Shown in pieces: positions 1 to 64,000 of a stretch of DNA of 64,000 nt (within the stretch, counting starts at the first letter, position 1; each line of letters begins with the position of its first letter). The translations under genes were made by a program, and so were the position numbers. The notes below the pieces were generated by a model. The model ran no database searches. It was given only the letters and a program-made list of their open reading frames with translations, and was not told the DNA's origin. Source of the DNA: Vreelandella neptunia (lineage in GTDB: Bacteria > Pseudomonadota > Gammaproteobacteria > Pseudomonadales > Halomonadaceae); assembly GCF_034479615.1 (NCBI RefSeq), contig NZ_CP140255.1, forward strand, positions 4,774,001-4,838,000. Direction: 5' to 3'.

Positions 1-426
1 CGCACGGCGCTTGCCGAATCAGCGGGTTTAAGCGTATCGCCTAGCGGTATAGTCGTTGACCGCCAGTTGCGTACTTCGCACCCCAATATCTACGCCCTGG
101 GCGATGTAGCCTGCGTAGACGGCGTTAATGCCATGTACGTTCAGCCGCTGCAAGCCAGCGCTAAGGCACTGGCGGCAACGCTTTCGGGCACCCCCACGCC
201 GGTTAGCTTTGGCGCCTGGCCGGTAGTGGTTAAAACGCCGCTGCTGCCAGTCGTGGCCTACCCGCCAACCACCACGCCCGAACGCTGGCGAATTGAAGGC
301 GAAGGCGGTGATATCAGTGCCTTGGCTGAAAATAAAGACGGACGTTTGATTGGTTTTGCGTTGACAGGCGGCTGCGTGAGAAGGAAAGTGGAGCTTTCCA
401 GAGCAGCACCTGCGCTGCTAGGCTGA
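1..426 (+). CDS. Rubredoxin reductase-like FAD oxidoreductase, C-terminal part
   Basis: The frame is open from the first base, so the 5' part lies outside the window. The visible 141 residues hold the second FAD-contact motif of pyridine nucleotide-disulfide oxidoreductases (NIYALGDVA), followed by a short C-terminal domain as in rubredoxin/ferredoxin-NAD reductases. Such enzymes pass electrons from NAD(P)H to rubredoxin. An HU gene follows directly, as in Pseudomonas where the rubredoxin reductase gene lies beside an HU-family gene; this synteny supports the rubredoxin assignment. Without the N-terminus, another member of the family cannot be excluded. Confidence 0.75.
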   Translation, partial: RTALAESAGLSVSPSGIVVDRQLRTSHPNIYALGDVACVDGVNAMYVQPLQASAKALAATLSGTPTPVSFGAWPVVVKTPLLPVVAYPPTTTPERWRIEGEGGDISALAENKDGRLIGFALTGGCVRRKVELSRAAPALLG

Positions 427-534
427 TTTTCGTCGCGTTCACGACTAGGCTAGAGAAGCTATCCTAATCGGCTACGCACCCAACAACATGCATTTGTTTG
501 ATGTTTGATTTCTTTTAAAAAGGGGAGATTCCTT

Positions 535-807
535 ATGCGCAAACCTGAACTCGCTGCAGCCATCGCTGAAAGTGCCGACCTGTCCAAAGATAAAGCTGGT
601 CAGGTGCTGAACGTCATTCTGGATGAGATCACCAACAGTTGTGCCAAGGGCGAAGATGTCGCGCTGATTGGTTTTGGTACCTTCACGGTACGTGAGCGCG
701 CAGCGCGTACCGGCAAAAATCCGCAAACCGGTGCCCCGCTGCAGATTCCGGCCAGCAAAAACGTTGCCTTTAAGCCAGGCAAGGGACTCAAGGACGCCGT
801 TTCCTAA
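535..807 (+). CDS. HU family DNA-binding protein
   Basis: A 90-residue protein, the usual HU length. It shows the HU core GFGTFTVRERAARTGKNPQTG, with the DNA-binding beta arm and its tip motif RTGKNPQTG, followed by VAFKPGKGLKD. It should act as a histone-like dimer that bends DNA in the nucleoid. The start at 535 has the strong ribosome site AGGGGAG about ten bases upstream; an in-frame start at 505 lacks one and would add ten non-family residues. The stop overlaps the start of the next gene (TAATG), implying translational coupling. Confidence 0.95.
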   Translation: MRKPELAAAIAESADLSKDKAGQVLNVILDEITNSCAKGEDVALIGFGTFTVRERAARTGKNPQTGAPLQIPASKNVAFKPGKGLKDAVS

Positions 808-1163
808 TGAAGCTCAAGCTGACGCTGTGGCTGCTGGGCGTACTGCTCAAACGCGCCCTGCGCCGCAAACCGCGCTTTCGCGAACAGTTAGAACGCATGC
901 GCGGCCTGGACTGGGGAATTGCCACGGAAGATCTAAGCATTGCCCGCCACTACCGGATGACGCCGAAAAGTGTCAGTACCGGCAAAGGGCTGCCCGTGGA
1001 CTTAGATCTGGAGCTACGCTTCCGTGATCAGGATACCGCTTTGAAAGTGCTCAAAAAGCCAACCCAGCAGGCCTTTCTCGACGGCATGATGAACGGCAGC
1101 GTGCGCTTGGTGGGTGATTCCGCCGATATGAATAAGCTGCAAAAACTACTCAAGTATTTGTAG
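807..1163 (+). CDS. Small SCP2-like hypothetical protein
   Basis: This 118-residue protein starts inside the stop codon of the HU gene. It has a hydrophobic, basic N-terminus (LKLTLWLLGVLLKRALRRK) that could sit on the membrane surface. The second half (residues about 65-118, with FLDGMMNGSVRLVGD and a final helix) resembles SCP2 sterol-carrier domains, which bind lipids in a hydrophobic tunnel. That resemblance is by eye. A hypothetical gene in the same place next to an HU gene is known in Pseudomonas. Its function is unknown to me. Confidence 0.7.
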   Translation: MKLKLTLWLLGVLLKRALRRKPRFREQLERMRGLDWGIATEDLSIARHYRMTPKSVSTGKGLPVDLDLELRFRDQDTALKVLKKPTQQAFLDGMMNGSVRLVGDSADMNKLQKLLKYL

Positions 1164-1241
1164 CGGCTTACGATTGGCATAGGGTAGCGGCTTAGTTTAA
1201 ATAAATTTAGGCTGAACAAGGTAGAGGTATAAAAGCTATCG

Positions 1242-2159
1242 ATGGACATACCTCATCAACGCCTCGTTTACTTCCGCGTTACCCTTGAATCTGGCTCCGT
1301 GCGCCGCGCAGCGGCGCGCTTGGATATTGCTCCCTCGGCGGTAAGTCGGCAGATTGCTTTGCTGGAAGAAGCCTTGGGAGCAACCCTGATGGAGCGTCAG
1401 CGCGACGGCATTTCGCCTACCCCGGTAGGCGAAATGCTGCTTGAATACTGCGAACGTCGCGGCGCCCTTGATGAAGGCTTTATTGCGTCACTTGAATCCT
1501 ACCAGCGCATGGAAACCGGCAAAATATCGCTTACCGTCGGTGAAGGGTTTGTCAGTGACTTGGTAGCATCCCCGCTGCATGAATTTACTCAACGCTATGC
1601 GGGCATTCAGCTCGATATCCATACCGCAGGCACCTCGGGCATTATTGAAGCCATTGTCGACGATCACACTCATATCGGCTTAATGTTCCACGAGCGAACC
1701 CACCCTCAGCTACGCTTCTGGGCATCGACGCCTCAGCCGCTAATGGCTATTCTGCCACCGAACCATCCACTCACCTTGCAAACGTCACCGCTCACGCTGA
1801 CTCAGCTCAGTGATCAGCCGATGGCCATGTGGGACACCAGTCACGGCGTTCGCCAAATGGTTGATCAAGCGTTTCAGCACGCACGCATTGCACCCCGCCT
1901 AGCGATGAATACCAACTCCATGGTGGTATTGGCACAGTATGTACGCAGCGGCATGGGCGTTACGCTGCTACCGGCTTTTGCTGTCGCGCACGACATAGAA
2001 GCGGGCACGCTCGTGGCGCGCCCGGTAGACCATCCGCTCTTTCAGCGCTCCCAAGCCCATATGGTCACACGAGTAGGCCGCCAACAGCCCAAAGCCAGCA
2101 TTCTACTGCTACGCCATTTGCAGCGCTGGATGCAGGCTTTTCGCGATGTAGCGAATTAG
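1242..2159 (+). CDS. LysR family transcriptional regulator
   Basis: A 305-residue protein of standard LysR length. The N-terminal winged helix-turn-helix covers roughly residues 5-62 (SGSVRRAAARLDIAPSAVSRQI), followed by a linker helix and a periplasmic-binding-protein-like effector domain. No effector can be inferred. It converges on the minus-strand cysE/VOC genes, their stops overlapping by three bases. It might control the catabolic run at 2.2-8.9 kb, but it is not divergent from it, so that link is only positional. Confidence 0.9.
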   Translation: MDIPHQRLVYFRVTLESGSVRRAAARLDIAPSAVSRQIALLEEALGATLMERQRDGISPTPVGEMLLEYCERRGALDEGFIASLESYQRMETGKISLTVGEGFVSDLVASPLHEFTQRYAGIQLDIHTAGTSGIIEAIVDDHTHIGLMFHERTHPQLRFWASTPQPLMAILPPNHPLTLQTSPLTLTQLSDQPMAMWDTSHGVRQMVDQAFQHARIAPRLAMNTNSMVVLAQYVRSGMGVTLLPAFAVAHDIEAGTLVARPVDHPLFQRSQAHMVTRVGRQQPKASILLLRHLQRWMQAFRDVAN

Positions 2160-2932
2160 CGCGCTGATGCGGGTAAACCAACCACCGTGACGCCAGCAGC
2201 AACGCGCTTAGTCACAATAGCGCCAGCCCCTATTCGGGCGCCCTCACCAATTTCAATATTGCCAAGTACAACGGCGTTTGCACCCAAAAAAGCATTCCGC
2301 CTAATTTTGGGATGGCGATCCCCATCGAGCTTACCCGTTCCCCCTAATGTGACGCCCTGAAAAATGGTGACTCCATCTTCGACGACAGCGGTTTCGCCAA
2401 TCACAATGCCCGCCCCATGGTCGATAAAGATGCCTTTACCAACGCATGCCGCAGGATGAATATCCACACTGAATGTACAGCTACAGCGAAACTGCAGGTA
2501 GCTCGCCATGCTCTTCTTCGCCGTTGCCCACCAAACATGACTGACGCGATGACACTGCAGTGCGCGATAACCCGAGAAATAGAGCAGCGGTGTAAAAGGT
2601 TCTGGAATAGCGGCATCTTCTTGTAGTAATACCCGCAAATCATCCAAAGCCGACTCTACGATCAGCGGGTTTTCCGCAAACACAGCGCGAATCTCTGCCA
2701 ATGCAGAGGCATACGATATATGAGTAGATGACAGCGTTTCGGCGATAACGACGGCAAGTGCCGAAGCAAAGTCGCTATGATCAAGCAAAGCGTAACGGTA
2801 GAAATCAGCAAGTAGTGGCTGCGAGCGTGAGGCTTCAAGGGCGGCTACCTGGATCTCCCGCCAAAGCGCGGCAGGGTCATTAAAGGCGTGAGCGCCTAAG
2901 TCTGAGGTCTCGGTCATTATTGGTGCTTTCAC
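2156..2932 (-). CDS. cysE: Serine O-acetyltransferase (CysE-like), short C-terminal tail
   Basis: This enzyme transfers acetyl from acetyl-CoA to L-serine, the first step of cysteine synthesis. It has the N-terminal helical SATase domain (FYRYALLDHSDF region) and a left-handed beta-helix with the catalytic stretch DIHPAACVGKGIFIDHGAGI and GVTLGGTGK. The protein ends at VVGLPASAR and lacks the extended C-terminal tail that in E. coli CysE carries feedback control and docks into CysK. The GTG start at 2932 overlaps the upstream VOC stop (GTGA), suggesting coupling; an ATG at 2917 is an alternative. Confidence 0.88.
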   Translation of the reverse strand: MKAPIMTETSDLGAHAFNDPAALWREIQVAALEASRSQPLLADFYRYALLDHSDFASALAVVIAETLSSTHISYASALAEIRAVFAENPLIVESALDDLRVLLQEDAAIPEPFTPLLYFSGYRALQCHRVSHVWWATAKKSMASYLQFRCSCTFSVDIHPAACVGKGIFIDHGAGIVIGETAVVEDGVTIFQGVTLGGTGKLDGDRHPKIRRNAFLGANAVVLGNIEIGEGARIGAGAIVTKRVAAGVTVVGLPASAR

Positions 2933-3804
2933 CCAGTGGTTTGAGAAAAGCGTAGCGCTGTTCCGCCTAACACCTCAGGCGGTATATCGGCCTGATGAGC
3001 GCTCAGCGACACAAAAGGTAGCGAGCACTGCTGCCAATGATTCGTCGCCGCGGCAATATCTTCACAGGCCAGTGTTAGCGCCACCGCCCTGGCGGGTATC
3101 GACGGAAGCCCAGCCAACACCTCAAAGTGCTCCCCTATTGCGCTATCGCTTAATAAATGGCAAACCCCTTTATCGGTGTGGATTTTAAAGCCCCCCGCTT
3201 GCGTTTGAATCGCTTCTTCGCCATGGATACGACAAAAATGCTCCACATCACGAGCAGGGCTATCGGACACATACCAAATATCGGTGATAGATGTCGCCGT
3301 ATTGGCGTGCCGCTCAAGGCTGGGGTCTGTGCGAAACAGCTCGGGGCGCAATTGCTGGCACAAGAACTGAGTAAGGAAAGGCTGCTGAGGGTCATGCAGA
3401 ATATTTAACGCGACGCCCACTTCTACATCACCACTGGCAAGATGCGCCAGTCGGCGAAACTCAATAGGCGAGTGGCCTTCAAAGCCACGCGCGGTCAACA
3501 GCGCATGATCCGTCGCCATCGCTTCACTTTCTAAAGCCAGCATAGCGATCCCTTCACCAATGGCTAAGCGATCTTCCACCACTTTGGCAAATTGAAAGCC
3601 GTTACTATCCCGATAATCTGTTAGGTGTGGATGGGCAATACCAATCAACTCAATGAAATTATTGCGTAAAAACAGCAGGTGGTTATCGGTACCCCAGGGG
3701 TGGCTATGGCGCGGATTGAGGGTAAAACCCAAGGCTGCCGCACGCTCGGCTGCCACATCTAAATCGGCGACCGCGACTAAGGGATGATCAATGCCAAAGC
3801 TCAT
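2929..3804 (-). CDS. VOC (glyoxalase/dioxygenase fold) protein
   Basis: A 291-residue protein beginning FGIDHPLVAVADLDVAAERA, typical of the vicinal-oxygen-chelate fold, with a second half (TSITDIWYVSDSP and VALTLACEDIAAAT) that looks like another VOC repeat. These proteins use a paired beta-alpha-beta-beta-beta fold to bind a metal and catalyse isomerisation, dioxygenation or lyase reactions. I cannot assign a substrate. It is followed by cysE with a four-base overlap and lies 88 bases after the aldehyde dehydrogenase gene, so it may belong to the same transcript. Confidence 0.75.
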   Translation of the reverse strand: MSFGIDHPLVAVADLDVAAERAAALGFTLNPRHSHPWGTDNHLLFLRNNFIELIGIAHPHLTDYRDSNGFQFAKVVEDRLAIGEGIAMLALESEAMATDHALLTARGFEGHSPIEFRRLAHLASGDVEVGVALNILHDPQQPFLTQFLCQQLRPELFRTDPSLERHANTATSITDIWYVSDSPARDVEHFCRIHGEEAIQTQAGGFKIHTDKGVCHLLSDSAIGEHFEVLAGLPSIPARAVALTLACEDIAAATNHWQQCSLPFVSLSAHQADIPPEVLGGTALRFSQTTG

Positions 3805-3892
3805 TGCAGTAACTCCTCACAAAGCGGGGCGAATAGCCCCGACAAGTTCAACTCACGCTCTCTGTTACTGGATAGTCGCTATTACTAAACGA

Positions 3893-5443
3893 TCAACCCA
3901 CGCCGCTGCCATAGCCAAAGGCGACACTAGCTTCCGGTGCCGTCTCCACCCAGACGCTTTGCGGCACCGTGTATTCGCGCAGGCCATCCAAACCGCTGGA
4001 GCGACCAAAGCCGCTATCGCCAAAGCCACCAAACGGCGACATCACGCTGATCGCCTTGTAGCTATTGATCCACACCGTGCCAGCTCGCAACTGACCGGCT
4101 ACGCGATGTGCACGCGCTACATCCTGGCTCCATACCGCACCTGCCAGCCCAAAACGGGTTTCGTTAGAGAGTTGAACGGCTTCGGCTTCGTTCTCAAAGG
4201 CCATGGCAATCAGCACTGGGCCGAACACCTCTTGCTGAGCGATCTCCATCTCCGGCGTGACATCGACCAGCACGGTCGGGGCGATAAAATAGCCGTGGGC
4301 CTCGTCTGGCAGTCCTTCGGGACGTTTGCCGCCCGTTAATACTCTCGCGCCTGCCGCTTCGGCGGCCTCAATCATGCGGGTGGCCTGCTCAAATTGGCGG
4401 CGATTCTGTAGTGGCCCCATGCGCGTCGCTTCATCGCTGGGTAACCCCACCGCAATCTGCTCCGCCGCCCGCGCCAAACGGCTGGTGACCTGCTCAAACA
4501 CCGAGCGCTCGATTAGCAGCCGTGAGCCCGCCACACAGCTCTGGCCAGCGGCGGCAAAAATGGCCGCCTGGGCCCCCGCGACGGCTTCATCCAGCTTGGC
4601 ATCAGCAAACACGATATTGGCCGATTTGCCCCCCAGCTCTAACACGCTGGGCACCAGCCTCCGCGCGCCCGCTTCAGCAATCATGCGGCCACTCTGGGGA
4701 GAGCCCACGAATACCAGCTTGCTGATGGTGGGGTGGTCGGTTAGAGCTGCGCCGGTCGTTTTTCCCAGCCCGTTGACGATATTGATCAGTCCCTTAGGTA
4801 GCCCGCCGCTTTCCAGTAGCTTGGCAATCACCACCGAGGAGAAGGGCGTAAGCTCAGAGGGCTTTAGCACCACGCCGTTGCCCGCCGCCATCGCCGGGGC
4901 CAACTGCCAGGCGCAGGTGAACATTGGCGCGTTCCAGGGGGTAATTTGCCCCACCACGCCGTAAGGTACATGGCGCACATAATTAAGGTGCGAGGTGGGT
5001 ACCGGAATCACTTCGCCGTGCTGCTTGTCGCACCAGCCCGCGTAATACTCAAACATCTCGCGCACTTTGCCTACTTCAGCCCGGCAGTCACGAATCGGCT
5101 TACCGGCCACAACGCTTTCCAGCTGCGCCAGCGCTTCTTCATGGCCCTCTAGCCCACGCAGCGCCGCATTCATGCGCCGCCCACGCTCGCTGGCGGTGAG
5201 CGCCATCCACTCACGTTGGCCTCGCTGTGCCGCTTGGGTAGCACGCTCAATCAGTGCAGCGCCCGCATCACGATAGTGCACCAGCGTTTCGCCAGTAGCC
5301 GGGTTGATCAGGGTGATTTCCTCACCCTCGCCCGCGATTAATTCGCCATCAATCCAATTACTTAACGTCGTGGCAGCGGCCAAGCCAAAACCCTCAAGCA
5401 GTTGTGCAAGATGGTCGCAGGCGTGCTGGCTAAGTGAGTTCAT
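3893..5443 (-). CDS. NAD(P)-dependent aldehyde dehydrogenase
   Basis: A 516-residue member of the aldehyde dehydrogenase superfamily, oxidising an aldehyde to its acid. Visible are the cofactor-site Asn (TPWNAP, Asn171), the general-base Glu269 in LELGGKSAN, and the nucleophile Cys303 in AAGQSCVAGSR. It resembles betaine/aminoaldehyde-type enzymes, but the substrate is not readable. The start overlaps the stop of the upstream dehydrogenase (ATGA), so the two are probably translated together and may perform successive alcohol and aldehyde oxidations in the pathway fed by the M20 hydrolase. Confidence 0.93.
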   Translation of the reverse strand: MNSLSQHACDHLAQLLEGFGLAAATTLSNWIDGELIAGEGEEITLINPATGETLVHYRDAGAALIERATQAAQRGQREWMALTASERGRRMNAALRGLEGHEEALAQLESVVAGKPIRDCRAEVGKVREMFEYYAGWCDKQHGEVIPVPTSHLNYVRHVPYGVVGQITPWNAPMFTCAWQLAPAMAAGNGVVLKPSELTPFSSVVIAKLLESGGLPKGLINIVNGLGKTTGAALTDHPTISKLVFVGSPQSGRMIAEAGARRLVPSVLELGGKSANIVFADAKLDEAVAGAQAAIFAAAGQSCVAGSRLLIERSVFEQVTSRLARAAEQIAVGLPSDEATRMGPLQNRRQFEQATRMIEAAEAAGARVLTGGKRPEGLPDEAHGYFIAPTVLVDVTPEMEIAQQEVFGPVLIAMAFENEAEAVQLSNETRFGLAGAVWSQDVARAHRVAGQLRAGTVWINSYKAISVMSPFGGFGDSGFGRSSGLDGLREYTVPQSVWVETAPEASVAFGYGSGVG

Positions 5444-6345
5444 TGGTTACCCTCCGTTTGGCTGCCACGCGCTAATATCGGCGTAGTGATATGGTTAAAG
5501 TCATCGCTATCAGTTGGCTGCTCGGGGTTTGCGTGCCACGCTTCGACAACGGCTTGCAGCAGCGGTAACGGCAGGCCCAACTGCTCAGCGGCATCCCGCG
5601 CCAAACGCAGATCCTTGCGCATCAAGCCGGTGGTAAATCCAGAATCAAAACGCTCGCTCAGCACCCACTCGGGGAAGTTGACTTCGCTAACCGCGCTGCG
5701 CCCTGAACCGCTATTCAGGCCCGCTAAACAGGCAGCGGGATCCACGCCCGCCTTGGCGGCCATCGCAACGGCTTCGGCAGTCGTCAGCAGGTGCGCGGCA
5801 CACAGGTAGTTATTGGCAAGTTTCACCACATGGCCGCTGCCTGGGCCGCCCACATGGGTGCGCTTGGCTGACATCGCCTCCAGCATCGGCGATACCCGTT
5901 CGATAGTGCTTTCATCGCCTCCCAACAGCATACCCAGCTTGCCGCTGGCAGCGCCTTTCGGGCCGCCGCTGACGGGGGCATCCAACCATAGAAGGCCCGC
6001 AGCAATTACTTTTTCAGCCAGTTCACGCGTCACGGCAGGGTCGCTAGTGGAGGTATCGACAATCACGCTACCTTTCGGCGCAAGGGTGAGTAAGCCTGGG
6101 GATTGCTCGATCACCTCGCGGACATGGGCAGAGGTGGGCAGGGACAGCAGATAGATGTCGCTGGCAGGTAGTTCATCGGGCGCTACCACTGCTAGGCCCT
6201 TAGCCGCCAAACGCGACCGCGCTTGCTCAAATACATCGCTGCCTGTCACTGCAAACCCGGCGGCTTTAAGCGTAAGTGCCATATTGCCGCCCATCTGCCC
6301 CAGACCAATCACCACAACCGATAACGACTCTGTTGAAAAAGACAT
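5440..6345 (-). CDS. 3-hydroxyisobutyrate dehydrogenase-like NAD(P) oxidoreductase
   Basis: This 301-residue beta-hydroxyacid dehydrogenase carries the N-terminal dinucleotide motif VVVIGLGQMGGNMA, the substrate-binding DAPVSGGPKGA stretch, and the catalytic-lysine segment GSGHVVKLANNYL. The family oxidises beta-hydroxy acids (3-hydroxyisobutyrate, tartronate semialdehyde, L-threonate). The exact substrate is unknown. It sits between the M20 hydrolase and the aldehyde dehydrogenase on the same strand, overlapping the latter by four bases. Confidence 0.88.
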   Translation of the reverse strand: MSFSTESLSVVVIGLGQMGGNMALTLKAAGFAVTGSDVFEQARSRLAAKGLAVVAPDELPASDIYLLSLPTSAHVREVIEQSPGLLTLAPKGSVIVDTSTSDPAVTRELAEKVIAAGLLWLDAPVSGGPKGAASGKLGMLLGGDESTIERVSPMLEAMSAKRTHVGGPGSGHVVKLANNYLCAAHLLTTAEAVAMAAKAGVDPAACLAGLNSGSGRSAVSEVNFPEWVLSERFDSGFTTGLMRKDLRLARDAAEQLGLPLPLLQAVVEAWHANPEQPTDSDDFNHITTPILARGSQTEGNQ

Positions 6346-6453
6346 CTTAAAACTCCTTGAACGTCCTGTTACTTGAAGTTCGGCGTAGACGCTCCCCTAT
6401 CCAGTGGGCATCAGAGAGCGCATAACGCTTTTCGTTGAGAAAAAGGGTGCGAC

Positions 6454-7611
6454 TTAGACGAGCAGCGCCCTGACTAGCTCCACCCAATAGCGCGTTCCTA
6501 ACGGCAACAGCGCGTCGTTAAAGTCATAGCGGGGGTTATGCAGCGAAGCGGACTCCTCGCCATTGCCCATCCATATATAGGCGCCGGGGCGCTCGGCCAG
6601 CAGGAACGAGAAATCCTCGGAGGCCATACTGGGCGGCGGGTTGCGCACCACATTGTCGCTGCCGAGTAAGCTTTCCAGCACCGAGGCGCAGTGCTGGGCA
6701 TGTTCAGGGGTATTGATAGTAGCGGGATAGCAGCGCTGGTAATCCAGCTCAACGGTTAAGCCGTGAAACTCCGCCAAGCTGGCAATCGCCTGCTTAAAGC
6801 GTTCCTCCAGGTGCTCTTTATGCGCCATATCAAAACAGCGCAGCGTGCCACGCAGCGCGACCTGCTCGGGAATCACATTGAAGGTATCCCCCGCATTAAT
6901 GCTGGTAATACTCAGCACGGCAGATTTGTCCGGCGGCGTTTCGCGGCTCACCAGCCCTTGCAGTTGGCTGATCAGTTGGCAGCTAGCCAATACCGTATCA
7001 GTGCCTAAATGGGGCATCGCCGCATGGCAGCCCTTGCCAGTCAGCGTCAGGCTAAAGATGTCGAAAGCGGCCATGACGTCGGTATCGTGCACCGCGGCAA
7101 CGCCCACAGGCAGTCCCGGCCAGTTATGCAGGCCGTACACGGCATCCATGGGAAAGCGCTCAAACAGACCCTCTTCAACCATCACCCGCCCGCCGCCTGC
7201 GTTCTCTTCAGCGGGTTGAAAGATGAACACCACTCGGCCTTTGAAATCAGGCTGCTGCTTTAACGCCCAGGCGGCGCCCAATAGCATGGTCGTGTGGCCA
7301 TCGTGGCCGCAGGCGTGCATCTTGCCCGGCGTTTGCGACGCGTAGGTAAGCGCCGTCTCTTCACGAATATCCAGAGCGTCGATATCGGCCCGCAGGCCGA
7401 TGGTTTTACCTTCACCCTGTTGACCATCCAGAGCGGCTACCACACCCGTTCCGGCAATCCCGGTGGTTACCTCAAAGCCCCACTCAGTCAGCAGCTCAGC
7501 AATGCGTGCGCTGGTACGGTGCTCTTCAAACGCCGTTTCCGGGTGCTGGTGAAAATCATGGCGCCACGCTTGTAGTTCTGCGTTATCCGGTAAGTCTACT
7601 GAAGCAGTCAT
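6454..7611 (-). CDS. M20 family metal-dependent amidohydrolase
   Basis: A 385-residue amidohydrolase of the hippurate/IAA-amino-acid hydrolase group. The metal site is visible: MHACGHDGH (Cys101, His103), PAEENAGGG (Glu135-136), GLHNWPG (His162), SEDFSF, and a C-terminal SLHNPRYDF. The family cleaves N-acyl amino acids and related amides in the cytoplasm. The gene starts 10 bases after the small membrane protein and precedes two dehydrogenases, which suggests uptake, amide hydrolysis, then oxidation of a product. The natural substrate cannot be read from sequence. Confidence 0.9.
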   Translation of the reverse strand: MTASVDLPDNAELQAWRHDFHQHPETAFEEHRTSARIAELLTEWGFEVTTGIAGTGVVAALDGQQGEGKTIGLRADIDALDIREETALTYASQTPGKMHACGHDGHTTMLLGAAWALKQQPDFKGRVVFIFQPAEENAGGGRVMVEEGLFERFPMDAVYGLHNWPGLPVGVAAVHDTDVMAAFDIFSLTLTGKGCHAAMPHLGTDTVLASCQLISQLQGLVSRETPPDKSAVLSITSINAGDTFNVIPEQVALRGTLRCFDMAHKEHLEERFKQAIASLAEFHGLTVELDYQRCYPATINTPEHAQHCASVLESLLGSDNVVRNPPPSMASEDFSFLLAERPGAYIWMGNGEESASLHNPRYDFNDALLPLGTRYWVELVRALLV

Positions 7612-7621
7612 CGTCTTATCC

Positions 7622-8116
7622 TTAAAGCATCACATGGGCGACAACGGCAGAGCCAATAAAGGTGCCGGTAAAGACCAGCAGGGCCACAATCACCAGCTTC
7701 CAGCCAGTTTGCTTGAACATGGCAAACTCACGCCCGGTAAGCGCCAACCCTGCGTAGGCCAGTACCGGCGTCACCACTGCCAGGAAATCCACTTCAGCCA
7801 GCCGTGCGATTATCCACCCATTACCCGGGAAGAACGGCAGCGTCGCGATAATACTGATTAGCGACACCCAGGCCACGCTGGGCAGGTAAAAAGGACAAAA
7901 CCGCCCAACCACCAAGCCGATAATGACCATCGCATACAGAATTAGCATGCCGGGTAACGCGTCTAATAAAGGCGAACCGTTAACGATATTGCTAAACCAT
8001 GCCGCCACACACACCGCTGCCAGCACTAACGCCGTTTTACCGAGTTGGTTTTCTGGACGCAGCTCTTTCAGCGCTTCGGCATCAAACTGATCGACCGTGC
8101 TCTCATGAGTTTTCAT
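7622..8116 (-). CDS. Small integral membrane protein, transporter partner
   Basis: A 164-residue protein with a hydrophilic N-terminus and about four or five membrane segments (ALVLAAVCVAAWF, GMLILYAMVIIGLVVG, WVSLISIIATLPFF, VVTPVLAYAGLAL, KLVIVALLVFTGTFIGSAVV). The start has an AGGAGA ribosome site and overlaps the end of the larger membrane gene by 14 bases, so the pair is translationally coupled and probably forms one two-subunit transporter. I do not recognise a named family with certainty. Confidence 0.75.
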   Translation of the reverse strand: MKTHESTVDQFDAEALKELRPENQLGKTALVLAAVCVAAWFSNIVNGSPLLDALPGMLILYAMVIIGLVVGRFCPFYLPSVAWVSLISIIATLPFFPGNGWIIARLAEVDFLAVVTPVLAYAGLALTGREFAMFKQTGWKLVIVALLVFTGTFIGSAVVAHVML

Positions 8117-8921
8117 GGCTAATCTCCTGGCGCGAGCCGTTTAAGCGCTTGTACATCCACTCGGTGACCGGTAGCGCGATAAATAGCGAGATATACAAAC
8201 CGGTGGCGTAGGTAAGCAGGTTGCTGGCCCCGGCAAAGGCGAGTAGCTCATCTTTAGACGCCGGAACCGCTTCGGCCAACGCAGCCGAACACGCCGCCAC
8301 CATACTGCCACTGCCCACCCCACAGGCCATGGCCAGAGCACGAATATCGAGAATATCCAACGAGGCGATATAGCCCGCCATTAAGGCGAAGTAGAGCGTG
8401 CCGAACATGGTGCCCACTACGTAAACGCCCATAATACCGATACCTTCAGGGCTTCTTAGCCCGTAACGGTCTGAAATGATGGCAATATTGGGTTCACGGG
8501 CGATAGAGTAGGTAGCACCAATCGCTTCACGGCCCATCTTGAGCACTAATACCGCAAAGGGCAGCGCGATCAGCATGGTGCCCAGATTGCCCAATTCCTG
8601 GAGAATCAGCGCAGGGCCGGCGGCGATAATTTGCTCAATGGCGGGGCCAATGGTGGAGCCAAACTTGGCAATAAACGGCAAAATAGCGATCAGGATGATC
8701 GGGCCAGCCGCATTGCTGACCGGCTTGGGGATGACCTTGCCCATTGCCGAGAAAAGATGAGGATTGAACAGTACGCCAATGATAAAAGCATAGAGCAGCG
8801 GTAATAACAGCAGCGTTCCAGGCCCGAGGGGGATACGTACGATGCCGACCCACTCGGCAAACATTGACGTCACGATCACCGTTAGGTGAAGACGCCAGTC
8901 CAGCAGTAGCTTGAGATCCAT
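8103..8921 (-). CDS. DUF3100-like multi-pass membrane protein
   Basis: A 272-residue protein with about eight hydrophobic segments; it resembles the DUF3100 family of uncharacterised, probably transporter, proteins (assignment from memory). Loops contain IGATYSIAREPNIAIISDR and GVGSGSMVAACSAALAEA, a small-residue-rich stretch typical of transport cores. It heads the minus-strand run of small membrane partner, M20 amidohydrolase, hydroxyacid dehydrogenase and aldehyde dehydrogenase, so it probably imports the compound this run degrades. Confidence 0.7.
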   Translation of the reverse strand: MDLKLLLDWRLHLTVIVTSMFAEWVGIVRIPLGPGTLLLLPLLYAFIIGVLFNPHLFSAMGKVIPKPVSNAAGPIILIAILPFIAKFGSTIGPAIEQIIAAGPALILQELGNLGTMLIALPFAVLVLKMGREAIGATYSIAREPNIAIISDRYGLRSPEGIGIMGVYVVGTMFGTLYFALMAGYIASLDILDIRALAMACGVGSGSMVAACSAALAEAVPASKDELLAFAGASNLLTYATGLYISLFIALPVTEWMYKRLNGSRQEISHENS

Positions 8922-9093
8922 AGGAGTGTCCCTGTTTTTTTTAGAGTCACTCCGAGTATCGAAAGGTTACTGTTTCAATCATAGGGCTTTAGTGCGCTAA
9001 TTTTTAGAACACCCAACCGTTGAGCGCAGAGGTAGCGACATCCAACGCCTACACATTTATACTAAAGTCTAATAACCACCTATAAGAGCCTTT

Positions 9094-11304
9094 ATGCCCA
9101 TATCTTTGCCGCTACGGCGCCTTTGGACTCTCGATAAATTCGCCTACAGCCTGCGCGTTTTTATAGCGTTCAGCGGTGCGCTGCTGTTCAGCGGCTTAAT
9201 GGGCGATGTGGCGCTGGTCATTCCGCTGTTTCTGGGCATTATCGCCTGTGCGCTGTCTGAAACCGATGACAGTTGGCAAGGCCGTTTCCAAGCACTGCTG
9301 GTAACGCTGGTGTGTTTTACCTCGGCGTCATTTATTGTGCAGTGGCTGTTTCCCTGGCCGTGGCTGTTTGTTGTGGGGCTAGGGCTTTCGACCTTTACCC
9401 TGATAATGCTCGGCGCTATCGGTCAGCGTTACGCCACCATCGCTTCAGGCACGCTAATACTCTCGATCTACTCGATGATCAACATCGAGCAGCACGGCGG
9501 GGTGGATGAAGACGTGGCGGCGCGCCAGCTGCTGCTATTGGCTGGAGCGGTGTGGTACGGGCTAATTTCGGTGGTGTGGTGCGCCCTTTTTTCACGCCAG
9601 CCGGTCAAGCAGAGCATGGCGCGGGTGTACAAGGCACTAGGCGAGTTTCTGATATTGAAATCGGCGCTGTTTGAACCGGTGCGCGGTGTAGACGTGGAAG
9701 CGCGTCGTGTGGCTTTAGCGCGCCAGAACGGCAAAGTTGTCGCTGCGCTCAATCAAGCCAAAGAGATGATTTTCCGGCGCTTAGAGGGCCAGCGCGGCGA
9801 CCAAAAGCTCAACCGCTACCTACGCATCTACTTTATCGCCCAGGATATTCATGAACGCGCCAGCTCCACTCACTACCCCTATAGCGCGCTCAGCAAAGCC
9901 TTTTTCCACCATGATGTGCTGTTTCGCTGTCAGCGGCTGCTGGATCAACAGGGGCGCGCCTGCCGTCAGCTAGCCAAATCGCTGCTGCTCAATCGCCCAT
10001 TTGACCACCAGCAGAGCGAAGAAGCCCTAGCCGACTTACATGCCTCGATTGAGAACCTGCGCGGCCGAGGTAAGCCCGAGTGGCGCCCGCTGCTGTATCC
10101 CCTAAGCGCATTAGCCGACAACCTGGCTACCCTGGAAAACCAGCTCGCCAGCGCCCACAACCCCGGCGTCAGCGATGAGCGACGCGACAGTTCGCTATAT
10201 GACCGCTCGCCGTCAAGTTTACTGGAAGCATGGAAGCGGGTGCGCCTGAATTTCACCCTTGGCTCTCCCACTTTTCGCCATGCGGTGCGGCTCTCCATTG
10301 CCCTAATGACCGGTTACGGGCTAATGCAGTGGATCGACCCCGAGCAGGGCTTTTGGATTCTGCTGACCACGCTGTTTGTCTGCCGTCCCAACTTTGCGAC
10401 GACGCGACGATTTTTGTCCCAACGGATTATGGGCACGGTATTGGGCCTAACCGTGGGCTGGGCATCGATCAGTCTCTTTCCGCACCCGCTGGTGCAGAGC
10501 ATGATCGCCGTGGCCGCAGGGGTGTCGTTCTTCGCCAACCGCGAAAAGCACTATGTGATCGCCACCGCCTCCATCACGCTGCTGGTGCTCTGCAGTTTCA
10601 ACCAGGTAGGCGATGGCTTTAACCTAATATTACCGCGCCTGTTCGATACCTTGATCGGCTCGCTGATCGCAGGCTTAGCGGTATTTTTCATTCTGCCCGA
10701 CTGGCAGGGGCGCAGGCTTTATCGCGAAGCTGCCAACGCGCTCAATAACCACCGCCACTACCTGGAGGAGATTATCCACCAGTACGAGGAGGGCAAACAG
10801 GATGATTTGGCCTATCGCCTAGCGCGCCGCAATGCCCATAACGCCGATGCAGCGCTCTCCACCCTGCTCACCAATATGCTCCATGAACCGGGACACTACC
10901 GAAAACAGGACGCGGACAACGGGCTGCGCTTTTTAGTGCTCTCCAATACGCTACTCAGTCATCTCTCTGCACTGGGCGCCCATCGCCACCAGTTGGCAGA
11001 CGATGAAGATGACGCCACGCTAGTGCCGGTAGCAAAGCGTATTGGTGAGCTGCTGGGACAGATTGCCGAGCGATTAAACCAGCGCCAGCCGGTTGAACCA
11101 CTCGCTGATCAAGCTGCCGAGCTATTAGCCCAGCTAGAAGAGAAAAGTGCGCTATCAGCAGATGAAAAAGGGGTCACGCTCTACCGTCCTATCCAAAGCC
11201 AGCTGCGCCTTATTACCGAGCAGCTCGCCCCGCTGGGTGAGGCGGCTAATAGGTTGGTGGGAAGTGAAGAACACGCGCCAACCACCGCCACCGCTAGGGT
11301 CTAA
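9094..11304 (+). CDS. yccS: YccS/FUSC family inner-membrane protein
   Basis: A 736-residue protein with two blocks of membrane helices (residues about 18-165 and 395-540) each followed by a long hydrophilic region, the arrangement of the YccS/YhfK family related to aromatic-acid efflux (FUSC) proteins. The N-terminal block (FLGIIACALSETDDSWQGR) and the second block (IDPEQGFWILLTTLFVCRPNF) are characteristic. The function in bacteria is poorly defined, presumably export of organic acids. It is the only plus-strand gene between two minus-strand groups and converges with recG, ten bases apart. Confidence 0.88.
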   Translation: MPISLPLRRLWTLDKFAYSLRVFIAFSGALLFSGLMGDVALVIPLFLGIIACALSETDDSWQGRFQALLVTLVCFTSASFIVQWLFPWPWLFVVGLGLSTFTLIMLGAIGQRYATIASGTLILSIYSMINIEQHGGVDEDVAARQLLLLAGAVWYGLISVVWCALFSRQPVKQSMARVYKALGEFLILKSALFEPVRGVDVEARRVALARQNGKVVAALNQAKEMIFRRLEGQRGDQKLNRYLRIYFIAQDIHERASSTHYPYSALSKAFFHHDVLFRCQRLLDQQGRACRQLAKSLLLNRPFDHQQSEEALADLHASIENLRGRGKPEWRPLLYPLSALADNLATLENQLASAHNPGVSDERRDSSLYDRSPSSLLEAWKRVRLNFTLGSPTFRHAVRLSIALMTGYGLMQWIDPEQGFWILLTTLFVCRPNFATTRRFLSQRIMGTVLGLTVGWASISLFPHPLVQSMIAVAAGVSFFANREKHYVIATASITLLVLCSFNQVGDGFNLILPRLFDTLIGSLIAGLAVFFILPDWQGRRLYREAANALNNHRHYLEEIIHQYEEGKQDDLAYRLARRNAHNADAALSTLLTNMLHEPGHYRKQDADNGLRFLVLSNTLLSHLSALGAHRHQLADDEDDATLVPVAKRIGELLGQIAERLNQRQPVEPLADQAAELLAQLEEKSALSADEKGVTLYRPIQSQLRLITEQLAPLGEAANRLVGSEEHAPTTATARV

Positions 11305-11313
11305 CCTAGCTAG

Positions 11314-13392
11314 TCACACCTGCCCATAGCGCCCTGCTGCTTCGCCTAACCAGCGGCGCACCAGGACAGCGGTGACGCCGGAGTTGCCCTGCAGCGTTTG
11401 GGCCATGGCCGTTACTCGCTCTAGCAGGTCGGCATCGCGCTCAAGGTCAGCAATTTTCATCTGCGCCAGGCCGGTTTGGCGGGTGCCGAGCACTTCACCG
11501 GGGCCGCGAATTTCCAGATCTTTCTCGGCGATGCGGAATCCGTCGGTGGTTTCGCGCATGACTGCCAAGCGCTGGCGGGAGCTTTTCGACAGCGGCGGAT
11601 GGTAAAGCAGCACACAGAAGCTTTCCGTGCTGCCGCGCCCTACCCGGCCGCGCAGTTGGTGCAGTTGGGAAAGCCCTAGGCGCTCGGGGTTTTCGATAAT
11701 CATCAGGCTGGCGTTGGGTACGTCCACTCCCACCTCGATCACCGTGGTGGCCACCAATAGGTCTAGCTCGCCCGCTTTGAAGGCGGTCATGACTTCGGCT
11801 TTCTCGCTCGATTTCATGCGCCCGTGAACCAAGCCCACCGCCAGCTCGGGCAGCGCGATGGTGAGTTCATCGCGGGTAACCTCGGCAGCTTGGCACTGCA
11901 GCACCTCGGACTCATCAATCAGCGTGCACACCCAGTACGCCTGACGGCCTTCGCTGCAGGCCAGCCGAATGCGCTCAACCACTTCAGGGCGGCGTTCGTC
12001 GGGCACTACCACGGTTTTGACTGGCGTGCGGCCGGGGGGCAGCTCGTCGATCACCGAGACATCGAGATCCGCGTAGGCACTCATGGCCAGGGTGCGGGGA
12101 ATCGGCGTAGCGGTCATGATCAACTGGTGCGGGGTTAGCCCGCCCGCCTCGCCTTTCTCGCGCAGCGCTAAGCGCTGATGCACGCCAAAGCGATGCTGCT
12201 CGTCAATGATCGCCAGCCCTAAACACTGGAAGTGCACGTCGTCCTGAAAAAGTGCGTGGGTGCCCACCACCATCCGCGCACGCCCGTCGGCAATCGCCGC
12301 TTTGGCATCTAGCCGCGCCTTGCCTTTAAGCTTGCCCGCCAGCCACGCCACTTCGATCCCCAGGGGCTCAAACCAGGCTTTAAACGAGCGGTAGTGCTGC
12401 TCAGCGAGGATCTCTGTGGGCGCCATAATTGCCGCCTGGCAGTTGCCCGCCAGGGCGCTCAGTGCGGCCATGGCGGCAACCACGGTTTTTCCCGATCCCA
12501 CATCGCCCTGGATCAACCGCAGCATCGGCGCCGGTCGGCTTAAATCGTGGCCTATCTCTTCCAGCACGCGGCGCTGTGCGCCGGTTAAGGCAAAGGGCAG
12601 TTGGGCCAAAAAGCGCGCCTGCAGGCTGCGCCCGGAGGGTAGCGTCGGTGCGCCATCCGCCTGAATACGCAGGCGCACTTCGCGCAGGCTTAATTGGTGG
12701 GCGAGCAGCTCCTCCAGCGCTAGCCGCCGAGTGGCCGGGTGCTGGCCGCTGGTCAACTGCTCTATATTCACATCGGGAGGCGGCTGGTGCAGCAAGTGCA
12801 GGCTGGCGTGTAGGCCCGGCAGTTGGAAGCGCGTGAGAAGTGCATCGGGTATCACATCGGGCAAGGCCTCGGGGGCGTCGTCCAGTAAACCAAGCGCCTG
12901 CTGCGCCAGGGCGCGTAGCCGCGGCTGGTTCAAGCCTTCGGTGGTGGGGTAAATCGGCGTGAAGTACTCTTCCACCGGGGTCTCACTACCGCCGCTGAGC
13001 CGGTATTCCGGGTGATAGATCTCTAAACCGGTCGCCCCGGCCCGCGCTTCGCCAAAAGCCCGCACCGTGGCGCCAGGACGCATCTGTTGCTGCTGGGCCG
13101 GTGAGAAGTGAAAAAAGCGCAGGCTCAAAATACCGCTAGCATCACGCAGGCGCACCAACAGGCTGCGGCGGCGCCCTTTGACCACGTCGCAGGCGGTCAC
13201 TTCGCCCTCAATCACCGCCTCCTGCCCCGCGCGCAGCAGGCCAATCGGTGTCAGTCGCGTGCGATCCTGATAGCGTAGCGGCAGGTGAAACAGCAGATCG
13301 CTCACCCGCTCGATCCCTAACCGGCCAAGCTTTAGCGCCAGCGCTTCGCCAACGCCCTTCAGCGCGGTGATGGGCGCGGAAAGATCACTCAT
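11314..13392 (-). CDS. recG: ATP-dependent DNA helicase RecG
   Basis: This 692-residue enzyme regresses stalled replication forks and migrates branched DNA. It has the N-terminal wedge/OB domain (residues about 60-140), helicase domain 1 with Walker A GDVGSGKT (296-303) and the DEQH box in AIIDEQHRFGV, motif III in TATPIPRT, and domain 2 with motif VI GRVGRG. Length matches E. coli RecG (693). Its start overlaps the oxyR stop by four bases (ATGA), so it is co-transcribed with and coupled to oxyR. Confidence 0.97.
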   Translation of the reverse strand: MSDLSAPITALKGVGEALALKLGRLGIERVSDLLFHLPLRYQDRTRLTPIGLLRAGQEAVIEGEVTACDVVKGRRRSLLVRLRDASGILSLRFFHFSPAQQQQMRPGATVRAFGEARAGATGLEIYHPEYRLSGGSETPVEEYFTPIYPTTEGLNQPRLRALAQQALGLLDDAPEALPDVIPDALLTRFQLPGLHASLHLLHQPPPDVNIEQLTSGQHPATRRLALEELLAHQLSLREVRLRIQADGAPTLPSGRSLQARFLAQLPFALTGAQRRVLEEIGHDLSRPAPMLRLIQGDVGSGKTVVAAMAALSALAGNCQAAIMAPTEILAEQHYRSFKAWFEPLGIEVAWLAGKLKGKARLDAKAAIADGRARMVVGTHALFQDDVHFQCLGLAIIDEQHRFGVHQRLALREKGEAGGLTPHQLIMTATPIPRTLAMSAYADLDVSVIDELPPGRTPVKTVVVPDERRPEVVERIRLACSEGRQAYWVCTLIDESEVLQCQAAEVTRDELTIALPELAVGLVHGRMKSSEKAEVMTAFKAGELDLLVATTVIEVGVDVPNASLMIIENPERLGLSQLHQLRGRVGRGSTESFCVLLYHPPLSKSSRQRLAVMRETTDGFRIAEKDLEIRGPGEVLGTRQTGLAQMKIADLERDADLLERVTAMAQTLQGNSGVTAVLVRRWLGEAAGRYGQV

Positions 13393-14318
13393 GGGGCGCT
13401 TTTCACGGCTTTAGTCGGTTGGCGGCAGTGGCTAATTGCCTGAATCAGCGCCTCAATAGCTTTGGGACGGGGGAAGCTCGCCCGCCAGGCGATCGCCACG
13501 GTGCGGGAGGGCGCTGGGTCAACAAAGGGTCGGCTCGCCAGCATGGCATTTTCATACTGGTCGGTGCCCAGAGCCGACTGCGGCAACACAGTGATACCTA
13601 ATCGAGAGGCCACCATATGGCGAATGGTTTCCAGCGACCCGCCTTCGGCAATCAGCGTATTGTTGGGGCTGTTGAGCTTTTGGGTAATCGCCGGGCAGGC
13701 TTCCAGAATTTGATCGCGGAAGCAGTGGCCTTCGCCAAGCAGCAGCAGGCGCTCTTCGAGTAAGTCCTCTTTATTGATCGCCTCCCGCTCGACCCAAGGG
13801 TGATTGGCGGGGATGAGCACTTCAAAGGCTTCGTCGTAGATCGGCTTGGTCACTACATCGGTTTCGGTAAACGGCAACGCGACAATAATCACATCCAGCT
13901 CGCCGCTTCTAAGCTTGGCGCGCAGCGTACCGGTCATGCCCTCTTCAATATACAGCGGCATTTGCGGGGCCGCGTTCGCCAGGGCAGGCACTAAATGGGG
14001 AAACAGATAGGGCCCAATGGTGTAAATCGCCCCAATGCGCAGCGGGTTGGCCAACTGATCTTTACCCGCACTGGCGAGCTCAAAAATCAGGCTGCTCTGC
14101 TCTAGCACACGCTGGGCCTGGGCGACGATTTTTTCACCCAGCGGGGTGACCTGTACGGTGGACTTGGAACGCTCAAACAGCGGCGTTTCGAGCTCTTCTT
14201 CCAGCTTTTTCACCGCCACCGAGAGCGTGGGCTGTGAAACATGGCAGCGTTCTGCCGCGCGACCAAAATGACGCTCTTGGGCAAGGGTTACGATATAGCG
14301 AAGTTCTGTTAAAGTCAT
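13389..14318 (-). CDS. oxyR: Peroxide-sensing LysR regulator OxyR
   Basis: A 309-residue OxyR. The DNA-binding domain (ERHFGRAAERCHVSQPTLS) is followed by the redox loop GEGHCFRDQILEAC, where the two cysteines fall at positions 199 and 208, the same numbers as in E. coli OxyR, so disulfide-based hydrogen peroxide sensing should be intact. I chose the ATG at 14318 (MTLTELRYIV) because OxyR proteins begin there; an in-frame start at 14396 adds 26 non-family residues. It overlaps recG by four bases, as in pseudomonads where the two genes are neighbours. Confidence 0.95.
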   Translation of the reverse strand: MTLTELRYIVTLAQERHFGRAAERCHVSQPTLSVAVKKLEEELETPLFERSKSTVQVTPLGEKIVAQAQRVLEQSSLIFELASAGKDQLANPLRIGAIYTIGPYLFPHLVPALANAAPQMPLYIEEGMTGTLRAKLRSGELDVIIVALPFTETDVVTKPIYDEAFEVLIPANHPWVEREAINKEDLLEERLLLLGEGHCFRDQILEACPAITQKLNSPNNTLIAEGGSLETIRHMVASRLGITVLPQSALGTDQYENAMLASRPFVDPAPSRTVAIAWRASFPRPKAIEALIQAISHCRQPTKAVKSAP

Positions 14319-14486
14319 AGCGGTGCCAGTGGCATCCTCTCGTAGCAGCGTGTGACTAACAAAGTGACAGTCAGCGGGATGGAAAAGGACAAGCAAGCTC
14401 TGCAGTTGGTCTTCTCATCCGACAATCTCATATTTGGTAGAGACTTTGCATCTAATAGGGAATATTAATCAAGAGGAGTGAGCACG

Positions 14487-15368
14487 GTGAAGCTAACCGT
14501 ACTGATTATCGGCTGTGGCGATATAGGGATCAACCTTGGGCGCGAACTGCTTGAGGAAGGACACCAGGTGATTGGCTTACGTCGCAACGTGGAAGCCTTA
14601 AAAGGCACCGGCATTAAACCGCTGAAGCTGGATTTAAACGATCTTGAAGAAGCCGGCCCCAAAAGCCTGCCCCAGGCTGACTATGTGGTGTATACCGTCA
14701 GCGCTGACCGTTTCGAAGAGAGCGCCTATCAAAGCGCCTACCCTGAAGGCTTAAAGCGAGTGCTGAGTGTATTAGAACAGCATAAAACGCCGCCGCGCCG
14801 GGTATTTTTTGTCTCGTCGACCAGCGTGCATGGGCAACAGGAAGGCGAAGTCGTTAACGAAGAGACGCCTCCCGATTCGACGAGCTTCTCTGGCACGCTG
14901 ATGTGTGAAGCCGAACAGGCGCTGATTAATCATTCGCTGCCCGGTACGGTGATTCGTTTTTCCGGCATTTACGGCCCAGGTCGTGACCGGCTGATTCATC
15001 AGGTCGCCGAAGGCCGTGTGGCTGCGATCACTCCGGTGGTGTACTCCAACCGCATTCACCGCGGCGACTGCACCGGCATTATCGCGCACCTGATTCGCTA
15101 TCAGGAGAGCGGTGAGACGCTGGCAGATATCTACCTGGGTAGCGACTGTGAGCCCGTTACCATGCACAACGTCATGATGTGGCTGGCCGAGCAGCTTAAA
15201 GTCGAAGCCACCGAGACTATGCAGTCCCCTTTACGTCGGCGAACGAGCAAACGCTGCGATAACCAGCGCCTATTGAGCACTGGTTACCAGTTCCGCTTCC
15301 CCAGCTACCGCGAAGGCTATGCACAGGTACTTAAAGAGGGCGGCTTTTTAGAACTAAATAAAGCCTAG
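14487..15368 (+). CDS. NAD(P)-binding SDR/epimerase family protein (YeeZ-like)
   Basis: A 293-residue atypical short-chain dehydrogenase/epimerase. It starts [21 protein letters not shown], a Rossmann dinucleotide motif, and contains [10 protein letters not shown] and a [13 protein letters not shown] stretch as in YeeZ/nucleoside-diphosphate-sugar epimerase relatives. The usual YxxxK pair is not obvious, so catalysis is uncertain. The GTG at 14487 lies eight bases after an AGGAG site; an earlier GTG at 14478 overlaps that site and is less likely. It converges with ridA, with a four-base overlap at the stops. Confidence 0.8.
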
Positions 15369-15754
15369 TCACCGATGACCATCACCGCTTCCGCTTCCAC
15401 CTGGCTGCCTTTGGGCAGCGCTTTGACGCCAACGGCGGCGCGGGCGGGGAAAGGAGCGGTGAAGAACTCCTCCATGACTTGGTTCACAATGGCAAAGTTA
15501 TCCAAGTCCACCAGGTAGAGATTCAGTTTCACAATATCACTTAGCGAGCCCGCCGCTTCTTCACACACTGCTTTCAGGTTGGTGAAGACTTGGCGTGCCT
15601 GGGCTTCGAAATCCTCAGACACAATCACCATGGTCGCTGGATCCAGCGGGATCTGGCCAGAGAGATAAACCGTGTTGCCTGCTTTAATGGCCTGGGAGTA
15701 AGGGCCAATAGCCGCGGGGGCTTTGCTGGTGTTGATAACAGCCTTATTGCTCAT
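15365..15754 (-). CDS. ridA: RidA family enamine/imine deaminase
   Basis: This 129-residue protein is a canonical RidA: N-terminal [20 protein letters not shown], the central GQIPLDP segment, and the conserved C-terminal arginine and glutamate in [25 protein letters not shown]. RidA hydrolyses reactive 2-aminoacrylate and other enamines released by PLP enzymes such as threonine dehydratase. The gene follows spoT on the same strand with a 98-base gap, the arrangement seen in Pseudomonas (RidA next to spoT). Confidence 0.95.
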
Positions 15755-15852
15755 ACGTTGTTTCGCTCCTGTAGTGGGTAACGCTTAATTATTTGATGCT
15801 AAAAAAATAGCGATCGCTGCCGATTTTTATCAGCCTATTGTTATAGACGGTG

Positions 15853-18000
15853 TTAGTTAGCGAGTCGGGTGATTTTGCCAACGTTGGGAAGGTTACGGAT
15901 GCGTTTAATGATGCGTGCTAAGTGCACACGTCCTTTCACCGACAGGATCAGATTGACGGTGGAAAGGTGGGCATCACGCTCTTCAATGCCAATCCGCTCA
16001 ATGTTGGCATCGGCATCGGTGACCAGTCCGGCAAGCTCTGCGACTAATCCGCGGCGGCTCTCAATTTCGATACGCAGCGCGACTGGGAAATCTTCATCGA
16101 TGGTGTCCGACCACTCCAGTGCAAAGAGCTTGTCGGGGTCGTTTTTATCGGCAAAGTTCTTATCAACAACGTTTTTACACTCTGCACGATGCACCACCAA
16201 GCCTTTGCCAGTGGAAAGGTGACCGACCACCGGGTCGCCCGGTAGCGGATGGCAGCAGCGGGCAAAGTTAATCACCATACCTTCGCTGCCGCTGATCATA
16301 ACGGCTTTGCTACCTTCAACGCCTGCGGGATGCTCATAAGTATCATCCCCGTGGGCGGCATCCACCAGGCGGCGAGCCACCACGTGGGTCATGCGATTGC
16401 CCAGCCCTAGCGACTCCAACAGCGACTCTTCGGAAGTAACATCCAGCTCTTTAAATGCCCGCTTGAGAACACTCTCATCCAGCTCTTCCAGACTGGTATC
16501 GAACGGTGCCAGCGCTTTATTGAGTAACCGCCGCCCCAGCATGACCGCTTCGGTCTGCTGCTGATGTTTAAGCGCATGTCGAATAGCCGAACGCGCCTTT
16601 GCTGTGGTCACAAAGTTAAGCCAGGCAAGATTCGGCTTCGCGCCGGGAGCGGTGATGATCTCCAGCGTTTGGCCACTCTCTAAGCGCGTCGAGAGCGGTG
16701 CCAAATGGCGATCAATTCTACAAGCGATGCAGTTATTGCCGATATCCGTATGTACGGAGTAGGCGAAGTCGATCACGGTGGCGCCCTGAGGAAGCTCCAT
16801 AATGTCGCCTTTGGGCGTGAACACATAGACATCGTCAGGAAAAAGGTCGTTCTTAACGTGTTCGATAAACTCCAGCGAGTCGCCGGCGTGGCGCTGCATC
16901 TCCAGCAGGCCTTTCACCCATGCGCGGGCTCGGGCATGGCTGCCCTCGGCAATCGGGTGCGATGTCTGCCCCGCTTTGTAAAGCCAGTGAGCCGCAATAC
17001 CGTTATTGGCCATGGCCTCCATTTCACGGGTGCGTATCTGCACTTCAATGGGCATACCCCGTGAGCCAAACAGGGTGGTATGCAGACTCTGGTAACCGTT
17101 GGCCTTGGGGATCGCAATATAGTCTTTAAAACGCCCCGGCACTGGCTTATAAAAGTTATGCACCACGCCTAGAATGCGGTAACAGCTGGCCACATCTTCG
17201 GTAATGATGCGAAAACCAAACACGTCCATAATTTCGGCGAAGGGCTTACGCTGGTCGCGCATCTTTTTATAGATCGACAGCAGATGCTTTTGGCGCCCAA
17301 TTACCGTGCCGTTAAGATCATCTTCATCCAGACTCTTTTGCAACGACGACTGGATTTCGCGCATCGCGCTGCGCCGATGCCCCCGCGCATTGGCCACCGC
17401 ACGCTTGATGCGCTCCGCGCGCATGGGGTGAATCGCTTGAAAGGAGAGATCCTCAAGCTCGATACGAATGGTATTAATACCCAGCCGTCCAGCAATGCGC
17501 GCGTAAATTTCCAACGTTTCACGGGCAATGCGGCGCTTCTTATCCGGTCGCAGGGCGCCCAGGGTGCGCATGTTATGCAGTCGATCTGCCAGCTTGACGA
17601 TAATGACGCGAATATCTCGCGACATCGCCAGCACCATCTTCTGGAAGTTTTCCGCTTGAGCGACAGCTTTGTCTTCAAAGGTGATTTGGGTAAGTTTGGA
17701 TACCCCGTCCACCAGTTCTGCCACCGGTTTACCAAACTGGGCCTCAAGGGCTTTTTTGGAAACGCCGGTGTCTTCAATAACGTCGTGCAGCATGGCAGCC
17801 ATCAGGCTTTGATGATCCATGTGCATATTGGCAAGAATATTCGCCACCGCAAGCGGGTGGGTGACGTAAGGCTCGCCTGAACGCCGCCGCTGGCCGTCGT
17901 GGGCCTGCTCAGCGTAGTAAAAGGCACGTTTGACCTGCTGGATTTCATCCGAGGGTAAATAGCCGCCGAGTCTATCGGCCAGGTCATCAATGGTGAACAT
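15853..18000 (-). CDS. spoT: Bifunctional (p)ppGpp synthetase/hydrolase SpoT
   Basis: A 715-residue RelA/SpoT protein. Hydrolase residues are present in the HD domain (MLHDVIEDTGV, His72-Asp73), so alarmone breakdown should be active. The synthetase domain follows (GRFKDYIAIPKANGYQSLHT), then the TGS domain (DVYVFTPKGDIMELPQGATVIDFAYSVHT region) and a C-terminal ACT domain (VALRIEIESRRGLVAELAGL). It lies 32 bases after rpoZ in the gmk-rpoZ-spoT order typical of gammaproteobacteria. It tunes the stringent response to starvation. Confidence 0.97.
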   Translation of the reverse strand: MFTIDDLADRLGGYLPSDEIQQVKRAFYYAEQAHDGQRRRSGEPYVTHPLAVANILANMHMDHQSLMAAMLHDVIEDTGVSKKALEAQFGKPVAELVDGVSKLTQITFEDKAVAQAENFQKMVLAMSRDIRVIIVKLADRLHNMRTLGALRPDKKRRIARETLEIYARIAGRLGINTIRIELEDLSFQAIHPMRAERIKRAVANARGHRRSAMREIQSSLQKSLDEDDLNGTVIGRQKHLLSIYKKMRDQRKPFAEIMDVFGFRIITEDVASCYRILGVVHNFYKPVPGRFKDYIAIPKANGYQSLHTTLFGSRGMPIEVQIRTREMEAMANNGIAAHWLYKAGQTSHPIAEGSHARARAWVKGLLEMQRHAGDSLEFIEHVKNDLFPDDVYVFTPKGDIMELPQGATVIDFAYSVHTDIGNNCIACRIDRHLAPLSTRLESGQTLEIITAPGAKPNLAWLNFVTTAKARSAIRHALKHQQQTEAVMLGRRLLNKALAPFDTSLEELDESVLKRAFKELDVTSEESLLESLGLGNRMTHVVARRLVDAAHGDDTYEHPAGVEGSKAVMISGSEGMVINFARCCHPLPGDPVVGHLSTGKGLVVHRAECKNVVDKNFADKNDPDKLFALEWSDTIDEDFPVALRIEIESRRGLVAELAGLVTDADANIERIGIEERDAHLSTVNLILSVKGRVHLARIIKRIRNLPNVGKITRLAN

Positions 18001-18032
18001 CTACCGCGCCTCTATCGGTTTCGTTGAAAACG

Positions 18033-18290
18033 TTAGTCGTCGATATGAGTAGGCGCCATTGCCGGGCGCGGACGAACTGCGGCTTCAACGGGCTCGTCCA
18101 GTACGGTGTGATCAACCAAGCCTGCGGCAATTTCACGCAGCGCCATTACCGTAGGCTTGTCATTTTCCCAGGGCAGCAGGGCATCGCGGGAGCCGCGCGC
18201 CAGCTGACGAGCACGCTGGGTGGAAATCATCACCAGCTTGAAACGGTTTTCAACATTTTCAAGACAATCTTCAACGGTTACGCGAGCCAT
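18033..18290 (-). CDS. rpoZ: RNA polymerase omega subunit
   Basis: An 85-residue omega subunit beginning [20 protein letters not shown], with the RARQLARGS segment that contacts the beta-prime subunit. It helps assemble RNA polymerase and forms part of a ppGpp-binding site. The ATG at 18290 has an AAGGC site nearby and matches family starts; an upstream in-frame start at 18326 adds a non-family leader. It sits between gmk and spoT, tying polymerase assembly to alarmone metabolism in one operon. Confidence 0.96.
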
Positions 18291-18385
18291 GGGAGCCTTC
18301 CTGTTATGACGGAACCGGGCCGACACCGTTTTAAAGTTGAAAAACGGCGTCGACCCAGCGAAAAAAAGATGTAGAACCGAATAGA

Positions 18386-19036
<651 letters not shown>

Positions 19037-19166
19037 TTAGCGAAAATAAGTAGCGGAACAAGTAGCAAAATAAGTAGAGCGACTGCAGCAGAGCAGCAAG
19101 GCTGCGCAGTATCGCACACCCAGCGCGACGACTGTAGCGTTGGCAGTGATGTACAGGGAGGTAAGC

Positions 19167-19862
19167 ATGCGCAGTACGCTATTTATTTTAGTCTTGATTG
19201 CCCTGGGCGTAGCCCTGCAAAAAGGCCTTATAGAGATTCCTCGCCACTGGGCGCCTTGGGCACCGCTACATATTGACGATCCCATTACGCCGGTCACTCA
19301 ACTGAAGCTAAGCCGCTTGGCGGATGACCGCAATGGTTGTTTAGCCGCATTAGATACCCTCCCTGAAGGCGAGCTGCGCTACACACCATTGGCCGATTAC
19401 GCCCCCACGGCGAACTGCCCGCTTGCCAATATCGTACGCATGCAGTCTAGCGGCGTCGCGTTCAATCAGAGTTTCGTGGCCTCCTGCCCGATGGCATTGG
19501 CGTGGGTCATGTATGAACGCCACGCGTTACAGCCTGCCGCCGAGGAGATTATGGGCAGCCGGGTGAGTCAGGTTAACCACGTGGGTAGCTTTGCCTGCCG
19601 TAACGTTTACGGTCGTGAAACCGGCAGGCGCAGCGAACACGCCACCGCTGAAGCGCTGGATGTAGTGGGATTTCAGTTTGAGAACGGCCAGCGCATCACG
19701 CTAATTAATGGCTGGGATGATGAAGGCGAGGTAGGTGAGTTTTTACGCGCGGCGCGGGATGGCGCCTGCCATACCTTCGGTAATGTATTGGGGCCGGATT
19801 ACAACGCCGCGCATGCGGATCACTTTCATATGGGCATGCGCGGATTTAGGCTGTGTCGCTAA
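19167..19862 (+). CDS. Extensin-like family protein with LAS metallopeptidase-like motifs
   Basis: A 231-residue protein with an N-terminal membrane anchor or signal (STLFILVLIALGVAL), then a domain of the extensin-like C-terminal family. It contains SEHATAEALDV and, near the end, HADHFHMG, a spacing of His and Asp that resembles the zinc site of D-Ala-D-Ala metallopeptidases (LAS fold), so a periplasmic murein endopeptidase-like role is plausible but inferred. Conserved cysteines (CPMAL, FACRNVYG, GACHTFG) may form disulfides. The start at 19167 follows a GGGAGG ribosome site; an earlier ATG at 19140 is less likely. Confidence 0.8.
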   Translation: MRSTLFILVLIALGVALQKGLIEIPRHWAPWAPLHIDDPITPVTQLKLSRLADDRNGCLAALDTLPEGELRYTPLADYAPTANCPLANIVRMQSSGVAFNQSFVASCPMALAWVMYERHALQPAAEEIMGSRVSQVNHVGSFACRNVYGRETGRRSEHATAEALDVVGFQFENGQRITLINGWDDEGEVGEFLRAARDGACHTFGNVLGPDYNAAHADHFHMGMRGFRLCR

Positions 19863-19877
19863 GAGATCAACCATTGC

Positions 19878-20129
19878 TTATTCGAGGTTGATGTCATCTT
19901 CATCCGTAGCGGCACCGGTGGCAGCACCAACGCCACCGCCGATAACGGCGCCTTGAACGACGCTACCACCGGTTATGGCTGCGGCACCCGCGCCGACGGC
20001 AGCACCGACCCCCGCGCCGCTAGTAGCGCGCTCGCCAGTGGAAGTACCGCAGCCCGCCAAGCCAATGGTTAACGCCACCACCGCGCCGAGGGTCAATATA
20101 CGTGTCGAATTCAATACCTGAATGTGCAT
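19878..20129 (-). CDS. Small glycine-zipper lipoprotein
   Basis: An 83-residue protein with a lipoprotein signal peptide ending in the lipobox LAGC (ALTIGLAGCG) and a body rich in glycine and alanine (GAGVGAAVGAGAAAITGG), a glycine-zipper membrane segment as in YMGG/SlyB-like lipoproteins, with an acidic tail DEDDINLE. It should be anchored in the outer membrane; the role is unknown. The ATG at 20129 sits six bases after AAGGAG; longer in-frame starts lack a signal-peptide context. Confidence 0.85.
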   Translation of the reverse strand: MHIQVLNSTRILTLGAVVALTIGLAGCGTSTGERATSGAGVGAAVGAGAAAITGGSVVQGAVIGGGVGAATGAATDEDDINLE

Positions 20130-20254
20130 GGTCATCTCCTTATGGGTTACTACTCTTACACAGTAGAGAGAATTCGACTTTTTAGCCATGTTAATTATCA
20201 CTGTTCGATAACTAGCCAACTGGCCAATCAATCACGATGCAACGTTAGCCAACG

Positions 20255-21466
20255 CTAGGCTCGCTGGGCCACGGTGCCGTAGGTGCGCTTTTCCAACCAA
20301 CGCCCTGCAGCAAAAATCACCAAACCACAGAGTGCCAATCCCGCACCGACCAAGCCCGTGCTCGACCAGCTAAAGCCAGCGCTGATGGCCAGGCCAGCAA
20401 GCCACGCCCCTAAGGCATTGGCACCGTTAAAGGCCGCGTGGTTCAGTGAGGCCGCCATGGTTTGGGCATCCTCTGCCACATCCATTAAGCGGGTTTGTAA
20501 AGAAGGCGCCAGCGCCATGCTGGTACCCACCAAGCCAACAAACAGCAGCCCCGTCCAAACGTTATTCGCCGCAAAGTAAAACAGCCCCTGGATCACGCCA
20601 CACCAAAGCAGGATGGTGGGTATGGCGCGCATCAGGTTTTTATCCGCCATGCGCCCGCCAATTAAATTACCGGCAATAGAGCCCAGGCCAAAAATGACCA
20701 GCACCAGTGGCCCCAGTGCTTCGCTCATACCCGCCTGCTGGGTTAACGTCGGCATCACATAGCTAAAAATTGCGAACATGCCGCCGCAGCCGATGCAGGC
20801 AAGCGCCAGGGTGACCAACACCCGCTGCTTAAGCAGCGCGGACAGTTCACGCACCGGGCTTGCCAGGGTATCGACGGGCTGAACCGGCACATAAAGCCGA
20901 ATCAACAGGGCGGTGAGCAGCGCAATACCGCCGACACCTGCAAAGGCGATCTGCCAGCCAAAAAGGTTACCCGCCCAGGTACCCAGCGGTGCACCGATCA
21001 AAATCGCCACCGTTAAGCCCATCATCACCCGGGAAATAGCCCGCGCCCGTTGGTCTATCGGCACGGCTCCCGCCGCCACCAGCGCAGCGATGCCAAAATA
21101 GGCCCCATGGGGCAAGCCCGCCAGAAAACGCAGGCCGACGAATGACCAGAACCCCGGCGCCATGGCACTGGCAATGTTGCCCACCGCAAAGACCAGCATC
21201 AGAATGATTAACAGTGGCCGCCTAGGCACCCGCGCGGCCAGTGCCGAAATCAGCGGTGCGCCGACCACCACGCCCAGGGCGTAGCTGCTGATTGCGTAAC
21301 CCACTTGCGGCACCGTTACCGCTAAATCTCCCGCCACGCGATTCATCAGGCCCATAATGACAAACTCGCTGGTGCCTATCCCAAAGCCACCCAGCGCCAA
21401 CACAAATTCTGCCAAGCGCGGGTTACGCGCCAGCCCTTGAGACGACGATGCTGTCGAATCCTGCAT
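20255..21466 (-). CDS. MFS transporter, DHA1/AraJ-like drug or sugar efflux
   Basis: A 403-residue protein with twelve predicted membrane segments. The N-terminal signature (GFGIGTSEFVIMGLM) and the motif-A-like loop LAARVPRRPLL match the AraJ/YdhP branch of proton-driven exporters. The substrate is unknown. An AGGAGT ribosome site precedes the ATG. A perfect 7-base-arm palindrome at 21481-21500 lies just upstream and could bind a repressor. It is transcribed divergently from the AlkA-like gene. Confidence 0.9.
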   Translation of the reverse strand: MQDSTASSSQGLARNPRLAEFVLALGGFGIGTSEFVIMGLMNRVAGDLAVTVPQVGYAISSYALGVVVGAPLISALAARVPRRPLLIILMLVFAVGNIASAMAPGFWSFVGLRFLAGLPHGAYFGIAALVAAGAVPIDQRARAISRVMMGLTVAILIGAPLGTWAGNLFGWQIAFAGVGGIALLTALLIRLYVPVQPVDTLASPVRELSALLKQRVLVTLALACIGCGGMFAIFSYVMPTLTQQAGMSEALGPLVLVIFGLGSIAGNLIGGRMADKNLMRAIPTILLWCGVIQGLFYFAANNVWTGLLFVGLVGTSMALAPSLQTRLMDVAEDAQTMAASLNHAAFNGANALGAWLAGLAISAGFSWSSTGLVGAGLALCGLVIFAAGRWLEKRTYGTVAQRA

Positions 21467-21480
21467 GTTTGACTCCTAGG

Positions 21481-21500
21481 GATACCACCCCGTTGGTATC
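21481..21500. promoter_or_regulatory. Palindrome upstream of the MFS gene
   Basis: GATACCA and TGGTATC form a perfect inverted repeat with a six-base spacer, 15 bases before the MFS start codon. This position suits a repressor operator. No regulator gene lies next to it, so the binding protein is unknown. Confidence 0.45.
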
Positions 21501-21653
21501 ACGATGGCGCAAATGATCGCAGGATTAGACGAAAGTAGAAACATACTGCGTATAAAAAGTTAGCGGGCGAATGGGCTCATCCAAATGGGTTTAATCCCAT
21601 TAGTGTCCTAGCTTTGTTAGTGTACTTTTTATTTCTCAATACCCGAGACGTCC

Positions 21654-22265
21654 ATGAACCTAGATACCATCGAGCACGCCATGGCAGCACTTGCCAAGGC
21701 CGATCCGGATATAGCCCGCGCCCTGCCGCTAGTGGGGGCTCCCCCGCCTCGTGAGCGCGACAAAGGCTTTGCGACGTTCTTCTCCACCATCGTTAGCCAA
21801 CAGCTATCCACCGAAGCGGCCCGAGCGATTATGGGTCGCGTAAATACATTGTTGCCCGAGCTGCACGCCAAGGCAGTGATGGAGGTAGAGGGGCAAGCGC
21901 TGCGCGATGCAGGGCTCTCCTGGCGCAAGATCGAGTACGCCAAAGGGCTGGCAGAAGCAGAGTTGGCAGGCACTTTTAGCGCCGAGGGGCTTGAACAGCT
22001 AAGCGATGATGAAGCCATTGCCGCGATTACCGAGCTACGCGGCTTTGGCCGTTGGAGCGCCGAGATCTACCTGATGTTTTCGCTGAAACGCCCGGATATT
22101 TTCCCTGCCGATGATCTCGCCCTGCGGGTAGCGCTGGGCCGTTTAAAAGGCATGGACGACAAACCCACGCCCAAGCAGGCCCGCCAGTTGGTAGAACACT
22201 GGGCGCCCTGGCGCAGCGTGGGTTCGCTGTTTCTGTGGCACTACTATCGCGGCGAGCCGCTGTAG
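21654..22265 (+). CDS. AlkA-like DNA-3-methyladenine glycosylase (HhH-GPD)
   Basis: A 203-residue base-excision repair glycosylase. The helix-hairpin-helix (TELRGFGRWSAEIYL, residues 127-140) is followed by the catalytic aspartate region FPADDLALR (Asp153/154). The protein lacks the N-terminal domain of E. coli AlkA (282 residues), as is normal for the short AlkA-like proteins of many bacteria. It removes alkylated purines from DNA. It is divergent from the MFS gene, and 61 bases before the DUF1989 gene. Confidence 0.9.
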   Translation: MNLDTIEHAMAALAKADPDIARALPLVGAPPPRERDKGFATFFSTIVSQQLSTEAARAIMGRVNTLLPELHAKAVMEVEGQALRDAGLSWRKIEYAKGLAEAELAGTFSAEGLEQLSDDEAIAAITELRGFGRWSAEIYLMFSLKRPDIFPADDLALRVALGRLKGMDDKPTPKQARQLVEHWAPWRSVGSLFLWHYYRGEPL

Positions 22266-22326
22266 TGAATGGCCTCTTTGAGCACCAAGTGTCATCACCA
22301 CCGTTATTTACAAGGAGTCACTAACA

Positions 22327-23199
22327 ATGGCCAACCGAGCTCCAGCCTACCGCGCCAAACCAGGCTCTCCCCTTTTCGTTGACCCGGCTTTTTACAACCG
22401 GATTGCCAAAGCGACCGATCAGCGGAGGCTAATAGAAACCATAGAGGTGCCAATTCGTGATGCACGCGCCTGGAAAGTTCCAGCCGGTCACGTAATGCGC
22501 CTGTGTACTCGCCAAGGGCCTCAGGTGGGAGATTTCAATCTGTGGTCGTTGCACAACCCACGAGAACGCTTCTGGGCCTCACGCACGCGCCAGCTTCAGC
22601 GCGCTCATGTTAGCGTTCACGATCGTTTATGGTCGTCTCTTCCCTACCTTCGGCCTATGGCGACTATCACCGCCGATACCTTGGAAAACTACGGTATCGA
22701 CGAGGATGGCGGTCGTGTTCACGATCTATTGGGTACCCGCTGTGACCCTTATGTGAATCATCTGCTGACCGGTGAGGATTTCGACTTCCACTGTCACTCC
22801 AACTTAACCCGGGCCGTGGCGCCCTTCGGACTCACCGAATTTGATGTCCACGATGTGCTTAACGTCTTTCAGTGCACCGGCCTTAATGAACAGGATCAGT
22901 ACTTCATGAAGGCTTGCCCGGCCAAAGAAGGCGACTACCTGGAGCTATTTGCCGAGATTGACCTACTGTGTGCCCTCTCCTGCTGCCCAGGCGGCGATCT
23001 ATCGGTGGATCTATGGGGCAGTGACGCCACCGATGACGACCTGTTGGCCACCTGTCACCCCATCGGCATCGAGATCTACGCCCTTGATGACGCACTGCTA
23101 GAGGGCTGGTCACCGCCGACATCACCTAACTATCGCGGCAACCATGGTGTAAGGCCGCCTGAAGAGGATTGGAACGCCAAACGCAATAATTGCTGCTGA
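22327..23199 (+). CDS. DUF1989 / urea carboxylase-associated family protein
   Basis: A 290-residue protein of the DUF1989 family, members of which sit near urea carboxylase genes. It has family blocks GDFNLWSLHNPRERFWASRT, FDFHCHSNLTRA, FQCTGLNEQDQYF and ALSCCPGGDLS, with clustered His and Cys that suggest a metal site. No urea carboxylase or allophanate hydrolase gene is in the window, so its role here is open; it might act in amine or urea-like nitrogen metabolism. The ATG follows an AAGGAG site. Confidence 0.85.
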   Translation: MANRAPAYRAKPGSPLFVDPAFYNRIAKATDQRRLIETIEVPIRDARAWKVPAGHVMRLCTRQGPQVGDFNLWSLHNPRERFWASRTRQLQRAHVSVHDRLWSSLPYLRPMATITADTLENYGIDEDGGRVHDLLGTRCDPYVNHLLTGEDFDFHCHSNLTRAVAPFGLTEFDVHDVLNVFQCTGLNEQDQYFMKACPAKEGDYLELFAEIDLLCALSCCPGGDLSVDLWGSDATDDDLLATCHPIGIEIYALDDALLEGWSPPTSPNYRGNHGVRPPEEDWNAKRNNCC

Positions 23200-23207
23200 C
23201 ACTGCCT

Positions 23208-24083
23208 TTATGCGTCGAGCCCGCCAAATTTGCCGTTCTGATAGTCCTCGACCGCCTGAACGATCTCTTCGCGGGTATTCATCACGAAGGGCCCGTGGGA
23301 ATAGACCGGCTCATCGATCACCTCGCCATGGCCAAACAGCAGGCGCGCGTCGCTGTTAGCTTCGATGTCGAGGCTATCACCATCGCGATCTACTTCAATC
23401 AGATGATGGGCCTTAACGGGTTCGCCACCTACGGTGACATCGCCATCCACCACGTAGAGAAATACCTGTCGACCTGGCGCCACGGGCAGTTGCTCGTGGC
23501 TACCGGCAGGCAGCCGCAGCGTCGACATAAATACGCCGGTTAGCGTGTCGATAGGGCCAGCATTACCCTGCCACTCGCCTGAGATCAGGTTCAACTCACC
23601 ACCACCCGGCAGCTTAATAGCAGGAATGGATTCTCGTTGCAGCCCTACGTAGCGCGGCTCGCTCATTTTCAAGTGCGACGGTAGGTTGACCCACAGCTGC
23701 AGAATCTCCAACGGGCCACCGTCGCGCAGAAACTCCTCTGGCGAAATTTCCGCATGCACAATGCCGCTGCCCGCAGTCATCCACTGCACGCCGCCCGCAT
23801 TGATCACGCTTTGATGCTTGGCGCTATCGGCATGGGCCAATGAGCCTTCCAGTATAAAGGTGACCGTTTCAAAGCCCCGGTGTGGGTGCGGGCCAAACGG
23901 CAGGCCACGATTATTGGCCGGATAAGTCTGCGGGCCGTGGTGGTTAAGAAACAGGAATGGATCGAGCTGTTCAAGCTGCGGCCCCGGCAGCGGGCGCCGG
24001 GTAACTAAATCGCCGATATCATCGCGCTTGGCCGGGTGCTGGGCGATCACGCGACGTGCTGATTGAATAGTGTCTGATGGCAT
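23208..24083 (-). CDS. Pirin family protein
   Basis: A 291-residue bicupin. The metal-binding motif FGPHPHRGFETVTFILEGSLAHADS and GIVHAEISP give the His/His/His/Glu set of pirins, so the iron site looks complete. Bacterial pirins include quercetin 2,3-dioxygenase-like enzymes and redox regulators; the substrate cannot be read here. Its stop lies nine bases from the convergent DUF1989 stop. Confidence 0.93.
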   Translation of the reverse strand: MPSDTIQSARRVIAQHPAKRDDIGDLVTRRPLPGPQLEQLDPFLFLNHHGPQTYPANNRGLPFGPHPHRGFETVTFILEGSLAHADSAKHQSVINAGGVQWMTAGSGIVHAEISPEEFLRDGGPLEILQLWVNLPSHLKMSEPRYVGLQRESIPAIKLPGGGELNLISGEWQGNAGPIDTLTGVFMSTLRLPAGSHEQLPVAPGRQVFLYVVDGDVTVGGEPVKAHHLIEVDRDGDSLDIEANSDARLLFGHGEVIDEPVYSHGPFVMNTREEIVQAVEDYQNGKFGGLDA

Positions 24084-24195
24084 AGCTTACTCCTTATCAA
24101 TACGCCCAGCGTAAAACCTCAACCCGCAGATGAGGAGCGAATAATTTGCCTCGTTTCATTGAAGGAAATTGTTATTAAACGTCTCTGCGGTTTCC

Positions 24196-25236
<1,041 letters not shown>

Positions 25237-25297
25237 AAAGAATTCCTAACCTATATCGTTTTTTACTTTATAAAGTCTTGCGCGGATAAGAAGCAAA

Positions 25298-25894
25298 TTA
25301 TTGGCCGCTAACGCTTAACCGCCCCACGACCTGCATCTCATCACCCGCTGGGCGCACCACAATCATTTCTCCCGAGCCCGCACCGCTACCCACCAATGCC
25401 GTGATATTTACCTGATGGGTGACTAGCAGCAAATTGCCCGGCCCCTGCCATGCGGCAATCTGCTCTTGGGCGGTTTGAGTGATTGACGTCTGATCACCGC
25501 GCCCGCGAAAGAAAGAGTCCAGCCAGGGAGTAGGCTCCACAGGCCCCAACGCCATTAACTCGGCGGTATCCAGCGCACGACACCAGCTTGATGAGTAAAC
25601 CGCCGCAATGGGAATATCCCGCGCACGAAACGCACGCCCAGCGGCTTGCGCCTGAGCGCGACCAGCCGCAGAGAGATTGCGCTGAGTCTCGCAACTGCCA
25701 CGCTCAAACCCGGGCGGGTCACCAATGCCAGGGGCCAGGGAGTGGCGCATGAGAATCACTAAACCGCCCTCCTGTAGCGCCCGCCAGGTTGCCTCGTTTG
25801 CCTGGGCAGTGGTCGAGAATATGCTCGACATAGCGAGCAGCAGGGCTAACGTGAGGTAGCGTAGGGTTGGCATGGGGAGGCGTCCGCTAATCAC
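25298..25894 (-). CDS. Exported histidine phosphatase family protein
   Basis: A 198-residue protein with an N-terminal signal peptide (LRYLTLALLLAMSSIFSTTAQA) and a histidine phosphatase domain: the phospho-acceptor motif LMRHSLAPG, the YSSSWCRALDTAEL segment, and VTHQVNIT near the end. It probably dephosphorylates an unknown substrate in the periplasm, as in the Ais/SixA-like group. The start is uncertain: the GTG at 25894 and the ATG at 25873 both lack a clear ribosome site, and the shorter form already contains the signal peptide. Confidence 0.85.
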   Translation of the reverse strand: MISGRLPMPTLRYLTLALLLAMSSIFSTTAQANEATWRALQEGGLVILMRHSLAPGIGDPPGFERGSCETQRNLSAAGRAQAQAAGRAFRARDIPIAAVYSSSWCRALDTAELMALGPVEPTPWLDSFFRGRGDQTSITQTAQEQIAAWQGPGNLLLVTHQVNITALVGSGAGSGEMIVVRPAGDEMQVVGRLSVSGQ

Positions 25895-25950
25895 TATAAG
25901 AAGGCAACTGCGCTGAGGGCTTCATAGCCTATTGAGCAGGGTGAAGCGGG

Positions 25951-26622
25951 CTACGAGTAGAGTCGCCCGACCAACTCGGTGCGGTTGGTGACATCGAATT
26001 TACGATACAGATGATCGAGGTGGGTCTTGATCGTGGAGGGCGCAATGCCGAGCTCACGCGCCATGACCTTATTGCTCAAACCCTGGCGTACCAGCGGCAA
26101 AAGCTGCGCCTCACGCTCGGTCAACGGCCTGTGGTGGAGTTCGGCCTGCGCCGGGGCAATCTCACTGGCGCGGGTCGAGACGGCCAGCTGCAGCATTTCC
26201 TGAAGCGATTGCAGCGTGTTCAGTTCCTGGGGGGTAAAACTCCCGAAGCGTGATTTGCGCAGCAACGACATGCCCATCACCGGGCGGTTCCGGCGGTAGA
26301 ACATGACTTCGGTTACATCCACGACATCGTGCTGGCTCAGAAACGTCTGATACCCCTCATTACGCTGTTTCGATTGAAGCGCCTGGGCATCGCGCAGTGA
26401 CACGACACCTCGGCCGATCTGCTGGCAGTAACCGGGCTGAAGCGGGTCAAGGTGCCGGTAGCGGCGCAGGTAGCTGTCGTGCATCTGCGTGGGATCGCCG
26501 TAAAGCTGGAAATCAAACGCACTCAGTCCGTCGTCGATATGGTAGAACGCTGCCAGCGAAGCGGGCACGGCACGGGTGAAGGCGTTCAGACAGTAGACAC
26601 CCAGTTCCTGGGGAGACTGCAT
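25951..26622 (-). CDS. LuxR family transcriptional regulator of the amine cluster
   Basis: A 223-residue regulator with a C-terminal LuxR helix-turn-helix (LTEREAQLLPLVRQGLSNKV and IAPSTIKTHLDHLYRKF) preceded by a roughly 150-residue sensing domain without a clear receiver or autoinducer signature; a GAF-like ligand domain is possible. The ATG at 26622 is chosen because upstream codons lie inside a leader with a long inverted repeat. It is the last gene of the MoaF-SDR-SDR-LuxR minus-strand group, so it is the likely pathway-specific regulator. Confidence 0.88.
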   Translation of the reverse strand: MQSPQELGVYCLNAFTRAVPASLAAFYHIDDGLSAFDFQLYGDPTQMHDSYLRRYRHLDPLQPGYCQQIGRGVVSLRDAQALQSKQRNEGYQTFLSQHDVVDVTEVMFYRRNRPVMGMSLLRKSRFGSFTPQELNTLQSLQEMLQLAVSTRASEIAPAQAELHHRPLTEREAQLLPLVRQGLSNKVMARELGIAPSTIKTHLDHLYRKFDVTNRTELVGRLYS

Positions 26623-26627
26623 GGCTA

Positions 26628-26670
26628 GCCGACTCCATGTTGATTGATACCTCCAACATAGCGAGTCGGC
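26628..26670. repeat. Bulged inverted repeat in the LuxR gene leader
   Basis: The arms are GCCGACTC plus ATGTTG on the left and CAACAT plus GAGTCGGC on the right, with short bulges and an 11-base loop. It ends six bases before the start codon of the LuxR gene. It could be an autoregulatory operator or a leader hairpin that limits translation. Confidence 0.55.
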
Positions 26671-26715
26671 CGTGTGCAAGCAACGGAAATTTGTTGCCCA
26701 ATGACCCATAGTGGC

Positions 26716-27486
26716 TCAGTCGAGCGCGGTCACGCTTTCCGGCAGCAGAGCGCCGCCATCGACGATGATGGTCTGGCCAGTGATGTACTTGGCCAGATCA
26801 GAGCCCAGAAACAGCATGGCGTTGGCGATGTCCTCCGGTGCCCCCAGGTGGCCCAGCGGAATGCCGCGCTCGAGGCGCTGGCTGTGCTCGTCGTCACCGA
26901 GGTTGTCCATCGCCGGGGTGCGGATCATGCCCGGCTCGACGCCGTTGATGCGGATGCCCAAACCGCCCATTTCCAGTGCGGTGTTGCGGATGAAGCCGTT
27001 AACCGCGGCCTTGGACGCGGCATAATGGGTCAGCCCCGGATACGCGACCCGATTGCCGGTGACCGAGGAAGTACACAGGATCACGCCCTGCCCCTTCTGC
27101 TTGAAAGAAGGCAGCAGCGCTTGTGTCATCCAGAACAGCGACTGCACGTTAACGGCGAAGGTGCGTTCGACCTGGTCAAGGGTGAGATCTTCAAAGGGCG
27201 TGAGCGGAAAGTAGCCCGCGTTGTGCACCAGCACGTCGATGGGGTCGCTGACCGCTATCATGGCGCGTGTGGTGGCCTCATCGGAGAGATCCACGGCGTA
27301 AGCCTGAACCCGATGACCCTCAGCCGTGAGCTTTTCAGCTACCCGCGTGGCCTGGTCGCCGTTGATGTCGGCCAGCGTGACGCGGGCACCGGCCTCGGCA
27401 AAACGGGTCACGATAGCCTCGCCGATGCCCTGGGCACCGCCGGTGACCAGTACGTGCTGGCCGCTGTAATCGATACGAATACTCAT
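26716..27486 (-). CDS. SDR family oxidoreductase (first of two)
   Basis: A 256-residue classical short-chain dehydrogenase. The cofactor motif is LVTGGAQGIGEA (residues 13-24), with the NAG motif at 89-91 (VHNAGY) and the catalytic triad Ser141, Tyr155, Lys159 in HYAASKAA. Asp40 after the second strand (VTLADI) suggests NAD preference. It probably oxidises an alcohol or hydroxy intermediate of the amine pathway. A very strong hairpin lies between it and the upstream SDR gene. Confidence 0.93.
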   Translation of the reverse strand: MSIRIDYSGQHVLVTGGAQGIGEAIVTRFAEAGARVTLADINGDQATRVAEKLTAEGHRVQAYAVDLSDEATTRAMIAVSDPIDVLVHNAGYFPLTPFEDLTLDQVERTFAVNVQSLFWMTQALLPSFKQKGQGVILCTSSVTGNRVAYPGLTHYAASKAAVNGFIRNTALEMGGLGIRINGVEPGMIRTPAMDNLGDDEHSQRLERGIPLGHLGAPEDIANAMLFLGSDLAKYITGQTIIVDGGALLPESVTALD

Positions 27487-27507
27487 GAACGGACTCCATT
27501 GATCCGG

Positions 27508-27547
27508 GACAGGGCAACCGGGCCATGGGCAGCCCGGTCGCCCTGTC
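27508..27547. repeat. Strong hairpin between the two SDR genes
   Basis: Two 16-base arms (27508-27523 and 27532-27547) are inverted with a single mismatch and an eight-base loop. No T-run follows on the minus strand, so simple rho-independent termination is unlikely. It fits an mRNA-stabilising or processing hairpin inside the operon, or a repeated operator. Confidence 0.6.
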
Positions 27548-27552
27548 GTCTC

Positions 27553-28341
27553 CTAGAGGGCCTCGAAAGCGAGGGTGGGGGTGTCGACGATATGCGAGCC
27601 GCCGTCGGCCATGATCATGCTGCCGGTAATGATGGCGGAGGCCGGGCTGATCAGAAAGTGACAGACCTCGGCGATTTCGTGGGCACTGGCTGGCCGCCGC
27701 AGGGGCACGTGCTGCGTCACACGGGCGTAGGCATCATCGAGGGACTCGCTGTAGTGCGCCATCAGCGGCTGCATTTCTTCATCGGCCATGGGCGTTCGAA
27801 TCCACCCCGGGCAGACACAGTTGACCCTCACGCCCTGAGGGCCGAAGTCACGAGCCATGGAACGTGTCAGACCCACAATCGCGTGCTTGGCGGTGGTGTA
27901 GCCGCAGACCTCACCACCGGCCTGAAACGAAGCCAACGACCCCAGCAACACCATGGTGCCCTGCTGCTTGATCAGGTGTGGCAGACAGGCGCGTGCGCTG
28001 TAGAAGGCGGTATCCAGATTGAGACGCATCGATTGATGCCAGTCATCGTCGGACATCTCGGTGGCCGTGCCGAGGCCGTGGCCCCCCGCGCTGCAGATCA
28101 GGCTGTCGATCCGGCCATAGGCCTCGAGAATGCGCTGGCAGAACCCCTCCCACTCGGTGGCGCTGGCGGCGTCGCCGGCGAGCACCAGCCCGCCGGTGTC
28201 CGCCGCCAGCGCCTCAAGAGGTGCCTTGCGACGTCCAATCAATACGACGTTATGGCCAAGCGCGGCCTGCTGACGCGCGCAGGCTTCACCCACGCCGGTG
28301 CCGGCGCCGGTGATGACGACGGTTTTGGTATCAGAGGTCAT
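27553..28341 (-). CDS. SDR family oxidoreductase (second of two)
   Basis: A 262-residue short-chain dehydrogenase with VVITGAGTGVGEA (residues 8-20), SAGG at 84-87, and the catalytic residues Ser135, Tyr148, Lys152 (CGYTTAKHA). Arg37-38 after the second strand (VVLIGRRKA) hints at NADP use, unlike its neighbour, so the two may act in different steps. The ATG at 28341 overlaps the MoaF stop by 11 bases, indicating coupling; a longer frame upstream to 28461 runs inside the MoaF gene and is not credible. Confidence 0.92.
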   Translation of the reverse strand: MTSDTKTVVITGAGTGVGEACARQQAALGHNVVLIGRRKAPLEALAADTGGLVLAGDAASATEWEGFCQRILEAYGRIDSLICSAGGHGLGTATEMSDDDWHQSMRLNLDTAFYSARACLPHLIKQQGTMVLLGSLASFQAGGEVCGYTTAKHAIVGLTRSMARDFGPQGVRVNCVCPGWIRTPMADEEMQPLMAHYSESLDDAYARVTQHVPLRRPASAHEIAEVCHFLISPASAIITGSMIMADGGSHIVDTPTLAFEAL

Positions 28342-29149
28342 CGGGGTACTCCGTATCGGCCAGGCGCTGACAGTAAGAAGCCATCGGGAAGTTGGCCAGC
28401 GGCGCGTCTTCGGTATCACCAACGCCGAAGATCTTGCCGTCGCTGCGGTGATTCTGTTCATCGATCATGACGATGCCGAGCGTCGGGACGATCTTCTCGC
28501 GCCAGATGAACAGATAAAGCTCATCGGCAATCTTGTAATAGTGGCAGGCATCAGTGTCGCACAGCCCCTGCTCCACGCCTTTCAGGCAGTGCCAGGTGTA
28601 GAAGTTCTCGTTCAGATAGGTATGTTCGTACACCTCGGTCGGACTGTAACGGTAGAGGTTGCGCACCCCGATCAGCTCGTCGGTCTTGGCATGCGGGCAG
28701 GCGCCGTCGCTGTAGGGTTTGTTCACCGCGCCGTGGCTGATGTCGACCTTGACGTCGGTCAGCGGGCGGCCGCCCAGTGCGCGCTCATAGAGGCCGGTTT
28801 TGATGACATCAAACGTGGGCAAGGTGCCGATGACCTGAGTGTAGCTGTCAGTCAGGGTATCCAGCACCACGGTGTACGAAGTCGCCGGACGGGTGCGTTC
28901 ATCCAGCCAGTCAAGCAGATAGACACGTTCACGTAACGATGTGATGCGCACCTTGACCGCCTCGCCGCCATCGATGGCCAGCTGATCCTGATCGAACTCG
29001 ATACGGCGAACACTGCCGTCGGCGGCGTGCAGTTCAACCTGCTTGCCGGTGAGGTCTGCCGAGTTGTCCAGCGCATAGGAACCCGTCGCGAAGCCCTTTT
29101 CAAGGCCAGCAACCGAGATCCAGTCAGTGTGGGAAGGAGTTGTTGTCAT
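28331..29149 (-). CDS. MoaF family protein
   Basis: A 272-residue protein matching the MoaF family, with the C-terminal block RYSPTEVYEHTYLNENFYTW and WHCLKGVEQGLCDTD, and the IADELYLFIWREKIVPTL strand set typical of a lipocalin-like fold. As I recall, MoaF is named from the monoamine regulon of Klebsiella, not from molybdopterin synthesis, although it is often annotated as a molybdenum cofactor protein. It may bind an amine-derived intermediate. The ATG at 29149 follows AGGAGA. It is the first gene of its operon and divergent from the APC permease. Confidence 0.8.
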   Translation of the reverse strand: MTTTPSHTDWISVAGLEKGFATGSYALDNSADLTGKQVELHAADGSVRRIEFDQDQLAIDGGEAVKVRITSLRERVYLLDWLDERTRPATSYTVVLDTLTDSYTQVIGTLPTFDVIKTGLYERALGGRPLTDVKVDISHGAVNKPYSDGACPHAKTDELIGVRNLYRYSPTEVYEHTYLNENFYTWHCLKGVEQGLCDTDACHYYKIADELYLFIWREKIVPTLGIVMIDEQNHRSDGKIFGVGDTEDAPLANFPMASYCQRLADTEYPDDL

Positions 29150-29412
29150 GGGGTTGTCTCCTGAGACAGGGGTAAGGTGTAAGGCAACCAATGGCCACGT
29201 ACATTTTTATCGTCGGCGCTGTTAAGCCGCCTGGGTATCCCCCGGATGGGGGAGGCCGGCCGTGATACAGGAGAGTTAAGACAGAAGTAGGCAGGCAGGG
29301 GAAAATTTCTGGCAGAAGAGAACAAGAATGGTCGGTGAGTAAGGTGCAGATTGGATATCAGGTTGTCCGTGTCAACCAAACAAGAATTCAACCGGCCAGG
29401 AGATTACTCATC
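29150..29412. promoter_or_regulatory. Divergent promoter region between moaF-like and permease genes
   Basis: This 263-base spacer must carry the promoters for the minus-strand MoaF-SDR-SDR-LuxR group and the plus-strand permease-P450 group. It contains a compact hairpin TCCCCC-GGAT-GGGGGA at 29238-29253 directly followed by GGCCGGCC. I see no unambiguous -35/-10 pair. It is the best candidate for LuxR-regulator binding. Confidence 0.5.
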
Positions 29413-30807
29413 ATGCTCAACACCTCGAAGGCGGGCCCCGCGCCCCAGGTAAGCGCCCCTGCGCGTCAACACATCGGTTTCAAGACCATGATCGCGATCT
29501 GTGTGGGAACCGTGGTGGTGCAGGGCGCCATGGCATCGGCATTGATGGGCTTTGGCATCGGCGGCTTGAGTTTTCTGGCCGCCATGCTGGTGGCCACCTT
29601 GCTTGCCGTCTGCAACGCCATGTCCTTCTCGGAACTTTCGCTGATGTATCCGCAGGCGGGCACGCTTGCCACCTATACTCAAAAGGCCATCGGTCATTTC
29701 CCGGCCATCGTCTCGGTGTTTGCAGGCTACGTGGTGGTGGCCATCTTCGCGATTCCTGCCGAATTTCTGCTGGTGGATGCCCTGCTGCAGACGCTGTTCC
29801 CCGAAATGCTGCCGTCGCATCTGGTACCAATCCTGCTGCTGGCGACGCTGGCCGTGCTCAATATTCTCGGCACCGACGTCTTCGCCAAGCTTCAGAACGT
29901 GTTCACCTTCGCCATGATCGTTGCCATCTTACTCGTGGGCGCCACCGCCCTGCTCCAGCCGCCGTCGCCGGAGGTGGCTCAGGCCGCCGCAGGCATCGAC
30001 TGGGGCATCGGAGGCATTGTCGACGGCAGCTTTATCGGCCTGGTCGCCCTGGCCATGTGGATGTTCGTCGGCTGTGAGTTCATCTGCCCGATGATCAACG
30101 ATATTCGTCAGCCGGAAAAGCGGATTCCCCGCGCTATGTTCCTGTCGCTGGGCATCATCTTTGTGCTGTTCTCGATCTTCTGCCTCGGCGCCGGCCACTA
30201 TCTTTCCGTTGAGACCTTGACCACCTCGCCCCTGCCGTATCTAGATCTGGTCAATAGCGTGTTTGGCAAAGCGGGCCTGATTATTGCCACCGTAATGGGC
30301 GTGACCGCGACCTGCAGCACGGTCAATACCGTGCTTGCCGCCGTACCGCGCATGCTCTCGGGCATGGCCGATAACGGCCAGGCGTTTTCGATCATGGGCA
30401 AGATGCACCCGCGCTATAACACGCCCTGGGTCGGCATCACCTTTCTGGCGCTGGGCGTGGTCGTGCCTTTTTTGCTGATCGAACCCGATCAGATCATCGC
30501 GCTGGTGATCGCTGCGGCGACCAGTTGGCTGTTTGCCTACATCGTCGCGCATATCGATGTGATGGTGCTGCGTCGTCGCCGCCCCGAGCATCGCCGCCCT
30601 TACCGCACGCCCTTTTACCCGCTGCCGCAGATTCTGGGCATCATCGGCATGGCCTACGTGGCAGCCAACGCTTCCCCATCGCCTGAGATGACCACCCTGA
30701 TCTATACGCTACTGGGCGTGGTGCTGGGTATTGTCAGCCTGATTGCCATCGTCTGGGTCAAGTTCAAGATGAACAAGGGGCTGTTCGAGCCGGACCTGAG
30801 CGATTAG
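29413..30807 (+). CDS. APC superfamily amino acid/amine permease
   Basis: A 464-residue protein with about twelve membrane helices. The first helix (MIAICVGTVVVQGAMASALMG) has the glycine-broken pattern of the amino acid-polyamine-organocation superfamily. It probably imports the amine or amino acid that the cluster degrades, by proton or sodium symport. The ATG at 29413 is about ten bases after AGGAG; longer starts upstream lack this. The P450 fusion gene follows after 68 bases, on the same transcript. Confidence 0.92.
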   Translation: MLNTSKAGPAPQVSAPARQHIGFKTMIAICVGTVVVQGAMASALMGFGIGGLSFLAAMLVATLLAVCNAMSFSELSLMYPQAGTLATYTQKAIGHFPAIVSVFAGYVVVAIFAIPAEFLLVDALLQTLFPEMLPSHLVPILLLATLAVLNILGTDVFAKLQNVFTFAMIVAILLVGATALLQPPSPEVAQAAAGIDWGIGGIVDGSFIGLVALAMWMFVGCEFICPMINDIRQPEKRIPRAMFLSLGIIFVLFSIFCLGAGHYLSVETLTTSPLPYLDLVNSVFGKAGLIIATVMGVTATCSTVNTVLAAVPRMLSGMADNGQAFSIMGKMHPRYNTPWVGITFLALGVVVPFLLIEPDQIIALVIAAATSWLFAYIVAHIDVMVLRRRRPEHRRPYRTPFYPLPQILGIIGMAYVAANASPSPEMTTLIYTLLGVVLGIVSLIAIVWVKFKMNKGLFEPDLSD

Positions 30808-30827
30808 AACCGCTCAAGATAGAGCAT

Positions 30828-30861
30828 GGGGCGCCGGGCGTAAGCACCGTCTAAGTGCCCC
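30828..30861. repeat. Hairpin between permease and P450 fusion genes
   Basis: GGGGCGC (30828-30834) can pair with GTGCCCC (30855-30861), including one G-T pair, enclosing a 20-base loop. It ends a few bases before the ribosome site of the P450 gene and could regulate its translation or mRNA stability. Confidence 0.4.
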
Positions 30862-30875
30862 TTCATGGAGATCCT

Positions 30876-33800
30876 ATGAATAAGCCAATGAAAACTCGCC
30901 CCGCCCCCGTGGCAAACTGGGTCGATCTCAAGACACTGTATGACGATCCGTTTCCAATCTACGAACGCCTGCGGCGCGAGGGCGGGGTTCATTGGGTGCC
31001 CAGCGTCAACCGCTATCTGATCACCAGCTACGACGCCGTGATTACCACCGAGCACGACCAGGAAACCTATTCAGCCAACGAAACGGATTCGCTCCAGATC
31101 CGCGCCATGGGGCATTCGATGCTGCGCCGCGACGACCCGGAGCACTACCGCGAGCGCCGCCAGTGGCAGAGCGTGTTCAAGCCCAATGCGGTTAAAAACG
31201 TCTGGACGCAGACCTTTCATGAAAAGAGCCGCGAACAGTTGACCCGCTTCATCGACAAGGGGCCGGGGGCCGATCTGATCTGGGATTTTTCAGCGCCCTT
31301 TGCCGCCGAATGCCTGAGATCACTGCTCGGGCTCTACAACGCCTCGGCGGAAGATCTTCAGCGCTGGTCGCAGACGCTGATTGATGCAACCGGCAACTAC
31401 GGCGACGACCCGGACGTTTGGGCCGCGGGCAAGCGCTCTTTCGATGAAGTGGATGTCGCCCTCGATGAGATGCTCGAGTGGCACCTTCACAACCGCGACC
31501 ACTCCCTTCTCTCCTCGCTGCTCTCCTCCCCCGAGGATCAGATGCCGCTGGAAAAGATTCGCGCCAACATCAAGATGAGCATCGGCGGCGGTTTGAACGA
31601 GCCCCGGGACGCCCTGGGCGTGGCGGCTTGGGCGATGTTGACCCACCCCGACCAGCGCCGGACGGTGGAACGCGACCCGAGACTATGGTCGACGGTGTTC
31701 GATGAAACCATTCGCTGGGTAGCGCCCATCGGGCTTTATTCACGCCAGACTACGAAACGCACCGTGCTGGCCGGCGTCGAGCTGCCGGAAGGGGCACGGC
31801 TAGGCATTTGTATTCTCTCGGCCAACCGCGATGAATCGATCTGGGATCGCGCGGACAAATTCGATATTTACCGCGAGGTCAAACCGCACCTGGCGTTCAG
31901 CAAGGGCACGCATGTGTGTCTGGGCGCCCGGGCGGCGCGGGCCGAAGTGGCCGAAGTGGCACTACCGCTGCTGTTCGATCACTTGAAAGGGCTCGACCTC
32001 CACCCCGACCGCGATCCCACCATCGGCGGTTGGGTCTTCCGTGGCATGCTCTCGCTGCCGGTGACCTGGCGCGACGTGAAGCCGCTCGCCAAGGGGCGCG
32101 TGCCCGTTTCTACGGGTGGGCCAACGCCCTCGGCAACGGAAACCGAGGCGACCCCGCACGTCGCCATTGTCGGCTCTGGGCCGGCGGGCTGCTTTACGGC
32201 AAAAGAAGTCCAGCGCCGCATGCCCGGCGCCCATATCGATCTGTTTGACCGCCTCCCCGTACCCTACGGTCTGCTGCGCTACGGCGTGGCAGGCGATCAT
32301 CAGGGCACCAAAGCCGTCTCACGCCAGTTTGATTGCCTGTTCGATGCGCCGAACGTGCGTTTTATCGGCAATACGACCATCGGCCAGCAGGTGTCTTTCG
32401 ATGCGCTGCGCACGAACTACGACGCCGTGGTGCTTGCCTCCGGTGTACGTGCGGATCGGCCGCTGGAGATTCCCGGTGACCTGCTTACGGGCGTAGTGGG
32501 TGCGGGCAGTATTACCCGCCGACTCAACGGCCACCCGGACGAGACCGAGACGCCGACGCTTGGTCGGCGCGTGGCAATCTTGGGCCAGGGGAATGTAGCC
32601 ATCGACGTGTTGCGGCTGCTGTCGATTCGCGCCGCCGAACTCGAGGGCAGCGACATCGACGACGCCGTTCACGGGAAGCTGACACGTGAGATCGATACGC
32701 TGCACATCATCGGCCGCTCGAGCGCGGAGAAGGCCCGCTTCGACCCGGTGATGATCCGCGAGCTGGGCGGCTTTTCAGCTATTCGGCATCGCCTTCACGG
32801 TGTCGATCTGGATAGCGTGCCGGAAGGCAAGGATGCCCGGCTGGACGCGCTGCGTACGCTACCCGGGGCAGACAGCGTCGACCTCGAGGGCGAGCCGCGG
32901 ATGATGGTCGAGTGGTGGTTCGAGACAGTGCCCAAACGCATCGATGGGCAGGCGCAGGTCGAAGGTATCACTCTGCGTCATGGCGGCGAGACCGTCGCGC
33001 TGGCGCTGGATTCGGTCATAACCGCCATCGGTTTCGTGCCCGACCCGGAGGACGCCATAGCACACGCGCTCGCCGAGTATCCGGCGGTATCTGAGACCGG
33101 CCGCGTCGAGGCGGGGCTCTACCTGGCCGGCTGGTTGCGCCGCGGCGCCCGAGGCACGATTCCCGATCAGCGCACCGACGCACGGGCACTGGCTGGCGTG
33201 ATTGGCGCGGATATCGCGGCAGGTGAGGTGCACTGCACTCGCCAGGGGCTTAGCCCTCATGAAGAGGCCACCGACATCGACGGCTGGCGGCGTATCGACC
33301 ACCTAGAGCGTACCCAGACCTCTCCAGGGCGGGTACGCACCAAGCTGGCCACGCTGGAGGCGCTTTTGGCGTCGGCGCGGGATGAGTCGCTGGTGGTCGA
33401 GCGTGCGTCGCACCTCAATACGGGTGACGGCGACAGCCTGGGCGACCTGGCGGTCAGCATTCTATTCGGCACCGAGTCCGGCAATGCCGAGCTGGTCGCC
33501 GAGGAGCTCGAGCAGGCCCTTGATGGGCGCTGCGCGGTTGACGTGGCCGATCTGAGCGATGTTGACCCGCACTCGCTCGACCCGACCCGGTTCTACCTCA
33601 TCGTCTGCTCAACCTACGGCGATGGCGAGGTGCCAGGCGGCGCCCAAGATTTCTACGCGACGCTGCGCGATGATGCTCCCGACCTATCCGGCGTGCGTTT
33701 TGCGAGCATGGGGCTGGGCGACAGTAGCTACACCAGAACCTACTCACGCGGCGGCGAACTGCTCACCGAGGCGCTACTGGCCTGTGGCGCAACGCGAATC

Positions 33801-33914
33801 GGCGAGTTTGGCCGTCACGATGCCAGCGGATCGCTTGCGGCCTCTGAGGTCGCTCTGGATTGGGCAGAGGGCGTACTGAACCTGGTGGCGAGCGAAGAAC
33901 CATCGCCGCCATGA
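30876..33914 (+). CDS. Self-sufficient P450: P450-adrenodoxin reductase-like-flavodoxin fusion
   Basis: A 1012-residue, three-module monooxygenase. Residues 1-400 are a cytochrome P450 with ExxR (ETIR, 277-280) and the heme loop FSKGTHVCLGARAAR (Cys348). Residues 425-785 are an adrenodoxin-reductase/FprA-type flavoprotein: FAD motif VAIVGSGPAG (429-438), the DRLPVPYGLLRYGVAGDH stretch, NADPH motif LGQGNVAID (569-577), and GWLRRGARGTI (752-762). Residues 855-1003 are a flavodoxin/CPR-FMN-like domain (FGTESGNAE 864-872, STYGDGE 912-918, GLGDSSY 946-952). Electrons should pass NADPH, FAD, FMN, heme within one chain. The I helix reads GGGLNEPRD in place of the usual AGxxT. The ATG at 30876 follows GGAG. 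Substrate unknown; neighbours suggest an amine. Confidence 0.92.
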   Translation: MNKPMKTRPAPVANWVDLKTLYDDPFPIYERLRREGGVHWVPSVNRYLITSYDAVITTEHDQETYSANETDSLQIRAMGHSMLRRDDPEHYRERRQWQSVFKPNAVKNVWTQTFHEKSREQLTRFIDKGPGADLIWDFSAPFAAECLRSLLGLYNASAEDLQRWSQTLIDATGNYGDDPDVWAAGKRSFDEVDVALDEMLEWHLHNRDHSLLSSLLSSPEDQMPLEKIRANIKMSIGGGLNEPRDALGVAAWAMLTHPDQRRTVERDPRLWSTVFDETIRWVAPIGLYSRQTTKRTVLAGVELPEGARLGICILSANRDESIWDRADKFDIYREVKPHLAFSKGTHVCLGARAARAEVAEVALPLLFDHLKGLDLHPDRDPTIGGWVFRGMLSLPVTWRDVKPLAKGRVPVSTGGPTPSATETEATPHVAIVGSGPAGCFTAKEVQRRMPGAHIDLFDRLPVPYGLLRYGVAGDHQGTKAVSRQFDCLFDAPNVRFIGNTTIGQQVSFDALRTNYDAVVLASGVRADRPLEIPGDLLTGVVGAGSITRRLNGHPDETETPTLGRRVAILGQGNVAIDVLRLLSIRAAELEGSDIDDAVHGKLTREIDTLHIIGRSSAEKARFDPVMIRELGGFSAIRHRLHGVDLDSVPEGKDARLDALRTLPGADSVDLEGEPRMMVEWWFETVPKRIDGQAQVEGITLRHGGETVALALDSVITAIGFVPDPEDAIAHALAEYPAVSETGRVEAGLYLAGWLRRGARGTIPDQRTDARALAGVIGADIAAGEVHCTRQGLSPHEEATDIDGWRRIDHLERTQTSPGRVRTKLATLEALLASARDESLVVERASHLNTGDGDSLGDLAVSILFGTESGNAELVAEELEQALDGRCAVDVADLSDVDPHSLDPTRFYLIVCSTYGDGEVPGGAQDFYATLRDDAPDLSGVRFASMGLGDSSYTRTYSRGGELLTEALLACGATRIGEFGRHDASGSLAASEVALDWAEGVLNLVASEEPSPP

Positions 33915-33963
33915 CAATCGCAATCCGACCAGACCGGGTCTCGAGGCTGGCAAAAGACGTCCA

Positions 33964-33987
33964 GCCAGGACGAGCCTGGCGTTTTCT
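33964..33987 (+). terminator. Probable terminator of the P450 fusion gene
   Basis: GCCAGG and CCTGGC form a six-base stem around a five-base loop, followed by GTTTTCT. It lies 50 bases after the P450 stop on the same strand, in the convergent gap before the FAD oxidase gene. Confidence 0.5.
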
Positions 33988-34098
33988 CGGGTGAGATTTT
34001 GGATATATGGAGCAGAAGGAGGTTACGGCTGTTCCAGAAGCCACCGTTAGCTACGCCCCTGGGTGTGGGCAGAGCGTGACATAGACGCTCCGCACAGT

Positions 34099-35388
34099 TT
34101 AGAACCTCCCGAACCGGTAAGGCCTTGGATCAATGATCGGCTCGTTGTTCATGATCAGATCCGCGGCGAGCTGGCCGGCCGCCGGCGAGGTGCCAAAGCC
34201 GTGGCCGGAGAAGCCGGAAGCCAGGGTCAGCCCCGGCACGCCGGGCACCGCATCAATGACCGGGTTGGAGTCCGGTGTGATGTCGATCATGCCTGCCCAG
34301 GCTTCTTCGATGGTCGCCTTTTCGAACACCGGCCATGCCGCGGACAGATTGTGGTGGGCATCACGGTTGAGCATTTGATTGATCGGCGGATCCAGGGTGC
34401 GCACGCGTTCGAAGGGCGAGTTGCCGTTTTTCCAGCGCCGTGGCAGCGCGAGATCCCGCCAAAAGTGCTTGCCCAGCGATATCCGCAAAAGCCCCCGCTG
34501 GGCGCGCAGTGCGATTAAATACTTGGAGCCGACCAGCAGATGATCCAGCGTCAGCGGGGCATCAAGTGCACCACGCTGGGTCACGATGAAGCCGCCATCC
34601 TTGTGCTTTCGAAAGGAGAAATCCGGCCCGCCAACGGCGCTGTTGGTGGGGCCTTCCATGGCGCCGGTTCGAAACACCGACAGAATCAGCGGCAAGGTGG
34701 GCAGGGAGATGCCGATATTGCCCAGAAACCGCCGGGACCACATGCCGCCAGCCAGCAGTACCTGATCGCAGCGAATTTCGCCACGCTCGGTTACCACCCC
34801 ACTCACCTGCCCGCCGGTGCGGGTAATATTGCGCACTGCACAGTGTTCGACGATGACCGCGCCCCGTGCAATGGCCGCCCGAGCGATGGCGCTGGAGGCA
34901 AGCGTAGGCTCGGCGTAGCCGTCAGATGGCGTGAAGATGGCGCCAGCCCAGTCACCGCGACCGCCCGGCACCTGCGCGTCGATCTCGCGTGCGCTCAACA
35001 GTCGGGAGTCCAGCGACAGCGCCGCGACCGAATCGAGCCAGGCTTCATGCACGGCGAGCTGATCGGGCGTGCGCGACAAAAACATGATGCCCGACTGGCG
35101 ATACCCCACGTCGCTGCCGGTGCGCTCAGCCATGGTGGCCCATAGCCGGTCGGAAGCCAGCGCCAGCGGCACATCCTCGCCGTGGCGGCTGGTCTTGCGA
35201 ATCCAGCCCAGGTTGCGGGAGGACTGCTCACCGGCGATGCGGCCCTTTTCCAGTACCGTGACGGGCACGCCGCGCTCGGCGAGCGTCAGGGCAGCGGTCA
35301 GGCCGATAATGCCGCCACCGATGATGACCACGGTGGTCGAGGCGGGAAAGTCGTTGGAGGTCTCGACGGGTGCGATAGTCGGTGCCAT
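34099..35388 (-). CDS. FAD-dependent amine/amino-acid oxidoreductase (DAO family)
   Basis: A 429-residue member of the D-amino acid oxidase / sarcosine oxidase superfamily. The FAD Rossmann motif is VVIIGGGIIGL near the N-terminus, and the C-terminal FAD contact is GFSGHGFGTSPAAGQLAADL. Such enzymes oxidise the C-N bond of amines or N-methyl amino acids to an imine, releasing peroxide or passing electrons on. RidA and cyclodeaminase-family genes directly upstream fit an imine product. The ATG at 35388 follows AGGA; the longer frame to 35460 runs through an intercistronic hairpin. Confidence 0.9.
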   Translation of the reverse strand: MAPTIAPVETSNDFPASTTVVIIGGGIIGLTAALTLAERGVPVTVLEKGRIAGEQSSRNLGWIRKTSRHGEDVPLALASDRLWATMAERTGSDVGYRQSGIMFLSRTPDQLAVHEAWLDSVAALSLDSRLLSAREIDAQVPGGRGDWAGAIFTPSDGYAEPTLASSAIARAAIARGAVIVEHCAVRNITRTGGQVSGVVTERGEIRCDQVLLAGGMWSRRFLGNIGISLPTLPLILSVFRTGAMEGPTNSAVGGPDFSFRKHKDGGFIVTQRGALDAPLTLDHLLVGSKYLIALRAQRGLLRISLGKHFWRDLALPRRWKNGNSPFERVRTLDPPINQMLNRDAHHNLSAAWPVFEKATIEEAWAGMIDITPDSNPVIDAVPGVPGLTLASGFSGHGFGTSPAAGQLAADLIMNNEPIIDPRPYRFGRF

Positions 35389-35414
35389 GAACGCGTCCTG
35401 ATCGGTTGATCGTT

Positions 35415-35454
35415 CAACGCAGTATGCCCGGGTCAGGCCGGCCATACCGCGTTG
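35415..35454. repeat. Hairpin between RidA-like and FAD oxidase genes
   Basis: CAACGCAGTATG (35415-35426) and CATACCGCGTTG (35443-35454) are inverted arms matching at 11 of 12 positions, with a GC-rich 16-base spacer. It lies 26 bases before the oxidase start codon on the minus strand. Confidence 0.55.
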
Positions 35455-35481
35455 GATCAAGTTATAGGGCCGAACGACGCC

Positions 35482-35907
35482 TCACTGAGCGGAGGTGTCG
35501 ATCCGGATGGTCTCGGCGCTGCCGGCGCCTCGGTAAGCGGTCACTTCCAGCTCGACCTTGTAGACCTCGGCGCCGAGCGGCGGGCAGGTGACGGTAATGA
35601 CCGGGTCGACGCCGCGCATGGTTTCGCCGAACAGGGTCATGACCGTTTCAGTGTCGGCTGGGTTCTGAATGAAAATCCTGGCAGATACCACGTCGGAAAG
35701 GTCGCTATCGACGGCTGAAAGCCCGCGTTCGATGTTGGCGAAGACCTGCTTCAACTGCTCACTGACGTCGTCTGGAATCTCCTTGGTGTCCGGGTTACGC
35801 CCGGCAGTGTTGGAGACAAGGATCCAGTTGTCGACGGCCACCACGCGTGAATAGCTGGCGTGTTCCTCGAATTTGGAGCCGGTTTTGACCTTGGTGATCG
35901 TAGTCAT
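35482..35907 (-). CDS. RidA/YjgF family protein of the amine cluster
   Basis: A 141-residue RidA-superfamily protein, divergent from the canonical RidA at 15.4 kb. It keeps the fold (VAVDNWILVSNTAGRNPDT, FANIERGLSAVDSDLSDVVSARIFI) and an acidic C-terminal strand (VYKVELEVTAY), but the canonical arginine region reads DPVITVTCPPLGAEVYKVE, so the RidA active-site arginine seems to be absent. It may hydrolyse a different imine or act as a binding subunit. The ATG at 35907 is preferred over one at 35928. Confidence 0.85.
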   Translation of the reverse strand: MTTITKVKTGSKFEEHASYSRVVAVDNWILVSNTAGRNPDTKEIPDDVSEQLKQVFANIERGLSAVDSDLSDVVSARIFIQNPADTETVMTLFGETMRGVDPVITVTCPPLGAEVYKVELEVTAYRGAGSAETIRIDTSAQ

Positions 35908-35938
35908 TAGAGAACGCTCGCTTTGCAATCAATGAGAA

Positions 35939-35967
35939 GGGCGAGCATCAGCCGAGAGGCGATGCCC
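35939..35967. repeat. Hairpin between cyclodeaminase-family and RidA-like genes
   Basis: GGGC, GCATC and GCC pair with GGC, GATGC and CCC around a GAGA tetraloop, with two small bulges. It occupies the gap of 82 bases between the two genes, again inside an operon. Confidence 0.4.
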
Positions 35968-35989
35968 GCGGATGAGAGATGCCGACGCC

Positions 35990-37129
35990 TTATTTCAGCG
36001 CGGGCTCATCCCACAGGTTCAGCTTGACGCCGATGCCCTGCTCCACGGCCTTGCGGTAGACGACCGTGGCCCAGGCAACGTCTTCGACCGGCATGCCGCC
36101 GACCGACATCATGATGATCTCCTCGTCGCTCTGACGACCCGGGCTGTCACCGGAGACGATAGCGCCCAGGTCTTCCAGCGCGCTGGCCTCGAGGGTGCCG
36201 GCATGGAGCATGTCCATGAACTTCACGCCGACCAGCGGAATCACGTTATGGGCGGGCTTGGGCACTTCCTCGTACCAGGCTTCGTAAAGGCCGGTGTCAT
36301 CGAGCACCTTGCGGATATCCGGCGCTTCCATGCCGGCATCGAAGTTGCACGGCGCCGGCATTGCCAGAAAGGCGCCGGGCTTGACCCACTCGCGCTTTAC
36401 CATCGGGTAGAGGTCGGGATTGCCGACTTCGCCGGAGGCGCAGTAGGTCACGATGTCGGCATCGCGCACCACCGCTTCCTCGGAATCGACGACCTGGAGG
36501 TTGGTGACCTGCGGGTAGTGCTCCTTCACCCACTCGATGAAGCCGTTGATGTTCTTCTCGCTGCGCCCCTTGATCTTGATGGTGTCGATCTCCGGGCAGA
36601 CCGCCATGAACGCAGCCACGCTGGTCCGGCCCATTACCCCTGGGCCCAGCAGGCCGATAACGCGGGAATCCTTGCGGGCCAGATGGCGAGCGCCGACACC
36701 CGGCACGGCGCCGGTGCGGTAGGCCGACAGCAGGTTGGCCGACATGTACGCCAAGGGTGCAGCGGTGTCCGGGTCGGTCAGCGTGAACATCAGGATGGAG
36801 CGGGGCAGGCCCTTTTCCCGGTTGGCGATGTTAGAGCCGTACCACTTCACACCGGAGGTGCAGAAGCTGCCGCCCAGATAGGCCGGCATCGCCATCATGC
36901 GGCGATCGGCAGTCGGTTTCGGCATGGTGGAAAACGGCGACTCCTCTGGGAACATGATCATCGCGCCGTGGGAGTCGTTGTTGGGCCCAGCCATGCGGTA
37001 ATCGCCGATGTGAAGCAGGTGGAAGACCTCTTCCATGGTGTCCACACAGGCGGCCATATCGGTCACGCCGGCACGAATCATGTCCTGCTCGGAGAGGTAG
37101 ATAAAATCAATCTTGGTGTTGTTGCCCAT
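35990..37129 (-). CDS. Ornithine cyclodeaminase/mu-crystallin family protein
   Basis: A 379-residue protein of the ornithine cyclodeaminase/mu-crystallin family. It has the NAD(P) motif IGLLGPGVMGRTSVAAF and the upstream family stretch SANLLSAYRTGAVPGVGARHLA. I recall close relatives annotated as tyramine oxidase subunit B, which links it to aromatic amine breakdown; the family can reduce cyclic imines or deaminate amino acids. It leads the cyclodeaminase-RidA-oxidase minus-strand operon. The ATG at 37129 is preferred to an upstream one at 37183 because family N-termini begin near KIDFIYLSEQDM. Confidence 0.85.
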   Translation of the reverse strand: MGNNTKIDFIYLSEQDMIRAGVTDMAACVDTMEEVFHLLHIGDYRMAGPNNDSHGAMIMFPEESPFSTMPKPTADRRMMAMPAYLGGSFCTSGVKWYGSNIANREKGLPRSILMFTLTDPDTAAPLAYMSANLLSAYRTGAVPGVGARHLARKDSRVIGLLGPGVMGRTSVAAFMAVCPEIDTIKIKGRSEKNINGFIEWVKEHYPQVTNLQVVDSEEAVVRDADIVTYCASGEVGNPDLYPMVKREWVKPGAFLAMPAPCNFDAGMEAPDIRKVLDDTGLYEAWYEEVPKPAHNVIPLVGVKFMDMLHAGTLEASALEDLGAIVSGDSPGRQSDEEIIMMSVGGMPVEDVAWATVVYRKAVEQGIGVKLNLWDEPALK

Positions 37130-37403
37130 GATGGAGTCCTCGATGCGTTCTTGTTGGAATGCGGTGCATTTCATATTGCGCATCTCAAGGCCAGGGCGTT
37201 AGCACAGATCGGCAACTCGGTCGTGGGCATCGACCAACGGCTAAAAGCACGAACGGTTTGCTGGGCGGGGAGGGACGCTGTCAGCGTTCGAGTCAGAGCT
37301 GCGTCAAAAATAGCCTGGATCTACATCCCTGACTTCCTGCCAACATGTGATCCATCACATGAACTTCCCTCATGAAGTGCTCCATATCTAAACAACACGC
37401 CAG
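37130..37403. other. Intergenic spacer between amine cluster and toxin-antitoxin pair
   Basis: This spacer should contain the promoter of the cyclodeaminase-RidA-oxidase operon on the minus strand. It contains the palindromic-looking TGTGATCCATCACATGAAC near 37346-37364, whose core TGTGATccATCACA resembles a CRP/FNR-type site (inferred by eye). I see no gene in it. Confidence 0.35.
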
Positions 37404-37439
37404 GTTGACAGATTTTAAAAATTTAACCATATTGTCAAC
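37404..37439 (+). promoter_or_regulatory. Promoter with palindromic operator of the XRE-ImmA/PIN pair
   Basis: TTGACA at 37405-37410 is a perfect -35 box; 17 bases on is CATATT at 37428-37433, a four-of-six -10 box. The same interval is bounded by inverted arms GTTGACA (37404-37410) and TGTCAAC (37433-37439), so a repressor bound there would cover the promoter. This fits autoregulation by the XRE domain of the next gene. Confidence 0.65.
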
Positions 37440-37469
37440 TTAAACCGCCCTGACATAAGGTAATACGTC

Positions 37470-38561
37470 ATGCTGCATGATCGTCTACATCGTGCGCGTG
37501 TCCTTAAGAATATGACCTTGCAGCAGTTAGCCGATCTGCTGGGGGGCATAACCAAGCAAGCTCTGTCGAAATATGAACAGGGCAAGGACGCGCCCAATTC
37601 GACTCGCTTGATCCAACTAGCGGACGCACTTGGGGTTAACCCTGAGTATTTTTTCCGTTCAGACTCAGTAGCGCTGGGAAAAGTAGACTTCCGTAAGCAC
37701 TCTGCCTTCGGAAAACGCCAGCAAGAAGCCGTCAAGGAGCAAGTGCGTGAGCACCTTGAGCGCTATTTAGCGGCAGAGAGCCTGTTCCAAACCGGCCAAT
37801 CACCTGATGAATTTTCCAAATGGCATAAGCGTTTTTCCGTATCCAGTATCGATGAGGTTGAACAGGCAGCTAATAAACTCCGTGAAGAATGGCAGCTTGG
37901 GCTAAACCCCATCGCCAATCTGACTGAAACCCTGGAAGAAAACGGCATTAAAGTCGTCAGTCTTAAGGCCCACGAGAAATTCGATGGGCTTTGCGCCCTC
38001 GTCAACGATGGCGCGGATGCCGTTATTGTCAGTAATACTGAGCGTCCTGGTGAACGCCAGCGTTTTAATCTCGCCCATGAGCTAGGACATTTGGTTATGT
38101 CACTACCAGAGGAGCTTCATGGCACTCGGGATGAAGAAAACTGGTGCCACCGCTTTGCCGGGGCGTTTCTTTTTCCTGCAAATCAAGTGCGCGTCACCTT
38201 TGGTGAGCACCGCAAACGGGTGCTGTTCCAAGAGTTCCTTTTGGCCAAGGAGGAGTGGGGTGTTTCTATTCAAGCCACTTTGCGCCGGTTATATGACCTG
38301 GATATCGTTAGTTCGAGCTTCTATCAGAACACTTTTCGCCTATGGTCGATGAAAGGTTTTCGAAAAAGTGAACCTGGTCGACAAGAGCCTGAAAAATCCT
38401 ATCGCCTGAAGCAATTGGTTTACAGGGCGCTGGCTGAAGGACTGGTTACTCCTTCAAGAGCAGCGGAGTTACTCAGTGTAAGCCTCGGCGAGATTGAGGA
38501 AATCATGGCAAACGGACAGGCAGGTGACAGTGAGCATGTCAGCGAAAATTCTTGTCTCTGA
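37470..38561 (+). CDS. XRE-ImmA/IrrE fusion, antitoxin-like regulator/protease
   Basis: A 363-residue protein. The first 65 residues are an XRE helix-turn-helix (TLQQLADLLGGITKQALSKYE), followed by a spacer and an ImmA/IrrE metallopeptidase domain with HELGH at 203-207 and a downstream NWCHRFAGAFLFP stretch. Such proteins often act as antitoxin or repressor paired with a small toxin. The last 26 bases overlap the PIN gene, indicating coupled expression. Base composition looks lower in GC than the adjacent amine cluster. It probably represses its own promoter palindrome. Confidence 0.9.
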   Translation: MLHDRLHRARVLKNMTLQQLADLLGGITKQALSKYEQGKDAPNSTRLIQLADALGVNPEYFFRSDSVALGKVDFRKHSAFGKRQQEAVKEQVREHLERYLAAESLFQTGQSPDEFSKWHKRFSVSSIDEVEQAANKLREEWQLGLNPIANLTETLEENGIKVVSLKAHEKFDGLCALVNDGADAVIVSNTERPGERQRFNLAHELGHLVMSLPEELHGTRDEENWCHRFAGAFLFPANQVRVTFGEHRKRVLFQEFLLAKEEWGVSIQATLRRLYDLDIVSSSFYQNTFRLWSMKGFRKSEPGRQEPEKSYRLKQLVYRALAEGLVTPSRAAELLSVSLGEIEEIMANGQAGDSEHVSENSCL

Positions 38562-39024
38562 TACCAATATCTGGATAGATCTTCACCACAGTGGCCTGCT
38601 AGAAACCGTGTTTGCCCTACCTCACCAGTTCGTCACCACCGACTTTGTGTGGCGGGAGCTGAAAAAGCCCCCTGGCCAAGAGTTAACGGGATTAGGCCTT
38701 GTGGTTGAGGCATTCAATGGTGAGGAAGTTGCAACGCTTTTTATGCTACGCCAAACATTGGGTAATTCCTCACTAGCGGATGTGTCGTGCTACTTCCTAG
38801 CCAAGGAAAGAGGCTGGACGCTGCTGACCAATGACGGCGCGCTCAGGAAATCAGGTCAGAAAAGCCAGCTAGAGGTTCGTGGTGTTCTTTGGATCCTGGA
38901 TGAACTGGAAGCCCATGCGCTTCTTGCTCCAGGCCAGTTGGCCGATGCTTTGGAAACGATGCTGGAAGCGGGTGCCTGGCTACCGGAAGACGAATGCCAT
39001 CAACGGCTAAGTCGATGGCGATAA
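38536..39024 (+). CDS. PIN-domain protein, probable toxin
   Basis: A 162-residue PIN-fold protein. The four acidic active-site residues are visible: Asp9 (VSDTNIW), Glu41 (VWRELKK), Asp82 (LADVSCYFLA) and Asp100 (LLTNDGAL), so RNase activity is plausible. The ATG at 38536 starts 26 bases before the end of the XRE-ImmA gene and gives the expected N-terminal strand plus Asp; a longer frame begins at 38494. The pairing with an XRE-ImmA/IrrE partner is a known type II toxin-antitoxin arrangement. Confidence 0.88.
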   Translation: MSAKILVSDTNIWIDLHHSGLLETVFALPHQFVTTDFVWRELKKPPGQELTGLGLVVEAFNGEEVATLFMLRQTLGNSSLADVSCYFLAKERGWTLLTNDGALRKSGQKSQLEVRGVLWILDELEAHALLAPGQLADALETMLEAGAWLPEDECHQRLSRWR

Positions 39025-39114
39025 GGTATTTCCGTGAAGGTGTCGTATCGCTATGACGCCTGCCGCATTTTCTTTAACAACTACAACGCTCCCCTGAAGC
39101 ACCATCATTGGAAG

Positions 39115-39993
39115 TCACTCAATATTCTGAATCTGCTCCCTCATCTGCTCAATCAACACCTTCAACTCCACCGCACAGCGTGTCGTCTCCGCCACCACAG
39201 ACTTTGACGAAAGCGTATTGGCTTCCCGGTTAAGCTCTTGCATTAGGAAATCCAAACGGCGGCCTTTGGGGCCTTTCTGGGCGAGCTGGTGGCTTACTTC
39301 TTCGATATGCGCCGTTAGACGATCCAGCTCTTCATCCACATCAGCTTTTTGCGCCACCAGCACCAGCTCGGCTTCCAGGCGCTGCGGGTCGAGTTCGGTT
39401 TTGGCAACCTCCAGGCGCTCTAGCAGTTGGGCGCGTTGGCGCTCCAAAATCTGCGGTAGCAGGCTGCGCACGTTGGCGACCTGCTCACTTACTGCCGCCA
39501 GGCGGGTGGTGATCATCTCAGCGAGCTTTTCCCCTTCACGGGCGCGAGCGTCAATCAGCTCATCCAGTGCTTGGTCAAACAGCGCTTTGGCGGCGGCCTT
39601 GATGGCCTCTTGGTCAAGGTGCTGGGTTTCCATCACACCGGGCTGGTTGAGTAGCGCAAGCGTGGTGGGTGGCACGGCGCTGGGCACTTGCTGCTGTATG
39701 GCGGCAAGCGCATCAGCAATGGCGGCTAAGCGGGTGCTGTTAACGGCGGGGGCTTGGGCGGTTTCGGCGCTCTCAAAGCGAACACTGCACTCGACTTTGC
39801 CACGAGCTAAACGGGTGCGCAGCGCTTCACGCAGCACTGGCTCCAGGTCACGCAGGCTTTCGTGCAGGCGGAAGTGAGGCTCTAAATAACGCTGATTCAC
39901 TGAGCGAATTTCCACCTGCAGCGTGCCAAACGGGGCAGCCTGCTCGGTGCGGGCAAAGGCGGTCATGCTGTGTACGCGGCTTGAAGTGGCCAT
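39115..39993 (-). CDS. yicC: YicC family protein
   Basis: A 292-residue YicC-family protein, opening MTAFARTEQAAPFGTLQVEIRSVNQRYLE with the conserved C-terminal LNREANTLSSKSVVAETTR segment. E. coli YicC is an RNA endonuclease involved in degrading the sRNA RyhB. It is transcribed divergently from rph, as in enterics and pseudomonads. In Pseudomonas its other neighbour is gmk. Confidence 0.94.
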   Translation of the reverse strand: MATSSRVHSMTAFARTEQAAPFGTLQVEIRSVNQRYLEPHFRLHESLRDLEPVLREALRTRLARGKVECSVRFESAETAQAPAVNSTRLAAIADALAAIQQQVPSAVPPTTLALLNQPGVMETQHLDQEAIKAAAKALFDQALDELIDARAREGEKLAEMITTRLAAVSEQVANVRSLLPQILERQRAQLLERLEVAKTELDPQRLEAELVLVAQKADVDEELDRLTAHIEEVSHQLAQKGPKGRRLDFLMQELNREANTLSSKSVVAETTRCAVELKVLIEQMREQIQNIE

Positions 39994-40125
39994 GTTTCAT
40001 CCTAATAGAGAACAACGGTGTATAAAGCATTGCCAACAGTCTACCCGATAGGCCAATCAGCGCACTCCCAGACGTGTACAATGGAGGGCTTTTCCCAGTT
40101 GTGCGTTTATTGAGAGGTACTATTT

Positions 40126-40875
40126 GTGAGCAGTGCTAAGCGTCCTGATGTTGTGCGCCCCAGCGGTCGCGAAGCCGACCAGCTCCGCGAGATTCGCCTG
40201 ACCCGCGATTACACCCGTCATGCGGAAGGCTCCGTACTGGTGGAGTTTGGCGATACCAAAGTGCTGTGTAATGCCAGCGTAGAAGCCGGTGTACCGCGCT
40301 GGCTGCGCGGCAAGAATCAGGGCTGGGTCACCGCTGAGTACGGCATGCTGCCCCGCGCCACTCACACCCGTAGTGGCCGTGAAGCGACCCGCGGCAAGCA
40401 AGGCGGCCGCACGCTGGAAATCCAGCGTTTGATTGGCCGCAGCCTGCGCGCCGCGGTGAATTTGAAGAAGCTGGGTGAGTTCACCATTACCGTGGATTGC
40501 GATGTGATCCAGGCCGATGGCGGTACCCGTACCGCGGCGATTACCGGGGGCTGCGTAGCACTGATCGATGCGATCCGTTATCTGCAGCGCGAGAAGAAGA
40601 TCAAGGGCGATCCCTTCAAGCAGTTGGTGAGCGCCATTTCCGTGGGTATTTATAAAGGCGTGCCGGTGCTGGATCTGGACTACCCGGAAGATAGCAAAGC
40701 CGATACCGACCTGAACGTGGTAATGACCGAAAGCGGCGAGCTAATCGAAGTGCAAGGCACCGCCGAGGCAGGCGCTTTCACCCGTGCCGAGCTAAACGAC
40801 ATGCTCGATTTAGCCGAGAAAGCAGGCGATGCGCTTCGCGATCATCAGCGTGAAGCGCTGGGTATTCGTGGGTAA
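40126..40875 (+). CDS. rph: Ribonuclease PH
   Basis: A 249-residue phosphate-dependent 3'-5' exoribonuclease that trims tRNA 3' ends. It has [21 protein letters not shown] near the N-terminus, the [17 protein letters not shown] and [19 protein letters not shown] phosphate-site blocks, and the C-terminal [14 protein letters not shown]. It is slightly longer than E. coli RNase PH (238). It starts with GTG, preceded by GAGAGG. Two stem arms downstream form a terminator. Confidence 0.96.
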
Positions 40876-40900
40876 TGAAGGTAAGGAGTAAGACGTAAAA

Positions 40901-40933
40901 AACAACAGGCCAGCATTTAGCTGGCCTGTTGTT
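40901..40933. terminator. Bidirectional terminator between rph and crc
   Basis: AACAACAGGCCAGC pairs perfectly with GCTGGCCTGTTGTT over 14 bases with an ATTTA loop. On the minus strand it is followed by TTTTTT, which makes it a strong terminator for crc; on the plus strand the T-run is weaker (GTTTG), so termination of rph is likely but less certain. Confidence 0.8.
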
Positions 40934-40994
40934 TGTCACCCCGGCTAATCCGCAAGGGTGACAGGCGACGCGGGAAAAGTTCGTTGCCTAGCGC

Positions 40995-41762
40995 TTAGAG
41001 CGCTAGGTCGTACTCAACGATTAGCGGTGCGAACTCGGAGAAGGTCGCATCGTAATCGATCCACGCGTCGACCACGTGGCGGCGGAAGTTGGGGCCGACT
41101 AATTGATAGTCAATCCGCCAACCTTCCTGGCGCTCACGGGGCACGTCTTGGTCGAGCTTCGGCCACCAGGTATATTCACCTGCATCGCGGTTAATTTCGC
41201 GGAAGGTGTCGATAAACCCGGTGGGGCCAAGCACCTGATCCATCCAGGCGCGCTCTTCCGGGCGGAAGCCTGAGGTCAGTTGATTATCCGACCAGTTAGC
41301 CAAATCGACGGTTTTATGGGCAATATGCCAAGTACCGCAGAGGATGTATTCGCGGCGTTTGCGCGACATCTTCGTCAAATACTCTTGATACTGCTCCATA
41401 AACGCCTGCTTGGCTTTTTGGTCACTTCCGTCAGGCATCAGGAAGGAGACGATACTGAAGCGTTCATAATCCGCCTGCAGAAAACGTCCTTCATGGTCAC
41501 ACTGAGGAAACCCCAGGCCATACATAATCGCCTTGGGGATTTTGCGGCAATAGAGTGCCACACCGGAGAAACCGTCCTCTTCGGCATCCAGGAAATAGCC
41601 TTCATAGCCTTCCGGATACAGAATGTGGTCACCCAGTTCAAAACTTTTTGCCTTGATGTTCTGCACGCAGACCACGTCGACATCCTGCTGAGCCAGCCAG
41701 TCCAGGAAGCCACGATCGACGGCATCACGAATACCATTGACATTGATGCTGGCAATTTTCAT
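40995..41762 (-). CDS. crc: Catabolite repression control protein Crc
   Basis: A 255-residue EEP-fold protein like ExoIII but with the catalytic residues lost: the ExoIII QETK motif is CVQNIKAKS (Glu replaced by Asn35), GDxN is replaced by CGTWHIAH, and the final SDHAPL motif is SEFAPL. This pattern, and the position beside pyrE, match Pseudomonas Crc, which with Hfq represses translation of catabolic mRNAs. The catabolic clusters in this window could be among its targets, an inference. Confidence 0.87.
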   Translation of the reverse strand: MKIASINVNGIRDAVDRGFLDWLAQQDVDVVCVQNIKAKSFELGDHILYPEGYEGYFLDAEEDGFSGVALYCRKIPKAIMYGLGFPQCDHEGRFLQADYERFSIVSFLMPDGSDQKAKQAFMEQYQEYLTKMSRKRREYILCGTWHIAHKTVDLANWSDNQLTSGFRPEERAWMDQVLGPTGFIDTFREINRDAGEYTWWPKLDQDVPRERQEGWRIDYQLVGPNFRRHVVDAWIDYDATFSEFAPLIVEYDLAL

Positions 41763-41903
41763 AAATCGTCCCTTTTGCGTCGCTGCTGTATGATACCCGA
41801 CGTTTAGACGTTTGGGTAAAGGCAGCTAGTAAAACTTGCCATTTACCCCACTTTTATTGTTGCTTTCGTACCGATTTAAACCTACCGCCTAGTGAGGAAT
41901 GCC

Positions 41904-42569
41904 GTGGCTACCACTCTACAACCCTACCAGCGCGATTTCATTGCCTTTGCCATTGAGCAAGGCGTGCTTAAGTTTGGCGAGTTTACGCTTAAATCTGGCC
42001 GCGTTAGCCCCTACTTTTTCAACGCAGGGCTGTTTCAAACCGGTCGTGCGCTGGCCAAACTGGGACGTTTTTACGCCCAGGCGATTGTCGATAGCGGCTT
42101 AAACGCCGATGTGCTGTTTGGCCCGGCGTACAAAGGCATCCCACTGGCGGCAGTCACCGCGGCGGCACTGGCCGATCATCACGACCGGGATATGCCCTAC
42201 GCCTTTAATCGCAAAGAGGCGAAAACCCACGGCGAAGGCGGCAATATCGTAGGCGCACCGCTTGCTGGCGATATTTTGATCATTGATGACGTGATTACCG
42301 CGGGTACCGCCATTCGCGAAGTGATGACACTGATTGAACAGAGCGGTGCTCGTGCCGCTGGCGTTATCATAGCGCTTGACCGTCAGGAGCGCGGTCAAGG
42401 CGAGCAGAGCGCGATTCAGGAAGTGCAGGCTCAGTACGCTATGCCAGTGGTCAGTATCGTCACTCTGGAGCAAGTGCTCACTTACCTTGAAGAGCATGCT
42501 GGTGGCGAAATGCTCGCCTACGCTGAAGCGATCAGGGCGTATCGTGACCGCTATGGGATTACCAATTGA
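41904..42569 (+). CDS. pyrE: Orotate phosphoribosyltransferase
   Basis: A 221-residue enzyme transferring ribose phosphate from PRPP to orotate in pyrimidine synthesis. It has [21 protein letters not shown] near the start and the PRPP-binding loop [16 protein letters not shown]. The GTG at 41904 lies six bases after the GAGGA site; the ORF extends upstream to a GTG at 41892, which overlaps that site and is not used. It is divergent from crc. Confidence 0.95.
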
Positions 42570-43040
42570 TTAGACCTGCAGCGCGCCAGCGAACCCTTGC
42601 TGGCGCCACGCTTCGTAGCTCACAATAGCCACGGCGTTGGAAAGGTTTAGGCTACGGTTATTGGGTTGCATGGGCAGGCGCAGTTTATGCTCAGCGGTTA
42701 GCGCTTCATGCACCTGGGGTGACAGCCCAGCGGTTTCAGAGCCAAACAGCAGCACATCGCCTGGGGCAAAGTCCGCATCGCTGTAGGTGCGGGTTCCCTT
42801 GGTAGTGATCGCCCAGATGCGCCGCCCCTGCATGGTTTGCTGAAAGGCGCTAAAATCGGCGTGGCGAGTGACGTTGTCGAGGTCGCGGTAATCCAGCCCG
42901 GCGCGACGCAGCTTTTTCTCTTCCAGGTCAAAGCCCAGCGGCTCAATCAGGTGTAACCGGCAGCCATTATTGGCGACCAGGCGCATGATATTGCCCGTAT
43001 TGGGCGCCATGCGCGGTTCAAAAAGCGCTACTTCAAACAT
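42570..43040 (-). CDS. trmL: tRNA (cytidine/uridine-34-2'-O)-methyltransferase TrmL
   Basis: A 156-residue SPOUT methyltransferase. It begins [21 protein letters not shown] and has the knot motifs FGSETAGLS and [21 protein letters not shown]. It methylates the wobble base of certain leucine tRNAs. The ATG at 43040 follows AGGTGGAG; the frame runs upstream to 43163 through three 12-base tandem repeats and is not credible. It is divergent from rep. Confidence 0.94.
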
Positions 43041-43082
43041 CTCCACCTGCCTGTTTATTATGCCTTCGCCAAGCGGACGATT

Positions 43083-43118
43083 GTACTTGAAACCGTACTT
43101 GAAATCGTAATCGAAACC
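43083..43118. repeat. Three 12-base tandem repeats between trmL and rep
   Basis: GTACTTGAAACC, GTACTTGAAATC and GTAATCGAAACC follow each other without a gap in the divergent trmL/rep promoter region. They are spaced about one helical turn, which suits cooperative protein binding, but no known factor is implied. Confidence 0.6.
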
Positions 43119-43150
43119 GCCAGCAACTCTCGTAGAGGACGACCGACGCC

Positions 43151-45220
43151 ATGACGCCTGCAACGCCCAAGAGCATTCTTAGCCGCATCAAAGGGCTAAA
43201 CCCGCGCCAGCAGGAAGCCGTGCGCTACATTGATGGCCCTTGCCTGGTGTTGGCGGGTGCAGGTTCCGGTAAAACCAGCGTTATCACCACTAAAATTGCC
43301 TATTTGGTGCAAGAGTGTGGGATGAGCGCGCGCAGGATCGCCGCGGTGACCTTTACCAATAAAGCCGCCCGAGAGATGAAAGAACGCGTGGGCCAGATGC
43401 TCCACGGCAAAGAGGGCCACGGACTGACGGTCTCTACTTTTCACACCCTGGGGCTGAATATTATCCGTGGCGAGCTTAAAACCCTGGGCTATAAACCGGG
43501 CTTTTCGCTATTTGACCCGGAAGACGCCAAGGCGCTGCTGCGCGATTTGATGAACAAAGACGCCCAGGTGGACGCCGAGCAGATCAATGCTGTGCAGAGC
43601 AAAATTTCCACCTGGAAGAACGACTTGGTGCTGCCTAGCGATGCGCTCTCGTTTGCGGCTGATGACGATGAGCACTTTGCCGCTCGGGTTTATGAAGCCT
43701 ACGTACGCCATTTAAAAGCCTACAACGCGGTGGATTTCGACGATCTGATTCTGCTGCCGGTGGTACTGCTCAAGAACGATACGGAAGCACTAGAGCGCTG
43801 GCGGCGCAAAATCCACTACATGCTCGTCGATGAGTATCAGGACACCAACGTCTCCCAGTACCTGTTAGTGAAACTGCTAATGGCGGAGCGCTCCACCTTT
43901 ACCGTGGTAGGCGACGATGACCAGTCGATCTACGCCTGGCGCGGTGCCCGCCCTGAAAACCTAATCACCCTGGGTGAAGATTTCCCGCGCTTGAAAGTGA
44001 TCAAGCTGGAGCAGAACTACCGCTCTACCGCCACGATACTGCGCGCCGCCAACACGCTAATCGCCAACAACCCCCACGTTTATGAGAAGACGCTATGGTC
44101 CGATATGGGCGACGGCGCGCCTATTCGGGTAATCGTGAATCGTCATGAAGAGGCGGAGTCTGAGCGGGTCGCCAGCGAAATGCTCACCCGGCGTATCAAG
44201 GAAAAGGCCGAGTGGCGGGATTTTGCGGTGCTTTATCGGGGCAATTTCCAGGCCCGCTTGTTAGAGCTTAAGCTGCAGCACTACCAAATTCCTTACAAGC
44301 TTTCCGGTGGTACGTCGTTTTTCTCGCGCAACGAGATTAAAGACACCATGGCTTACCTGCGCCTGTTGATTAATCCCGCGGACGACAACGCCTTTTTGCG
44401 CATTGTTAACGTGCCGCGCCGCGAAGTGGGCCCTGGAACGGTAGAGAAACTCGCCAACTATGCCACCGAGCGCTCAATTTCGCTGTTTGCCGCCTGCCAT
44501 GAGCTTGGGTTGGAACAAGTATTGCCGACCCGAGCTACGGAGCGCTTAAGCCGGTTCACCCACTTCATCGACGGCGTGCGCAAGCGCATGGATCAAGGCG
44601 ATGCCATTGCCGCCATTCGCGACATGCTGCGGGATATGGATTACGAAGCCTGGCTGTATCAAAACGCCAGCGCACCCACCGTCGCAGAACGCCGCATGGC
44701 CAACGTGTGGATTCTCATCGACCAGCTAGAAAAATCGCTCAACCGCGATCCGGAAGACGATACCGATTCCACCGAGACCGAAACCGACGGCGTAGAAGCG
44801 GCTATTTCACGCCTGGTACTGCGCGACATTCTGGAGCAGCAGGCGGAAGAGGATGACTCGGATAGAGTGCAGTTACTCACCATGCACGCCTCTAAAGGCC
44901 TGGAGTTTCCGCATGTCTATTTGATGGGCTTAGAGGAGGATCTGCTGCCCCACCGCAACGCCATCGAAGTAGGCACAGTGGAAGAGGAGCGGCGATTAGC
45001 CTATGTGGGCATTACCCGGGCGCGGCGCACACTAACGTTAACACTTGCCCGCCAGCGCAAAGCCTACGGTGAGCTTATGGACTGTGCACCCAGCCGCTTT
45101 TTAGACGAATTGCCCGGGGGGGATTTGGAGTGGGAAGGTCGTGCCGATAAAGAAGATCCGGATAAGAAACAGGCCCGTGGTAAAGACGCCATAGCAGGGC
45201 TCCGCTCGTTGCTGGGGTGA
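43151..45220 (+). CDS. rep: ATP-dependent DNA helicase Rep
   Basis: A 689-residue superfamily 1A helicase (UvrD/Rep/PcrA). It has the Q motif [10 protein letters not shown], Walker A AGAGSGKT (35-42), Walker [10 protein letters not shown], motif [15 protein letters not shown], and motif [12 protein letters not shown]. Rep helps replication forks pass protein blocks. The downstream gap holds two DnaA-box-like sequences. The next gene, cytochrome c5-like, is convergent, on the minus strand. Confidence 0.95.
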
Positions 45221-45273
45221 TCAAGCGGGCGTTGTAAAACTGGAACACTAAAACCAGGCCTTTAAAACAAGAA

Positions 45274-45309
45274 TATCCACAGGGCGGCGACTAAAACACC
45301 CTGTGGATA
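45274..45309. repeat. Inverted pair of DnaA-box-like sequences
   Basis: TATCCACAGGG (45274-45284) and CCCTGTGGATA (45299-45309) are perfect 11-base inverted arms with a 14-base spacer. The right arm contains an exact TTATCCACA DnaA box in reverse (45302-45310); the left one matches at eight of nine bases. The same structure might simply form a hairpin between rep and the convergent cytochrome gene. Confidence 0.6.
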
Positions 45310-45354
45310 AATTTACCAAGCTAAATCAGTGCTGCTTAACGGAACGACTTACTG

Positions 45355-46227
45355 CTACTGAGCTTCAGCCATTAAATAATCGACAACGGCCATCACTTCT
45401 TCATCAGAAAGATTGGGATTGCCGCCTTTGGCTGGCATAGCGCCGATACCGTTAATGGCGCTGGCGTAAAGCTCATCAGCCCCCTTCTCTAAACGCGCCG
45501 CCCAAGCTTCTGAATCGCCTTTGGTCGGTGCACCGGCAACGCCATTATCGTGGCACGCCACACACCCAGAGCTTGCGTAAAGGGCTTCACCGTCTAAGTC
45601 GCTACCGCCACTTGCTTCTTCAGAGGCGGCCGCGTCTTCTTCACTCGCTGAGTCGTCGTTAGCAGCCATATTTTCTTCAGTTGCAGCGGCTTCACCTTCA
45701 GTAGCAGCGGCCTCTTCAGTAGCTTCTTCCGTCGGTGCTGACTCTTCAGAAGCAGCATCGTCGCCACCGCCTAATTCAGGCACTTCCATAACCGGCTCAA
45801 CCATATAAGCAACCGCTGCTTCCACTTCCTCGTCGGAAAGGTTGGGGTTGCCGCCTTTCGCTGGCATGGCGCCAATACCGTTGATAGCGTGGTCTAACAG
45901 CGTGGCGAAACCTTGCTCAGTGCGTGCAGACCAGGCAGCTTCATCACCACGAATAGGCGCGCCCGCAGCACCCGTTTCATGGCATGCCATACAGATATTA
46001 TTATAGATGCCCGCACCGTCTATACCACCACCACTACTGGCAGAAGCCGCTGGTGCCGCCGCGGTGCCACAGTCTTGGCCTTGTAAACAGAGTTGACCCA
46101 CCGGCGCCAAACGCTCGGCAATCGCATCACGTACGGCGTCATCTTGGGCATAAACACTGGATGTGCCCGCCATGAAGCCGAGGGCCGCCAGCCCGCTCAT
46201 GATCAGCTTAGCTTTCACTCTCACCAC
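45355..46227 (-). CDS. Exported diheme cytochrome c5-like protein with acidic linker
   Basis: A 290-residue protein with a signal peptide (LIMSGLAALGFMAGTSSVYAQ). Two cytochrome c domains have heme motifs CMACH (Cys79) and CVACH (Cys222), each with a predicted Met ligand (121 and 264). Both domains contain the identical 19-residue block GIGAMPAKGGNPNLSDEEV. Between them, residues about 151-209 are a disordered Glu/Ala/Ser/Thr-rich acidic linker. A diheme cytochrome lies next to rep in Pseudomonas. It should carry electrons in the periplasm. Confidence 0.92.
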   Translation of the reverse strand: MVRVKAKLIMSGLAALGFMAGTSSVYAQDDAVRDAIAERLAPVGQLCLQGQDCGTAAAPAASASSGGGIDGAGIYNNICMACHETGAAGAPIRGDEAAWSARTEQGFATLLDHAINGIGAMPAKGGNPNLSDEEVEAAVAYMVEPVMEVPELGGGDDAASEESAPTEEATEEAAATEGEAAATEENMAANDDSASEEDAAASEEASGGSDLDGEALYASSGCVACHDNGVAGAPTKGDSEAWAARLEKGADELYASAINGIGAMPAKGGNPNLSDEEVMAVVDYLMAEAQ

Positions 46228-46402
46228 CTCTTGAGTATTGTCATCAAACTTTTATCCTCAACCCCTGTGCGTGGCAGCGCCAATATTGACGGTGCGCAGC
46301 TGAGACGCCAAGACGTGCATATAGGACTAGTATAACGGCAACGCAAAGCGCAAGAAAATGCTACTAAGCGCGCCTATTCAACCGTTGGTTACTATTGGCA
46401 GC

Positions 46403-47353
46403 TTAATTTGGCAAATCCCTCCTCTCACCACTGCCTTTCCAGGCGAATAAACGTTGCTGCGCATAGCGTATAAAACCTGCCTGCTGGTAAAGCCGTTTAG
46501 CCGGTACATTGACATCATCTACAGCCAGCATGACCTCCTGCACGCCAGCCTGCTGGGCAAGCGTAAGAGCTTTATTTAACAGCGCGCGGCCCAAGCCTTT
46601 GCCACGCCAATCCGTTGTTAGTCCCATTAACATTAGCTCCCAACGGCCTAGGGCAGGGCGCGGCGCAAGCAGTAGCACACCCACCACGGCATCACGATAG
46701 CCAACAGCGTACCAGTGCTGTGGTGCCTGGGGAGCCTGCTGATAAAAACCATCCAATAACTCTTCCACTGAGAGTACGTCGCGCAAGGGGCGGCTATCCA
46801 GCGAATCTTGCCCCACTGCGGCCAACAGACTCACCTGCTCCCTCAGAGAAAGTTCGCCAAACGGCTGCAGTGACAATGGTAGTACTTCATTCATTGATAA
46901 GCGGTAGCGGCTACTGCCGATTAAATGCTCCAAGCAAGCCAAACGCTGCATGCCATGCTCACGTAACAGCGCTTCTGATACGGACGCCTGGGATGACAGC
47001 TCCAAGTGGCATAAGCGAATATTGTGAGCTTCTACCCATGCATTGGCCGCACGCAATAGCGCGCTAGTATGCACACCCTGTTCGCTGGGCAGCTGCTTGG
47101 GTAACCATAGCTGCGCCATGTTCATGGGCAGGGGTTGTACCCAGATAGCGGCCGTCAGCTGTCCCGCCTCAAGCGTTACCCATAGCCCATCCCACTGGGT
47201 ATCCGGCTGATTGTACATTGCCTTTACGGCAGCGCTCAGGGCCGCTTGAAGCTTAGGGTCATGGGCGGCAGCAAGCTGCAGCAGTGCTTCGCGTCGTCGT
47301 GCTGGCGGGCAAAGTACTACCTCTGGACTACTTGAGGAATAACTAAATGTCAT
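46403..47353 (-). CDS. GNAT family N-acetyltransferase
   Basis: A 316-residue protein with a C-terminal GNAT domain: the acetyl-CoA motif TTDWRGKGLGRALLNKAL and the following LAVDDVNVPAKRLYQQAGF. The N-terminal half may be a second, degenerate GNAT domain (the ICR and WVTLEAG strands). The substrate is unknown. It is divergent from the two-component regulator gene. Confidence 0.88.
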   Translation of the reverse strand: MTFSYSSSSPEVVLCPPARRREALLQLAAAHDPKLQAALSAAVKAMYNQPDTQWDGLWVTLEAGQLTAAIWVQPLPMNMAQLWLPKQLPSEQGVHTSALLRAANAWVEAHNIRLCHLELSSQASVSEALLREHGMQRLACLEHLIGSSRYRLSMNEVLPLSLQPFGELSLREQVSLLAAVGQDSLDSRPLRDVLSVEELLDGFYQQAPQAPQHWYAVGYRDAVVGVLLLAPRPALGRWELMLMGLTTDWRGKGLGRALLNKALTLAQQAGVQEVMLAVDDVNVPAKRLYQQAGFIRYAQQRLFAWKGSGERRDLPN

Positions 47354-47521
47354 GGCTGATCAATCAAATACCGAGCTCCGAAGGAGTAACAAAGCATGCT
47401 AGGTTATTAACCTACAATTTATAACCTCATCCTGACGACCTAAGCCTTTGCATACCACCCTTATCCGTGCTTATTTCAAGGGTTAAGGGTAGCGAAGAAT
47501 TTAAAGGAGTAACTATCCGCC

Positions 47522-48202
47522 ATGCGTATATTGTTGGTAGAAGACGATCCGAGCTTAGCCTCGGGCATTCGCTTGGCATTAAAACCCGAGAATTTCACGG
47601 TGGATCACCTTAGCGACGGCTTTAGCGCCCTGGCCGCGTTAAAGGAAGGCGAACCTTTTGATGCGGTCATTCTCGATCTGGGGCTGCCGCGTATGGATGG
47701 TATGCAGGTATTGGAAGCCGTGAGGCGGTTGGGCAATCGCGTACCCATTTTGGTATTAACGGCTCGCGATGCCGTCGATGAACGAATCACTGGGTTAGAT
47801 GCGGGTGCCGATGATTATTTAACCAAGCCGTTTGAAGTGGCTGAATTAAAAGCTCGTCTGAGAGCCCTACTGCGGCGCAGTAGTGACCAGGTAAACAGCG
47901 CTCTGGAGTGCCGTGGTATCCGCCTCGACCCGCTCACCATGCAGGTGAGCTACCAGGGGAAGCCCGTGGTGTTGTCACGACGGGAATTGACCTTACTTCA
48001 AGAGTTTATGAGCCACCCCGGACGAGTATTCACCCGCGATACGCTAACACGCTTGGTCTATGGCTGGGATGAGGACGTGGAGAGCAACGCCATTGAGGTA
48101 CATGTGCACCACCTTCGGCGCAAATTTTTTCCTCACCTGATTCGCACGCTACGCGGTATTGGTTACGTAATGGATAAAACGAATCAGGATAAGCACCCAT
48201 GA
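47522..48202 (+). CDS. OmpR family response regulator
   Basis: A 226-residue regulator with a receiver domain (acidic pocket Asp8-Asp9, phospho-acceptor Asp52 in VILDLGLPRMDG, conserved Lys in LTKPFE) and a C-terminal winged helix (ELTLLQEFMSHPGRVFTRD). It resembles the QseB/PmrA/BasR group. The AAGGAG site precedes the ATG. It overlaps the histidine kinase start by four bases (ATGA), making a translationally coupled two-component pair. Confidence 0.94.
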   Translation: MRILLVEDDPSLASGIRLALKPENFTVDHLSDGFSALAALKEGEPFDAVILDLGLPRMDGMQVLEAVRRLGNRVPILVLTARDAVDERITGLDAGADDYLTKPFEVAELKARLRALLRRSSDQVNSALECRGIRLDPLTMQVSYQGKPVVLSRRELTLLQEFMSHPGRVFTRDTLTRLVYGWDEDVESNAIEVHVHHLRRKFFPHLIRTLRGIGYVMDKTNQDKHP

Positions 48203-49584
48203 CCTCTATCCGCCAACGCACCCTGGGGCTAGCGCTGCTGGTGTTTGGCATAAGCATGCTGGTGATTGGCTTTATCAGCTATCGCTACGCTGCCCATGAA
48301 ATTGAAGCACTGTACGATGCCAGTCTTGAGCAAAATGCGCGCCTATTGGAAGGCCTGTTGCAAGCACCACTGCCGGATGAAACCCAGGGTGTGCTGCTTA
48401 GCAGCCTAGAAAGTGCTCTAGGAAAAACGGCGAGATCTGATCGACGCTTTGCAGGTTACCGAGCAGATAGCCAGCTGGGCTTTCAGCTGTGGGAAGAGAG
48501 CCGCCTCCTGCTGCGCTCAGCTAATGCCCCCGAGTCGCCGTTGGAAGATCTCCCTGTGGGATTCACCAGTCGGTCTATTAATGAGATCCAATGGCGCATT
48601 TATGTGCTCGACATACCTAACTCCACGCAGCGGATTGTGGTTAGCGAGCGCGAAGACGTTCGCGGGGAACTGATTAGAGCAGTAGCGCTACGCACGTTAC
48701 TGCCCGACCTGATTGGCCTGCCGCTACTCACCGCCCTGCTATGGTGGTCGATTGGCTGGGGCTTGGTTCCCCTGTCGCGCATGGCCGAGCAAATTCGCAA
48801 TCGTGATCCGCATAATTTACAGCCCCTAACCCTCAGCCCATTGCCCCAGGAACTAGACACTATCGCCGGTGCGCTCAACCGGCTGTTAAAGCGAATCCGC
48901 TTGATGCGCGTGCGCGAAAAGCGCTTTATTGCCGATGCCGCCCATGAGCTACGCACTCCCTTAGCGGTACTCGATCTACACGCTCAGAACGCCCTAACTG
49001 CCGAAAACCTCGAAGATCGTCAGGAAGCGCTCAATCACCTGCGCGGTGGCGTCGCACGGGCCACGCGCTTGGTTACCCAGCTTTTAACACTGGCTCGCCT
49101 GGAGCCTGAGGAGGAGTCACAGCCTGAATACCGTACTAGCCAGTTACTTAGTGAAGTGCGCGAGACCCTGGCCAAGCTTTCGCCCCTGGCTGCTGAGCGC
49201 GAACAGCAACTGCTGCTAAATGCAGATGAACAGGGAGATTGGTCGATGTTAGAAGAGCCCGGTGCCATTGAAACGCTGGTACAGAATCTGGTTGGTAATG
49301 CCATCCAACACTCGCCTAATCAAAGTATCATCAGCATATCCCTAGCGGCGACGCCACAAGGCTTTCAATTGACGGTGGATGACCAGGGCCCAGGGATACC
49401 GGTCAATGAACGCAAAAAAGTGGTCGAGCGCTTTCAACGCGCGGGCCCCAGCGCCGGCTCAGGATTAGGGCTTTCCATTGTTGAACGGCTGGTCACACGC
49501 CACGGCGGCAAGCTTCAGTTGGATGACGCGCCCAGTGGGGGGTTACGCGTAGCTATTTATCTGCAGCGTCCAAGAGAGCAATAA
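48199..49584 (+). CDS. Sensor histidine kinase
   Basis: A 461-residue inner-membrane kinase with transmembrane segments at about residues 10-28 and 168-190 and a periplasmic domain of about 140 residues between them. The phospho-acceptor is His249 in DAAHELRTPL. The N box is NLVGNAIQHSPN, and the ATP-binding G motifs are DQGPGIP and GSGLGLSIV. The pattern is that of QseC/PmrB-type kinases; the signal is unknown. It pairs with the response regulator just upstream. Confidence 0.94.
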   Translation: MTSIRQRTLGLALLVFGISMLVIGFISYRYAAHEIEALYDASLEQNARLLEGLLQAPLPDETQGVLLSSLESALGKTARSDRRFAGYRADSQLGFQLWEESRLLLRSANAPESPLEDLPVGFTSRSINEIQWRIYVLDIPNSTQRIVVSEREDVRGELIRAVALRTLLPDLIGLPLLTALLWWSIGWGLVPLSRMAEQIRNRDPHNLQPLTLSPLPQELDTIAGALNRLLKRIRLMRVREKRFIADAAHELRTPLAVLDLHAQNALTAENLEDRQEALNHLRGGVARATRLVTQLLTLARLEPEEESQPEYRTSQLLSEVRETLAKLSPLAAEREQQLLLNADEQGDWSMLEEPGAIETLVQNLVGNAIQHSPNQSIISISLAATPQGFQLTVDDQGPGIPVNERKKVVERFQRAGPSAGSGLGLSIVERLVTRHGGKLQLDDAPSGGLRVAIYLQRPREQ

Positions 49585-49715
49585 CACTTTCTTTGCTTCT
49601 TACGCTGAGTTTTATGGCTCTCTTAAGGTTGCGATAAGAAATGCGTGCAACTGTGGAGTTGCAAGGCGAGCCAGATACCAACGGCTCCCTCTTTTCTCCA
49701 CATGGAGGTACCCTG

Positions 49716-50315
49716 ATGAACCAAGTGACTTTTTCACCTAAACCCTTAATTCAACTTGGCTCAGCACCACTGCTAGCCAAGCCTTCAGCGCGGCGTCTAC
49801 TGCCTACTAGCCCAGCGATGACGGTATTGACCGACTTTTCCCAAGTCATGCCTCAATCCGTTGATGCCGACACGCCTATCGACGAGGCGCACCTCAAGAT
49901 GCGTTATAGCGGCGTAAGGCTACTGTTCGTGATGGATCAGCAAGCACACTGCATCGGCATTATTACCTCAAAAGAAGTGATTGGTACGCGGCGCATCAAC
50001 ATCGCCATGCAGCAGCGCAACCTTAGTCGTGAAGAGGTAACCGCTGAAATGATCATGACCCCGTGGCACAAGCTTAGCGCCATGCCCGTCTCCCAGTTGG
50101 CATCGTTAACCATTGAGGATCTGGTGCTGTCGATGGAGGCCGTGACCGATCAACACCTGTTAATCACTGAGCAAAACGATAACCACGAACTTAGGATTCG
50201 CGGCATTATCTCAGCCAGCGATATACAGAGTGCGGTAGGTAAAGAGATCAACCCGATGCCTATGGCGAAAAGCTTCGCCGATATTTGCCAAGTCATAACT
50301 GGCCACGACCTATAA
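49716..50315 (+). CDS. CBS-domain protein
   Basis: A 199-residue protein with a leader of about 40 residues followed by two CBS motifs (VMPQSVDADTPIDEAHLKM, and IIGISASDI-type strands IRGIISASDIQS near the end). CBS pairs usually bind adenosyl nucleotides or metal ions and regulate other proteins. No attached enzymatic domain is visible. The ATG at 49716 follows GGAGG; an in-frame start at 49641 is less likely. The two-component genes lie just upstream on the same strand. Confidence 0.85.
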   Translation: MNQVTFSPKPLIQLGSAPLLAKPSARRLLPTSPAMTVLTDFSQVMPQSVDADTPIDEAHLKMRYSGVRLLFVMDQQAHCIGIITSKEVIGTRRINIAMQQRNLSREEVTAEMIMTPWHKLSAMPVSQLASLTIEDLVLSMEAVTDQHLLITEQNDNHELRIRGIISASDIQSAVGKEINPMPMAKSFADICQVITGHDL

Positions 50316-50349
50316 TGACTGATCGTTAACCGATTTAATCTACATCTAG

Positions 50350-50385
50350 AAACGCCCCTCACTGGTTACTCAGTGAGGGGCGTTT
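50350..50385. terminator. Bidirectional terminator between CBS gene and nhaD
   Basis: AAACGCCCCTCACTG pairs perfectly with CAGTGAGGGGCGTTT over 15 bases with a six-base loop and TTTT after the right arm. It separates the convergent CBS gene and nhaD and should stop both. Confidence 0.85.
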
Positions 50386-50404
50386 TCAGTTTGCTATACA
50401 GCGT

Positions 50405-51886
50405 TTAAAACAACGCGCTGTTAATCCAAAGATGCGTTGCAATGCTAGCGGCATAACCCAACAAAATGGCTGGTACCCAGCGAAGGTGTACAGCAAAGGT
50501 ATAAATACCTCGCGCCTGGCCCATAAGGGCAACACCTGCAGCTGAGCCCATTGAGAGCAGACTGCCGCCGACACCGGCCGTTAGGGTAATCAATAGCCAG
50601 TTCCCCTCGGACATATCCGGGGCCATGGAAAGTACCGCGAACATCACTGGGATGTTATCCACAACGGCCGAGATAAGCCCCAGCACAACGTTCGCCCACA
50701 CCGGATCCCAACTGCCGTAGAGCGTTTCGGAAAGCAGGCTGAGATAGCCCATAAAGCCAAGGCCACCGACACACATTACAACCCCGTAGAAGAACAGCAG
50801 CGTGTCCCACTCGGAACGGGCGATACGGCTGAAAATATCGAAGGGAACTACGCTACCCAACTGCTCCAACTTCTTCCAGTCGCCGCGGCGAGAATAGCGC
50901 TCCCGCTTGCGTTCAAGCGAACGCGGCAGGCTGCGGCGCAGATAGTAACCAAAGAACTGCAGTAGACCTAAACCAAACATCATGCCCATGGCAGGCGGTA
51001 AGTAGAGGATAGAGTGACACAGTACCGAGATGGCCACGGTAATCAAAAACAGTACGATAATCCGCCGAGCGCCGCGCTTGAGCCAGACATTCTCTTTAAG
51101 TGAGGCAGGCTGACGATTGACGATAAAGAAATTCATGATAACCGCAGGCACCATGAAATTAACCACCGCGGGAAGCAGCAGGGCAAAGAAGCCTTCAAAC
51201 GGTACCTGGCCCGCCTGCCACACCATCAGCGTGGTGATGTCGCCAAATGGGCTAAAGGCACCACCGGCGTTGGAAGCCACTACTACGTTGACGCAACACA
51301 GACCGATAAACTTATTATCCCCTTCGGCCACTTTAAGTACCACGGCGCACATCAGCATGGCGGTGGTCATATTGTTGGCGATCGCCGAAATACCGAATGC
51401 CATGACACCGGTGATCCAGAACAGGGTGCGGTAGCTAAAGCCTTTACGCACAAGCCAAGAACGCAGCGCATCAAATACCCGGCGCTCTTCCATGGCGTTG
51501 ATATAGGTCATCGCCACCAGCAAAAACAGCAGCAGCTCAGCGTATTCAAGCAACGTTTCACGGAAAGCGGTTTCCGCCTCTTCCGGCATCCCCGCTTGTA
51601 CATAGACCCAGGCCACTAGCGCCCAGATAAGCCCAGCCGCCACCAGCACCGGCTTAGACTTACGCATATGCAGTAGCTCTTCACTCATCACCAACGCATA
51701 GGCGAGCACGAAGATCACGACAGAAGAAATACCGGCAAGCGAAAGAGTAAGATCGAGGGGCCCGGCGGCGGCATAAGAGAGAGAAGGAAAAACAAAAAGC
51801 GTACAGGCGAGCAACAACCAAGCGACCCGGCTAGCATAATGCCGGGTTACGTGGACGTTTGGTGGTTTCATGGCGATGTTATCCAA
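50405..51886 (-). CDS. nhaD: Sodium/proton antiporter NhaD
   Basis: A 493-residue protein with about twelve membrane helices, of the NhaD/ArsB-type ion transporter family; the AYALVMSEELLHMRKSKPVL and FGISAIANNMTTAMLMC segments are family-like. NhaD exports sodium in exchange for protons, mainly at alkaline pH, and is common in Halomonas. The gene ends near a strong bidirectional terminator. Confidence 0.9.
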   Translation of the reverse strand: MDNIAMKPPNVHVTRHYASRVAWLLLACTLFVFPSLSYAAAGPLDLTLSLAGISSVVIFVLAYALVMSEELLHMRKSKPVLVAAGLIWALVAWVYVQAGMPEEAETAFRETLLEYAELLLFLLVAMTYINAMEERRVFDALRSWLVRKGFSYRTLFWITGVMAFGISAIANNMTTAMLMCAVVLKVAEGDNKFIGLCCVNVVVASNAGGAFSPFGDITTLMVWQAGQVPFEGFFALLLPAVVNFMVPAVIMNFFIVNRQPASLKENVWLKRGARRIIVLFLITVAISVLCHSILYLPPAMGMMFGLGLLQFFGYYLRRSLPRSLERKRERYSRRGDWKKLEQLGSVVPFDIFSRIARSEWDTLLFFYGVVMCVGGLGFMGYLSLLSETLYGSWDPVWANVVLGLISAVVDNIPVMFAVLSMAPDMSEGNWLLITLTAGVGGSLLSMGSAAGVALMGQARGIYTFAVHLRWVPAILLGYAASIATHLWINSALF

Positions 51887-52028
51887 TCAGGGGGGAGAAA
51901 GACCGCCACGATAATAAGCACCCTAACCACATGCTGCAACGCAACGGTTGCGCATAAGATGCGACTAATTGCCGCATCTTGTAAAGCGTTTTTATTGGCT
52001 TAATTAAATATAAAGTCTGACGCCTAAA

Positions 52029-53855
52029 TCACTCCACCGTCACGCTTTTAGCCAGGTTACGGGGCTGGTCTACATCGGTGCCTTTGAGCACAGCCACGTG
52101 GTAACTCAATAGCTGTAGCGGAAGGGTGTACAGCAGCGGCGCTAGCGCTTCGTGCACGTGTGGTAGGGTCAGCACACGTATATCTTCCTGGGCATCGATA
52201 CCCACGCTCTCATCAGCAAATACAAACAGTTGACCGCCGCGGGCACGGACTTCCTGAAGGTTGGATTTTAGCTTTTCAAGCAGGTCATCGTTGGGGGCGA
52301 CCGAGATCACTGGCATTTCACTGTCCACCAGCGCCAGCGGGCCATGCTTTAATTCCCCGGCGGGGTACGCCTCGGCATGAATATAGGAAATCTCTTTGAG
52401 CTTTAACGCCCCTTCAAGGGCAATCGGATAGTGGGCCCCACGGCCCAAGAAGAGCGCGTGGTGTTTCTCTGCAAACGCTTGGGAAAGTATTTCGATCTGG
52501 CTATCCAGCGCCAGCACCCGCTGACATACCTCAGGCAACGTGTGTAGCGCAGCGATGATATCCGGATATTCGGCTTGATCTTTAGCTTTACTGACTGAAA
52601 GCGTTAGCAGCATAAGTGCTACCAGCTGAGTGGTAAAAGCTTTGGTCGAAGCAACGCCAATTTCAGGGCCCGCGCGGGTCATGAGGGTAATGTCAGACTC
52701 ACGCACTAGCGAACTACCGGGCACGTTACAGATCGCCAGCGAGCCGATATAGTCGAGGGTTTTAGCAAAGCGTAGCGCGGCCAGGGTATCGGCGGTTTCA
52801 CCGGATTGGGAAAGGGTGACAAACAGGGTGCCTTCAGGCACGACCGGATGACGGTAGCGGTACTCAGAGGCCACCTCGACCTGCACCGGCACCCCCGCGT
52901 ATCGCTCCAGCCAATAGCGCGCCACCAGCCCCGCATGGTAGCTGGTGCCGCAGGCAATGATGTGTACCTGGCGGGTGCGCTTGAAAAGCGCCAGCGCATC
53001 GGGGCCAAAACTCTCGACTAACACGCTTTTAGCGCTCAGCCGCCCCTCTAATGCCGCCTCAATCACCGTTGGCTGCTCGAAAATCTCCTTGAGCATATAG
53101 TGGCGGTAATCGCCCTTACTGGCCGCGCCATCGCCGTGTTCAAAGGTATGGGTAGGGCGCTCAACGTCGTTACCCTGGCGATCTACAATGCGAATGCTCC
53201 CCTGCTCGCGCAGCTCGACCAAATCACCCTCTTCAAGGTAAATAAAGCGATCTGTGACCGGCAGCAGCGCCAGCGGGTCAGAGGCTAAAAAGGCCTCATT
53301 AATCCCCACACCGACCACTAGCGGACTACCCTGGCGCGCGCCAACCACGACCCCAGGTTCTCTAACACTCATTACTCCCAGCGCGTAGGCGCCGCCTAAG
53401 CCGTTAACAATCTGCTGCGTAGCATCAAACAGAGTGAGCCCATCAGCCAGCTTTTCAGAGAGTAAGTGAGCTATCACTTCGGTATCGGTTTCGGAGCTAA
53501 ACGCATAGCCGCTGCGCTGAAGGCTCTCTTTTATAGCCTCGTAGTTCTCAATAATACCGTTGTGCACAACGGCAACCTGATCGCTACTATGGTGCGGGTG
53601 CGCATTGGCCTCAGAGGGTTTCCCGTGGGTTGCCCAGCGGGTATGTGCAATGCCCGAAAAACCCGGTAGCGCGGCCTTATCCAATTGAGCGGCAAGCTCA
53701 GCCACTTTTCCAAGCGCACGATGGCGGGTTAATACGCCGTCATTGCACACCGTCATACCGGCCGAATCGTAGCCGCGATACTCCAGGCGTTTTAGTCCTT
53801 CTAATAGAATTTCTTGGACGTTGCGCTGGGCAACGGCGGCCACAATGCCACACAT
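52029..53855 (-). CDS. glmS: Glucosamine-6-phosphate synthase
   Basis: A 608-residue amidotransferase making glucosamine-6-phosphate from fructose-6-phosphate and glutamine. The mature N-terminal nucleophile is Cys2 (MCGIVAAV), so the ATG at 53855 must be the real start, not one two codons upstream. The glutaminase domain (TRWATHGKPSEANAHPH) is followed by two SIS domains (CGTSYHAGLV, SQSGETADT) and the C-terminal LAKSVTVE. It lies after glmU on the minus strand, with a 190-base gap. Confidence 0.97.
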   Translation of the reverse strand: MCGIVAAVAQRNVQEILLEGLKRLEYRGYDSAGMTVCNDGVLTRHRALGKVAELAAQLDKAALPGFSGIAHTRWATHGKPSEANAHPHHSSDQVAVVHNGIIENYEAIKESLQRSGYAFSSETDTEVIAHLLSEKLADGLTLFDATQQIVNGLGGAYALGVMSVREPGVVVGARQGSPLVVGVGINEAFLASDPLALLPVTDRFIYLEEGDLVELREQGSIRIVDRQGNDVERPTHTFEHGDGAASKGDYRHYMLKEIFEQPTVIEAALEGRLSAKSVLVESFGPDALALFKRTRQVHIIACGTSYHAGLVARYWLERYAGVPVQVEVASEYRYRHPVVPEGTLFVTLSQSGETADTLAALRFAKTLDYIGSLAICNVPGSSLVRESDITLMTRAGPEIGVASTKAFTTQLVALMLLTLSVSKAKDQAEYPDIIAALHTLPEVCQRVLALDSQIEILSQAFAEKHHALFLGRGAHYPIALEGALKLKEISYIHAEAYPAGELKHGPLALVDSEMPVISVAPNDDLLEKLKSNLQEVRARGGQLFVFADESVGIDAQEDIRVLTLPHVHEALAPLLYTLPLQLLSYHVAVLKGTDVDQPRNLAKSVTVE

Positions 53856-54002
53856 AGTCACTCTCCTAGTTTATTAACCATAGCTCTTCACAAACGCTAC
53901 TCGACCAACCCGCTGAACGGTAGAACGACGACCATTGATTATGTATACGGCTTTTTAATGATTATTAGCATCATTTTAAAAACGATTTTTAAGGGCTGTT
54001 TT

Positions 54003-54027
54003 AAGGGCTGACTCAAGAGCCCTTTTT
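54003..54027 (+). terminator. Hairpin with T-run between glmU and glmS
   Basis: AAGGGCT pairs with AGCCCTT around an eight-base loop, followed by TTT. A second copy of TTTTAAGGGCTG lies just upstream, so alternative pairings are possible. The T-run points to the plus strand, whereas both flanking genes are on the minus strand; its effect on glmU termination is unclear. Confidence 0.4.
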
Positions 54028-54045
54028 AATTGCTTTCTTCCCGCC

Positions 54046-55416
54046 CTATGGCTTTGTCATTTTACTGGGACGCGGCCAATCAATCTTCTCTAACTGGCGG
54101 CCTCGGGTGACGGCCAACGCGTAATCGGTGACGTCTTTAGCAATCGTAGACCCAGCCCCTATGGTAGCGCCTTTGCCCACGGTGACAGGCGCTACTAGCG
54201 CAGTGTTAGAGCCAATAAAAGCATTATCGCCTATCTCAGTGTGGTGCTTATTAGCGCCGTCGTAGTTGCAGGTGATGGTACCCGCGCCTACATTCACATC
54301 TCGGCCTAAACGGGTATCGCCCACATAGCTTAAATGATTAATCTTACTGCCCTCGCCCACATCGGCGTTTTTGGTTTCAACAAAATTGCCTACCTTGGCT
54401 TTTACCGCTAACCGCGTGCCGGGTCGAAGTCGCGCAAAGGGGCCAATCTGGTTGAGGCCCGCCGCCACGGTGCGCTCTATAACGCTATGGGTATCGACGA
54501 CGCTTTCTGCACCAATGGTGCTGTTTTTAATCACGCAGTAGGGGCCAATGCGTACGCCCTCGCCTAGTTCAACCTCACCTTCAAATACACAACCCACATC
54601 GATAAACACATCGTGACCGCAGGTCAGACGACCGCGCACATCAAGCCGTTCGGGGTCGGCAAGTGCTACTCCCTGTGCCATTAACTTATCGGCCAACTGG
54701 CGTTGATAAACGCGTTCCAAGCGGGCCATTTGAACTCGATTATTAACCCCTTCCACTTCAACGGCGGAGGCCGGTTGAGCGGTGCATACCTTGATACCTT
54801 CCGCTGCGGCCATGGCAATGACATCGGTCAGGTAGTACTCACCCTGGGCATTATCTGCGGAGAGCTGTGGTAACCAGCGTTTAAGCTGGGTACTCGTCAT
54901 GGCCATAATACCGGTATTGCACTCGGTGATCGCAAGCTCGGCGCTGCTGGCATCTTTTTGCTCAACAATGGCCACCGCTTCGCCTGCGTCGTCACGCACA
55001 ATCCGTCCATAACCCGAAGGGTCAGCTAGCGTTACCGTCAACAGCCCCATGTGCTGCTCATCCACATGGGCCAACAGCTCGCTAAGGGATTCACGCTGCA
55101 GCAGCGGTACATCGCCGTAAAGGATTAACACCTTGCCGCTACCCAACTGCTCGAGCGCTTGCGCCACCGCGTGCCCGGTGCCCTTCTGCTCGGCCTGAAC
55201 GGCAAACTGCACGGCATTTTCTGCTAGCGCTTCGCGCAGTTGGTCAGCGCCATGACCAATCACGACATGGGTGCGATCCGGCTGCAACCCTAAAGCAGTA
55301 TCCAGCACGTGCTGCACCATTGGCTTACCCGCCAGAGTGTGAAGCACTTTAGGTATTTGTGAATGCATCCGCGTGCCTTTTCCCGCGGCGAGAATGACGA
55401 TATCCAATTCTTGCAT
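54046..55416 (-). CDS. glmU: Bifunctional N-acetylglucosamine-1-P uridyltransferase/glucosamine acetyltransferase
   Basis: A 456-residue enzyme making UDP-GlcNAc. The N-terminal uridyltransferase has the nucleotide motif ILAAGKGTRMHS and DVPLL; the C-terminal half is a left-handed beta-helix acetyltransferase (GPFARLRPGTRL, TITCNYDGANKHHT). The ATG at 55416 follows AGGTG; a GTG at 55425 overlapping the apbE stop is possible. With glmS just downstream it supplies precursors for peptidoglycan and LPS. Confidence 0.96.
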   Translation of the reverse strand: MQELDIVILAAGKGTRMHSQIPKVLHTLAGKPMVQHVLDTALGLQPDRTHVVIGHGADQLREALAENAVQFAVQAEQKGTGHAVAQALEQLGSGKVLILYGDVPLLQRESLSELLAHVDEQHMGLLTVTLADPSGYGRIVRDDAGEAVAIVEQKDASSAELAITECNTGIMAMTSTQLKRWLPQLSADNAQGEYYLTDVIAMAAAEGIKVCTAQPASAVEVEGVNNRVQMARLERVYQRQLADKLMAQGVALADPERLDVRGRLTCGHDVFIDVGCVFEGEVELGEGVRIGPYCVIKNSTIGAESVVDTHSVIERTVAAGLNQIGPFARLRPGTRLAVKAKVGNFVETKNADVGEGSKINHLSYVGDTRLGRDVNVGAGTITCNYDGANKHHTEIGDNAFIGSNTALVAPVTVGKGATIGAGSTIAKDVTDYALAVTRGRQLEKIDWPRPSKMTKP

Positions 55417-55417
55417 A

Positions 55418-56587
55418 CTATTCACCTATTACTGATGGGTCAGCGGGCGCTTGGTCGGCTGCGGCGGGGCTGCTGGTCGCTGGGGGTTGTCGTTGTTCAA
55501 TGCCCAACTCATTTATCAACGCTTCCCCAAAATAATTAACAAACTCAGGGCTCGCAATGCTACGCCACTGCTCGCCATCGCGCACCAGCAGGAGTACTTT
55601 GAGATTGTTCTCAACGGCCAGTTGCATCGCCTCCTGTTCGCCAACCACTAATAGCGCCGTCGCCCAGGCATCCGCCCAGGCATTGGAGGGGTGAAAAACC
55701 GACACCGAGGCAAGCTGGTGGGTTACCGGTCGGCCTGTGCGCGGATCGATGGTGTGGGAAAAGCGCTGTCCGTCTACTTCAAAATAGTTGCGGTAATCAC
55801 CTGAGGTGGCCACCGACATACTCTCTAGCGGGATAATATGCTGAGCACGCTGCTGGCCATCTTCAGGCACCTCAATGCCAATCTGCCAGGGCGTTTGTTC
55901 TTCCTCATCACGCAGGCCACGGGCGATTAGTTCTCCGCCAATATTGACTAAATAGTGCTCCAGCCCCTGCTGATCCAGATATGCAGCAACCCGGTCAGTT
56001 CCATGGCCTTTGGCCACACCAGAAAGATCGACAAACACATCGCGGATACGCCGCGCCTGCATATTTTGGGTATCGACTTCTAAAGCGTCATAACCTACCT
56101 GGGCCAACTGCTCAGCAAGAACATCATCGGCGGGCACCTCTTCTGGCCGCGCACCGGGGCCGAAGCTCCACAAATTGACCAGATCGCCCACGGTAATATC
56201 AAAGGCGCCATGGCTGGCTTCAGCGACGGATTGGCTAATCGCCAATACCTCAATGAGCTCATTGGAGAGCGGCTGCCACTCCTCCAGCGGAGCCTCGTTA
56301 AAAGCGATCAGTTCGGCATCATCGCGATAGGTGGACATTGCCTGATCAACGTTCTCTAGCTCTGCTTTGAAGCCCTCTTCCAATTCAAGGGACTCGCCCT
56401 GAGTGAGCGGATCCATAATGGTCACCTGGTAGAAGGTGCCGAAAATATTGCCATCAAAGCGTACCGGTGGTTCCAGAGGTCGATCACTCTCTGAACAGCC
56501 TGCCAAGCCTAACCCCAAGCCCAGCAGTGAACCCGTTACGATCAGTGCACGTCCCCACCTTGCTGTGCATTCAACAGCCTTTTTCAT
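55418..56587 (-). CDS. apbE: FAD:protein FMN transferase (ApbE), lipoprotein
   Basis: A 389-residue ApbE protein with a lipoprotein signal ending LAGCSES. It carries the ApbE core motifs (YRDDAELIAFNEAPLEEW, DLSGVAKGHGTDRV, VNIGGELIARG, SHTIDPRTGRPVTH). ApbE attaches FMN covalently to threonine or serine of target proteins such as NqrB, NqrC and RnfG in the periplasm. No target gene is visible in this window. Confidence 0.93.
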   Translation of the reverse strand: MKKAVECTARWGRALIVTGSLLGLGLGLAGCSESDRPLEPPVRFDGNIFGTFYQVTIMDPLTQGESLELEEGFKAELENVDQAMSTYRDDAELIAFNEAPLEEWQPLSNELIEVLAISQSVAEASHGAFDITVGDLVNLWSFGPGARPEEVPADDVLAEQLAQVGYDALEVDTQNMQARRIRDVFVDLSGVAKGHGTDRVAAYLDQQGLEHYLVNIGGELIARGLRDEEEQTPWQIGIEVPEDGQQRAQHIIPLESMSVATSGDYRNYFEVDGQRFSHTIDPRTGRPVTHQLASVSVFHPSNAWADAWATALLVVGEQEAMQLAVENNLKVLLLVRDGEQWRSIASPEFVNYFGEALINELGIEQRQPPATSSPAAADQAPADPSVIGE

Positions 56588-56599
56588 CGTTGCTTTATC

Positions 56600-57400
56600 C
56601 TAAAAATAAAAGAACCACAGCAGCCAGGCGCCGAACAGCACGCGATAAATCACAAAGGGCTGCATTCCCAATTTTTTTATAACCACCAGAAAGTAGTGAA
56701 TACACAAGTACGCGCTTATTCCCGATAGCAGAGTGCCCGACAACATCGCGATCCAATCAATCGACTGTGGAGCGCTAAACAGCCCCACTGCTTCGAGGCC
56801 ACCTGCCAGCACAATCACCGGAATTGACAGTAAGAAAGAGAAGCGCGAGGCACTTTCTCGGCTCATACCTACCATCAGCGCCGCGGTAATAGTAATCCCC
56901 GAGCGCGAGGTGCCTGGGATGAGCGCTAGCGCCTGGGCACCGCCAATAATCAGCACATCCTTCAAACGCAGTTGGTACTCGCTGCGTGTCCCCTCTTTAC
57001 GCCAATCGGCATACCCCAACAATAGCCCGAAACCAATTAAACTGAAGCCGATAATCAGCGTAGAGCGCATAAAATGAGAAATAACATCGTGCAGTAGCAA
57101 ACCAATAAGCCCCACCGGGATGGTCGCTAACGTCACCCATAAAGCCAGTCGCGCGTCTTCATTAACCCCTTTACCGCTGATCGCAGCCAGGCTACTCACC
57201 ACCATCTGCCAAATTTCCTGCCGGAAGTAGATAATCACCGCAGAAAGGCTGCCTAAATGCAGGGCAACATCAAAGGCTAGGCCCTGATCTTGCCACTCGG
57301 TCAGCACAGGCACCAAGATTAGGTGAGCAGAGCTTGAAACGGGTAAAAATTCTGACACTCCCTGAACAACCGCTAACACCACCACCTGGAGCCAATCCAT
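56600..57400 (-). CDS. uppP: Undecaprenyl-diphosphatase UppP
   Basis: A 266-residue integral membrane protein with the UppP/BacA signature motifs EFLPVSSSAHL and PGTSRSGIT and about seven or eight helices. It converts undecaprenyl diphosphate to the monophosphate, recycling the lipid carrier for cell wall and O-antigen synthesis. The ATG at 57400 (MDWLQVVVLA) is the family start; a longer frame to 57439 is less likely. Confidence 0.95.
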   Translation of the reverse strand: MDWLQVVVLAVVQGVSEFLPVSSSAHLILVPVLTEWQDQGLAFDVALHLGSLSAVIIYFRQEIWQMVVSSLAAISGKGVNEDARLALWVTLATIPVGLIGLLLHDVISHFMRSTLIIGFSLIGFGLLLGYADWRKEGTRSEYQLRLKDVLIIGGAQALALIPGTSRSGITITAALMVGMSRESASRFSFLLSIPVIVLAGGLEAVGLFSAPQSIDWIAMLSGTLLSGISAYLCIHYFLVVIKKLGMQPFVIYRVLFGAWLLWFFYF

Positions 57401-57617
57401 AAAAAATCCTGTGTATAGAAACAATTTAGTGGTTTGCAATGGCGCTTAAGGATACACATCCGCTTATTCGTTGTCCGCCAATGCCGTTGCTGACACTCGC
57501 CACCACTGACACACAAAGGCGCCGTTTCGCAGCCTAAAGACAGTGGAGGCTATAGAGGATATAAGGAGTGCGCTACAATAGGCGTCTATTGAATGCGTGC
57601 GCCCTTGCAAGGTACCC

Positions 57618-58811
57618 ATGACTCAGACCATCGAAACGCCAGTGGTTCACGACCAAGCGCGACTTAGCCAAGAGGCCAAGCGTGTTACCTACATCGGTGC
57701 GTGGTTGGATGCCCTGTTGAGCATCGTCAAAGTCACGATCGGCTTTATGGTTGGCTCAGCGGCATTGATTGCCGACGGTATTCACTCTCTATCAGATTTA
57801 GTCACCGATGGCTTTGTCTTGGCGGCCATTCACTATGGGCGTCAGGAGCCCGATAAAGATCACCACTACGGCCACGGCCGTATCGAAACCCTGACGACCC
57901 TGCTGCTGGGAAGCGTACTGATTTTCGTGGCTGGCGCGATTGCCTGGTCGAGCCTGGATCGCCTGTTTAGCGGCACTGACGTTAACGCCCCGGGCGCGGT
58001 GGCAATCGTGATTACCGTCATTGCACTGTTTAGCAAAGAGTGGATTTTTCGCTACACCATGCGGGTCGCCAAGCGGGTAAAGTCGAAATTACTTGAAGCC
58101 AACGCTTGGCACTCACGTAGCGATGCGCTCTCCACTGCCGTAGTACTGGTGGCATTGGTGGGTGCCCAGTTCGGCCTGGGTTGGTTGGATGCCGTGGCCG
58201 CCATCATTGTGGGTTTATTGGTCGGCAAGGTAGGTTTGGACTTGCTGTGGGAGTCGGCACGGGAATTGGTGGATACTGCGCTACCTGAAGATGTACAGGA
58301 TCAGATGCACGATGTGGCCTGCAGCGTTCCGGGTGTGGATAGTGTTCACGATCTGCGTACCAGGCAATCCGCCGGCTGGGTAATGGTTGATCTACACGTG
58401 GTGGTGGGGCCGAAAATTACCGTGTCGGAAGCCCACGAAATCGGAAACGAAGTCAGCCGCCGCCTACGCCATGAGTTTCCCGCGCTCACCGACGTCATCT
58501 TCCACGTTGACCCCGAAGACGACGCCGGGGCGGGTGATCCAAGCCGCCTTCCCGGCCTCCCGCTCCGCCCTGAAGTAGAGGCCGCGCTGGATGCGCGCTG
58601 GTACAAACACCCGGTGTGGCGCACCCTGAACGAGCTTCAGTTGCACTACTTGGAGGATAAGGTGTCGGTATCGTTGATCATTGATGACGCGGTGCATCAG
58701 CCGCCCCAGTGCCTCGCTAGTCAGCTAAAAGCGCTGGCTAGCGATATCGAGTGGCTCGGCCACGTTGAGGTGCTGTTTATTACCCGAGCGGCCAGCAGCT
58801 CCATGCGCTAA
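57618..58811 (+). CDS. Cation diffusion facilitator family transporter
   Basis: A 397-residue CDF transporter. The metal-site aspartates lie in ADGIHSLSDLVTDGF and in HSRSDALSTAVVL; HYGHGRIETL follows TM2. A cytoplasmic ferredoxin-like domain extends the C-terminus (WVMVDLHVVVGPKITV). It should export zinc, iron, manganese or related divalent ions. The ATG at 57618 follows AAGG; a longer frame at 57597 is possible but unsupported. Confidence 0.93.
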   Translation: MTQTIETPVVHDQARLSQEAKRVTYIGAWLDALLSIVKVTIGFMVGSAALIADGIHSLSDLVTDGFVLAAIHYGRQEPDKDHHYGHGRIETLTTLLLGSVLIFVAGAIAWSSLDRLFSGTDVNAPGAVAIVITVIALFSKEWIFRYTMRVAKRVKSKLLEANAWHSRSDALSTAVVLVALVGAQFGLGWLDAVAAIIVGLLVGKVGLDLLWESARELVDTALPEDVQDQMHDVACSVPGVDSVHDLRTRQSAGWVMVDLHVVVGPKITVSEAHEIGNEVSRRLRHEFPALTDVIFHVDPEDDAGAGDPSRLPGLPLRPEVEAALDARWYKHPVWRTLNELQLHYLEDKVSVSLIIDDAVHQPPQCLASQLKALASDIEWLGHVEVLFITRAASSSMR

Positions 58812-58833
58812 TCCTTAAACCCTTACACTGCGC

Positions 58834-60210
58834 TTAAGAAAGCAGCAACGTGGCGATACTGAAGTAGATCACCACGCCAGAAGCATCGATAAGCGTGGTC
58901 ACCAGCGGTGCCGATGCCGTGGCGGGGTCGACCTTAAAGCGCTCTAATACAAACGGCAGGCACATCCCCAGCAGGCTACCGAACAGCACGATGGTGACCA
59001 TGCTAAAGGCAACTACCATCGCCAGCGCTTCGCCCCCTCGCATTATGCCAATCGGCGTTACCGCGATGGCCATGGTGATACCCAGTGACCCGGCGACAAG
59101 TAGCTCGCGGCCCAGTAGTTTGCCCCAATCTTTGACACCCACGTCACCGGTCGCCATACCGCGCACCATCAGTGTGGCTGCCTGGGCCCCAGCGTTACCG
59201 CCACTACCGATCAACAGCGGTAAAAAGAACACCAGCGCTACCTGGGCGGCAATGGTCTCTTCAAAATAGGCGATCCCAGCTCCCGAGAACAAGTTGGCAA
59301 AGACCAACAGTACCAGCCAAAACACCCGTTTGCGGTACAGGCTCCAGAGCGGCACACGGCTAACGCCATCTTCCAACTGGCCGATCGACATGCCTTTGTG
59401 GAAATCTTCGGTGGCCTCCGATTCGGCCACGTCCATGGCGTCATCGTGAGTCACGATACCGACCATACGATCTTCCGCATCAATCACCGGCAGTGCTAAC
59501 AGGTCGTACTTCGCCACAATTCGGGCGACATCTTCCTGGGCATTATCAACCCGGGTACTGATGACATCTTTGATCATAATGTCATCAACAATGGCACCGG
59601 GGCGTGCCACCATAAGCTGACGCAGCGACATGGTTCCGATCAATTGCCCGTCGCTATCGAGAATATATAGCTGGTAGACCGTTTCCGCATCGGGGGCCGT
59701 CTGGCGTACCCGCATCATTGCTTGCGACACCGTCATGCCACTGGCTATGGAGACATAGTCAGAGGTCATAATGGCGCCGGCGGTACCCTCTTCGTAGCTG
59801 GCAAGCCGCTTTAGGTCTTCCCGCTCGCGGTGGGCCATGCGACGCAGGAGTGCTTCACGGCGATCTTCACTGAGGAGATTAAACAAATCGGCGCGTTCGT
59901 CCGACCCCATCTCTTCCAGCAGCTTAAGTACCTGGCTGTCATTCAGTTCCCCGACGACCTCAAGCTGGCTCTCACCGGGCAAATAGCCCAGTACGTTCGC
60001 AGCACGCTCGGCAGACAGAATATCCAGCAACGCGAGCGCCGCAGGCAGCTCTTCGTCATCTTCAATCATTTCTTCGAGCACTTCACCGATATCCGCGGAG
60101 CGGGTTTCGGCCAAACGCAAGGAGAGCACCGATTTACTGGGCACTTCCTTGGCCAACTCGTCGAGCAGCTCGGCTTTTAATTCCTGTAGGCTTTCATCAT
60201 TCAGTGCCAT
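58834..60210 (-). CDS. mgtE: Magnesium transporter MgtE
   Basis: A 458-residue MgtE. The N-terminal cytoplasmic domain (EMGSDERADLFNLL), two CBS domains (residues about 135-260), a plug helix, and five membrane helices with LPLLIGSGGNAGAQAATLMVRG match the family. The cytoplasmic parts sense magnesium and close the channel. It is the first gene after the atp operon terminator, on the same minus strand. Confidence 0.95.
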   Translation of the reverse strand: MALNDESLQELKAELLDELAKEVPSKSVLSLRLAETRSADIGEVLEEMIEDDEELPAALALLDILSAERAANVLGYLPGESQLEVVGELNDSQVLKLLEEMGSDERADLFNLLSEDRREALLRRMAHREREDLKRLASYEEGTAGAIMTSDYVSIASGMTVSQAMMRVRQTAPDAETVYQLYILDSDGQLIGTMSLRQLMVARPGAIVDDIMIKDVISTRVDNAQEDVARIVAKYDLLALPVIDAEDRMVGIVTHDDAMDVAESEATEDFHKGMSIGQLEDGVSRVPLWSLYRKRVFWLVLLVFANLFSGAGIAYFEETIAAQVALVFFLPLLIGSGGNAGAQAATLMVRGMATGDVGVKDWGKLLGRELLVAGSLGITMAIAVTPIGIMRGGEALAMVVAFSMVTIVLFGSLLGMCLPFVLERFKVDPATASAPLVTTLIDASGVVIYFSIATLLLS

Positions 60211-60320
60211 GACTCTCCCCCTTGCGCTTACAAGCGTCGTGCTGCCGAACTAATCCATCGCCCAGCCCATCCTACTGACCAAGCTCGTCATACTTACTTA
60301 TTTAACTGCCAAACAAAAAA

Positions 60321-60359
60321 AACGCCCCTTAAACCCTGGTAGCGGGTTTAAGGGGCGTT
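60321..60359 (-). terminator. Terminator of the atp operon
   Basis: AACGCCCCTTAAACCC pairs perfectly with GGGTTTAAGGGGCGTT over 16 bases with a seven-base loop; on the minus strand it is followed by TTTTTTGTTT, a strong rho-independent terminator, 25 bases after the atpC stop. Confidence 0.92.
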
Positions 60360-60383
60360 GGACACACGCCAAGTGCGTGGGTG

Positions 60384-60812
60384 TTAGCCTTTACCCGCCT
60401 TTTTACGCAGCTGCTGAATCGTTCGCAGCTGTGCAACGGCTTCGGCAAGTTCAGCGGCAGCGCGAGTATAATCGAGCTCCGATGACTTCTCATTAAAGGC
60501 TTTCAGCGCCTGCTGACGTGCTTCTTCGGCAGCGGCCTCGTTGAGGTCGCTGGCACGCGATGCAGAGTCGGCCAGAATCGTCACGACATCCGGCTGGACT
60601 TCCATGAAGCCCCCCGAGACAAAGAAGTTCTCCTCCTTGCCATCATCGTGAATCACGCGAACCGGACCCGGCTGAAGCTCGGTCAGCAGCGGAGCGTGAC
60701 CCGGCAAAACACCCAGGTCACCCATAATCCCGGAAGCAATCACCTGCTCAACGGTACCTGAGAAGATCGATGCTTCAGCGCTGACGATATTGCAAGTAAA
60801 GCTATTCGCCAT
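60384..60812 (-). CDS. atpC: ATP synthase epsilon subunit
   Basis: A 142-residue F1 epsilon subunit (FTCNIVSAEASIFSGTVEQV, GDLGVLPGHAPLLTELQPG), a beta-sandwich followed by a two-helix C-terminal hairpin that inhibits ATP hydrolysis. It is the last gene of the operon, 24 bases after atpD, and is followed by the strong hairpin terminator. Confidence 0.96.
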   Translation of the reverse strand: MANSFTCNIVSAEASIFSGTVEQVIASGIMGDLGVLPGHAPLLTELQPGPVRVIHDDGKEENFFVSGGFMEVQPDVVTILADSASRASDLNEAAAEEARQQALKAFNEKSSELDYTRAAAELAEAVAQLRTIQQLRKKAGKG

Positions 60813-60836
60813 AGCGAATCCCCCTAATGGACGGGA

Positions 60837-62228
<1,392 letters not shown>

Positions 62229-62289
62229 CTAAAACCTGCAAATGAAACCTGTCTGCCGGGAGCCGTTTAAATAATTGGCTCCCTAGGCG

Positions 62290-63177
62290 TTATACGGCAG
62301 CAGCGCCGCCGACGATCTCAGAAATTTCCTGGGTGATGGCGGCCTGACGGGCCTTGTTGTAGACCATCTCCAGATCGTCGATAAGGCCGCCTGCGTTGTC
62401 AGTGGCACTTTTCATAGCGATCATTCGGGCGGCTTGTTCACAAGCGCCGTTTTCCACTACCGCCTGATACACCTGCGATTCGATGAAACGAACCAGCAGG
62501 CTATCAAGCAACGCCTTGGCATCCGGTTCATACAGGTAGTCCCAGCTTCCGGGACGGGCGTTTTCGTCGTCTTGCTCAGCGTCTGCACCCATATCAGGCG
62601 ACAGCGGAAGAAGCTGACGAACCACTGGCTTTTGGGTCATGGTGTTCACAAACTCGTTGTGCACCACGTAAAGCCGGTCGAGACGTCCTTCATCGTACGC
62701 TTCGAGCATGACCTTAATACTGCCAATCAAACCTTCAACGGTCGGGGCTTCGCCTAAACCACTTTTCGCCGCCACCAAATTGCCACCGTAGTTGCGGAAA
62801 AAGGTGCTGGCCTTAGCGCCCAGAGCACAGAAATCCTGCTCTGCGCCCTGCTTTTTCCACTCGCTGGCCTGTTTGAGTAAGGCTTTGAAGAGGTTGTGGT
62901 TCAAGCCACCGCACAGACCACGGTCTGTAGAGACCACAATGTAACCAACGCGCTTAACCTCGCTACGCTCGACCATATAGTCGTGCCTGTACTCGGGGTT
63001 AGCGTCAGCAATGTGGCCGACCACGTTGCGGATCTGCTTAGCGTAAGGCTGACTAGCTCTCATCAGATCTTGCGCTTTACGCATTTTAGATGCAGCCACC
63101 ATTTCCATGGCGCTGGTGATCTTCTGCGTATTTTTAATGCTCCCGATCTGGGTGCGTATCTCTTTTGCAGCTGCCAT
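62290..63177 (-). CDS. atpG: ATP synthase gamma subunit
   Basis: A 295-residue central-stalk subunit. N-terminal [21 protein letters not shown] and C-terminal [21 protein letters not shown] helices form the coiled coil that rotates in the alpha-beta hexamer. A stretch around residues 195-215 ([19 protein letters not shown]) is acidic and slightly longer than in E. coli gamma (287 residues). Confidence 0.97.
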
Positions 63178-63242
63178 AGCGATCTACCCTTCGTTCGTGG
63201 CTCTCAGAAAGCATGCAAACCCGCCCGCAGGCGGGCCAGACA

Positions 63243-64000
63243 TTACCAGCTCTGAGTCGCCTTGAACTTCTCGAGACCCGACTTCAAGCTGTCTTGAATC
63301 TCACCGTTGTAGTCACCGCTCTGGTTGATCTTGTCGAGTAGATCACCGTGCTCAGACTTCATGTAGTCGTGCAACGCACGCTCGAAGTCCAACACTTTGG
63401 TCACGTCGACGTCGTCCAGATAACCTTCGTTGGCGGCGTACAGCGAGAGCGCCATCTCGGCAACTGACATTGGCGAGTACTGGTTCTGCTTCATCAGCTC
63501 GGTAACACGCTGACCGTGCTCAAGCTGCTTACGCGTCGCTTCATCAAGATCAGAGGCAAACTGCGAGAACGCCGCCAGTTCACGGTACTGGGCCAAGGCT
63601 AGGCGTACGCTACCGCCGAGCTTTTTGATGATTTTGGTCTGCGCCGAACCACCAACACGAGAAACCGACAGACCTGCGTTAATCGCCGGACGGATACCGG
63701 AGTTAAACAGGTTGGTTTCCAGGAAGATCTGACCGTCGGTGATCGAGATCACGTTAGTCGGAACGAACGCAGAAACGTCGCCCCCCTGGGTTTCGATGAT
63801 CGGCAGGGCGGTTAAGGAACCGGTTTTGCCTTTCACTTCACCGTTGGTGAACTTCTCAACATAGTCGGCGTTAACGCGCGCAGCACGCTCGAGCAGACGC
63901 GAGTGGAGATAGAAGACGTCACCAGGATAAGCTTCACGACCTGGCGGACGACGCAGCAGCAGCGATACCTGACGGTAGGCAACGGCCTGCTTCGAGAGAT
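63243..64000 (-). CDS. atpA: ATP synthase alpha subunit, C-terminal part
   Basis: The frame stays open to the window end, so the N-terminal part, including the P-loop, is outside. The visible 252 residues begin [20 protein letters not shown] and include the [13 protein letters not shown] segment, the [17 protein letters not shown]-type stretch with Arg ([12 protein letters not shown]), and the C-terminal helical domain. This is the non-catalytic nucleotide-binding F1 subunit, with the arginine finger SVSRVGG. It precedes atpG in the operon. Confidence 0.96.

Follow-up and report, generated by a model that had tools for sequence, protein, structure and literature searches.

A cytochrome P450 fused to adrenodoxin-reductase-like and flavodoxin modules in Vreelandella neptunia, a candidate aryl O-demethylase

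Introduction

Ten classes of cytochrome P450 are set out in the excerpted text of PMC11173547, among them class III, in which a flavodoxin takes the place of ferredoxin, class VI, a P450-flavodoxin fusion, and classes VII and VIII, which depend on other reductases. Passages of two papers from 2025 name classes VII and VIII as fused, self-sufficient P450s (PMC11889516; PMC12126322). The class III enzyme P450cin receives electrons along a chain that runs from NADPH through FAD and FMN to heme, according to a section of PMC9687028, and its system consists of three separate proteins: P450cin, cindoxin, and cindoxin reductase. In the class VI system XplA/XplB, the flavodoxin lies N-terminal to the P450, the reductase is a separate protein, and the reaction is a reductive denitration; XplA, as a reductive P450, has lost the I-helix acid-alcohol motif (PMC8081977, available portion).

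Two further systems are self-sufficient. CYP102 (class VIII) joins heme with FAD and FMN through a CPR-type diflavin reductase, and CYP116B (class VII) has an N-terminal heme and one member, CYP116B234, that acts on a phenylacetate (both from excerpts of PMC11889516). CYP116B proteins carry an FMN reductase and a 2Fe-2S ferredoxin. Another unusual fusion, the cyclohexanecarboxylate P450 of KU-64, combines a 2Fe-2S ferredoxin, an FAD reductase, and a C-terminal P450, with no flavodoxin in the description available; the same text says that its reductase resembles that of biphenyl dioxygenase (PMC9687028).

Here we describe a different arrangement, encoded in a 64,000-nucleotide stretch of Vreelandella neptunia DNA (NZ_CP140255.1, positions 4,774,001 to 4,838,000), which we call the window.

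Results

An open frame with a GTG start spans positions 30855-33914 of the forward strand. An ATG at 30876, with GGAG directly upstream, yields an intact single chain of 1012 residues plus stop (30876..33914). The initial annotation had described this chain as a P450 joined to an adrenodoxin-reductase/FprA (AdR) module and a flavodoxin, and the frame bears it out: Pfam p450 (residues 273-358, E 7e-12), Pyr_redox_2 (428-578, E 5.6e-12), and Flavodoxin_1 (862-985, E 9.5e-21) follow one another in that order, all scoring above the curated cut-offs. Pfam matched no FNR-type or 2Fe-2S module at E values up to 0.1. The heme cysteine, Cys348, lies within HLAFSKGTHVCLG, and it and the FAD (429-438), NADPH (569-577), and FMN (864-952) motifs sit where they had been placed. 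Many residues of the three cofactor motifs are invariant in an alignment of 40 of the 50 fused proteins found here; the linkers between modules vary from 13 to 75 and from 33 to 56 residues over the alignment columns chosen. An AlphaFold2 model has a mean pLDDT of 80.9 and a pTM of 0.56, so that the modules are believable while their relative placement, and hence the FAD-FMN-heme distances, is not fixed by the model.

The heme module (about residues 1-400; 30876..32075, forward strand) has the P450 fold and the cysteine-bearing heme-thiolate loop of the superfamily. Over 389 residues it shares 60.2% identity with CYP1232A24 from Arthrobacter sp. (PDB 6g71). A P450 is assigned to a subfamily when it exceeds 55% identity to a member, which would place the module in CYP1232A, with naming resting with the nomenclature committee. 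CYP1232A24 reportedly demethylates methoxyphenylacetates to 3,4-dihydroxyphenylacetate. The two P450s share the I-helix stretch GGGLNEPRD, and they probably share the same chemistry. In the fusion, Asn241-Glu242 takes the place of the acid-alcohol pair, a position that we presume from P450cam, and is invariant in all 40 aligned rows. Foldseek searches with the model returned 6g71, FprA, and adrenodoxin reductase first, followed by GcoA and SyoA; some GcoA entries are deposited as aromatic O-demethylase. The solved chain of CYP1232A24 comprises 405 residues, all P450. A section of PMC9687028 describes, for this enzyme, a cluster that contains two P450s, a flavodoxin, and a flavodoxin reductase.

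The middle module and its C-terminal tail (about residues 423-840; 32142..33392, forward strand) resemble bovine adrenodoxin reductase (1cjc, E 1.7e-41) and FprA (1lqt, E 9.1e-40) by phmmer, and Foldseek matched 1lqu and 1e6e. For the flavodoxin module (about residues 855-1012; 33438..33911, forward strand), the best phmmer match is cindoxin (4oxx, E 1.2e-28); no flavodoxin appeared among the best 50 Foldseek rows for the whole model. Modules of these kinds also occur as separate genes. The flavodoxin and reductase of Rhodococcus sp. DN22, which we take to be those of XplA and XplB, are 40% and 42% identical to the corresponding modules of the fusion. At one locus (L021), separate genes for P450, reductase, and flavodoxin follow one another in the order of the fusion, and the P450 there is only 22% identical. 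Separate pairs are not rare, with an FAD-dependent oxidoreductase and a flavodoxin annotated in 12 of the 40 plasmid records listed.

Taken together, a P450 like CYP1232A24 and a flavodoxin nearest to cindoxin identify the fusion as a class III chain (NADPH-FAD-FMN-heme) in one polypeptide. The class III donors, an FAD reductase and an FMN flavodoxin, are recognised by homology only, and they lie in a single frame, whereas class III comprises three polypeptides. The XplA/XplB flavodoxin and reductase are homologous to those of the fusion, but the fusion has its flavodoxin at the C-terminus and its reductase within the chain, in contrast to class VI. Like CYP102, it would be of the self-sufficient kind with heme, FAD, and FMN; its FAD module, however, is AdR/FprA-like and not part of a class VIII diflavin reductase, and the CYP102 FAD module differs from it in fold and order. 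It shares an N-terminal heme with CYP116B and lacks the FMN/2Fe-2S phthalate-oxygenase-type reductase of class VII, for which there was no Pfam match. The KU-64-type reductase, we presume, may share the glutathione-reductase fold of the FAD module. The order heme-AdR-FMN thus corresponds to none of the ten classes in the available text of PMC11173547.

The scan for relatives covered one genome from each of 84,980 species, and the best 80 of its 222 relatives represent 73 distinct loci. In 49 of these a single frame encodes the three modules; 8 are halomonad-type and 41 actinobacterial. With the window there are 50 fused rows, 9 halomonad-type and 41 actinobacterial, one of them (L066) without a phylum label in the tree. 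The architecture search and genome count that the initial annotation had called for thus give p450/Pyr_redox_2/Flavodoxin_1 and 49 further one-frame loci, and this recurrence rules out both an artefact of frame or chance read-through and a feature of one genome only. Three more loci are cut by contig ends (L072, L084, and L089), two have a split frame (L088 and L090), and the remainder carry the P450 or a reductase-flavodoxin pair as separate genes. The annotation would have yielded to a broken frame or to separate modules in close homologues; splitting does occur in a few (L088, L090, G584, and G683), against one frame in 49 loci.

The halomonad-type carriers are the window's genome, other Halomonas, Larsenimonas, Kushneria, and Terasakiispira. 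By whole-genome search the fusion is present, always in one frame, in 9 of 275 genomes of the family, the window's included; two of the other eight belong to its genus. It is therefore not a common halomonad gene, being absent also from 36 sampled genus-mates (among the matches listed), and no copy besides the window's was found among 369 genomes of the class. In Brevibacterium, 15 of 57 genomes have the one-frame fusion, one more has two adjacent frames, and one has a reductase-flavodoxin match only. The corresponding count in Microbacterium is 4 of 198, together with one split copy, one rear part (probably a contig end), and one unfused P450 match. Fused relatives on plasmids were discounted: all 1214 matching plasmid records fall below 60% identity, and in the four that cover at least 80% of the query, the modules are spread over separate genes or frames.

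In a P450 tree of 74 rows, a single group (SH-aLRT 91) contains the 50 fused rows together with four cut or split kin. CYP1232A24 adjoins it within a larger group (98) on a long branch, which makes its place unsure. The fused rows and the same number of cut or split kin also group in a reductase tree of 72 rows (99), where four separate reductase-flavodoxin pairs, from Leucobacter and Brevibacterium, adjoin them (83). Both are quick trees built without bootstrap. They agree on the main groups, and in both the nine halomonad-type rows fall within a Brevibacterium-and-kin group (98 and 99) inside the fused group. The flavodoxin alignment is short and its tree weakly resolved. The plain reading, which the quick trees fit, would be one fusion in Actinomycetota followed by one transfer into halomonads. 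At L026, L036, and L037, an unfused relative of the P450 is found next to genes for a 2Fe-2S protein and an FAD oxidoreductase, a pattern suggestive of an exchange of electron donors.

In the window, the fusion lies among amine genes. An APC-type permease (29335..30807, forward strand; PF13520) ends 68 bp before it, and the two possibly form an operon. Downstream, on the reverse strand, are a DAO-family FAD oxidase and candidate amine oxidase (34099..35460; PF01266), a Rid-family protein (35482..35928; PF01042), and a tyramine oxidase subunit B family protein of the ornithine cyclodeaminase superfamily (35990..37183; NF004848, 697.4 bits against a cut-off of 362). A MoaF protein (28331..29191, reverse strand; PF17409, PF10703) diverges from the permease, and beyond it on the same strand lie two SDR oxidoreductases recognised by profile matches (26716-27486 and 27553-28461; 26716..28461 as a pair) and a LuxR-type regulator (25951..26709; PF00196). 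Locus L059, whose fusion is 98% identical to that of the window, has the same neighbours.

The other seven halomonad-type copies (L039-L044 and L052) lie within 7 kb of homoprotocatechuate (hpa) genes. At each, a phenol-hydroxylase-type gene precedes the fusion; the gene that follows it encodes a TRAP transporter at six loci and is porin-like at L044. Beside the fusion are a run that we name hpaF-E-D-G-H (without D in L043) and a phenylacetaldehyde-dehydrogenase-like gene. L044 also has, about 5 kb downstream, an 87% identical relative of the DAO oxidase in the window; the modules at the other six are 78-91% identical to the window's. At L040, four proteins exceed their NCBIfam cut-offs: HpaD (429.9 bits; cut-off 321.4), HpaE (758.4; 638.35), a phenol monooxygenase subfamily protein, and the TRAP large permease. 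HpaG, HpaF, and phenylacetaldehyde dehydrogenase of L040 score below theirs, HpaF passing Pfam CHMI, as does HpaH of L043. The L043 genome has HpaE/F/G/H-like genes beside the fusion and no HpaD above the cut-off.

HpaD is 3,4-dihydroxyphenylacetate 2,3-dioxygenase. It scores above the cut-off in 40 of 41 carrier genomes checked, drawn from the 49 fused loci other than the window's, and, with HpaE, in the window's genome. Of the halomonad-type carriers, 8 of 9 have it; among the matches listed, so do 2 of 36 sampled genus-mates that lack the fusion (Fisher p 1.8e-6, ignoring relatedness and genus). Microbacterium has HpaD in 164 of 198 genomes (among the matches listed); the gene is common there anyway, so co-occurrence says little and the evidence is distance, HpaD lying within 8 kb in 5 of the 6 Microbacterium genomes that carry the fusion whole, split, or as a rear part (among the matches listed). 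Co-presence as a general proof was accordingly dropped. Only 4 of the 41 actinobacterial fused loci (L050, L064, L075, and L076) have HpaD in flanks of up to 7 kb. Unfused P450 relatives at L096, L097, and L110 are also near HpaD- and HpaE-like genes.

HpaB_N is a domain of the enzyme that usually forms 3,4-dihydroxyphenylacetate. A search of 18 carrier genomes found it in none of 9 halomonad-type carriers, and found HpaB in 3 of 9 actinobacterial ones (L061, L062, and L063). Among the enzymes looked for, the candidate catechol sources in halomonads are therefore the fusion and the phenol hydroxylase.

A similarly ordered hpa cluster, which includes the HpaD and HpaE of the window's genome, lies about 600 kb from the window and carries no P450. 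Between its phenol hydroxylase and TRAP gene, where relatives carry the P450, is an HTH_38 and rve gene, by its make-up a putative transposase. A P450 remnant in that cluster was discounted (tblastn best E only 0.13), and the transposase had no match in the window. We interpret this as the P450 having been lost from the hpa cluster, with a copy present in the amine cluster.

Discussion

We favour, with a probability of roughly 0.6, the view that the fusion is a P450 monooxygenase that holds the whole class III (P450cin-type) chain in one polypeptide and most likely O-demethylates methoxylated phenylacetates. Its similarity to CYP1232A24, GcoA, and SyoA, its linkage to hpa genes, the presence of HpaD, and the lack of HpaB_N matches in the nine halomonad-type carriers together favour O-demethylation, and an aryl O-demethylase would be assigned from hpa gene context and structural neighbours.

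We infer the cofactor loading, electron path, self-sufficiency, substrate, and product as follows. NADPH would reduce FAD in the middle AdR-like module, electrons would pass singly to FMN in the C-terminal flavodoxin module, and this module would reach the N-terminal heme by moving on its variable linkers. Methoxylated phenylacetates, homovanillate among them, would most likely lose their O-methyl group as formaldehyde and yield 3,4-dihydroxyphenylacetate, which the hpa meta-cleavage pathway would consume. In the window's genome the fusion adjoins an amine-oxidation cluster, and the substrate may thus arrive as a methoxylated phenethylamine.

Several observations run the other way: the neighbours in the window are amine genes and not hpa genes, HpaD flanks few fused loci outside the halomonads (4/41), HpaB occurs in a third of the actinobacterial carriers examined (3/9), and a phenol-hydroxylase-type FAD enzyme of the hpa cluster could also make catechol. 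The missing HpaD of L043, the scores of HpaG and HpaF (L040) and HpaH (L043) below NCBIfam cut-offs, and the replacement of the acid-alcohol pair by Asn241-Glu242, a motif also lost in reductive XplA, belong with these.

O-demethylation is our best guess, and hydroxylation its main rival. The same self-sufficient P450 could instead hydroxylate 4-hydroxyphenylacetate or phenylacetate towards 3,4-dihydroxyphenylacetate and so replace the absent HpaB. The hpa linkage and the lack of HpaB_N in all nine halomonad-type carriers would fit this reading, and self-sufficient CYP116B234 oxidises 2-hydroxyphenylacetate to homogentisate (PMC11889516, excerpt). Nonetheless, we consider hydroxylation unlikely. 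The hpa cluster already holds a phenol hydroxylase, and three carriers (L061, L062, and L063) have HpaB as well. The next structural neighbours are GcoA and SyoA, and the nearest solved relative, CYP1232A24, is said to be a demethylase of methoxyphenylacetates.

Less probable still is that the fusion, at least in the window's genome, acts mainly on arylalkylamines (methoxylated or hydroxylated phenethylamines) delivered by the permease, before their amine oxidation. This would account for the closely spaced APC-type permease and the tyramine-oxidase-like cluster, which recur at L059, and for the DAO oxidase relative near the hpa cluster of L044. However, the other six hpa-cluster loci of halomonad type have none of these amine genes in the flanks examined (E up to 1e-15), and yet carry modules closely similar (78-91%) to those of the window.

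It is improbable that the chain is not self-sufficient in practice and that its reductase and flavodoxin also or mainly serve other P450s or oxygenases, as a shared electron hub. At L063 a second P450 and a stand-alone flavodoxin occur with no second such reductase within 18 kb, and at L024, L025, and L035 ring-hydroxylating oxygenases occur in the same gene runs as reductase-flavodoxin pairs that have no annotated P450; against this, the heme module is kept in the chain at 49 loci, and the P450 and reductase trees agree on the main groups. A reductive P450 like XplA, which also has no acid-alcohol pair, is very improbable: Asn-Glu at that site in 40/40 rows, the flavodoxin donor, and a reductase 42% identical to that of strain DN22 (presumably XplB) recall XplA/XplB, but CYP1232A24 has the same GGGLNEPRD stretch and is reportedly an O-demethylase, and the hpa linkage points to oxygenation.

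The initial annotation suggested a distinct class of self-sufficient monooxygenase. The heme-AdR-FMN order is real, kept in 49 loci, and outside the ten listed classes, and as judged from sequence its occurrence in one chain appears new; the P450, FAD, and FMN parts were already known. The literature searched, which was limited by licence and so is no proof of absence, yielded no published enzyme with this order. We see about an even chance that it represents a further undescribed self-sufficient class, in which one polypeptide holds a full class III chain with an AdR-like FAD module separating the heme and FMN modules, and which arose a single time in Actinomycetota, was transferred to halomonads, and serves specifically to supply the homoprotocatechuate pathway from methoxylated phenylacetates. 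If this is true, full P450 fusion would have evolved on more occasions, and from different parts, than is commonly described. The protein would be a single-chain demethylase for lignin-type aromatic acids, and its FAD-FMN portion would be a natural module that could be attached to other P450s.

Sequence features of the fusion

Residues 237-245 of the P450 module read GGGLNEPRD, a stretch which we take to be the site of the I-helix acid-alcohol motif in most P450s. All but one of the nine residues are fully conserved across the 40-row alignment of fused proteins. At the nucleotide level, the fusion gene (window 30876-33914) has a G+C content of 64.2%, compared with 57.0% for the window, and the SDR and DAO genes close by have a composition like that of the fusion.

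In close relatives at loci L088 and L090, and in two genomes from the genus-wide searches (G584:C41 and G683:C33), the P450 and the reductase-flavodoxin portion are encoded in two adjacent or overlapping frames, though some of these four handles may denote one and the same genome. The two frames could reflect either a true separation of the modules or a sequence error.

Genomic settings of the fusion and its modules

The modules also occur in other arrangements. Pairs of reductase and flavodoxin genes of this kind are present at L024, L025 and L035 in gene runs that contain ring-hydroxylating (Rieske) oxygenase genes and are without an annotated P450; the pair adjoins the oxygenase genes in L035, and about 7 kb separates the two in both L024 and L025. 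These pairs may drive the Rieske oxygenases there. Three Pseudonocardiaceae loci (L095, L096 and L097) carry two unfused relatives of the fusion's P450, spaced about 1.6 kb, with HpaD- and HpaE-like genes close by in L096 and L097. A row of genes in Arthrobacter terricola (L063:5655-10942) consists of another P450 (42%), a flavodoxin encoded on its own, and the fusion; it resembles the two-P450 cluster that PMC9687028 describes for CYP1232A24, the nearest solved relative.

A profile made from three of the actinobacterial fused loci identified a gene for an HtaA-kind small protein near the fusion in 24 of all 41, including L061:6406-6933 (+), L068:6509-6973 (+) and L085:5571-5975 (-). The three proteins that made up the profile match PF04213. 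HtaA has a role in heme uptake, and the small protein may supply heme to the P450.

In the hpa (homoprotocatechuate) cluster of the window's own genome, a transposase-like gene (HTH_38, rve; L127:5225-6214, minus strand; C1, about 4198200-4199200) occupies the place that the P450 fusion holds in relatives. The hpa-linked locus L044 encodes, about 5 kb past its fusion, a relative of the window's DAO oxidase (87% identical; L044:15378, minus strand), which possibly links the hpa and amine settings.
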